Shown in pieces: positions 1 to 33,868 of a stretch of DNA of 33,868 nucleotides. The stretch spans positions 1 through 33,868 of the forward strand of contig JAFZFX010000016.1 of the NCBI GenBank assembly GCA_017555695.1. Direction: 5' to 3'. The position numbers were made by a program, and so were the translations under genes. Every line of letters begins with the position of its first letter. The stretch's first letter is position 1. This stretch comes from Alistipes sp. (GTDB lineage: Bacteria; Bacteroidota; Bacteroidia; Bacteroidales; Rikenellaceae). Below the pieces are notes generated by a model, which was given only the letters and a program-made list of their open reading frames with translations, searched no databases and had not been told where the DNA came from.

Positions 1-729
1 ATTCCTGACGAAGTGGATGAATGGACTGGATACCGTTATTACAGCGTCGGACAGATGTTGAAGCTCAATTCAATCCGCAATTTGCAGCGATTGGGATTTA
101 AGCTTGAGGAAATCAGGGATCTGTATGACGAAGAATCTCATGTTCCAAGTGTTGAACAGCTGACTGAGAAGATTAAAGAAACTGAAAGCCAACTTCAACA
201 ACTGATAGCAAGACGGAAACAGCTGCTTGAATGGATGGACTCTCGCAAAAAATTCGAGCAAATGGAAAAATTCACAATCGAATCATTGCCAGAAGTGATC
301 GTAGCATCACATCGTGAAGTAATTACAGACTACTCTGCCATTGGAGTGTTATGTTACACTGTAATCGGCCCTGAAATGCAGAGGCTCGGTTGCAAATGTC
401 CGCCTCCTGGCTATTGCTTTACAATAGAGCACAACAAGGAATACACGCCAAGTGATATCGACATAGAATACTGCGAGCAGGTCGAAGAAATGGGTACAAA
501 CAGCAGCATAATCCAGTTCAAGAAACTGGCTGCAGTACCCAAAGCACTCTGCATGAAGCATTATGGTCCATACGACCGTTTCTACGAATCATTCACTGAA
601 GCGTATGCCTACATGGAAGCACATGGGTACAAAGTTGCAGATCATCCACGCACTTGCTACATTGATGGCATCTGGAATCAGGAAGACCCTGAGAAATGGC
701 TTTCCATCATTCAGATTCCTATTGAGTAA
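1..729 (+). CDS. MerR-family regulator with GyrI-like effector domain (5' truncated)
   Basis: The reading frame is open through base 1, so the gene starts upstream and the first part of the winged helix is missing. What remains begins in the MerR wing (WTGYRYYS, then the second helical pair LGFKLEEIRDL). A dimerisation coiled coil follows (LTEKIKETESQLQQL and on). The C-terminal ~150 residues look like a GyrI/BmrR-type ligand-binding domain, with a motif near the end of the type KHYGPYDRFYESF. Such proteins act as cytoplasmic activators that bind small, often cationic or aromatic, compounds. No target gene is visible downstream, where a terminator follows, so its regulon probably lies to the left. 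Base usage looks somewhat more AT-rich than in neighbouring genes, by eye only. The family call is good; the ligand is unknown. Confidence 0.85.
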   Translation: MPDEVDEWTGYRYYSVGQMLKLNSIRNLQRLGFKLEEIRDLYDEESHVPSVEQLTEKIKETESQLQQLIARRKQLLEWMDSRKKFEQMEKFTIESLPEVIVASHREVITDYSAIGVLCYTVIGPEMQRLGCKCPPPGYCFTIEHNKEYTPSDIDIEYCEQVEEMGTNSSIIQFKKLAAVPKALCMKHYGPYDRFYESFTEAYAYMEAHGYKVADHPRTCYIDGIWNQEDPEKWLSIIQIPIE

Positions 730-806
730 CTATGGCTCATTTTCACGCAATTAGTTTATTCGGATCCCCGATATACACCCTTACCAAGGCAACGACTCTG
801 GGTACC

Positions 807-841
807 AAAGGAGAAGTTCGAAAGAATTTCTCCTTTTTTTT
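807..841 (+). terminator. Rho-independent terminator after the MerR-family gene
   Basis: Arms AAAGGAGAA (807-815) and TTCTCCTTT (828-836) form a hairpin with a roughly 12-nt loop, and the T-run continues to 841. It lies about 80 bp past the stop of the regulator. Confidence 0.75.
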
Positions 842-910
842 GTTATATATTTCATCTATTACCCCCCACCACTCGGCATAGGTTAGACAGACAAAACAAG
901 CTGATAGGCT

Positions 911-952
911 AAAAAAATTTCGCCCCGCAAGAGTATTCTCTCGCAGGGCGAA
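911..952 (-). terminator. Rho-independent terminator of plsX
   Basis: Read on the minus strand, a 13-bp stem with two G:U pairs closes a 4-nt AATA loop (about 921-950), extended by TT/AA pairs. A run of seven U follows (911-917). It lies about 65 bp after the plsX stop, so the cluster ends here. Confidence 0.8.
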
Positions 953-1014
953 TATCTTTTATATCGTCATCTCGCGCCATAAATTACAGCAACAAGACGA
1001 CCAACCGACAATCT

Positions 1015-2067
1015 TTACTCCTCGGTCTTCTCCTCAGCCTTCTCCTCCTCGGCCATATTGTGGAGTGCCTCACGAATCTTGTCGCACACGCGGCTCTCGA
1101 TGTTGCGCTCCATAGTGGTGATAAGGCTGCAGATAGCCTTTGCCGACGAGCCACCGTGACCAATCATTACGGGGGCATTGATACCGATAACGATAGTACC
1201 ACCTACGCTCTCGTAGTTCATTGCGTTCCAGAAATTCTGGTGGTAGTACAACTTCGGACAAATAGGCTCAAGAACGGGTCGCAACCAATTGAGCAACCAG
1301 GGCTTGAACGGAGTCAAGCGAGAGTTGATGCGATAGAGAGCCTCGGCCATCTTCAATACGATGTTACCAACGAAGCCATCAGATACAACTACATCGCAAT
1401 ACTTACCAGTAAAGATATATGAAGACTCTACATTACCAACAAAGTTAATACCCTTCTGCTCCTTCAGCAAATCGTAAGTTGCCTTGGCCTGGGCGTTACC
1501 CTTGCCCTCCTCCTCGCCGATATTGAGCAATGCAACACGGGGATTCTCGATACCGAGCACAGACTCGGCAAAGATAGAACCCAGAAGTCCGTACTGAGTC
1601 AATACCTCGGGACGAGCGTCTACATTAAGACCCACATCGAGCAACAAACCACGGCGGTTCATAACGATGGGGATAAGTGTAGATATAACGGGGCGGATAA
1701 CTCCCTCGATAGGCTTGATGACCTGCATACAGCCAACCATCATTGCGCCTGTAGAGCCAGCACTCGCAAAGCCGTCGATCTTACCCTCTGCCAGGTGCTT
1801 GAAGCCTACGGTCATACTCGAATCCTGCTTCGAGATAAATGACTTGGCAGGATGGTCGCCCATCTCGATAACCTGGGTGGTAGCGATGATATCAAACTTC
1901 TCGGCGGGACACTTATGCTTAGCCAAGAGCTCCTTGATGCGCTTCTCGTCACCGAAAAGGACAATACGGCTATCGGGACCAATCTTCTTGAGGGCCATTA
2001 CAGCACCTTCCACAGCTACTTCGGGCGCGAAGTCGCCACCCATAGCATCTATACCAATCTTTAACAT
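1015..2067 (-). CDS. plsX: Phosphate acyltransferase PlsX
   Basis: At 350 residues this has the usual PlsX length. It starts with the family signature IGIDAMGGDFAP and contains GFASAGSTGAMM and the conserved DGFVGNIVLKMAEAL region. PlsX converts acyl-ACP and phosphate into acyl-phosphate, the donor for PlsY in the first step of membrane phospholipid synthesis. It is a peripheral cytoplasmic-membrane enzyme. It lies downstream of DUF177 and rpmF, a gene order found in many bacteria. A strong terminator separates it from rpmF, and I see no clear TAnnTTTG promoter in the 159-bp gap, so expression may depend on read-through. The C-terminal tail is charged and Glu-rich (EEEKAEEKTEE), which looks like a lineage-specific extension. 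Confidence 0.96.
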   Translation of the reverse strand: MLKIGIDAMGGDFAPEVAVEGAVMALKKIGPDSRIVLFGDEKRIKELLAKHKCPAEKFDIIATTQVIEMGDHPAKSFISKQDSSMTVGFKHLAEGKIDGFASAGSTGAMMVGCMQVIKPIEGVIRPVISTLIPIVMNRRGLLLDVGLNVDARPEVLTQYGLLGSIFAESVLGIENPRVALLNIGEEEGKGNAQAKATYDLLKEQKGINFVGNVESSYIFTGKYCDVVVSDGFVGNIVLKMAEALYRINSRLTPFKPWLLNWLRPVLEPICPKLYYHQNFWNAMNYESVGGTIVIGINAPVMIGHGGSSAKAICSLITTMERNIESRVCDKIREALHNMAEEEKAEEKTEE

Positions 2068-2165
2068 ATATTCATCTATTTGAGCGTGCCGACCGAACTA
2101 TCGGGTACACTATCTTTTCGGACGCAACCATTCAGATAAGCACAAAATGCGGTCTCCGCCCGACA

Positions 2166-2211
2166 CAAAAAAAAATAAAGAGAGAGCCTCCACTCTGCGG
2201 AGCGCTCTCTC
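2166..2211 (-). terminator. Strong terminator between rpmF and plsX
   Basis: On the minus strand the arms GAGAGAGC and GCTCTCTC (2204-2211 and 2180-2187) enclose a further CTCC/GGAG pairing with a 7-nt loop. A nearly unbroken U-tract of about 13 nt follows (2166-2179). It lies 16 bp past the rpmF stop. Confidence 0.85.
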
Positions 2212-2226
2212 ATTTGAGTGTAAACG

Positions 2227-2409
2227 CTACTCGGCCTTCTTCTCGATAGCCAACTTGCCACGGTAGAAACCGCACTCGGGGCATACACGGTGATAAAGTA
2301 CCGCTGAGCCGCAGTTTGAGCAAGTAACAACTGTAGGAACTACTGCCTTGTAGTGAGTTCTTCTCTTGTCGCGTCGTGTAGACGAAACCTTGTGTTTAGG
2401 ATGTGCCAT
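2227..2409 (-). CDS. rpmF: 50S ribosomal protein bL32
   Basis: This 60-residue basic protein begins MAHPKHKVSSTRRDKRRTHY, the standard bL32 N-terminus. It has two CxxC zinc-ribbon pairs (CSNCG near residue 35 and CPECG near residue 48), so it is the zinc-binding form. It is part of the large ribosomal subunit. It is preceded by DUF177 with a 55-bp gap and followed by a strong terminator, which fits high expression of a two-gene transcript. Length and start are typical. Confidence 0.97.
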   Translation of the reverse strand: MAHPKHKVSSTRRDKRRTHYKAVVPTVVTCSNCGSAVLYHRVCPECGFYRGKLAIEKKAE

Positions 2410-2464
2410 TTTACAATATAAATTTTAAGTTATTGTTTATTCTATAATCTCTCTATCTTTTGTT

Positions 2465-3031
2465 CTATTCGCCAGCCTTCTCCATCTGAGCCTTCAATGC
2501 TGCCAACTTATTGAAGTCACCCTCGTCTATGCCTCGCGATGTCTGCTGCTCGGCCTCAGCCTCGAGGGCCTCGAACTCGGCATTGCTGACCATTCTAAAA
2601 CGCGCCATCATATCAGGGTTGCATTCACCTTCGGGATGAACTCTCTGATAAGGCAACGAAAGAACTATGCTTTCATAAATGTATTGCGTGAGGTCTACCT
2701 CGGTCTCTGCAGGGTTAAGCCACATAACCTCGCCGTCGTACTCACCCTCCTCGTCCGAAATACGAACAATCAGGTGACCCTGATACTCAATCGGAATGAG
2801 GCAATCCTCCAGACAGCGGTCACATTCGCAGACAACCTCACCAGAAATTTCAACATCGAAGTCTAATTGGCTCTCATTTTTGAGCATTTTTACCTCGACA
2901 TCGCATTTTCCGCCTCGGATTTCATTGCTCTCGTAAGCTACAAAAAGCTCATCGCCGACCTCAAAACTGAAGTCGTATGCGCTGTTTTTCAAGCCTTTAT
3001 GGGCGATGGTATATCTTCCGCTAACCTCCAT
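2465..3031 (-). CDS. DUF177 (YceD-like) family protein
   Basis: I chose the ATG at 3031, giving 188 residues that begin MEVSGRYTIAHKGL. An in-frame TTG at 3052 is possible but overlaps the -7 promoter element, so it is unlikely to be translated. The central motif EVVCECDRCLEDCLIPIE matches the CxRCL.. segment typical of DUF177/YceD, followed by the acidic VDLTQYIYESIVLSLP region. Members are found next to rpmF in most bacteria and are linked to 23S rRNA/bL32 accumulation; the exact role in Bacteroidetes is not established. The C-terminal part (about residues 150-188) is Glu/Ala-rich and probably helical. It forms a transcription unit with rpmF. Confidence 0.9.
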   Translation of the reverse strand: MEVSGRYTIAHKGLKNSAYDFSFEVGDELFVAYESNEIRGGKCDVEVKMLKNESQLDFDVEISGEVVCECDRCLEDCLIPIEYQGHLIVRISDEEGEYDGEVMWLNPAETEVDLTQYIYESIVLSLPYQRVHPEGECNPDMMARFRMVSNAEFEALEAEAEQQTSRGIDEGDFNKLAALKAQMEKAGE

Positions 3032-3049
3032 ATCGCAATAAATAGCAGG

Positions 3050-3081
3050 CAAATTTACAGTTTTTTCATAAATTATGCAAA
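3050..3081 (-). promoter_or_regulatory. Bacteroidetes-type promoter of DUF177-rpmF
   Basis: On the minus strand TTTG (3081-3078), a 20-bp spacer and TAAATTTG (3057-3050) match the -33/-7 consensus exactly. Initiation would be near 3043, just upstream of the ATG at 3031. Confidence 0.75.
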
Positions 3082-3088
3082 TAATTGT

Positions 3089-3096
3089 TATTTTTG
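3089..3096 (+). promoter_or_regulatory. -7 promoter element of the 3137 gene
   Basis: TATTTTTG fits TAnnTTTG. The start codon lies about 40 bp downstream. No good -33 element is visible; it shares this short region with the divergent DUF177 promoter. Confidence 0.5.
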
Positions 3097-3136
3097 TAGT
3101 GTTTCATTTCAAGTTATTTGCACAAGATCAGAGATT

Positions 3137-3538
3137 ATGGAGCGTAAATTCGATATAACACTGCGCAGTCGCTACCCCGAATTATGGCGATACAACATTG
3201 TACTGACCTGCGGATGTTTCAACGCCGAGGGTGAGCGCATAGATTTTTTGTCGAAAGAGAGCAATATTGCTCCAGTTGGAGCAAACCTGGCAGAGCCACC
3301 GAAGGAGGCAATGCAGTCACGCGACATAGAGGTTAAGACTCCGCCCTGCAGCAATATCGTACTATACATATATATCATACCCCACACCCTACCCACGACA
3401 CGCGAGGTGGAGGAGTATGCTCCGTTTGATTTCAGCATCAAGGTGACGGCTGGCAAAGAGGAGATTTACAGCGTAGTCCACAAGGTCAATCAGTGGTCGG
3501 GCGCCTCGATAGAACTAAAACTCCCGCAAGCAAAGTAA
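3137..3538 (+). CDS. Unrecognised 133-residue protein
   Basis: The frame is open further upstream, but that stretch is antisense to DUF177. The first sensible start is the ATG at 3137, about 40 bp after a -7 element. The protein begins MERKFDITLRSRYPELWRYN and has no signal peptide or membrane helix. It contains two cysteines in TCGCF, a segment rich in beta-branched and aromatic residues (CSNIVLYIYIIPHTLP) and a C-terminal VHKVNQWSGASIELKLP. Alternating hydrophobic strands suggest a small all-beta domain, but I do not recognise a family. Its stop codon sits in the loop of the downstream terminator hairpin. The neighbours give no functional hint; it stands alone between a ribosomal/lipid cluster and a carbohydrate operon. 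Confidence 0.7.
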   Translation: MERKFDITLRSRYPELWRYNIVLTCGCFNAEGERIDFLSKESNIAPVGANLAEPPKEAMQSRDIEVKTPPCSNIVLYIYIIPHTLPTTREVEEYAPFDFSIKVTAGKEEIYSVVHKVNQWSGASIELKLPQAK

Positions 3539-3559
3539 TGCTTGCGAGAGTTTTCTTTT
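3521..3559. terminator. Bidirectional terminator containing a stop codon in its loop
   Basis: Arms CTCCCGCAAGCA (3521-3532) and TGCTTGCGAGAG (3539-3550), with one mismatch, enclose a 6-nt loop that holds the TAA of the 3137 gene. On the plus strand TTTTCTTTT follows. On the minus strand TTTTAG follows, which would stop the convergent three-gene operon ending at 3579. Confidence 0.8.
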
Positions 3560-3578
3560 ATAGACCATTGTCTTAATC

Positions 3579-4997
3579 TCACTTCTGCTCCTTGAGCTTG
3601 CGGCCAGGGGCGGGATAGTGCTTCGAGGCGTCATCCAACACCAACACCCAATCTATCGATTCGCCCTTATTGGGAGAGATAAAGCTTCTTGGCGCGCCAT
3701 CGTTGGCAAACGAGCCAATCTTCTGCGCTTTACCCGTGCGTGGGCAGTACCACCACGCAGTTATCTTCTCGGCCTTCAGCATTGAAGTATTTACAGAGAA
3801 CTCTCTGCCGAGCGGAGCATAGACCATTGCGTACGAGCCTTCGGTATCCATCGTTGCCACAAAGCGATAGCGACCTGCGCCGGGAACTGACGAGTGAACA
3901 TCACTCTGCACGATAAATTCAGGCGCGGGCACACGACTGAAGTATGGACGCGAGAGTATCAGATTCTTTAGGTACACCACCTGACCTGCGGCGGGCTGAT
4001 TAATAGCCTCCTTCCACTCCATCAACGGGCGATTAATCGGGCCACGACCCTTCTCCTTATCATACATCTGCCATACCGAATGGTGACCGTAGGTTACACC
4101 TGCCGAGCCATAGAATACCGACCAATAAATCGCACGGCGCACATCCCACGAATTAGAGTGACCATCCTCATCGGGACGGAACTCCAGCGGATGATCCTCA
4201 TAGAGGGGTTCAATCTCCATAATAGGCTTGGAGGGAGAGCGACGGAAGTCCTCCATAATTCTTTCGTTTGAGTTGTAGCGCTGGTGATGACCGCTCTGGC
4301 GGCTGTTAAAATCAAGCCACTCATCTTTATGGAACCAACGCGACGAAGTCTCCCAACCCGTCGGGTGATAAGTTATCAGGTTATGCTTATCTACGCTCTG
4401 GATACCACGAGCCATAGCGCGAATAATCGATAGTTTGTAGTCGTTATCGGGGTTGCGGTCGCCACCAAGAATCCATATTATATTATATTTATGGTAACGC
4501 TCGGCAATCCAACGGCCATACACCTCGGCATTCTGTGGAGTAAAAATAGGATTATCATCGTTCCAGTAGCGTCCCCAAGTGGGTAGCATAGCGACATAAA
4601 GGCCCAAAGAGTTGGCTTTGGCTACGATGTAGTCCACATGGTCCCAATAGTCATTATTATCCCCCTCAACCACTGCAGGCTGTGCAGGGTTGCGATTAAC
4701 AAGAGGTTTATATCCATAGGCACTATTCGCATCCACACCATCACACTCGGCCAAAGCCACAGCCTGAATCACATTATAACCTTTGGCGGCACGATTCTGT
4801 AAATAGAGGTCAGCATCCTCGCGGTCGAGGCGATGGAACAACTCCCAAGCCGTATCACCCTGATAGAAGAATGGCTTTCCGTCGGTTGTCTGCAGGTAGT
4901 GTCCATTATCCGACACCTTCAACTGCGGCAGATTCTGCGCCTGCAAAGGCATCAGCGCGACAGTCAATAAGATTAACAAAGTGATAAGTTTTTTCAT
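3579..4997 (-). CDS. Secreted GH140-like apiosidase (DUF4038 family)
   Basis: This 472-residue protein has a Sec signal peptide (MKKLITLLILLTVALMPLQA, cut near 20). A TIM-barrel of the DUF4038/apiosidase type follows, opening with LQTTDGKPFFYQGDTAWELF. Candidate catalytic acids are D180 in WILGGD and E263 in MEIEPLYE, by analogy with GH140, whose characterised member removes apiose from rhamnogalacturonan-II side chains. The last ~90 residues form a beta domain resembling the PF12904 module common in this family. Without a Cys lipobox it is probably periplasmic. It is the last gene of a three-gene operon (21-bp gap). Substrate is inferred from family only; many DUF4038 proteins are uncharacterised. 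Confidence 0.85.
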   Translation of the reverse strand: MKKLITLLILLTVALMPLQAQNLPQLKVSDNGHYLQTTDGKPFFYQGDTAWELFHRLDREDADLYLQNRAAKGYNVIQAVALAECDGVDANSAYGYKPLVNRNPAQPAVVEGDNNDYWDHVDYIVAKANSLGLYVAMLPTWGRYWNDDNPIFTPQNAEVYGRWIAERYHKYNIIWILGGDRNPDNDYKLSIIRAMARGIQSVDKHNLITYHPTGWETSSRWFHKDEWLDFNSRQSGHHQRYNSNERIMEDFRRSPSKPIMEIEPLYEDHPLEFRPDEDGHSNSWDVRRAIYWSVFYGSAGVTYGHHSVWQMYDKEKGRGPINRPLMEWKEAINQPAAGQVVYLKNLILSRPYFSRVPAPEFIVQSDVHSSVPGAGRYRFVATMDTEGSYAMVYAPLGREFSVNTSMLKAEKITAWWYCPRTGKAQKIGSFANDGAPRSFISPNKGESIDWVLVLDDASKHYPAPGRKLKEQK

Positions 4998-5018
4998 AGT
5001 TTATAGGTATTTTATTTA

Positions 5019-7235
5019 TTACTTCTTTTCGGGATACCAACGATAGCAGAGTATCTTTCCGAAGGCATTTTCCTCGTGTAGGATAAGATACGAGCCGTCG
5101 TCCTGCTTCATCACATTGATCGCATAGTTGAAATCACACCAGCCGCTCTGGTTGTTGATTGTTTCGTCGGGCTCGATGCGACCAACAAGTTTACCCGTTT
5201 CGGCTTCGTAAACTACAATAAAACCATAACGGCCAAGAGCCACAAAGATATACTCGTCCTCGGCAGCAAATGACTTTGCGTTGTGGTAGTCACGACCCGA
5301 GCCATCTTCGACATTGAACGGCACATATAGAATCATATCGGGCTTCCAGCCCTTTACCACCTCACCAGCCGCTGCTCGCTCCATAAAACGACCACATCTT
5401 ACGAATGTGCTACCCAATGCCCACCAAGTATCCTGACCATCGGGATAGGCAGGAGAGAAACCACCCAAATAGAGGTTATCGGTAGCGGGGTCGTAATATA
5501 TACGCTTCGCATCGCCAAAGCCCTCGGGCAGAGGATAGAACTCGGGGTCGGCGTATTGAGGTATGCCGAGTGAGTTAAGCCCCTTGCATCTCCACAAGAA
5601 GAAGCCCTGATGACGCGTGCCACGCCAGATGTTACCCGCGTAGTCAATGAACATACTCATCGAGTATTGGTTTATCTCGTCGAGGTTGTGGTACTCGTTC
5701 TCTTGGCGCACAGCATCACCATTGTCATCAACCCAAAATGTTATTTGACGGTTTTTATCGGGGTCTCCATTGTGGGCGAAGAGGAATGGAACGGCAATAT
5801 AGCCATAATTCTCCTCGTCAAAACGATAGCCCGCCAATATTCCGCCATACATATCGGAAATAAACTGGAAACTTTTTCCGCCGATAGTGCGCTTGAACGA
5901 TGATGTGACAAATGCACCATTCTCCTTCACTCGCTCGTCATCGGGAAAACGGAATGGATCGGCCGTATAGGCTACCAATTCATCTATTCTGCCTCCTGCT
6001 TTAGAGTGGTCGATGCGGTGAATCTTCTCGGGAGAGTAGTAGAACTCGGGGTTAGAGCGATCGAAATCGGCCGTAGCGGTAAATATTAATCCCTCACACT
6101 TCCATAATTGCTCTTTGGTCTGCTCGTTGTAAGCCTCCACGACTGCTCCACGACCATTGCTAACCGCGGTATTGGTTACATAGATATTTCCCTTTGCATC
6201 CACACCCGCAGCCGAAGGACCCGAAAAACGATATGGGCCTGCCTGACCAGCCTTGTAGTTACCCTCCTTTACGAACACACCACCCTTTGTACCGAAAGTG
6301 CCTACACAGGTGGGCTTCTTGTAGATATTCTCGTAGATTAACACATTCAAATCCTTGCCACGATTGGGGAGCACAAGGCGATTTTTATAGATGTCAATCG
6401 AGAACGAGAGGGCATTTACATCCTCGGGAATGGTGATATACTGCGGTAGTAGTCTTCCGTTCATAGCATTCATACGGATAATGCGCTTGCCCTGCATCAT
6501 CCAAAGGCCCTTCTTGTTATCGGCATAAATCTGGCCGATGCCACCCTTCACGGGATATCCCGAGTGGTAGGTCATAGTTGCCGCATCGTAAATCTTTATC
6601 GAGTCGGGCATATCCTGGCTCTTGTCACCAGTAACCGCCACGAACAATTTTCCGTCCTGAATGGCCAAACCCTCGAGTGAACGAGAACTCTCTTTACACA
6701 CTACGAGCATATCGCCTCTATAGCCGTAACCCGTCTTGAATGGTGCGCCGTTACCCGTAAAGAGGTCATAGCGGCGAATTGTTTTCCACTCAACGGCCTT
6801 ATCGCACGGCGGGAATTGTGGCAGACCATTCTCATTCATTCGGTCATTTGCGCCATCGCAGCCGTGCTGGGTTAATAATTGATAGACATATTGGTCGTCT
6901 AAAACCACAGCCTTGCCAGAGTGTCGGCCCCAGCCTCCTGTGCCTGAGCCCTCGGGACGGCTGATGAGTTTACCATTGTGATAGACACCCACATTTGTAC
7001 CGCCTTCGTCCCAACCGCAGATAGATGCAACAATGCCGTCGGCATTCACATAGATATTCCACATATCGTGGGGAATATGCACCTCTTCGTAGCCACCGTC
7101 GTTAGCCAGCCACGATGTGGTATATTTCAATTTCAAATCTTTGCCATCAACGGGTTCTACAATCTGCGCAGATGCGTATGACAACAACAGAGTAAACAAT
7201 ACGGTTAATATCGGGAATGAAAATTTCGTATTCAT
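5019..7235 (-). CDS. Secreted NHL/beta-propeller protein with a calcium-type loop
   Basis: This 738-residue protein has a signal peptide (about 1-23, ending SYASAQ) and no membrane anchor. It shows recurrent propeller-like strands. The clearest is an NHL-type repeat near residues 338-368 (GPSAAGVDAKGNIYVTN). Others are near 185-200 (SLEGLAIQDGKLFVAV) and 664-685 (KSFAAEDEYIFVALGRYGFI). Residues 503-514 (DDNGDAVRQENE) form a 12-residue EF-hand/dockerin-like calcium loop inside the propeller. Function is unknown; it could bind or cleave a carbohydrate or nucleoside-like substrate. It sits in the middle of the operon, 33 bp after the nucleoside-hydrolase-like gene and 21 bp before the GH140-like gene, which suggests a shared pathway. 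I cannot assign an enzyme class. Confidence 0.8.
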   Translation of the reverse strand: MNTKFSFPILTVLFTLLLSYASAQIVEPVDGKDLKLKYTTSWLANDGGYEEVHIPHDMWNIYVNADGIVASICGWDEGGTNVGVYHNGKLISRPEGSGTGGWGRHSGKAVVLDDQYVYQLLTQHGCDGANDRMNENGLPQFPPCDKAVEWKTIRRYDLFTGNGAPFKTGYGYRGDMLVVCKESSRSLEGLAIQDGKLFVAVTGDKSQDMPDSIKIYDAATMTYHSGYPVKGGIGQIYADNKKGLWMMQGKRIIRMNAMNGRLLPQYITIPEDVNALSFSIDIYKNRLVLPNRGKDLNVLIYENIYKKPTCVGTFGTKGGVFVKEGNYKAGQAGPYRFSGPSAAGVDAKGNIYVTNTAVSNGRGAVVEAYNEQTKEQLWKCEGLIFTATADFDRSNPEFYYSPEKIHRIDHSKAGGRIDELVAYTADPFRFPDDERVKENGAFVTSSFKRTIGGKSFQFISDMYGGILAGYRFDEENYGYIAVPFLFAHNGDPDKNRQITFWVDDNGDAVRQENEYHNLDEINQYSMSMFIDYAGNIWRGTRHQGFFLWRCKGLNSLGIPQYADPEFYPLPEGFGDAKRIYYDPATDNLYLGGFSPAYPDGQDTWWALGSTFVRCGRFMERAAAGEVVKGWKPDMILYVPFNVEDGSGRDYHNAKSFAAEDEYIFVALGRYGFIVVYEAETGKLVGRIEPDETINNQSGWCDFNYAINVMKQDDGSYLILHEENAFGKILCYRWYPEKK

Positions 7236-7268
7236 ATTTTCAAAGCCTTAAGAGTTATACAAATATAG

Positions 7269-8366
7269 TTATTTTTTCGTCTTGTTATATGCTCGTTTAT
7301 TGAGCAGAGTCGCCATTGTAAGGCGTTTTACTTGTGCCTCGTTATCGGCTGTAAATTTGGTGATGTGCAACACCTCGCCACCTCGCACCTCACGCAGTTC
7401 AGCATCAGAGAAGATTGAGGGTAACCAAGCGTGAATAAAGCCTCCATCGTGATATCCATCAGCATAGGAGCGCTGATTGTCGTCGCTGTACTCATTACGA
7501 TGGCGGAACTGATGAACAATGTGGTCAAGCATAGGTTGATGCATATCGGTGAGTAACGCCCACTCTCCACTGCGCTCGTCATTTTCGCGCGCCAATGCGT
7601 GGTCGGGTCGAGGCAGAACATTCCACTCGTTCTGTGCGCTCTTGCGTATCCACCAATTATCGTCGCCCCAACTCACAACCCTGAAGTGCTTAGCGATTAA
7701 CTCCGAAGCCCAACGGTAATGACCATTATAGACTCTGATGTCGGTATAATAAACTATACACTTCTCGGCAATCGTAGGGTCAATGCAAAAGGCCGATGCT
7801 AGCGTAGCACCCTGACCACCTATATTTATTATCACGGGTAGGTCGGGATGTTTGGCGTAGTGTTCGTTAATGAGTTTTACATAAAGATAGGCACCAGCAG
7901 AACTCTTCCTCTCGCCAGCCTTTTCACTTTCGGCCTCGGTGCCTACTGTAATTTCGGGTAATAAATCTTTACTAATACCACTACGAAGTGCGAGATTGCG
8001 CGAGTCGTGTGCTGTCTCAATCCATTCAGGCTTGGAGAAGCCCCATCCATCGGTGAGTACGGGCGTGAGAATAAGAGCCGAAAGATTCATCTCGCCCAAC
8101 GACACCATTGCATACATCCATTCATCGTCGAAGACATCGTCATACACATCATTGTCGTATATGACGGGATTTTTAACTCGGCGCCCCTCTTTGACCGTCA
8201 CTCCGTGAATGTAGAGTCCTTTGGGATAGCCAGGGCGATCGAAGCCCCAATCGCCGATTTTAGGTTTGGGATTCGCCTCCCACGATGTTGTCTCCTTGTT
8301 CCATCTCGCAGCAAATGACTGTGATGCAAAAAGCAGGAACAGCAAAATAAAAAGTAATCGTTTCAT
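7269..8366 (-). CDS. Secreted nucleoside-hydrolase-fold protein
   Basis: This 365-residue protein has a signal peptide (MKRLLFILLFLLFASQSFAA). A cluster of acidic residues, DNDVYDDVFDDEW (71-83), occupies the place of the DxDxxxDD calcium/ribose-binding motif of nucleoside hydrolases. Later segments also fit that fold: VIINIGGQGATLASAF resembles the 'lGPLTNLA' strand and loop, and DPTIAEKCIVYYTDI resembles the strand after it. The canonical spacing is altered, so it may be a divergent hydrolase acting on a C-N or glycosidic bond, or a DUF1593-like relative. It is first in the operon, next to the divergent GntR regulator, with the promoter and an operator just upstream. Fold assignment is moderate; substrate unknown. 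Confidence 0.7.
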   Translation of the reverse strand: MKRLLFILLFLLFASQSFAARWNKETTSWEANPKPKIGDWGFDRPGYPKGLYIHGVTVKEGRRVKNPVIYDNDVYDDVFDDEWMYAMVSLGEMNLSALILTPVLTDGWGFSKPEWIETAHDSRNLALRSGISKDLLPEITVGTEAESEKAGERKSSAGAYLYVKLINEHYAKHPDLPVIINIGGQGATLASAFCIDPTIAEKCIVYYTDIRVYNGHYRWASELIAKHFRVVSWGDDNWWIRKSAQNEWNVLPRPDHALARENDERSGEWALLTDMHQPMLDHIVHQFRHRNEYSDDNQRSYADGYHDGGFIHAWLPSIFSDAELREVRGGEVLHITKFTADNEAQVKRLTMATLLNKRAYNKTKK

Positions 8367-8415
8367 ATTATTTGATGTTTTTATTTCACCCCCCCCATTT
8401 TGGAGAAGTAGGATA

Positions 8416-8435
8416 AACCGTTATGCCCCGTTATG
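8416..8435. promoter_or_regulatory. Operator O1 for the GntR regulator (proposed)
   Basis: AACCGTTATGCCCCGTTATG contains two CCGTTATG half-sites spaced 10 bp apart. It matches operator O2 at 8519-8538 in inverted orientation at 18 of 20 positions. It begins just downstream of the -7 element of the minus-strand operon, where bound protein would block transcription. Confidence 0.65.
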
Positions 8436-8438
8436 CAA

Positions 8439-8469
8439 CAAATGTATGCAAAAATATTTATATCACAAA
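8439..8469 (-). promoter_or_regulatory. Promoter of the three-gene secreted-protein operon
   Basis: On the minus strand TTTG (8469-8466), a 19-bp spacer and TACATTTG (8446-8439) match the Bacteroidetes consensus. Initiation would fall near 8432, inside operator O1, leaving a leader of roughly 65 nt. Confidence 0.8.
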
Positions 8470-8518
8470 ATTTTTCGCTAAAAATTGCGATAATTGAGTT
8501 AATTTATTAATTTTACAC

Positions 8519-8538
8519 CATAACGGAGCATAATGGTT
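8519..8538. promoter_or_regulatory. Operator O2 for the GntR regulator (proposed)
   Basis: CATAACGGAGCATAATGGTT is the inverted partner of O1. It lies 36 bp upstream of the GntR start codon and just after a weak -7-like TAATTTTA (8509-8516 region), so it would support autorepression. The two sites are 83 bp apart, near eight helical turns, compatible with looping. Confidence 0.65.
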
Positions 8539-8574
8539 ACCAAATAACACTACTCACAAACGGCATAATAGAGT

Positions 8575-9579
8575 ATGAATTTCAAAATTGACCCACACAT
8601 CACAGACACTATATACAGCCAGTTGGCCTCGTTTATAGAGTTGGAAATCAGAAACGGCAATCTGGCCGTAGGCAACCGCCTGCTGTCGGTAAGTCAGGCG
8701 TGCGAGAACTATGGCGTATCGCGAGACACTGTGCTGATGGCATACAAGATGTTGCAGGAGCGTAACATTGTGACTTCACTCCCGGGCAAAGGTTTCTATG
8801 TAACTCGCAGCGGTGATATTGACAAAATTCGCCTATTCGCCATCTTCGATGCGATGAACCAATACAAGGAGACGCTATACCGTTCGTTTGTAGATGCGTT
8901 GGGAGAGAACTACGATGTAACAATCGCATTCCACTACTACAACGAAACTCTGTTCGACACACTTGTGGAGAATGCGCTGGGTAAATATGATTACTATGTG
9001 ATGGTGCCTCACTTCACAGGGGATGTAACACCTACACTCGACAAGATTGACGAGAGAAGGCTACTGCTATTAGATGCCTTTCCGAACAACTACTCGCGCA
9101 ACTGCGCTGCTGTATATCAGGATTTTTACAACGATTCATACAACGGACTCAAATGTCTGCTTGGGTCTCTACGAAAGTACAAGGCGCTACACATCGTCTA
9201 TAACGACAAATTCCAATATATGCCGTCGGGATATGTAGAGGGTGCTTATCGTTTTGCAGGCGAGTTCCGTCTGCCAGTCTACATCGAGCCAGGTTTTGAT
9301 ATGAACAACATAGAGGAGGGGCACTGTTATATGGCTATCTCGGAGCGAGATCTTGCTTCGTTCATAAAGGTAGTAATGACCCGCAAGTTGCAGGTTGGAC
9401 GCGACATAGGCCTTTTGAGTCTTGATGACACACCTCTAAAAGAGGTACTCATCGGCGGAATCACTACGCTGACCACCGACTTTGAGATGATGGGACGCAC
9501 CGCCGCGCAGTTCATCAAGAACGGCGAGCGCCGCCGTACGCCCAATCCGTGGAAACTATACGACAGAGGTAGTTTATAA
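8575..9579 (+). CDS. GntR-family regulator with periplasmic-binding-protein-like sensor
   Basis: The 334-residue protein has an N-terminal GntR winged helix (about residues 8-78), with the recognition region ENYGVSRDTVLMAYKMLQERNIV and the wing SLPGKGFYVT. The C-terminal ~250 residues resemble a LacI/ribose-binding-type sensor: FAIFDAMNQYKETLYRSFVDAL, then a closing segment LIGGITTLTTDFEMMGRTAAQFI. This GntR-plus-PBP architecture senses sugars or their derivatives in several Bacteroidetes carbohydrate loci. It is divergent from the secreted-protein operon, with one operator at each end of the shared 208-bp region, so it most likely represses that operon and itself. A strong terminator follows. 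The effector is unknown. Confidence 0.88.
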   Translation: MNFKIDPHITDTIYSQLASFIELEIRNGNLAVGNRLLSVSQACENYGVSRDTVLMAYKMLQERNIVTSLPGKGFYVTRSGDIDKIRLFAIFDAMNQYKETLYRSFVDALGENYDVTIAFHYYNETLFDTLVENALGKYDYYVMVPHFTGDVTPTLDKIDERRLLLLDAFPNNYSRNCAAVYQDFYNDSYNGLKCLLGSLRKYKALHIVYNDKFQYMPSGYVEGAYRFAGEFRLPVYIEPGFDMNNIEEGHCYMAISERDLASFIKVVMTRKLQVGRDIGLLSLDDTPLKEVLIGGITTLTTDFEMMGRTAAQFIKNGERRRTPNPWKLYDRGSL

Positions 9580-9600
9580 CACACACTCATATAACCTATT

Positions 9601-9641
9601 ATAGGGTAGCATCCAATAACGAATGCTACCCTATTTATTTA
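9601..9641 (+). terminator. Terminator of the GntR gene
   Basis: Perfect 12-bp arms ATAGGGTAGCAT (9601-9612) and ATGCTACCCTAT (9623-9634) with a 10-nt loop, then TTTATTTAT. Confidence 0.85.
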
Positions 9642-9669
9642 TGCCTCGCCACAGCCGAAATATAGGCAC

Positions 9670-9703
9670 AAAAAAAACGGCCACACCCGTCGGTGTAGCC
9701 GTT
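9670..9703 (-). terminator. Terminator of gapA
   Basis: On the minus strand a 12-bp stem (9692-9703 with 9676-9687, one G:U pair) closes a 4-nt loop and runs into a tract of eight U. Confidence 0.85.
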
Positions 9704-9725
9704 GCAGTATCTATTGTGCAATAGA

Positions 9726-10754
<1,029 letters not shown>

Positions 10755-10794
10755 TTATTTTGAAATTAAAACTTCTGTTACTTTTTTCACACCG

Positions 10795-10825
10795 CAAAAT
10801 TATATACTTTAAGTATATTAAGCAA
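10795..10825 (-). promoter_or_regulatory. gapA promoter with palindromic spacer
   Basis: On the minus strand TTG (10825-10823), a 20-bp spacer and TAATTTTG (10802-10795) fit the consensus. The spacer holds the 17-bp palindrome ATATACTT-T-AAGTATAT (10802-10818), a candidate repressor site. Confidence 0.7.
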
Positions 10826-10879
10826 GTAAAATATATTTTTTTTACCAACTTAACGCAGTTTTTTCGCTTTTGCAATCTC

Positions 10880-11665
10880 TTATCGGGCAATTTTGGCTCG
10901 TTTAGCCATTGCTGAGGCGAAGACAAAATCGTCCAACTCGCGGTTTTCGGTGTGGAAGATATCATCTTTGGTACCCTCCCACCACTTGTTGCCCTCGTGG
11001 ATGAAGACAATTTTCTCGCCAATCTCCATCACCGAGTTCATATCGTGGGTATTGATGATGGTGGTGATGTTATACTCCTTGGTGATGTCGTAAATCAGGT
11101 TATCGATAACGATTGATGTCTGCGGGTCAAGACCAGAGTTAGGCTCGTCGCAGAAGAGATAACGCGGATTCATCACGATGGCGCGGGCGATAGCGGCACG
11201 CTTGACCATACCACCACTCAACTCCGAAGGATAGAGATGGTGAGCGTGCTCAAGATTCACACGCTTCAGGCAGTAGTGAACGCGCTCAAGCTTCTCCTCC
11301 TCGCTCTGCTCTGTAAAGAGGTCGAGCGGCAACTTCACATTCTCTACAACGGTCGAAGCATCGAGCAACGCTCCGCCCTGGAAAATCATACCCACATCCT
11401 TGCGGATAGCCTTGCGGGTGCGGAAATCGAGTGTCGAGAAGCATATATCGTCATAATATATTGCACCCGAATCTACCTCGTGAAGGCCGACAAGACTCTT
11501 CAGCAGCACCGTCTTACCAGAGCCACTGCGACCGATTATAAGGTTGGTCTGACCCGTACCGAACTCTGTCGATATGTTATTGAGGATAGTTCTACCCTCA
11601 AACGACTTGATAATATTTTCAGCCTTAATCACGTGCGTAGAATTTGAGTTAATATTAGGTTGCAA
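10880..11665 (-). CDS. mlaF: MlaF-type ABC transporter ATPase (phospholipid transport)
   Basis: This 261-residue ABC ATPase carries Walker A GRSGSGKT (45-52), signature LSGGM (149-153) and Walker B YLFCDEP (169-175) followed by GLDP. It overlaps the upstream MlaE gene, so the pair encodes the inner-membrane part of an Mla-type ABC system that moves phospholipids between inner and outer membranes. The ATG at 11665 overlaps mlaE by 37 bp. A GTG at 11632 would give a GTGA 4-bp overlap and a protein starting MIKAENIIKSF, which aligns better with other MlaF N-termini; I keep the ATG but the GTG is a serious alternative. The substrate-binding MlaD is not in this window. Confidence 0.9.
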   Translation of the reverse strand: MQPNINSNSTHVIKAENIIKSFEGRTILNNISTEFGTGQTNLIIGRSGSGKTVLLKSLVGLHEVDSGAIYYDDICFSTLDFRTRKAIRKDVGMIFQGGALLDASTVVENVKLPLDLFTEQSEEEKLERVHYCLKRVNLEHAHHLYPSELSGGMVKRAAIARAIVMNPRYLFCDEPNSGLDPQTSIVIDNLIYDITKEYNITTIINTHDMNSVMEIGEKIVFIHEGNKWWEGTKDDIFHTENRELDDFVFASAMAKRAKIAR

Positions 11666-12369
11666 ATCATAATGGCGATAGAGCTTGACACAACGGCCTG
11701 AGTCGAAGCCTTACCGACTGCGAGCGATGTGCCCTTGGCATAGTAGCCACAATATGATGAAATGCTTGTGACAATGAAGGCAAAGAATGCCATCTTGACC
11801 AACGCATAAGAGATTTCATCGGGATAGAAGCAGTACATCAAGCCATCGATATAGTCCACAGGATTCATAATACCCGTTGCTGATGCGATGCCATAGCCAC
11901 CAGCAATACCTACAAGCATACTGAAGATAGCCAGAAACGGGAAGAAGAAAACTGTAGCAATAATCTTGGGCAAAATAAGATACGAGGCCGAATTGATACC
12001 CATAATCTCCAAGGCATCAATCTGCTCGGTGATACGCATAGTACCAATCTCTGAAGCGATATTCGAGCCCACCTTACCAGCCAGGATGAGCGCCACGACG
12101 GTAGATGAAAACTCCAGAATCATAACCTCACGCGTAGCGTAGCCAATCATATATTGGGGAATGAACGGCGACTCAAGCGTGATGGCCATCTGTAGCGTCA
12201 CAACGGCTCCGATAAACACCGAGATGATGGCTGTAAGACCTATGGAGTTAAGTCCCAGGGCCTCCATTTCGGACATAATACGCGAGTAGTAAATGCTTCG
12301 TCGCTCGGGACGCGAGAAGACCTTTTGCATAAGCAGCGTATATTGGCCTATGGATGCAAATAATTTCAT
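11629..12369 (-). CDS. mlaE: MlaE-type ABC transporter permease
   Basis: The 246-residue integral membrane protein has about five or six helices. It contains the MlaE-family cytoplasmic loop EIGTMRITEQIDALEIMGIN (about residues 107-126) with the conserved E..DAL.xMGI, and the nearby KVGSNIASEIG. It forms the membrane core for the MlaF ATPase encoded by the overlapping downstream gene. The upstream DUF4834 gene ends 55 bp away, and no promoter is seen between them, so the three genes are probably cotranscribed. Role in lipid asymmetry is from family knowledge. Confidence 0.92.
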   Translation of the reverse strand: MKLFASIGQYTLLMQKVFSRPERRSIYYSRIMSEMEALGLNSIGLTAIISVFIGAVVTLQMAITLESPFIPQYMIGYATREVMILEFSSTVVALILAGKVGSNIASEIGTMRITEQIDALEIMGINSASYLILPKIIATVFFFPFLAIFSMLVGIAGGYGIASATGIMNPVDYIDGLMYCFYPDEISYALVKMAFFAFIVTSISSYCGYYAKGTSLAVGKASTQAVVSSSIAIMICNLILTQILRT

Positions 12370-12424
12370 ACTCTTTGGGTTGTAAAAAATGGTTATTAAT
12401 TGGTGATTGTCGGTCTCTTAAAAA

Positions 12425-12814
12425 TTACTTCTTATCAGTTTTAACCTCTTCGAAATCAACATAATCACCCACATTATCATTAACACGCTTCTGCGGTTGC
12501 TGCGAGGTGGTATAGACCTTGACCTCGCCCTCTGAGTTGCGCGTTGTGTTGTTACGGTAGTATTGTTGCTGAGAGCGTGCCTGCTGCTGTGAGCGATTGG
12601 CATCGCGCTCCATATTGCGCGAGAGGCGGCGAAGTCTGAAGAGCATAAAAATCGGCACCGCAAGCAGTACGGCAAGACCGATGATGACGCCAATAAACAA
12701 CACACCAAATACCGACGGCGCGAAGACCATCAGCATAATGATGATGATTGTGGTAAGCGGGTTTCGCCTAACATAATCTATAATGGAGTCTATCAATAAC
12801 GACAAAAAATTCAT
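12425..12814 (-). CDS. DUF4834-like small membrane protein
   Basis: The 129-residue protein has two adjacent hydrophobic segments at about 20-55 (TTIIIIMLMVFAPSVFGVLF and GVIIGLAVLLAVPIFMLF). A basic, Gln/Asn-rich linker follows (RSQQQARSQQQYYRNN), then a conserved-looking tail VGDYVDFEEV. The tail and layout match the Bacteroidetes DUF4834 family, whose function is unknown. The C-terminal tail is probably cytoplasmic. It precedes mlaE-mlaF and may be cotranscribed with them, which would suggest a link with the cell envelope, but this is inference. Confidence 0.75.
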   Translation of the reverse strand: MNFLSLLIDSIIDYVRRNPLTTIIIIMLMVFAPSVFGVLFIGVIIGLAVLLAVPIFMLFRLRRLSRNMERDANRSQQQARSQQQYYRNNTTRNSEGEVKVYTTSQQPQKRVNDNVGDYVDFEEVKTDKK

Positions 12815-12857
12815 AGTCTACACAGTGTTTATCCCTTGTTGTTTGAATAAATCCTCG

Positions 12858-12865
12858 CAAAATTA
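12858..12865 (-). promoter_or_regulatory. -7 element for the DUF4834-mlaEF operon
   Basis: TAATTTTG on the minus strand, about 45 bp before the DUF4834 start. No clear -33 element. Confidence 0.5.
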
Positions 12866-12918
12866 CAAAAAAAACGCCATTCCGAGAAATATATGCTCGT
12901 AGTATGGATAAAATGTAT

Positions 12919-12926
12919 TAATTTTG
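12919..12926 (+). promoter_or_regulatory. -7 element of purB
   Basis: TAATTTTG, 28 bp upstream of the purB ATG. No good -33 match. Confidence 0.5.
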
Positions 12927-12953
12927 ATGCCAAATAAACTTATTTAAGAAGAT

Positions 12954-14297
12954 ATGTCACATCAACTTTTATCAATTTCACCGGTCGATGGCCGTTATAA
13001 CAAAGTAACGGCAGTTTTGTCGGATTATTTTTCGGAGTATGCACTTATTCGTTACCGAGTGCGTGTAGAGGTAGAGTACTTCATCGCATTGTGCAAGTTG
13101 CCATTGCCTCAGTTGGCAGGCGTGCCCGAGTCGGCTCACGACGAGTTGCGCAAGCTCTACACCGAGTTTACTATGGAGGACGCTCTGCATGTAAAGGAGA
13201 TTGAGAGCGTAACAAACCACGATGTTAAGGCTGTCGAGTATCTGTTGAAGGAGAAGTTGGAGCAGCTGGGTCTGAACGACTACCGCGAGTTCGTACACTT
13301 CGGCTTGACATCACAGGATATCAACAACACTGCCACTCCGCTTCTGTTGGAGGAGGCTTTGGGTCAGGTATATCTGCCTGCACTGCACGAGTTGGTAGAT
13401 AAGATTTACTCTCTGGCCGAGCAGTGGGAGGATGTGCCTATGTTGGCTCACACTCACGGTCAGCCCGCATCACCCACACGCCTGGGTAAGGAGTTCAAGG
13501 TATTCGTAGAGCGTCTCGAGCGTCAGATTGACCTTTTGCAGGATATCGAGCCTATGGCTAAGTTCGGCGGTGCTACAGGCGGTTTCAACGCTCACAATGT
13601 GGCTTATCCCGAGATTGACTGGGTAGAGTTTGGTAACAACTTCGTTGATTCACTCGGTCTGGTGCGCGCACAGTACACTACACAGATTGAGCACTACGAC
13701 AACCTGGCAGCGACTTTCGATGCACTCAAGCGCATCAATACAATCTTGACTGACCTTGCTCGCGATATGTGGACATATATCTCTATGGAGTACTTCCGCC
13801 AGCAGGTTAAGAAGGGTGAGGTTGGTTCAAGCGCAATGCCTCACAAGGTTAATCCCATCGACTTCGAGAATGCCGAGGGTAACTTTGGTGTAGCAAATGC
13901 CATCTACGAGCACCTCGCAGCGAAGCTCCCCATCTCGCGTATGCAGCGCGACCTTACAGACTCAACCGTATTGCGTAATGTAGGTGTACCCGTTGCACAT
14001 ACACTCATCGGCTTTGCATCACTGCAGAAGGGTCTGGGTAAGGTAATCCTCAACGCCGAGGCGTTGGCTGCCGACCTGGAGGATAACTGGGCTGTTGTTG
14101 CCGAGGCTATGCAGACAATCCTGCGCCGCGAGGCATACCCCAACCCCTACGAGGCATTGAAGGCTCTGACTCGTACAGGCGGTCACATCACCGAGCAGAC
14201 TATCAAGGAGTTTGTCGAGGGTCTGGATGTATCAGAGAACGTTAAGGCCGAGCTCCGTGCTATCACTCCCCACAATTATGTAGGTGTAGTGAAGTAA
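12954..14297 (+). CDS. purB: Adenylosuccinate lyase
   Basis: The 447-residue protein is a full-length member of the fumarase/aspartase superfamily. Conserved regions are TSQDINNTA (119-127), HTHGQPASPT with the catalytic histidine near 168, and the signature loop SSAMPHKVNPIDFENAEGN (292-310) with the mobile catalytic serine. It cleaves adenylosuccinate to AMP and SAICAR to AICAR in purine synthesis. Its length and the 'PIDFENAEGN' variant place it in the E. coli-like PurB clade. Monocistronic, with its own terminator; no purine riboswitch is seen in the short leader. Confidence 0.97.
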   Translation: MSHQLLSISPVDGRYNKVTAVLSDYFSEYALIRYRVRVEVEYFIALCKLPLPQLAGVPESAHDELRKLYTEFTMEDALHVKEIESVTNHDVKAVEYLLKEKLEQLGLNDYREFVHFGLTSQDINNTATPLLLEEALGQVYLPALHELVDKIYSLAEQWEDVPMLAHTHGQPASPTRLGKEFKVFVERLERQIDLLQDIEPMAKFGGATGGFNAHNVAYPEIDWVEFGNNFVDSLGLVRAQYTTQIEHYDNLAATFDALKRINTILTDLARDMWTYISMEYFRQQVKKGEVGSSAMPHKVNPIDFENAEGNFGVANAIYEHLAAKLPISRMQRDLTDSTVLRNVGVPVAHTLIGFASLQKGLGKVILNAEALAADLEDNWAVVAEAMQTILRREAYPNPYEALKALTRTGGHITEQTIKEFVEGLDVSENVKAELRAITPHNYVGVVK

Positions 14298-14325
14298 TCG
14301 GACTATAGGTCTAACTACAAATAGC

Positions 14326-14369
14326 ATAGGGTTGCCGACTCGAGAGGTCTGGCAACCCTATTTTCTTTT
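14326..14369 (+). terminator. Terminator of purB
   Basis: Perfect 11-bp arms ATAGGGTTGCC (14326-14336) and GGCAACCCTAT (14351-14361) around a 14-nt loop, then TTTCTTTT. It may also help stop the convergent GH92 transcript. Confidence 0.8.
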
Positions 14370-14382
14370 CACACAAACTGCA

Positions 14383-16689
14383 TCAGTGCGTCAACTCGTG
14401 CAACATAGATTGCGGGCGGGCTTCGGGCGCTACACCCCACGACAGATTAGGCTCGGCACCCATATCGAAACAGAGGGTGTTGTCGCCACTGAAAATCTCG
14501 TCGTGCGCCAGCCAGTTACGGTTATATGGTTTGCCGTTCAGAGTAACCGACTGCACATAGCAGTTCTCGCGCGAAGCGTTAGGAGCTAAGATGGTAAGTG
14601 TTCCGTTGCGGTGTTTAAGTTTTAACTCCTTGAACATTGGGCTACCAATGCAGTAGACTCCCTGGCCGTGAGTCATAGGATAGAAGCCCATAGCGCTCAT
14701 CACATACCACGCCGACATCTGGCCACCATCGTCGTTGCCACACATTCCGTAGGGCTTGGTGCTGTAGAGCGTATATAACACATCGCTGATTCGTTTCTGC
14801 CCCTTCCACGGCTGGCCTATGTAATTGTAGATGTAGAGCGTGTGGTGTCCCGGTTCGTTGCCGTGAGCATATTGGCCTATACGACCCGTGATGTCGGGTG
14901 CCGGGTTAGGGCCGTGAAGTTCCGAGCTGACGGTAAAGAGCGAATCGAGCTTCTCGGCAAAGATATCCTCCCCGCCATACAGTTCAGCGAGTCCCGCAAT
15001 GTCGTGCGGCACAAAGAAGCTCCACTGCCACGATGTACCCTCACAGAAGTCATCATCAGGCTGGTAGTGATTGGAGTAGAATGGGTCGAAAGGCGTACGC
15101 CACGAGCCATCAGAGAGGCGGCCTCGCATAAAGTTGATGCTCTTATCGAAGAGGTTTTTATATCGGGCAGCGCGCTCGATATAGAGTTTGTAGTCATCGT
15201 CACGCCCCAACATTCGGGCCATCTGCGCGATACACCAATCGGCGTAACAATACTCCAGAGTCTTCGACACAGATGTTATCTCCTTATCGCAGGGGACATA
15301 GCCGTATTGATTGTAGTAGCGCGCCCCACGAAAATCACGCAGAAAATAGCCGAATGTATCGCGGTTAGCCGAGGCCTTCATAGCCTCGAACACCGCCTCA
15401 GCATCGTAGTCGCGGATTCCCTTCGAATAGGCATCGGCAATGACGGGCATAGAGTTGTAACCAATCATACACATCGTCTCGACACCAGCCAGCAACCATA
15501 TAGGTAACTGTCCGCAGTGGCGGTAGTGCTCGAGCATAGTCTTCACCAGATCGTTGGTGACTTCGGGGTGTAGAATATTCATCAACGGGATCTGCGTGCG
15601 GAAAGTATCCCACGGGCTAAAGACGCCACCGTAGTAATTGAAACGACCCTTATAGACTTTGCTATCCGACGAGCGGTAATGGCCCGTCACATCAGAATAG
15701 AGTTGTGGGTAGAGGTGGGCGAAGTAGAGGCAAGTATAGAATACCTCCTTCTGTGGGGTTGTGGCATCGCCGATCTCGATAGCCGAAAGTGTATCATTCC
15801 ACAAAGAGTATGTCGCTCGGCGCACCTCGTCGAAATCCCAAGTGCGAATCTCGGCCTTGAGGTTCTTTCGCGCCCCTTCGCAGCTGACGGGCGAGATGCC
15901 CACACGCGCAACAACGGCACGGTCGGCCTCGCCGAAGTCAAGTACCATCTTTAGTTTTGTACCGTCAGCCGATGTTGCCCCCTCCAGCAGGGAGTCGCAG
16001 CTGAATATTTTGCACCCCACTATTGGCTCCGAGAACTCGGCGTAAAAGTATGCGTGCTGCTCGGGCGCCCAACCGTTTGTTATGCGGTAGCCACAAATGG
16101 TGCGCTTATTGATGAGCTTGATGTGTGAAAGTCGCACAGTATCGAAATCTTCCTCGGGGATAATGGTGCAAGCGTGCTCACTACCGTGGCGCAAATCGAT
16201 GATTACTTGACGGCCTCCGCCCTCTGGATAGTTGTAGCGGTGCATACCACAGCACTGTGTGGCGGTGAGTTCAGCCTCGATGTTGGTATCTAATAGCGAC
16301 ACCCGATAATAGCCAGGCTCGACATACTCCTTATCGTGCGAGAATCGGCTCGCTACCCTATCGGGACAACTCCCACTATCCAACCACGCGGGGTCGGTTA
16401 GCGGAAAGAACATTATATCCTGGAAGTCGGTTCCACCCATACCCGACTTGTGGGTATGGCTAAAGCCGTAGATGTAGGAGTGTTCGTAGAGATAACCCGA
16501 AGCCGAAAAGAATGTATCGGGGCACAACTCTACCATTCCGAAGGGTGCAGCGGCAACGGGTGCCACATAGCCGTTGTTGGTGGTTCCCATCATCGGACGC
16601 ACCAACTCAACGGGGCGCTGCGGGGTATTTTCTTGTGCCACCAACAAGAGTGGCGACAACATAAAGAGCAGAAGTAATATTCGTTTCAT
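14383..16689 (-). CDS. Secreted GH92 alpha-mannosidase
   Basis: The 768-residue protein has a signal peptide (about 1-19, ending LLLVAQ). The N-terminal beta-sandwich carries FSHTHKSGMGGTDFQDIMF (76-94). The catalytic (alpha/alpha)6 barrel has the acid E550 in CEGTSWQWSFFVPHD, HGNEPGHHTLYIYNY (609-623), and the basic motif GNDDGGQMSAWYVMSAMGFYP (651-671). GH92 enzymes are calcium-dependent exo-mannosidases that invert configuration and trim alpha-mannose from N-glycans or yeast mannan. Linkage specificity cannot be read here. No lipobox, so it is probably periplasmic. It stands alone with no SusCD pair nearby and has its own -7 element. Confidence 0.95.
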   Translation of the reverse strand: MKRILLLLFMLSPLLLVAQENTPQRPVELVRPMMGTTNNGYVAPVAAAPFGMVELCPDTFFSASGYLYEHSYIYGFSHTHKSGMGGTDFQDIMFFPLTDPAWLDSGSCPDRVASRFSHDKEYVEPGYYRVSLLDTNIEAELTATQCCGMHRYNYPEGGGRQVIIDLRHGSEHACTIIPEEDFDTVRLSHIKLINKRTICGYRITNGWAPEQHAYFYAEFSEPIVGCKIFSCDSLLEGATSADGTKLKMVLDFGEADRAVVARVGISPVSCEGARKNLKAEIRTWDFDEVRRATYSLWNDTLSAIEIGDATTPQKEVFYTCLYFAHLYPQLYSDVTGHYRSSDSKVYKGRFNYYGGVFSPWDTFRTQIPLMNILHPEVTNDLVKTMLEHYRHCGQLPIWLLAGVETMCMIGYNSMPVIADAYSKGIRDYDAEAVFEAMKASANRDTFGYFLRDFRGARYYNQYGYVPCDKEITSVSKTLEYCYADWCIAQMARMLGRDDDYKLYIERAARYKNLFDKSINFMRGRLSDGSWRTPFDPFYSNHYQPDDDFCEGTSWQWSFFVPHDIAGLAELYGGEDIFAEKLDSLFTVSSELHGPNPAPDITGRIGQYAHGNEPGHHTLYIYNYIGQPWKGQKRISDVLYTLYSTKPYGMCGNDDGGQMSAWYVMSAMGFYPMTHGQGVYCIGSPMFKELKLKHRNGTLTILAPNASRENCYVQSVTLNGKPYNRNWLAHDEIFSGDNTLCFDMGAEPNLSWGVAPEARPQSMLHELTH

Positions 16690-16714
16690 CGGCTACGAAA
16701 AGGTTAATATCTCT

Positions 16715-16722
16715 ACAAATAT
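16715..16722 (-). promoter_or_regulatory. -7 element of the GH92 gene
   Basis: TATATTTG on the minus strand, 26 bp before the GH92 start codon; no clear -33. Confidence 0.55.
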
Positions 16723-16820
16723 ACAATTTTTTAGCTCGACTTCACCATCTGCCGCCACCAAATATTCGTTATAATATTGTATTACAGCGCCCGACCGCTC
16801 TTTTTCTTGAAAAAAAATCG

Positions 16821-16828
16821 TATATTTG
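16821..16828 (+). promoter_or_regulatory. -7 element of the acyltransferase gene
   Basis: TATATTTG, 42 bp upstream of the start codon, preceded by an A-rich tract; -33 not convincing. Confidence 0.55.
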
Positions 16829-16869
16829 TTAAAATCAAAAATTGGCTAAAACTAAAAACCTAAAAAAAT

Positions 16870-18006
16870 ATGAACACCCAAAATTCAAACCGCATTGTTT
16901 GGGTCGATCTACTTCGACTCATCGCTATGTTGATGGTCATTACAGCCCATTGCGCCGATATGTATAACGCAGCACCTCAAGATGACCCTATGGGCGGATT
17001 TTGGGGCGCGTTCATTGGCTCATTTATGCGTCCGAGCGTGCCTCTGTTCGCAATGATGACGGGACTCTTGCTGTTGCCCCTCAAGGGCTCGGCTACCGAC
17101 TTCTACCGCAAGCGCATCCCCCGCGTGGTGATTCCTATGGTGGTGTGGTCGGTGATAAACTACATGATTCCGTGGCTGACGGGTGTCATCGGTATGGACA
17201 AATCGGTTATCTCGGTGATGTTCCCCTATGTATATGAGCCGTCGCAGGAGCTGAGTGAGGCGATAAGCAACATCTCGATGATTCCGTTCACATTCAACTT
17301 CTACACCACACATATGTGGTACCTCTATATGCTCATCGGCCTCTACTTCTTTATACCCTTCTTCTCGGCGTGGGTCGAGAAGGGTGACCAGAAGTTGAAC
17401 AAGACCTACCTCATTCTGTGGGGTGCGTCGCTGATGCTGCCATACTTGAGAATTCTCATCGACGCACTAATCTTCGGCGAGTGCCACTGGAACGCCTACG
17501 GCACACTCCACTACTTTGCTGGTTTCACGGGATATCTGCTGCTGGGATACCTGCTGGCCAAGGGCAACCCCATGACGACACGCAAGATTGTGGCATTGGG
17601 TATTTTGCTCTATTTCGCTGGTTACATAATCACATATACGGGCTTCTCAACCGTTGCCGAGCAGTACACCTACGCCGAGGCTCCCGAGCTGTCGCAGCTC
17701 TTCTGGCAGTTCTGTTCGCCCAATGTGGCACTGATGGCCATAGGCGTATTCCTGATTGTACAACGCATCAAGATTAACTCTCCGAAAGTGCAGGCCGTAT
17801 TGGCAAGCACCACAAAGTGCAGCTTCGGCGCATATCTGATGCACTACGCCATCATCGGCCCCGTTATTCTGGTGATTCTGCCGTTGCACCTACCCACTCC
17901 GTTGAGCGTGTTATGCAGCGCAGCCCTTGTCTTTGCTATATGCTGGGCGCTGACCGCGTTGATTTATAAAATCGCACCCCGCTGGGCAAAGTATATTGTG
18001 GGATAA
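16870..18006 (+). CDS. Acyltransferase family 3 integral membrane protein
   Basis: The 378-residue protein has about ten membrane helices. It opens with RIVWVDLLRLIAMLMVITAH, the acyltransferase-3 start with the catalytic histidine near residue 27; the arginine and basic loop YRKRIPRVVIP near 80-90 also fit. This family (PF01757, OafA/WecH/WbbJ-like) O-acylates cell-surface sugars or other extracytoplasmic acceptors using acyl-CoA from the cytoplasm. No glycan-synthesis genes lie nearby, so the acceptor is unknown. It is divergent from the GH92 gene and appears monocistronic; no strong terminator follows. Confidence 0.9.
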   Translation: MNTQNSNRIVWVDLLRLIAMLMVITAHCADMYNAAPQDDPMGGFWGAFIGSFMRPSVPLFAMMTGLLLLPLKGSATDFYRKRIPRVVIPMVVWSVINYMIPWLTGVIGMDKSVISVMFPYVYEPSQELSEAISNISMIPFTFNFYTTHMWYLYMLIGLYFFIPFFSAWVEKGDQKLNKTYLILWGASLMLPYLRILIDALIFGECHWNAYGTLHYFAGFTGYLLLGYLLAKGNPMTTRKIVALGILLYFAGYIITYTGFSTVAEQYTYAEAPELSQLFWQFCSPNVALMAIGVFLIVQRIKINSPKVQAVLASTTKCSFGAYLMHYAIIGPVILVILPLHLPTPLSVLCSAALVFAICWALTALIYKIAPRWAKYIVG

Positions 18007-18065
18007 TCTCTTCTCGTTTCTGAAAAAATTTAGATTGCATAAGACGGGGGAGGTGTGGTCTTTTT

Positions 18066-18156
18066 GATAAATTTATCGTTTTTCGTTAAATTTTTATCGA
18101 AAAATATTTGCAAGTATTATTTTTCTCCATATATTTGCATCAGAATTATCGATAAT
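18066..18156. promoter_or_regulatory. Palindrome-rich control region of the DUF2975/XRE pair
   Basis: This stretch holds GATAAATTTATC (18066-18077), the inverted repeat TTTTTCG-N12-CGAAAAA (18079-18104) and the perfect ATTATCGATAAT (18145-18156). TTATCG recurs at 18073, 18094 and 18146, which are 21 and 52 bp apart (about two and five helical turns). They flank the promoter and are candidate sites for the small XRE protein encoded downstream. Confidence 0.5.
18107..18137 (+). promoter_or_regulatory. Promoter of the DUF2975/XRE operon
   Basis: TTTG (18107-18110), a 19-bp spacer and TATATTTG (18130-18137) match the consensus exactly. The palindrome at 18145-18156 covers the expected start site. 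The leader is about 60 nt. Confidence 0.8.
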
Positions 18157-18204
18157 CGTTAAAACAAGACCATTAAACCTTTAACAAACAAAGACTTTTG
18201 AATT

Positions 18205-18882
18205 ATGAAAGTAGCAAAGAACATTAAGCGCAGAATCACATTTTTGTTTGTGTTTACTGCAATATGCCTACTACTGCCAATCGTGCATTATACCGTTCAA
18301 CTGTGCAATCTCGACAAAAAAAGCAACAAGGATATATGCTTCATTGGCCAGATAGATTCTCACGGAGCATACACCATACCCAACGAGGCCTATGAGCCAT
18401 ATATCGTGCCAATACAGAAGGACGACGAAGGCAACATCGTCGTTGCGGGTGTACCCTCCGACTTGTTGATTTACTCGCCCAATCCAGACTACGAACTACC
18501 AGAACACTACGGCTGGAAAATGAACGAGTGGCATATCTATGTTGCCTATCTGTTTATGTTTATTGTTGTCAGCCTCATAATCTCCATTTTAGTAAGTGTT
18601 ATTCGTGGTCTGCACACGGGCAATATCTTCCGCCGTAATTATGTAGGCCAATTGCGTTGGCTGGCCATAGTTTCGTTTATCTTTACTCTGCTATTGGATA
18701 ATCGCAATGTATTTCATCAAATTGCAATTCAACAGTGCTATAATACCACTTCGCCTATTACACTCAACGGCCAAATATCAATTAGTCCGCTGGCTTTGCT
18801 CGCTCCGCTACTTTTGTTTATATTTGCCGAAGTTATGGCTATTGCGGCCAAAATGAACGAAGATGAATCAATGACAATATAG
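18205..18882 (+). CDS. DUF2975 family membrane protein
   Basis: This 225-residue protein has four predicted membrane helices (about 11-29, 111-134, 150-165, 195-214) and a sizeable soluble loop between the first two (about 35-108). Family signs are GNIFRRNYVGQLRWL (139-153) and the C-terminal FAEVMAIAAKMNEDESMTI, which matches the DUF2975 'E...L....DLTI' ending. Members are usually paired with a small XRE regulator, as here 7 bp downstream, similar to the YoaS/YozG pair of Bacillus. Function is unknown; a membrane partner that tunes the regulator is a reasonable guess. The loop is longer than in typical short members. Confidence 0.85.
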   Translation: MKVAKNIKRRITFLFVFTAICLLLPIVHYTVQLCNLDKKSNKDICFIGQIDSHGAYTIPNEAYEPYIVPIQKDDEGNIVVAGVPSDLLIYSPNPDYELPEHYGWKMNEWHIYVAYLFMFIVVSLIISILVSVIRGLHTGNIFRRNYVGQLRWLAIVSFIFTLLLDNRNVFHQIAIQQCYNTTSPITLNGQISISPLALLAPLLLFIFAEVMAIAAKMNEDESMTI

Positions 18883-18889
18883 GCGACCT

Positions 18890-19099
18890 ATGGCAATTAT
18901 AGTAAATTTGGATGTAATGCTTGCACGACGCAAGATGTCGCTCTCGGAATTGGCCGAGAAAGTCGATATATCTATTGTCAATCTCTCGATATTAAAGACT
19001 GGCAAAGCAAAAGCCGTCAGATTCTCAACATTAGAGGCTATCTGTCGTGCGCTGGAGTGTCAGCCTGGTGATATTTTAGAGTTCGTTGAAGAAAATTAA
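18890..19099 (+). CDS. Mini XRE/Cro-type regulator (YozG-like)
   Basis: This 69-residue protein is almost entirely one helix-turn-helix of the XRE class. The turn is LAEKVDISIVNLSILKTGK and the C-terminal ALECQPGDILEFVEEN is typical of the YozG/HTH_26 type. It follows the DUF2975 gene after 7 bp, so the two are translated from one message. It probably binds as a dimer to the palindromes upstream of the operon and controls its own pair. No effector domain is present. Confidence 0.9.
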   Translation: MAIIVNLDVMLARRKMSLSELAEKVDISIVNLSILKTGKAKAVRFSTLEAICRALECQPGDILEFVEEN

Positions 19100-19282
19100 T
19101 CTTTGGGGGCGGTGAGAATCGCCCCATCACCTAAAGTTTTTGCAGTATTTTGTAATTTTTTGCTCTGTTTTGCGACTAATATAACAGAGTCAGGGTTGTT
19201 ATGCCCAATTGTGAGGGACGCTGACGGGGATACGCTATAAATATAGGTAGAAAAAATTATTTGTATTTTTTCGGTACTATGT

Positions 19283-19314
19283 ATTGCATAATACATATAA
19301 ACTATTTACATTTG
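19283..19314 (+). promoter_or_regulatory. Promoter of the 19359 outer-membrane protein gene
   Basis: ATTG (19283-19286), 20-bp spacer, TACATTTG (19307-19314). The -33 end overlaps the small inverted repeat GTATT-GCAT-AATAC (19281-19294). Confidence 0.65.
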
Positions 19315-19358
19315 TATTGCTTTTAGCAAACAACTATTACAATTAAATACTTTCAACT

Positions 19359-21713
19359 ATGAAACAATTATCTTTATTGCTACTCGCTGTAGCACTATTG
19401 TGCGCGCAGGTATCTATGGCTGCATCACTCCGCGGCCGAGTAATCAACTCTAAAAATGAGCCCATTGGCTACGCTACCGTAGTAGCCTTGGCCGATTCGA
19501 CACAAATGGCTGGTGCTACGACCGACGAGAAGGGAGCATTTGCACTGACTTTGACCGATGGCGACTACACTATCGTTGTCGATTTCGTTGGTTACACCAC
19601 ATTCGAGCGCAAGATGAGCGTTAGTGGAAACACCGACATTGGCGACATCACACTCAAAGAGTCAGCCACTGACATCGGCGAGGTGATAGTCAAAGCTCAG
19701 CACATACGCCGCGAGGCCGACCGCTTTGTAGTAGATGTGGCCAACTCAGATATGGCATTGGGTAAGGATGGCGAAGAGTTGTTGCGCCAATCGCCTGGTG
19801 TGTGGGTCAAAGATGACGACATCTCAATCAACGGTGCAAGCGGTACAAAGGTCTATATCAACGAGCGCGAGGTGAAACTCTCGGGCGCGCAGTTAGTGCG
19901 CTATATTAAGTCACTGCGTGCCGACAACATCAGCAAAATTGAGATTGTGCCGCAGACGGGCGCCGACTACGATGCCAACTCTTCGGGTGGAGTAATCAAA
20001 ATCACACTCAAGCGCCGACTCGACAACGGCGTAATGGGCTCAGTGTCGATGTACTCAAATCAGAGCAAACTGGGCCACGACTACAACCCATACGCAAATA
20101 TCTCTGCTATTGTCGGGAAGTTCGACCTACAGGCCTATGGAGGTTACTACACAGACAAAACACAATTTAACACTAACGAGAACACACGCTACTCTACGCT
20201 CGGTGCAGAGATGAATTCAAAGTCAAGAGAGATAAATAGATTCCAATCGGGAAATATGTCGCTCTCGGCCATATATCAGATTAACACCAAGCACAGCGTA
20301 GGACTTTCGGGTGGATATTACAACAACCATGACAGAGGCGACCTGAACTCCAACACATCGTTTACGACTGCGAAGTCGGAGCGATTGAGCAAGAGCCGTT
20401 TCCTGCGCGACGGCAACAACCCAACATATTGGAGTACATTCAACTACATATTCAAGAGTGATTCGTTAGGCTCGACACTCAAGTTCATTGCCGACTACAC
20501 ATTAGACGATAGCAACACACTCAACGACAACGCTACAAGCATAAGCGATGGCGGCCTCTACACCGACTCACTCTATTACGACAAGAATAACGCCCTATTC
20601 CGCGTAGCTACAGCATCACTCGCCCGTGACAGAGTATTCTCTCCAAAATTTCGATTGAGATATGGTGCAAAATATACATACAACGAGATTAATGCCGATG
20701 CCGAGTATCGTTATTTACAGCAGGATGTGTGGATGCCGTCGAAGGTAGAGGACTACGACATTTCGTACCGCGAAAATATCAGTGCTATGTATGTGACCGC
20801 ATCGTCTCACCTTGGCCGTTTCTCGGCTGTTGTAGGTCTGCGTGGTGAGTACACAAATGTGCAGGGCAAGGGAGAGAATATTGAGCAGAACTATCTCTCG
20901 CTATTCCCAAATGCCAACTTCTCGTACGCATTAGATAAGGAGGGCAAGCACTCGATAGTGGCACAATACTCACGCACTATACGCCGTCCGAGTTTTTGGA
21001 ACCTGACCCCTACGCGACGACTTCTTTCGGACTACACCTATCAGACGGGAAACCCGATGCTCGACCCATCATATTACAACACATTCTCGCTGACGGGAGT
21101 TATCGCACACAAGTACACTGTTACACTTTCGACGACACTATCAACCGACCAGATTCAGCAGATGATTGTGACCGACGCCAACGACCCAAAGATGATGAAC
21201 ATCACGCACATCAATATGCCAAGGCTCAACCAATACACATTGAGCGCAAGCCTGCCGATAAATATGACTAAGTGGTGGGACTGGAATATAAATATGACGG
21301 GCGTCGTTATGGAGCAGCAGATCACTCCGACAAGCGAGCGCACAACGCACCCGATGTATCAGTACTCTACGCAGATGACATTCAGATTACCCAAGAAGTT
21401 CTTTATCGACCTTTCTGCATATGGCACAAGCCGAGCGACGGTAAGCAACGCTACGGTAGAGGCTCAGAACAGAATGAACATTACACTGAAAAAGCAGATA
21501 AAGGAGTCGTGGACACTATCTTGTATGTTCAACGACATCTTCACACAAGGGCAGGAGTTGACCTTTGAGCAAGAGGATGCTGTAAGAAATATGTATAACA
21601 AAAGTTTCAGCAACTCGTTCAGAGTTCGCATTGGTGCTACTTGGAATTTCAAGAGCGGAAAGCAATTCAACACAAAGAGCATCGACCGCGGTGAGAGCGA
21701 ATCGAGATTATAG
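19359..21713 (+). CDS. TonB-receptor-like outer-membrane beta-barrel protein
   Basis: The 784-residue protein has a signal peptide (about 1-21). A carboxypeptidase-regulatory-like beta domain (about 22-105, LRGRVINSKNEPIGYATVVA) follows, then a plug-like region (about 112-215, DISINGASGTKVYINEREV, SSGGVIKITLKRR). A long barrel fills the rest and fits the OMP_b-brl_3 type, with many alternating strands such as RFSAVVGLRGEYTNVQG. No SusD-like lipoprotein is adjacent, so this is not a classic glycan-utilisation pair. The transported ligand is unknown. It has its own promoter and terminator. Confidence 0.88.
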   Translation: MKQLSLLLLAVALLCAQVSMAASLRGRVINSKNEPIGYATVVALADSTQMAGATTDEKGAFALTLTDGDYTIVVDFVGYTTFERKMSVSGNTDIGDITLKESATDIGEVIVKAQHIRREADRFVVDVANSDMALGKDGEELLRQSPGVWVKDDDISINGASGTKVYINEREVKLSGAQLVRYIKSLRADNISKIEIVPQTGADYDANSSGGVIKITLKRRLDNGVMGSVSMYSNQSKLGHDYNPYANISAIVGKFDLQAYGGYYTDKTQFNTNENTRYSTLGAEMNSKSREINRFQSGNMSLSAIYQINTKHSVGLSGGYYNNHDRGDLNSNTSFTTAKSERLSKSRFLRDGNNPTYWSTFNYIFKSDSLGSTLKFIADYTLDDSNTLNDNATSISDGGLYTDSLYYDKNNALFRVATASLARDRVFSPKFRLRYGAKYTYNEINADAEYRYLQQDVWMPSKVEDYDISYRENISAMYVTASSHLGRFSAVVGLRGEYTNVQGKGENIEQNYLSLFPNANFSYALDKEGKHSIVAQYSRTIRRPSFWNLTPTRRLLSDYTYQTGNPMLDPSYYNTFSLTGVIAHKYTVTLSTTLSTDQIQQMIVTDANDPKMMNITHINMPRLNQYTLSASLPINMTKWWDWNINMTGVVMEQQITPTSERTTHPMYQYSTQMTFRLPKKFFIDLSAYGTSRATVSNATVEAQNRMNITLKKQIKESWTLSCMFNDIFTQGQELTFEQEDAVRNMYNKSFSNSFRVRIGATWNFKSGKQFNTKSIDRGESESRL

Positions 21714-21736
21714 GCTACCTAACTACGCAAAACGAC

Positions 21737-21776
21737 AGAGGCTACTAACCCGAAAGTTAGTAGCCTCTATTGTTTT
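21737..21776 (+). terminator. Terminator of the 19359 gene
   Basis: Perfect 13-bp arms (21737-21749 and 21756-21768) with loop CCGAAA, then ATTGTTTT. It lies between two convergent genes. Confidence 0.85.
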
Positions 21777-21790
21777 ATGATTGCGGCAGA

Positions 21791-24712
21791 TTAGCGGCCA
21801 CCCATCGGGGGACCCATAGGACCACCCATAGGAGGACCCTGACGGCCTGCGCTCTTGCTGCTACCATCCTGGATACCATAGTCTGAGAGCACGCGTGAGC
21901 CCTTCTTGCCGAATACGCGCAAGTTATAAGTGAACTGCACGGTGAAGTAACGGCCGATAACGCTGTTCCAAGAGTTTGCGGTAAAGCCCGAACCTGTAGA
22001 GCGAGAGAACGATGTATTCTGGTTGAAGATATCGTTCACACCAACCATAAGCTCACCCAGCTGGCTCTTGAAGAGCTTTTTACCGAGGTAGGCGTTACAG
22101 AGAGTGTAAGACTCGTTATAGTCGTTTGTGAAACCGATGTTCTGGATATAGTTAGCCGAAGCTGTGAAAGTAAAGCCCTTCCAGAAAACAGTCTTGATAG
22201 AACCCGAAGCCGAGTGGTTGAAGTACTCGTTCTTACCACCGCGAGCAGCCAGAGAGTTCTCGGCCTGGTTGTAGGCACCATTCCAAGAGAGCGTAAAGTC
22301 GATATTCTCAGAGATGTTGCTACCCAACACTACGCCCGCATCGTAACCCATATTGCTGGCCATATTTCTCTCACCATTAACCAATGAGGGTGTCTTCGAG
22401 TAGTTCACACCACCGCTAAGGTTAAGGTTACACTTCATAAAGTTCAAAGGCAAACCATAGTTGATATGAGTACGGAGGCTCATAAAACCATCGACATTGT
22501 CGGTTGTGGTGTACTGGATGGGAGTAGAGCCAACCTCGTCGATGATATTCTGCGGGATGTTAGCACCGGTATAGATGCTCTGCGAAATGTAGTCCTGAGT
22601 GCTCTGGAACGAGAACATCCACATAAATGTACGACCCTTCTCCAAGTTGGTGAAGTTGTAGTGGAAGTTCACACGGTGAGAGTATGCAGGATTCAGGTTC
22701 TCGTTACCGTTTGACACATACTGCGTATCAGAGATATCGAGAATGCTGTTCAACTGATTCACACGAGGATTGTTGGTATCTGACATCACGAACAGACGCA
22801 GAGAGTGCTGCTTGTTGATGTTCAGGTTACCCATCATAAAGTATGTGAAGTCGTTGTAAGAGCGCTTAACGGGCTGTGTCTGCAGAGCCTGCACCTGACC
22901 ATCGAGGGTAGAATACTGATAGTTAAGGCTAACAACAAATGTATTACGCTCCTTGGCATAGTTAAAACCAGGACCTACGCGGTGAGTCGTATAATCGCTT
23001 GTGTAGCGGTTAGACAAGGCGGGGTCGAGGATGCCGTTGGTGTAGCTGTCATCGTTGCCATAGTTGAATGTGTTACGCTGGCTATCCTGGCCTGTATAGT
23101 TGAAATCATAACGGAGTGTAACCTGCGAGAACTCAGCTACGGGCTCAGAGTAGTTAACGGCAGCACCTACGCCCAAGTTGCTTGAGTTAGAGTCGTTGCT
23201 CAAGTAACGCAAATAGGGGGAGTAGCCCTCGCCGTCGGGGTTAGCGATGGTCTCCTGATTAGAGAATGAGCGTGACTCGTTGTTGTTGTCGCGATAGTTC
23301 ACGCGGCCATCAACGGTAACCATACGACCCTTGTCGCTGAGCTTCAAACGATACTGCAAGAACTCCGAGAAGTTGTAACCACCATTGTCGCCCTCATTTC
23401 CGCTGCAGATGATATTGTAGAGGTTCTCGCCCACCTGCAAACCGTTTGTACGGCTGAAGGGGTCGTAAGACTGCAAGCTGAAGCCAGTACGCGACATAAT
23501 AGACTGATTCTCTGAGATGCGCCAATCCAGACGGGCATTCAAGCGGTGGTTGTAGTTCTGGTTATCAGACTGACCACTCTGCTCAAGTGTACCCAAATCC
23601 TGAAGAGGAGCCTCATACCAGCGGATAAGTTGTGAGAGGTTGCGAGTACGGGTACGGTTGAAGAAGTAGCTTGCCTGCAACTTAACCTTATCCTTCTCGC
23701 CCCAAGAGGCTGTATAGTTCAAACCGATAGCACCAACCTTGGCAACACCACTCTGGGGACGGGTCATGAACTGGCCTACGCCACCACCCATACCGCCGCC
23801 CATACCGCCGCCACCGCCACCAGTGACGCCGATAATATCCTCGAATGAGAAGTGCTGCTGATTAATATTGTTGAGCAAACCAATTGCAGAGAGACGGTGT
23901 GCGCCTGTGAAGTAGTTTACATTACCACCGAAGAGATACTTGTTCTTGTTGGTAATATCATCGGTCTCGGGCTGGTAGCCATAGCCACCATAGAGCTTAC
24001 CGAATACACCCTGACGCATACTCTCGTGAGTAACGATGTTCAAAGCCTTGTAGCTGTCGCCATCGTCACGACCCGAGAACTCGGCATTATCGCTGAGCTT
24101 ATTGTAAACCTCAACGCTCTTTACAGCCTGTGCGGGCAGTGAGTTAAGCGCTGTAGATACATCCTCGCCGAAGAACTCCTTGCCATCTACAAAGATCTTC
24201 TGGATGGTCTCACCCTGCGCCTCAACCGAGCCGTTTGTGATGGTAATACCGGGCATCTTCTTCAACAGACCCTCGACATCGGCATCGTTAGCCACCTTGA
24301 AGGCACCAGCGTTGTAGCTCACCGTATCACCCTTCTGCGACGCACGGATTGCTTGCACCTCCTTGACTACGGTGTTAATCTGGGTTGCACTCTCCTTCAG
24401 AGCGATAGTACCCAAATTCTTCTTGGCTGCGCTAATCTGAATCTCCATCTTGTAGTCCTCATAACCCAAGAACGACACAATAGCGTTGTACTTGCCATAA
24501 GGCTTGGCGGGAGTAGTCAGTTTACCGTCGATGTCGGTAGTGTAGTGTTTCTTATCCTCGGCATTCGATGCAGGAGCCATCTCCAGCACTGCGCCGATAA
24601 CGGGCTCCTTGGTCTTCTCATCGACAATAGTCAATGAAATCTGACCCGCACGCTGTGCAAAAGTGACGATGCTCGTCAAAAGCAGAATCGTCGTAAAAAT
24701 CAGTTTTTTCAT
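21791..24712 (-). CDS. Outer-membrane beta-barrel protein with Gly/Met-rich loop
   Basis: The 973-residue protein has a signal peptide (1-19). A carboxypeptidase-regulatory-like domain (about 22-108, ending FLGYEDYKMEIQ) follows, then a plug domain (about 118-228, with DGKEFFGEDVSTALNSLPAQAVKSVEVYNK), then a barrel. It resembles the OMP_b-brl/TonB-receptor superfamily. A run GGGGGGMGGGMGGGVG lies near 298-313, probably a flexible loop. The C-terminus ends in a Gly/Pro/Met-rich tail (GPPMGGPMGPPMGGR) after the last strand, unusual because barrels normally end at an aromatic residue. It is downstream of a Spy-like protein with a similar tail and of a two-component system, which suggests co-regulation. 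The ligand is unknown. Confidence 0.88.
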   Translation of the reverse strand: MKKLIFTTILLLTSIVTFAQRAGQISLTIVDEKTKEPVIGAVLEMAPASNAEDKKHYTTDIDGKLTTPAKPYGKYNAIVSFLGYEDYKMEIQISAAKKNLGTIALKESATQINTVVKEVQAIRASQKGDTVSYNAGAFKVANDADVEGLLKKMPGITITNGSVEAQGETIQKIFVDGKEFFGEDVSTALNSLPAQAVKSVEVYNKLSDNAEFSGRDDGDSYKALNIVTHESMRQGVFGKLYGGYGYQPETDDITNKNKYLFGGNVNYFTGAHRLSAIGLLNNINQQHFSFEDIIGVTGGGGGGMGGGMGGGVGQFMTRPQSGVAKVGAIGLNYTASWGEKDKVKLQASYFFNRTRTRNLSQLIRWYEAPLQDLGTLEQSGQSDNQNYNHRLNARLDWRISENQSIMSRTGFSLQSYDPFSRTNGLQVGENLYNIICSGNEGDNGGYNFSEFLQYRLKLSDKGRMVTVDGRVNYRDNNNESRSFSNQETIANPDGEGYSPYLRYLSNDSNSSNLGVGAAVNYSEPVAEFSQVTLRYDFNYTGQDSQRNTFNYGNDDSYTNGILDPALSNRYTSDYTTHRVGPGFNYAKERNTFVVSLNYQYSTLDGQVQALQTQPVKRSYNDFTYFMMGNLNINKQHSLRLFVMSDTNNPRVNQLNSILDISDTQYVSNGNENLNPAYSHRVNFHYNFTNLEKGRTFMWMFSFQSTQDYISQSIYTGANIPQNIIDEVGSTPIQYTTTDNVDGFMSLRTHINYGLPLNFMKCNLNLSGGVNYSKTPSLVNGERNMASNMGYDAGVVLGSNISENIDFTLSWNGAYNQAENSLAARGGKNEYFNHSASGSIKTVFWKGFTFTASANYIQNIGFTNDYNESYTLCNAYLGKKLFKSQLGELMVGVNDIFNQNTSFSRSTGSGFTANSWNSVIGRYFTVQFTYNLRVFGKKGSRVLSDYGIQDGSSKSAGRQGPPMGGPMGPPMGGR

Positions 24713-24798
24713 CCTTCGTCTATAATATTGTTTTATAATTTTTCATCTTCTGTCTTTTTGGAGCCCTGCCTACGGCAGTCTCTCCGCCAAAAAACGCG

Positions 24799-24806
24799 CA
24801 AATATA
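24799..24806 (-). promoter_or_regulatory. -7 element of the 24712 outer-membrane protein gene
   Basis: TATATTTG on the minus strand, giving a leader of about 80 nt that contains a small CTGCC/GGCAG hairpin (24766-24778). No clear -33. Confidence 0.5.
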
Positions 24807-24855
24807 CACTTTTATTTTGGAGTTATGGCTTTTGAGGGGGTGAAATGACAAAATC

Positions 24856-24882
24856 GGGGTGCCAATCTACGATTGACACCCC
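24856..24882 (-). terminator. Hairpin between the Spy-like gene and the outer-membrane protein gene
   Basis: A 12-bp stem with one G:U pair and a 3-nt loop. On the minus strand only a weak U-rich tract (GATTTTGTC) follows, so it may be a leaky terminator or 3' stabiliser. Confidence 0.55.
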
Positions 24883-24970
24883 TTCGAAAAACAACCTAAT
24901 TTCCATTACTGCCCATGAATGGATCTTTGAGATTCTGAAAAGATAGGACAAATTAGAACCTCATTCTTTA

Positions 24971-25522
24971 TTAGAAGCCGCCGAAACCGCCAGGGCCACC
25001 CTGTCCACCAGGACCACCAGGACCGCCAAAGCCTCCGCCGTTCTGCATACGCTCCTGCATCTGCTGACGCATACGCATCTCCTGCTGCTTCTTAAGTTTC
25101 TGCCACTTCTTATACTGTGCTTCAGTCAAAATTCCCTTCATTGCCTTATCCTCGGCAGCCTCGCGAGCCTTCTGCTCCTCCTGACGCTGCTTCATAAATG
25201 CCTCGCGATCGGCATCGCTCATATTCATAAAGTCGGGACGCTGACCCTGACCCTGCTGACCACGCTGTGCGCGCATCTCCTCACGCTGCTTCTGCTGCTC
25301 CTTCATACGATTGAGGTTATAATCATAGAGCTTCTTCTGCTGCTCCTCTGAGAGATCGAGGCTCTTTGCATAACGCTCAGTCTGGCTCTTTGCCATCTGC
25401 TCGGGAGTCATACGCTGACGCTGGGGACGCTCACCCTGCTGGGGAGCCTGAGGTGCCTGTGCCATTGCAACGCCGCTAAATGTGAGCGCGATGGCTACTG
25501 CTAAAACTTTAAGTGCTTTCAT
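24971..25522 (-). CDS. Spy/CpxP-like periplasmic protein (DUF4890-like)
   Basis: I chose the ATG at 25522, giving 183 residues with a normal signal peptide (MKALKVLAVAIALTFSGVAMAQ). An in-frame TTG at 25552 would add ten polar residues before it and is unlikely. The mature protein is helical, highly charged and Gln/Met-rich (MTPEQMAKSQTERYAKSL, LDLSEEQQKKLYDYN, ILTEAQYKKWQKLKKQ). The SLDLSEEQ...LTEAQ...W layout is that of Spy/CpxP-like and DUF4890 proteins. The last ~25 residues are Gly/Pro-rich (NGGGFGGPGGPGGQGG). Spy and CpxP act as periplasmic chaperones or stress sensors in E. coli; here that role is inferred. It lies between a two-component system and a barrel with similar Gly/Met stretches. 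Confidence 0.82.
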   Translation of the reverse strand: MKALKVLAVAIALTFSGVAMAQAPQAPQQGERPQRQRMTPEQMAKSQTERYAKSLDLSEEQQKKLYDYNLNRMKEQQKQREEMRAQRGQQGQGQRPDFMNMSDADREAFMKQRQEEQKAREAAEDKAMKGILTEAQYKKWQKLKKQQEMRMRQQMQERMQNGGGFGGPGGPGGQGGPGGFGGF

Positions 25523-25599
25523 AGTTTTGTATAATTTTTTGTTAGTACTCAAATTCTTGTTGCTTCTTCCGAAGTCAAAAGGCCTTCACCTTGATATTA

Positions 25600-25607
25600 C
25601 AAATATA
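25600..25607 (-). promoter_or_regulatory. -7 element of the Spy-like gene
   Basis: TATATTTG on the minus strand just after the terminator of the response-regulator gene. The leader is about 70 nt. A -33 TTTG is missing at the right spacing, so an activator (perhaps the LytTR protein) may be needed. Confidence 0.55.
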
Positions 25608-25613
25608 GTGACT

Positions 25614-25643
25614 AAAAACAAAACCGATGCGCGGGCATCGGTT
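25614..25643 (-). terminator. Terminator after the LytTR response-regulator gene
   Basis: Perfect 9-bp stem AACCGATGC/GCATCGGTT with loop of 4 nt; on the minus strand TTGTTTTTAG follows. It separates the two-component genes from the Spy-like gene. Confidence 0.75.
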
Positions 25644-25671
25644 AAAAGTATCTATTCGGCGGGCGAATCGA

Positions 25672-26448
25672 CTAATTTAGGGGGTGAACTGACATCAGCC
25701 ACTGCTTGAATTCGGGTACACGCGCCTTGCTGATGATAATCTTTTCGGGTGTCTCGACCGTAAGATTGAGAGAAAGGCGGCTACCGAACCACACGACGAT
25801 ATCCTTTACGGCCTTACGCGCCGTGATGAATTGGCGATTGGCACGGAAGAACTCATCCTCGGGAAGTAGCGTCTGCAGAGTCTCGAGTGTGCGGTCAATA
25901 TTGTAGTGCTCATCCGAGAATGTAACAGCCGTAACCTTCTCATTCGAGGTGTAGAAGTATGCCACATCGTCGATGTTCAGAGGTATAATCTTATCCTTGT
26001 AATGCACAAGGAATACGCGCTGCTTATCCTGTCGTGCGGTCTCAATCATACTCTCCACACGGCTCTTGTAGCTGCTACGCTCGTTACCACTCAGGAACGA
26101 GAACTTGTCGATAGCACGACGCACATCGTCGCTCTTGATGGGTTTGAGCAGATAATCGATGCTGTTTACCTTGAAGGCACGCAGGGCGTACTCATCGTAT
26201 GCCGTAGCAAATATGATGGGCGAAGTGATATCTACCGAGTCGAATATGCGGAACGACTCGCCATCGGCCAGGTGAATATCCATAAACACCAGATCAGGCT
26301 CGATGTGGGCGGGGTCTTCATAGTATTCGATCGTCTCCTCGATGCTCTCCAACACGGCCAAAATATTGACCGCAGGATCTATCGAGTGGAGTATGCTTTT
26401 GAGGTTGGCGGCCGCAGCCGTTTCATCCTCGACGATAAGTATCTTCAT
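25672..26448 (-). CDS. LytTR-family response regulator
   Basis: The 258-residue protein has a receiver domain (1-122) with acidic pocket ED near 7-8, phosphoacceptor D57 in LVFMDIHLADG, and the K of YLLKPI near 103. A LytTR DNA-binding domain covers about 150-252 (VFLVHYKDKIIPLNIDDVAYFYTSNEKVTAV, then FFRANRQFITARKAVKDI). It is the partner of the histidine kinase encoded just upstream (gap of 106 bp). Such regulators bind paired short direct repeats; I did not find convincing ones upstream of the two downstream genes by eye. Confidence 0.94.
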   Translation of the reverse strand: MKILIVEDETAAAANLKSILHSIDPAVNILAVLESIEETIEYYEDPAHIEPDLVFMDIHLADGESFRIFDSVDITSPIIFATAYDEYALRAFKVNSIDYLLKPIKSDDVRRAIDKFSFLSGNERSSYKSRVESMIETARQDKQRVFLVHYKDKIIPLNIDDVAYFYTSNEKVTAVTFSDEHYNIDRTLETLQTLLPEDEFFRANRQFITARKAVKDIVVWFGSRLSLNLTVETPEKIIISKARVPEFKQWLMSVHPLN

Positions 26449-26554
26449 AGCAAATGTAGAGTTTTACTTAATTTAATAAAACATTGGCGTTCATCACTCG
26501 TCACGCCACTTTCAACGGCAGATGCAACCTAACAACGCTGTTGCCGTCAGCCTA

Positions 26555-27937
26555 TTATTGGCCATCGGGGCGCTGCAGAGGCAGGCGCACGATGAATTCG
26601 GTGTCAGTATCCTTGATTTCGATATCGCGACCCGTAATGAGCTGCCAGCGGCTACGCAGATTCTTCAATCCGATACCAGTCGAAGGCTCAGGCTCGAGCT
26701 TTGGACTCTTCACATTCGATACCACAAGGGTCGAATCCTCGGTACGAATAGATATATGGAACGGATGCTTGCGCGTGATAGCATTGTGCTTGACGGCATT
26801 ACCAATCAGCGGTTGCATAGTGAGTGCGGGAAGTGTCCAGCTGAGGTATTGCGAATCGATCTCTATATCGAAGAATAGTTTGTCGGCATAGCGCACCTTG
26901 AAGAGTTCGCCATAGGCGTGCGTAAACTCCATCTCCTCGGCAAGTGTCGTGCGGGTATTCTGTCCGTTCTGGATGATGTAGCGGAAGGTGTACGAGAGCT
27001 GGTCGATATAAGCCAAAGCCTTCTCCTCGTTATTATCGCGCACCAACATCGAAAGCGAGTTAAGCGAATTGAAGAAGAAGTGAGGGCTTATCTGACCCAT
27101 CAGCAGGTTGTACTGCGTCTGGAGGTTCTCGTTGCGCAGACGCTCGTTCTCAAGCTGCATCTTCTGCTGTTCGAACAACATTCCGTAGATACGACCGTAG
27201 AGGATAGCCACGATAACCGCAACCAAACACTTCATAATCACCAGATAATCAACCATAATCTTCGGCTCGTTCTGGAAAATCATCATCACGCGACCTCCCA
27301 ACTTCCAGTTGATAAATGGCGCAAAGAAGTAGCAAGCAAAGGCCGCCGCAATGGCGATAACACAGCGAATCAGATAGCGGCGAGTAGTGAAGTTGTTTAC
27401 ATCGAAACGCGCCGTCATAACGGTCAGCAGCAGAAGCGTCAGCGTAAAATAGTAGAGCATCTGCCAAGTCATATCCTGATTACGACGCGGACGGTCATAG
27501 ACGGGCGGAGCGGGAATCTCATTACCATTCTGCACAATCACCTCGTTCAAGCTCGGATTTGCATTAACCTGCGAGGGGTGAGGCGGGTGAATGGTGCAAC
27601 GAATCTTGTCGCCATCCTGCAGTCGGTAGCTCCACACCTTACGATTGCTGACAAAGACACTGTCAATCTGCAGCGGCTCTGCCATCTCGGGCATATCGAG
27701 CGTAGTCACCTGCTCGCTGATGATATAGCCGTAACCATCGGGCGAGAGGTGCAGCACACCCTCAATTTCGATATGAGGGCGCGACATTGGCTGACTGCTG
27801 ATATTTGTACTGCTCGAACTCTCTCGTTGCTCGGCAATCATCACTAAGATGTACGAGAAGTTTACCGCTAAAGTAATAACTATAGCAATCAGTGTGTTGA
27901 TGACGGTAGTAGACCGTTTGTGTCGTAACATATTCAT
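26555..27937 (-). CDS. LytS-type histidine kinase with Rho-like OB-fold sensor domain
   Basis: The 460-residue protein has a first membrane helix (14-36) after a basic N-terminus. An extracytoplasmic segment (about 38-156) follows, then helices near 157-175, 188-206 and 229-250. A coiled coil follows, then a His_kinase (PF06580) domain with the phosphoacceptor H286 in QISPHFFFNSLNSL. The ATPase domain has N-box NAVKHN and GIGLKNLRSR. Residues 57-140 strongly resemble the cold-shock-like RNA-binding domain of Rho: GVLHLSPDGYGYI, then VFVSNRK, LQDGDKI and HPPHP in the same order and spacing. Orientation puts this domain outside the cytoplasm. Its ligand is unknown. The response regulator follows in the same direction. 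Kinase assignment is firm; the sensor-domain identity is my inference. Confidence 0.93.
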   Translation of the reverse strand: MNMLRHKRSTTVINTLIAIVITLAVNFSYILVMIAEQRESSSSTNISSQPMSRPHIEIEGVLHLSPDGYGYIISEQVTTLDMPEMAEPLQIDSVFVSNRKVWSYRLQDGDKIRCTIHPPHPSQVNANPSLNEVIVQNGNEIPAPPVYDRPRRNQDMTWQMLYYFTLTLLLLTVMTARFDVNNFTTRRYLIRCVIAIAAAFACYFFAPFINWKLGGRVMMIFQNEPKIMVDYLVIMKCLVAVIVAILYGRIYGMLFEQQKMQLENERLRNENLQTQYNLLMGQISPHFFFNSLNSLSMLVRDNNEEKALAYIDQLSYTFRYIIQNGQNTRTTLAEEMEFTHAYGELFKVRYADKLFFDIEIDSQYLSWTLPALTMQPLIGNAVKHNAITRKHPFHISIRTEDSTLVVSNVKSPKLEPEPSTGIGLKNLRSRWQLITGRDIEIKDTDTEFIVRLPLQRPDGQ

Positions 27938-28024
27938 AATTCGCCTGTTTTATAGGTTCAATTCATTTAAAGTCAAAAGCGGTTGAGACTTTTGTGGGCA
28001 GCAATGGCGAATCGGGCAATGGGC

Positions 28025-28558
28025 CTACTGCTCCTCGGTGTACCACGACGCGTAGATCTGATAGTCGCGGGCGGTACGCTTGACGATATGCTCACGCTGC
28101 TCGGGCGTAATCTCCTTTACCTTCTTGGCGGGGACACCTGCATATACCGAGTTGGGCTCAAGCTGCGCTCCCGACAGAACAAGTGCGTTGGCAGCAATGA
28201 TACAACCCTCGGGAACTACGGCATTATCCAACACCGTTGCGCCCATACCAATCAGTACGCTATCGCCGATTGTGGCGCCGTGGATTGTAGCGTTGTGGCC
28301 CACCGACACATCGTTGCCAATGTGAGTCTGCGAGGGCTTGGGCGACTTGTCGTATAAGGTATGTATTACTGCTCCGTCCTGGATGTTGGTGCGGTCGCCG
28401 ATAGTGATGGTGTTCACATCACCGCGCAACACTGCGCCATACCATATCGAACAATCCTTACCGATAGTCACATCGCCAATAATCACTGCCGTTTCGGCCA
28501 AAAATGTATTCTCTCCAATCTGAGGCGTACAACCTCTAACTTTTCTAATCAGTGCCAT
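28025..28558 (-). CDS. Gamma-class carbonic anhydrase-like hexapeptide protein
   Basis: This 177-residue left-handed beta-helix has clear hexapeptide repeats (IIGDVTIGKDCSIWYGAVLRGDV) and the three zinc-binding histidines of the gamma class at H66 (VIHTLYD), H88 and H93 (VGHNATIHG). The short form without the acidic loop is like CaiE/PaaY/YrdA proteins, many of which show weak or no carbonic anhydrase activity. The C-terminal helix ends YQIYASWYTEEQ. It follows mazG after 23 bp and is probably in the same transcript. Catalytic role is uncertain. Confidence 0.88.
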   Translation of the reverse strand: MALIRKVRGCTPQIGENTFLAETAVIIGDVTIGKDCSIWYGAVLRGDVNTITIGDRTNIQDGAVIHTLYDKSPKPSQTHIGNDVSVGHNATIHGATIGDSVLIGMGATVLDNAVVPEGCIIAANALVLSGAQLEPNSVYAGVPAKKVKEITPEQREHIVKRTARDYQIYASWYTEEQ

Positions 28559-28581
28559 ATATTTTTTTTCAGTTTTATCTA

Positions 28582-29355
28582 TTACTCATCTTTCTTTGCG
28601 TTACGCCAAAGTACATCCAACTCTTCGGCTGTCATCTCCGTGAAAAGTTTTCCGTCGGCCTCGGCCTCCATATGCTGGAAGCGAGAAATGAATTTCTTGT
28701 TGCATCTCTCCAGCGCCATCTCGGGGTCGATGCCGTAGAGTCGGCACATATTAATCAGCGCAAAGAACAAATCGCCCACCTCCTCTGTGGTGCGTTCGTG
28801 GTTGCCAGCAGCCATCTCGACCTCAATCTCGGCAATCTCCTCTTTGACCTTTGCCCAAATATCCTCCTTCTGCTCCCAGTCGAAGCCCGCGCTTGCAGCC
28901 TTCTCTCCAATGCGCACAGCCTTGACCATAGCAGGAAGTGAGCGGGGCACACCTCCCAAAATTCCGCCCTGACGCTTCTTCTTACGGAGTTTTAACTCCT
29001 CCCAATTCTTCATCACCTCGTCGGGTGTATCAGCGTGGATGTCGCTATAGACATGTGGGTGGCGGTAGATAAGTTTGTCGCACTCGGCATCGGCTACATC
29101 GCCAAAGTCGAACTGACCCTGCTCTTCGCCGAGTTTCGAGTAGAAAACCACATGCAGGAGCAGGTCGCCCAACTCCTCCTTAATACCCTCCATATTGCCG
29201 TCGGCAATGGCATCGACCAACTCATAGGTCTCCTCTATAGTATTGTTACGCAGCGACTCGAAAGTCTGCTCACGATCCCACGGGCATTTCTCGCGCAGGG
29301 TATCCATCACCTCCAAAAGTCGTGCTGCAGCAGCAAGTTTCTTCTGATAATCCAT
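28582..29355 (-). CDS. mazG: Nucleoside triphosphate pyrophosphohydrolase MazG
   Basis: I chose the ATG at 29355 (257 residues, MDYQKKLAAAARLLEVMDTL). The TTG at 29364 lies nine bases upstream and looks less likely. Two MazG domains are present: the first has CPWDREQTFESLRNNTIEETYELVDAI with the EExxE metal motif, and the second has EEIAEIEVEM...TEEVGDLFFALIN. The enzyme hydrolyses NTPs and dNTPs to monophosphates and pyrophosphate, cleaning nucleotide pools or lowering ppGpp stress effects. Its length matches E. coli MazG. It shares an inverted-repeat promoter region with the GH20 gene. Confidence 0.95.
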   Translation of the reverse strand: MDYQKKLAAAARLLEVMDTLREKCPWDREQTFESLRNNTIEETYELVDAIADGNMEGIKEELGDLLLHVVFYSKLGEEQGQFDFGDVADAECDKLIYRHPHVYSDIHADTPDEVMKNWEELKLRKKKRQGGILGGVPRSLPAMVKAVRIGEKAASAGFDWEQKEDIWAKVKEEIAEIEVEMAAGNHERTTEEVGDLFFALINMCRLYGIDPEMALERCNKKFISRFQHMEAEADGKLFTEMTAEELDVLWRNAKKDE

Positions 29356-29389
29356 ATCGTACAATGTCTCGAATAAAATATTATATCCA

Positions 29390-29397
29390 CAAAGTTA
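29390..29397 (-). promoter_or_regulatory. -7 element of mazG
   Basis: TAACTTTG on the minus strand, within the 10-bp inverted-repeat arm CACAAAGTTA (29388-29397). Confidence 0.6.
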
Positions 29398-29417
29398 AGA
29401 TTTTCAAATGAATTTAA

Positions 29418-29425
29418 TAACTTTG
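29418..29425 (+). promoter_or_regulatory. -7 element of the GH20 gene
   Basis: TAACTTTG within the arm TAACTTTGTG (29418-29427), the mirror image of the mazG element 20 bp away. No -33 TTTG. Confidence 0.6.
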
Positions 29426-29448
29426 TGCATAAAATAGTTCGTAAAAAT

Positions 29449-31620
29449 ATGAAAATATTGAGATTTTTTGCAGCATTGCTGCTTCTGTCTATTTGTATTC
29501 CCGCGTTTGCAGGGGAGATAATTCCGCAGCCCAAACGCTACGAGAAAAAGAGTGGTAGTTTCACTATCCTGACCTCAACAAAAATTGCCCACAGCCCAGC
29601 GCTTCGCCCGTTGGCCGACTATCTGGCAGAGTATCTTCCACTTGCTACACTCGAGCAGAGCAACGGTGGCGAGGGCAACATCCTGCTCAGCGTAAACGAG
29701 AACCTTGGCAAAGAGGCCTATACGCTGGAGGTTACCGCAAAGGGCATCCTCATCGAGGGTGGCTCGGAGGCAGGAGTATTCTACGGCATCGAGACTCTGC
29801 TACAGATGTTGCCCGCCAAGGTCTACACACGCCAGGCCGAGTTGCCATTTGTAGTATGTGCTTGCAAGGTAGAGGACGAACCCCACTTCTCATACCGTGG
29901 TTTTATGCTCGATGTATCGCGCACTTGGATTGACGCCGAGGGCGTAAAAGAGTTCATAGAGAATCTGGCACACCACAAAATCAACAAGTTGCACATCCAC
30001 CTGACCGACGACGAGGGCTGGCGCATCGAGATTAAGTCACACCCCGAACTGACCGAAGTTGGTGGTTATCGTGGCGTAGGTTCACCCGTAGCAGGTCGTT
30101 ATGGCCGCTGGCAGGAGCACTATGGCGGCTACTACACACAGGAGCAGATGCGCGAGATTATTGAGTTCGCAGCTCTGCGCAATGTCGAGATTATCCCCGA
30201 GATTGACCTCCCTGGCCACAGCCACAACCTGGCGCGTGTACGCCCCGATGTATTGTGTAATTTCACACCCGATATGGAGGCTTCGTTGGGCTACGACACC
30301 CGCAGCGCATTGTGCGTATCGAAGGAGGAGAACTACAAGTTCCTGGAGGAGGTATTCAGCGAGCTTGCCGAGCTCTTCCCCTCAAAGTATATACATATAG
30401 GTGGTGACGAAGTGGTCACTTCACAGTGGAAGAGTTGCCCCGACTGTCAGGCTCTGTCGAAGGCTCACAATATGCAGAGCGGAGCAGAGTTGCAGGAGTA
30501 TTTTATGAACCGACTCTCGAAATATATCGTATCGCTCGGCAAGAAGCCCTGCGTATGGAACGAGGCTATCAACGCTGGCACACTCACCAAGGAGGCTGTA
30601 GTCTATGGCTGGGAGAGTGTGGATGCTTGCCGCAAGGCTACCCGCGAGGGCTACGCCACCATCGTGATGCCTGGCCACTACTTCTACTTCGATATGCGTC
30701 AGTCGGCTCGCGAGCCTGGCCACAACTGGGCAGCCATCTTCGATGCGAGCAAGGTGTTGTCATTCGACCTCGAGGAGCAGGGATTCACATCTGACGAGAT
30801 GAAGAATGTGGCTGGTATTCAGGCTTCGTTCTTCAGCGAGCTCTACATCTCACACCTCGAGGACAGCAGCGACTATCTGCAGTACCAGACCTACCCCCGC
30901 ATCTGCTCACTCAGCGAGGTTGCGTGGTGCGGTAAGGGCGGCGAGTGGGACGAGTTCAATGGCCGTCTAATCAATGCCCACTACGACCGTATGTTGGCTA
31001 TGGGTATCGATTTCCGCTTGGCTTTGCCCACAGTGAAGTATGCCGACGGAGTCTTGACTGCAACAACTGCCGACCGCACAGATATATATTATAGTATCGT
31101 AGGTGAAGAGGGCGAGCACAAATACACCGCCCCCATCAAGACCGACAAGCCCGCACGATACCTCTTCCACTCGCGTCGCGGTGGCGCTTGCAGTGGCAAC
31201 ATAGCCGTAGAGGGTTATTACACTACGCTGAAGCCCGCAGTGAAGATTACATCATCAATCGAGGAGTCGAAGCGCAACCCCTACTCAAACGCCGAAGGCT
31301 ACTCAAAGCAGGCTCGCACGGCCCGCACTTGCAAGGATGGCGACTGGATTCTCTACACCTTCGAGGAGCCCGTTGTATGCCGTCGTTTGGAGATTCCCAC
31401 AGGATATGCTCACCTGCCCCGACTGCTCTTTAACGCAGGTTACATCGAGGTAAGCTACGATGGCGAAAACTTTGAGCGCGTGGGCGACTTGAAGTTGGGC
31501 GCTGGTGTTATCGATGCCCCCAAGAAGGCGATAAAGGCTGTCCGCATCGTATGTACCGAGAGCGGTAACGGCGCCGAGGATGTTATCGTACGCGCACCCA
31601 ACATTTACCCGGTATTGTAG
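29449..31620 (+). CDS. Secreted GH20 beta-N-acetylhexosaminidase
   Basis: I chose the ATG at 29449. A GTG at 29425 coincides with the last base of the -7 element and cannot be used. The 723-residue protein has a signal peptide (MKILRFFAALLLLSICIPAFA). The GH20b alpha/beta domain (about 22-145) precedes the TIM-barrel, which contains HINKLHIHLTDDEGWR-type and HIGGDEV motifs with catalytic D320 and E321. The C-terminal ~200 residues include a chitobiase-type beta domain and an F5/8-type (discoidin-like) carbohydrate-binding module. It releases terminal GlcNAc/GalNAc from host or fungal glycans. It may work with GH92 and the GH2-like protein in this window, but they are not in one operon. Confidence 0.94.
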   Translation: MKILRFFAALLLLSICIPAFAGEIIPQPKRYEKKSGSFTILTSTKIAHSPALRPLADYLAEYLPLATLEQSNGGEGNILLSVNENLGKEAYTLEVTAKGILIEGGSEAGVFYGIETLLQMLPAKVYTRQAELPFVVCACKVEDEPHFSYRGFMLDVSRTWIDAEGVKEFIENLAHHKINKLHIHLTDDEGWRIEIKSHPELTEVGGYRGVGSPVAGRYGRWQEHYGGYYTQEQMREIIEFAALRNVEIIPEIDLPGHSHNLARVRPDVLCNFTPDMEASLGYDTRSALCVSKEENYKFLEEVFSELAELFPSKYIHIGGDEVVTSQWKSCPDCQALSKAHNMQSGAELQEYFMNRLSKYIVSLGKKPCVWNEAINAGTLTKEAVVYGWESVDACRKATREGYATIVMPGHYFYFDMRQSAREPGHNWAAIFDASKVLSFDLEEQGFTSDEMKNVAGIQASFFSELYISHLEDSSDYLQYQTYPRICSLSEVAWCGKGGEWDEFNGRLINAHYDRMLAMGIDFRLALPTVKYADGVLTATTADRTDIYYSIVGEEGEHKYTAPIKTDKPARYLFHSRRGGACSGNIAVEGYYTTLKPAVKITSSIEESKRNPYSNAEGYSKQARTARTCKDGDWILYTFEEPVVCRRLEIPTGYAHLPRLLFNAGYIEVSYDGENFERVGDLKLGAGVIDAPKKAIKAVRIVCTESGNGAEDVIVRAPNIYPVL

Positions 31621-31640
31621 CGTGTAAAGTTATATAATAA

Positions 31641-31680
31641 AGAGGGCTGTCACAACATTTGTCTGACAGCCCTCTATATT
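31641..31680. terminator. Terminator between the GH20 gene and the convergent HSDR_N gene
   Basis: Perfect 12-bp arms AGAGGGCTGTCA (31641-31652) and TGACAGCCCTCT (31664-31675) with an 11-nt loop. The plus side continues with ATATTTTAT and the minus side with TTATTATAT, so it may work both ways. Confidence 0.8.
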
Positions 31681-31689
31681 TTATCTACT

Positions 31690-32136
31690 TTAGCCCAACT
31701 GCGGAAAGGCCGACAACGGCGTATAACCTTCGTCGCCGAGTTCGTAGCAGTAATGCTCCATTCCGTTGGTTAGGATTATGTAACGAGCCTTTACTACGGC
31801 ATTGTAGCGCGTAGCTTGCTCAAACACGCTCGCATCGATTTTTACACTCGGCGCCTTGCACTCGACCAGAGCCAACGGCTTGGCATCGACACCCATCACC
31901 ACCACATCAGCCCTCTGGGGCGTTGAGTTTATATTCACGGGATACTCCTCGACGATGGATAGTTGTGGCGCACGGCAGTGCGAAATCAGGAACTCGACCA
32001 GATGCCTACGCACCCACTCCTCGGGAGTGAGTACTACATACATACGACGAATGGTATCAAATACCATTACACGCCCCTTATCGCGCGTTGCACGCAAATT
32101 TATGGGTGGAAAGTTCAGTTTTGGGGTGGAATTCAT
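31690..32136 (-). CDS. Orphan HSDR_N-type (PD-(D/E)xK) protein
   Basis: I chose the ATG at 32136 (148 residues, MNSTPKLNFPPINL). A TTG at 32181 lies upstream of the predicted transcription start. The protein resembles the type I restriction enzyme R-subunit N-terminal family (HSDR_N_2). It has TPEEWVRRHLVEFLI, then a nuclease core RADVVVMG..LALVECKAP in which D and ExK are conserved, and EQATRYNAVVKARYIILTNG. Such stand-alone proteins are common in Bacteroidetes. No methylase or specificity subunit is nearby, so it is not part of a restriction system here. Role unknown. Confidence 0.85.
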   Translation of the reverse strand: MNSTPKLNFPPINLRATRDKGRVMVFDTIRRMYVVLTPEEWVRRHLVEFLISHCRAPQLSIVEEYPVNINSTPQRADVVVMGVDAKPLALVECKAPSVKIDASVFEQATRYNAVVKARYIILTNGMEHYCYELGDEGYTPLSAFPQLG

Positions 32137-32156
32137 CGTATGAACAAAATTTTTTA

Positions 32157-32164
32157 TAACTTTG
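32157..32164 (+). promoter_or_regulatory. -7 element of the GH2-like gene
   Basis: TAACTTTG on the plus strand. It lies 14 bp from the divergent -7 element of the HSDR_N gene, so the two promoters overlap and probably compete. Confidence 0.55.
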
Positions 32165-32170
32165 GCCTTA

Positions 32171-32178
32171 CAAATATA
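32171..32178 (-). promoter_or_regulatory. -7 element of the HSDR_N gene
   Basis: TATATTTG on the minus strand, with TTTC 19 bp upstream as a near -33. It supports the start at 32136. Confidence 0.6.
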
Positions 32179-32195
32179 CAAATTATATGTTATTT

Positions 32196-33524
32196 ATGAA
32201 ACGCATTCTGTCAATCATAGCATTTTTTGCGCTGTCGGTTTCGGCACTTTGTGCCCAGGAGTACACCTCTCCGAGTTATGTTTCACTGGGCCGCGAATTA
32301 CCCCGAACAAAGACCGTAGCCTACCCTACTGCCGCCGAGGCACAGGCGTTGGGCGCAGGTGCAGTAGCATCGAAGTATCTCCGCCCCATCACCAAGTGGG
32401 AGCGCACCGAGGAGGCTGACGCAACGGTATTCACATCGAAGTATGTGATTCCCTTCGTATGGTTGAGCCGCCTGGCTACACTCTATGTAGATGAGGCTTC
32501 GGGTGCTTACGAGGTGATTATCAACGGCAAGAAGGTGGGCTACTCAGCCAATGCCTTCACCCCCGCCGAGTTCAACATCACCAAGGCATCGAAGGAGGAG
32601 ACCAACACTATCTCTATCCGTATCCTGAAGAGCCACTGGAGCCGCCAGATGGAGTGCTTCACCGAGAACACCGAGCCCCGCATCGGCGATGTGTATGTTA
32701 TGTCGCAGCCTACAATACGCGTGCGCAATGTGGTACACCGTACAACTGTTGATATGAAGAGCGAGCTGGCTACCGTCGAGGTGGGTATGGTTGTTAAGAC
32801 CGAGTCACTGAACGACAAGAAGGCCCGCATCCACTACGAGCTAATCGCTCCCGACACTACGGTCGTAACCTATGGTCACAAGGATATCACGCTCGGTATG
32901 CGCGGCGAGGATACCGTGAAGTTCGTAACCAACATTCCTTATGTATATACTTGGTGTGCCGATATGCCCGTGCGTTATCGTCTGAACATCCGTACCCAGA
33001 TTGAGGGTCGCGATGCCGAGTTCCAGTCACATATGATTGGCTTCCGCACCGTGGAGTGTGACAAGGAGGGTAACTTCTATATCAACGGCATCCGCACCGA
33101 GTTGTTCTATCGCGACTTCGACCCGCTGACCGTTACAGAAAAGGATATCATCGCTGCACGCGTACTCAAATACAACGCCCTGCGCTTTAAGATGGGTGCT
33201 GTACCGCAAAATGTCTATCGCATGTGCGACTCGCTGGGTATGTATGTAATTGCTCAGGTGCCTATCAATACCAGCAAGAGCGGTGCATCGCGTCGCGTGG
33301 GCGGTAACCCATCGAATAACCCCGAATGGAAGAATGCTTACCTGGATCGCGTAGAAACTTCTTATCGTACGACCTGCGGACAGGCTTGCGTGATTGGATA
33401 TGTTATGGCTGAGGACTCTGCCAATGGTTTCAACCTGTACGAGAGCTACTTACGCCTCAAGGAGATGGAGAAAACACGCCCCGTATTGTACATCGAAGCA
33501 GGTGGCGAGTGGAACAGCGATTAA
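32196..33524 (+). CDS. Short GH2-like protein lacking the catalytic residues
   Basis: The ATG at 32196 gives 442 residues starting with a signal peptide (MKRILSIIAFFALSVSALCA); an ATG at 32187 is possible. It has the GH2 order: a jelly-roll sugar-binding domain (about 40-170), an Ig-like domain (about 175-285) and the start of a TIM-barrel (FYINGIRTELFYRDFDPL). It aligns with LacZ-like proteins as far as NPEWKNAYLDRVE and MEKTRPVLYIEAGGEW, then stops. The acid/base motif 'LGNE' reads MAED, and the nucleophile region is absent. It may be a binding protein or a decayed enzyme. The next gene is tRNA-Lys, so no missing half follows. Confidence 0.75.
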   Translation: MKRILSIIAFFALSVSALCAQEYTSPSYVSLGRELPRTKTVAYPTAAEAQALGAGAVASKYLRPITKWERTEEADATVFTSKYVIPFVWLSRLATLYVDEASGAYEVIINGKKVGYSANAFTPAEFNITKASKEETNTISIRILKSHWSRQMECFTENTEPRIGDVYVMSQPTIRVRNVVHRTTVDMKSELATVEVGMVVKTESLNDKKARIHYELIAPDTTVVTYGHKDITLGMRGEDTVKFVTNIPYVYTWCADMPVRYRLNIRTQIEGRDAEFQSHMIGFRTVECDKEGNFYINGIRTELFYRDFDPLTVTEKDIIAARVLKYNALRFKMGAVPQNVYRMCDSLGMYVIAQVPINTSKSGASRRVGGNPSNNPEWKNAYLDRVETSYRTTCGQACVIGYVMAEDSANGFNLYESYLRLKEMEKTRPVLYIEAGGEWNSD

Positions 33525-33560
33525 AAAAGTTAAAAAAAATGTAAAAAATATTGCAAAAAA

Positions 33561-33592
33561 TTTGCACAGAATAAAAAAGTGCCCTATATTTG
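33561..33592 (+). promoter_or_regulatory. Promoter of tRNA-Lys
   Basis: TTTG (33561-33564), 20-bp spacer, TATATTTG (33585-33592), preceded by an A-rich tract that could serve as an UP element. Initiation would be near 33599. Confidence 0.8.
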
Positions 33593-33617
33593 CACTCGCA
33601 ATCAGCAAATGATTGAT

Positions 33618-33690
33618 GCCTCTTTAGCTCAGTTGGTAGAGCACGACACTCTTAATGTTGGGGTCCAGGGTTCGAGCCCCTGAGGGGGTA
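33618..33690 (+). tRNA. tRNA-Lys (anticodon CTT)
   Basis: A 73-nt cloverleaf. The acceptor stem GCCTCTT pairs with AGGGGGT (first pair G:U); the D-arm is GCTCAGTTGGTAGAGC. The anticodon stem CGACA/TGTTG encloses loop CTCTTAA with anticodon CTT at 33651-33653. The T-arm is CAGGG-TTCGAGC-CCCTG and the discriminator is A. The CCA end is not encoded. Confidence 0.95.
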
Positions 33691-33693
33691 CTG

Positions 33694-33728
33694 AAAAAAT
33701 CCGATGGTTTTTCCATCGGATTTTTTTT
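33694..33728 (+). terminator. Terminator of tRNA-Lys
   Basis: Perfect 14-bp arms AAAAAATCCGATGG (33694-33707) and CCATCGGATTTTTT (33713-33726) with a TTTTT loop, followed by TT. Confidence 0.9.
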
Positions 33729-33736
33729 GTTTTTAC

Positions 33737-33831
33737 GGCTTATTGGTCAAAATAGTGGCTTATTGGTCAAAATAGTAGATAAAATCGGGGCAATATTTGT
33801 TTATTGGTCAGAATTAGTAGATAAATGCGGG
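33737..33831. repeat. Short tandem and degenerate direct repeats after the tRNA
   Basis: GGCTTATTGGTCAAAATAGT occurs twice in perfect tandem (33737-33756, 33757-33776). A third, degenerate copy starts at 33799 (GTTTATTGGTCAGAATTAG). Copies two and three share a longer block that continues into AGTAGATAAA and a GC-rich end. No gene is seen here. Confidence 0.8.
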
Positions 33832-33848
33832 TGTTTTCCCGCATTTTT
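33823..33848 (+). terminator. Second hairpin terminator near the window end
   Basis: AAATGCGGG (33823-33831) pairs with CCCGCATTT (33838-33846) around a 6-nt loop, followed by TT. It closes the repeat region; no gene precedes it other than the already terminated tRNA. Confidence 0.65.
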
Positions 33849-33868
33849 CATTTCCATTTGATCCTGAA

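Follow-up and report, generated by a model that had tools for sequence, protein, structure and literature searches.

How a domain resembling the RNA-binding OB domain of Rho came to lie in the membrane part of a sensor histidine kinase, and what it may do there, is the question raised by a locus of Alistipes sp. carried on a contig of 33,868 nucleotides (JAFZFX010000016.1 of assembly GCA_017555695.1; this whole stretch is referred to below as the window). The resemblance had been noticed in a reading made from the DNA sequence only. The computational analysis described here makes it probable that a four-helix kinase of the LytS type gained the Rho OB domain once, as an extracytoplasmic and likely input domain.

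Kinase gene and membrane topology

The kinase gene and the predicted segments of its product are listed below.

26555..27937, minus strand: LytS-type sensor histidine kinase, 460 aa, with a Rho-derived OB domain in the first extracytoplasmic loop (ORF; PF06580, PF07497)
27836..27892, minus strand: TM1, residues about 16-34, in to out (hydrophobicity scan)
27530..27772, minus strand: OB domain, residues 56-136
27416..27472, minus strand: TM2, residues about 156-174, out to in (hydrophobicity scan)
27308..27364, minus strand: TM3, residues about 192-210 (hydrophobicity scan)
27173..27229, minus strand: TM4, residues about 237-255, followed by the cytoplasmic kinase (hydrophobicity scan)
26876..27115, minus strand: His_kinase core PF06580, residues 275-354 (Pfam scan)

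The Pfam scan of the whole window protein identified the kinase core with an E value of 1.5e-21. Residue 286, within the motif PHFFFN, is probably the phospho-accepting histidine, and H286, N380, K383, H384, G421 and G423 (the His, N box and G box of the LytS-type core) were invariant in all 30 aligned kinases. The 7 Pfam families found at E <= 10 did not include 5TM-5TMR_LYT, and the Rho/ATP-synthase ATPase family was also absent from the scan; TIGR00767 scored 15.6 bits on this protein, against a cut-off of 509.

Helices were located with a simple custom hydrophobicity scan rather than a published predictor. Of 155 loci with the domain (the same gene sometimes counted repeatedly), 154 showed four helices, a charged N-terminus and the OB domain between TM1 and TM2; the TM1-TM2 loop had a median length of 108 aa there. 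Among 50 domain-free loci, 43 showed four helices, 5 showed three and 2 showed five. The mean Lys/Arg content of the TM2-TM3 loop (4.0) exceeded that of the TM3-TM4 loop (2.3). Since the kinase end of histidine kinases is cytoplasmic, an even number of helices would place the OB domain outside the inner membrane. The sequence-only reading had argued for this location from a positive N-terminus and four helices, and the topology prediction agrees with it. An extracytoplasmic OB domain is thus the arrangement supported by computation; a cytoplasmic placement was considered as well, and was rejected, since both the even number of helices and the charges of the loops oppose it.

Similarity of the sensor domain to Rho

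Motifs resembling those of Rho, and in the same order, had been reported for the kinase, and they were found at residues 60-142 (window 27512-27760). A search with the Pfam profile PF07497 (Rho_RNA_bind), proposed together with that claim, gave a match: in the whole protein this was the second-ranked family (E 3.2e-5, 24.1 bits, under the curated cut-off of 27), and on a 123-aa segment alone it was the sole family at E <= 10 (E 1.8e-6, 28.1 bits, over the cut-off). The alignment covers residues 59-122, with positions 56-73 of the 73-position model (the last quarter) unaligned. Whole-protein PF07497 scores of other kinases included 44 for locus L188 and 19.9, under the cut-off, for L179 (genus g200). 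The two NCBIfam families matched by the window protein at E <= 0.01 were both Rho, far under their whole-protein cut-offs. As a single query against the PDB, the window sensor retrieved 11 Rho chains (E 0.06-0.95); with a best E value of only 0.06, the window protein by itself provides a lead, short of proof.

Clearer signals were obtained with alignment A1, which comprises the sensor parts of the window kinase and 29 relatives (the best 30 loci of the kinase search). All 30 of these sensors matched PF07497 at E <= 1 (best 4.8e-10). When the A1 profile was compared with the PDB, 13 distinct Rho sequences were on top (E 7.3e-11 to 1.6e-6), followed by designed ankyrin-type proteins (from E 0.0017) and RNase II (E 0.28). 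A profile of 92 distinct kinase domains, chosen by their match to the A1 profile, aligned with a Rho profile with probability 99.2, E 1e-18 and a score of 102. With an HMM built from Rho rows only, the 92 copies scored 10.0-46.8 bits, and all of them exceeded the best of 4600 shuffles (3384 scored), which reached 8.3 bits. Chance resemblance was thereby ruled out, the best of 82 scored reversed copies reaching 1.9 bits. Homology of the sensor domain to the Rho OB domain, as proposed earlier, is therefore backed by the Pfam, NCBIfam, PDB and profile-profile comparisons alike, and we regard it as supported at the level of sequence.

The predicted order of elements in the domain is strands 56-64, 70-80 and 89-96, helix 98-103, and strands 111-117 and 129-136. 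This order agrees with the five-stranded OB fold anticipated in the sequence-only reading, and the fold is that of the Rho domain in a PDB comparison made with a model of the whole protein.

An origin from another cold-shock-type OB protein, namely RNase R, is very unlikely, even though PF08206 (OB_RNB, the RNase R domain) was matched by 20 of the 30 A1 sensors at E <= 1 (best 1.7e-6), since PF07497 matches more members and does so better, and the best RNase II chain retrieved by A1 lies far behind the 13 Rho sequences, all of which are below 2e-6. Those two tests are free of a bias that makes the direct profile comparisons lean to Rho, since the Rho rows were collected for their resemblance to the sensor, whereas the Pfam model supplied the RNase R rows; with this reservation, Rho outscored RNase R in 88 of the 92 copies using equal-sized 33-row profiles, RNase R being ahead in the remaining 4 (8 of 92 with a six-row RNase R profile, which was replaced by the 33-row one), and profile-profile alignment gave RNase R a score of 56 (probability 97.0, E 2e-10), as opposed to 102 for Rho. 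In addition, the post-barrel stretch up to Asn-Gly aligns to Rho.

Distribution among Alistipes and related bacteria

Kinase matches at E <= 1e-10 were present in all 101 genomes of the genus (paralogues counted), many of which are incomplete, and the closest relatives of the window kinase were 82% identical over the full length. The domain profile found a kinase-type place in 92 of the 101 genomes (E <= 6.6e-17). In G067 the second domain match was too weak for listing, and in G026, G044, G079 (ORFs of 513-597 aa) and G035 there was one match only, of Rho strength. G008, G012, G042 and G086 gave no Rho-type domain match at E <= 1e-4, Rho itself included, which could reflect incomplete assemblies, or a diverged or absent Rho.

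For the analysis of individual loci we used 80 Alistipes kinases, the best 80 of 199 relatives (records from Alistipes, Rikenellaceae or Bacteroidales), among which the species A. montrealensis, A. muris and A. senegalensis are represented. At E <= 0.01 the Rho-only HMM found the domain in all of these 80 except L133, L149 and L167 (77 hits, of which 69 also pass 1e-3), and in 30 of 30 of the first set. Among the loci from L171 on, split by their A1 match, it hit all 15 with the domain (some of them from Alistipes) and none of the 33 without it.

In wider searches, 171 of 295 genomes of the order were hit by the sensor segment used as a single sequence (E <= 1e-3). For the A1 profile the figure was 294 of 296 genomes across the phylum (E <= 1e-4), 289 of them with exactly one match. 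The 58 matching non-kinase ORFs among the fetched loci comprised 54 with Rho motifs and 4 that were RNase R-like. No kinase match reaching 1e-20 was found in 21 of 150 genomes of the family, nor in 4 of its 22 genera.

Gene neighbourhood

The genes around the kinase are listed below. For each neighbour the count gives how many of the 80 Alistipes loci (the best 80 among 199 relatives) have a homologue no more than 6 kb from the kinase, contig ends included.

21791..24712, minus strand: outer-membrane beta-barrel protein with a CarboxypepD_reg-like domain (PF14905, E 2.6e-25); 66 of 80 loci
24971..25552, minus strand: DUF4890 protein (PF16231, E 2.2e-10); 42 of 80 loci
25672..26448, minus strand: LytTR response regulator, probable partner of the kinase (PF00072; PF04397, E 9.2e-20); 78 of 80 loci
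28025..28558, minus strand: hexapeptide-repeat protein, synteny marker (PF00132); 78 of 80 loci
28582..29364, minus strand: MazG, synteny marker (PF03819, E 1e-35); 74 of 80 loci

The hexapeptide-repeat protein is one that we take to be gamma-carbonic-anhydrase-like. A GH20 homologue was also found within 6 kb of the kinase in 51 of the 80 loci, and the order in the loci examined as examples was GH20, MazG, hexapeptide, kinase, regulator, (DUF4890), barrel. In L091 (9365-11791), L173 and L177 about 2.3-2.4 kb lie between the kinase gene and that of the regulator, which may represent inserted material; in most other examined loci the two directly adjoin each other.

The window contains two PF14905 barrel genes placed tail to tail, 19359-21713 (plus strand) and 21791-24712 (minus strand); of the 80 loci, only 1 has a homologue of the former no more than 6 kb from the kinase. 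When the sequences preceding the barrel gene were aligned in search of regulator binding sites, no direct repeat was accepted as one, but the comparison brought out an RNA-like conserved element between the DUF4890 and barrel genes (window 24835-24928, minus strand), which is also present in L091-L109 and L111-L114. About 31 nt of it, GGGCAGTAATGGAAATTAGGTTGTTTTTCGG, hardly vary and run straight into a terminator-like hairpin, in which 9 pairs were changed on both sides among 18 aligned sequences. The element is present in a single copy in the genome, its pattern occurs in 27 of 303 loci, and no Rfam match was obtained at the site; it may act as an attenuator or represent a small RNA of the 3'-UTR.

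Twenty regions from other genera of the family fell into four types: (i) 12 with a domain-free, short-loop kinase, (ii) 3 with other inserts, (iii) 4 with the domain (genera g199 and g200), and (iv) one (L178) with a distant kinase. The 12 domain-free regions (g2, g186, g187, g192 and g202) carry the MazG, hexapeptide and regulator genes in the same slot, and their kinases have a TM1-TM2 loop of about 20 aa with no OB domain. The computation thus supports these kinases as same-slot orthologues. The kinase of genus g196, from a region without wide flanks, is likewise domain-free. In g199 (L180, L181, L188) the domain-bearing kinases have the regulator and barrel genes as neighbours, whereas no MazG or hexapeptide gene was detected there.

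Three g2 kinases (L182, L185, L189) carry unrelated helical-looking or low-complexity inserts in the TM1-TM2 loop, with no Pfam match above cut-off there. It is as if this loop repeatedly accepts new stretches.

Origin of the insertion

Outside the family, the listed kinase matches at E <= 1e-40 (198 genomes of the order) all begin at position 137 or later of the 446-position model, and hence none of them covers the OB part. In a tree of the kinase core built without the OB columns, the domain-bearing rows (23 of 59) formed one clade (support 99/96), requiring one change; a quick tree of 66 rows agrees (SH-aLRT 92). Loci with less than 80% of the core columns, duplicates and the distant kinase L178 were dropped from the trees, and Alistipes was subsampled (15 of the 59 rows in the careful tree). 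As 2 of the 5 outgroup rows strayed in the careful tree, the direction of the change (gain, not loss) is judged from the domain being absent beyond the family. A single origin is supported by these computations and, most simply, the OB domain was inserted once, in the ancestor of the Alistipes, g199 and g200 kinases. A kinase tree is not a species tree, and gene transfer between genera is another possible route of spread.

In a tree of the OB domains (81 columns), the 17 kinase rows also formed one clade (97/87), and a topology joining them with ten Rho rows of Rikenellaceae was not rejected (p-AU 0.30). In several Alistipes the rho gene itself was observed near the kinase locus, at about 3 kb in L118 and L126 and 5 kb in G080 and G069; the distance was 12-35 kb in five others, 62-65 kb in two near-complete genomes and 271 kb in one (genomes G080, G069, G007, G043, G050, G054, G015, G474, G484 and G063). 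Short distances would fit a local copy event, although broken assemblies favour short distances.

Contact residues and selection

The positions that contact RNA in Rho (E. coli numbering) were compared between the 92 kinase copies and 54 Rho rows. The F62 position is occupied in the kinases by Tyr (45), His (36) or Phe (1), with a gap in 10. At the F64 position every one of the 82 scored copies has Tyr (92 of 92 in the A1-based alignment), and at the Y80 position the residue is Tyr (76), Phe (15) or His (1). The stacking aromatics had been described as kept, and these positions are indeed aromatic or His. In contrast, R66 and D78, each present in 54 of 54 Rho rows, are replaced: the former in 73 of 75 scored kinase copies, mostly by V, I or L (Arg in 2), and the latter in 90 of 92 (Ser in 87, Asp in 2). 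The loop corresponding to E108, R109 and Y110, which we take to be RNA contacts of Rho, is gapped or carries a kinase-specific Ala-His/Asn-Pro motif. The mean net charge of the kinase domain is slightly negative, as is that of the Rho rows.

According to PMC4150792, the substitutions F62S and Y80C render Rho extremely defective in RNA binding. R66, D78 and Y80 are named in PMC9908020 among six pyrimidine-recognising residues; the same text reports that Thermus Rho differs at these three positions yet prefers C-rich RNA, which calls for caution in reading their loss. An extended Rho site is described in PMC11018626. The proposal that the OB fold had been recruited for another ligand fits the contrast between the F62, F64 and Y80 positions and the replaced R66 and D78; sensing itself would be a further step, which we infer.

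Median dN/dS was 0.32 for the OB domain and 0.19 for the kinase core (519 non-independent pairs). The OB domain thus evolves under purifying selection, as the computation supports.

Possible function of the domain

We propose that the OB domain of the primary RNA-binding site of Rho was copied into the short TM1-TM2 loop of a kinase that already worked without it. A ligand or partner protein would bind the domain at or near the old nucleic-acid face, the binding would shift TM1/TM2, and the phosphorylation of the adjacent LytTR regulator would change as a result. The regulator would then probably control nearby genes, of which the DUF4890 and barrel genes are the likeliest targets because they are neighbours of the kinase. 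The DUF4890 protein may be a target or partner of the system and the barrel protein may belong to its regulon. Signal transfer, the regulon and a ligand other than the C-rich RNA of the Rho type are, like sensing, what we infer from the whole picture. As to the nature of the ligand, our tentative preference is for a small molecule, or a glycan or peptide.

Binding of a partner protein instead of a small ligand (e.g. the DUF4890 protein or a periplasmic part of the barrel) is possible but doubtful. It would suit the domain's rate of evolution, higher than that of the kinase core yet constrained, and the position of the kinase next to the regulator, DUF4890 and barrel genes; domain-free kinases, however, also have the barrel and regulator genes beside them, so this gene partnership cannot depend on the OB domain.

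It is unlikely that the domain still binds single-stranded nucleic acid, the kinase sensing extracellular or periplasmic RNA, DNA or oligonucleotides. The fold is that of the Rho domain, the aromatic positions stay aromatic or His, substitution at two of them (F62 and Y80) impairing RNA binding by Rho, and the Thermus protein shows that a C-rich preference may outlast changes at R66, D78 and Y80; against this stand the replacement of R66 and D78, the altered E108-R109-Y110 loop and the slightly negative charge, the last of these being shared with the Rho rows.

Less likely still, the domain could be a passive spacer, with the four-helix membrane part acting as the sensor, as in the domain-free orthologues. 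Those orthologues keep the same neighbours in other genera and are presumably functional, and some g2 kinases carry unrelated inserts in the same loop, but a spacer would hardly account for a domain kept in 92 of 101 genomes with conserved motifs and under purifying selection.

An input domain that binds a ligand or a partner protein is the reading we favour. It seems improbable that the Rho-derived domain lets this two-component system of gut Alistipes detect nucleic acid outside the cell or in the periplasm; if it does, a cytoplasmic RNA-recognition module would have been turned into an external nucleic-acid receptor. Whatever its ligand, the locus would be a traceable case of a conserved cytoplasmic RNA-binding domain moved across the membrane into a receptor. 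Kinases from before and after the insertion survive in the same gene slot of related genera, which makes the gain of a sensor domain testable, as is what the OB face of Rho recognises without its cytosine-reading residues. The locus also offers a way into a two-component system that most Alistipes, common bacteria of the gut, have retained.

Comparison with known systems

Among the matches listed in a search of open-licence PMC titles and abstract beginnings, none described a histidine kinase with a sensor of the Rho or OB type. Kinase and regulator are themselves known LytS/LytTR parts: two-component systems of this type (LytS, BtsS, YpdA) share with them the PF06580 core and an adjoining LytTR regulator gene. 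BtsS is described as a 7-helix pyruvate receptor (PMC10653868). The Alistipes kinase differs from LytS, BtsS and YpdA in its number of helices, four, in the OB domain carried by its first outer loop, and in lacking a Pfam match to 5TM-5TMR_LYT. The domain-free orthologues of g2, g186, g187, g192, g196 and g202 are the same kinase without the OB domain. The N-terminal OB domains of RNase R and RNase II (PF08206) have an OB domain and a similar first half in common with the kinase domain, with lower similarity than that of Rho. The RNA-binding domain of Rho (a cold-shock-type OB domain; PF07497; PDB 1a62/1pv4) has in common with the kinase domain the sequence profile, the strand order, the helix following strand 3, stacking positions that are aromatic or His, and an alignable post-barrel segment. 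The kinase differs from Rho in lacking the Rho ATPase, in the replaced R66, D78 and E108-R109-Y110 loop, and in the predicted position of the domain. It is this last feature, a Rho-derived OB domain placed outside the membrane, that would be the new point.
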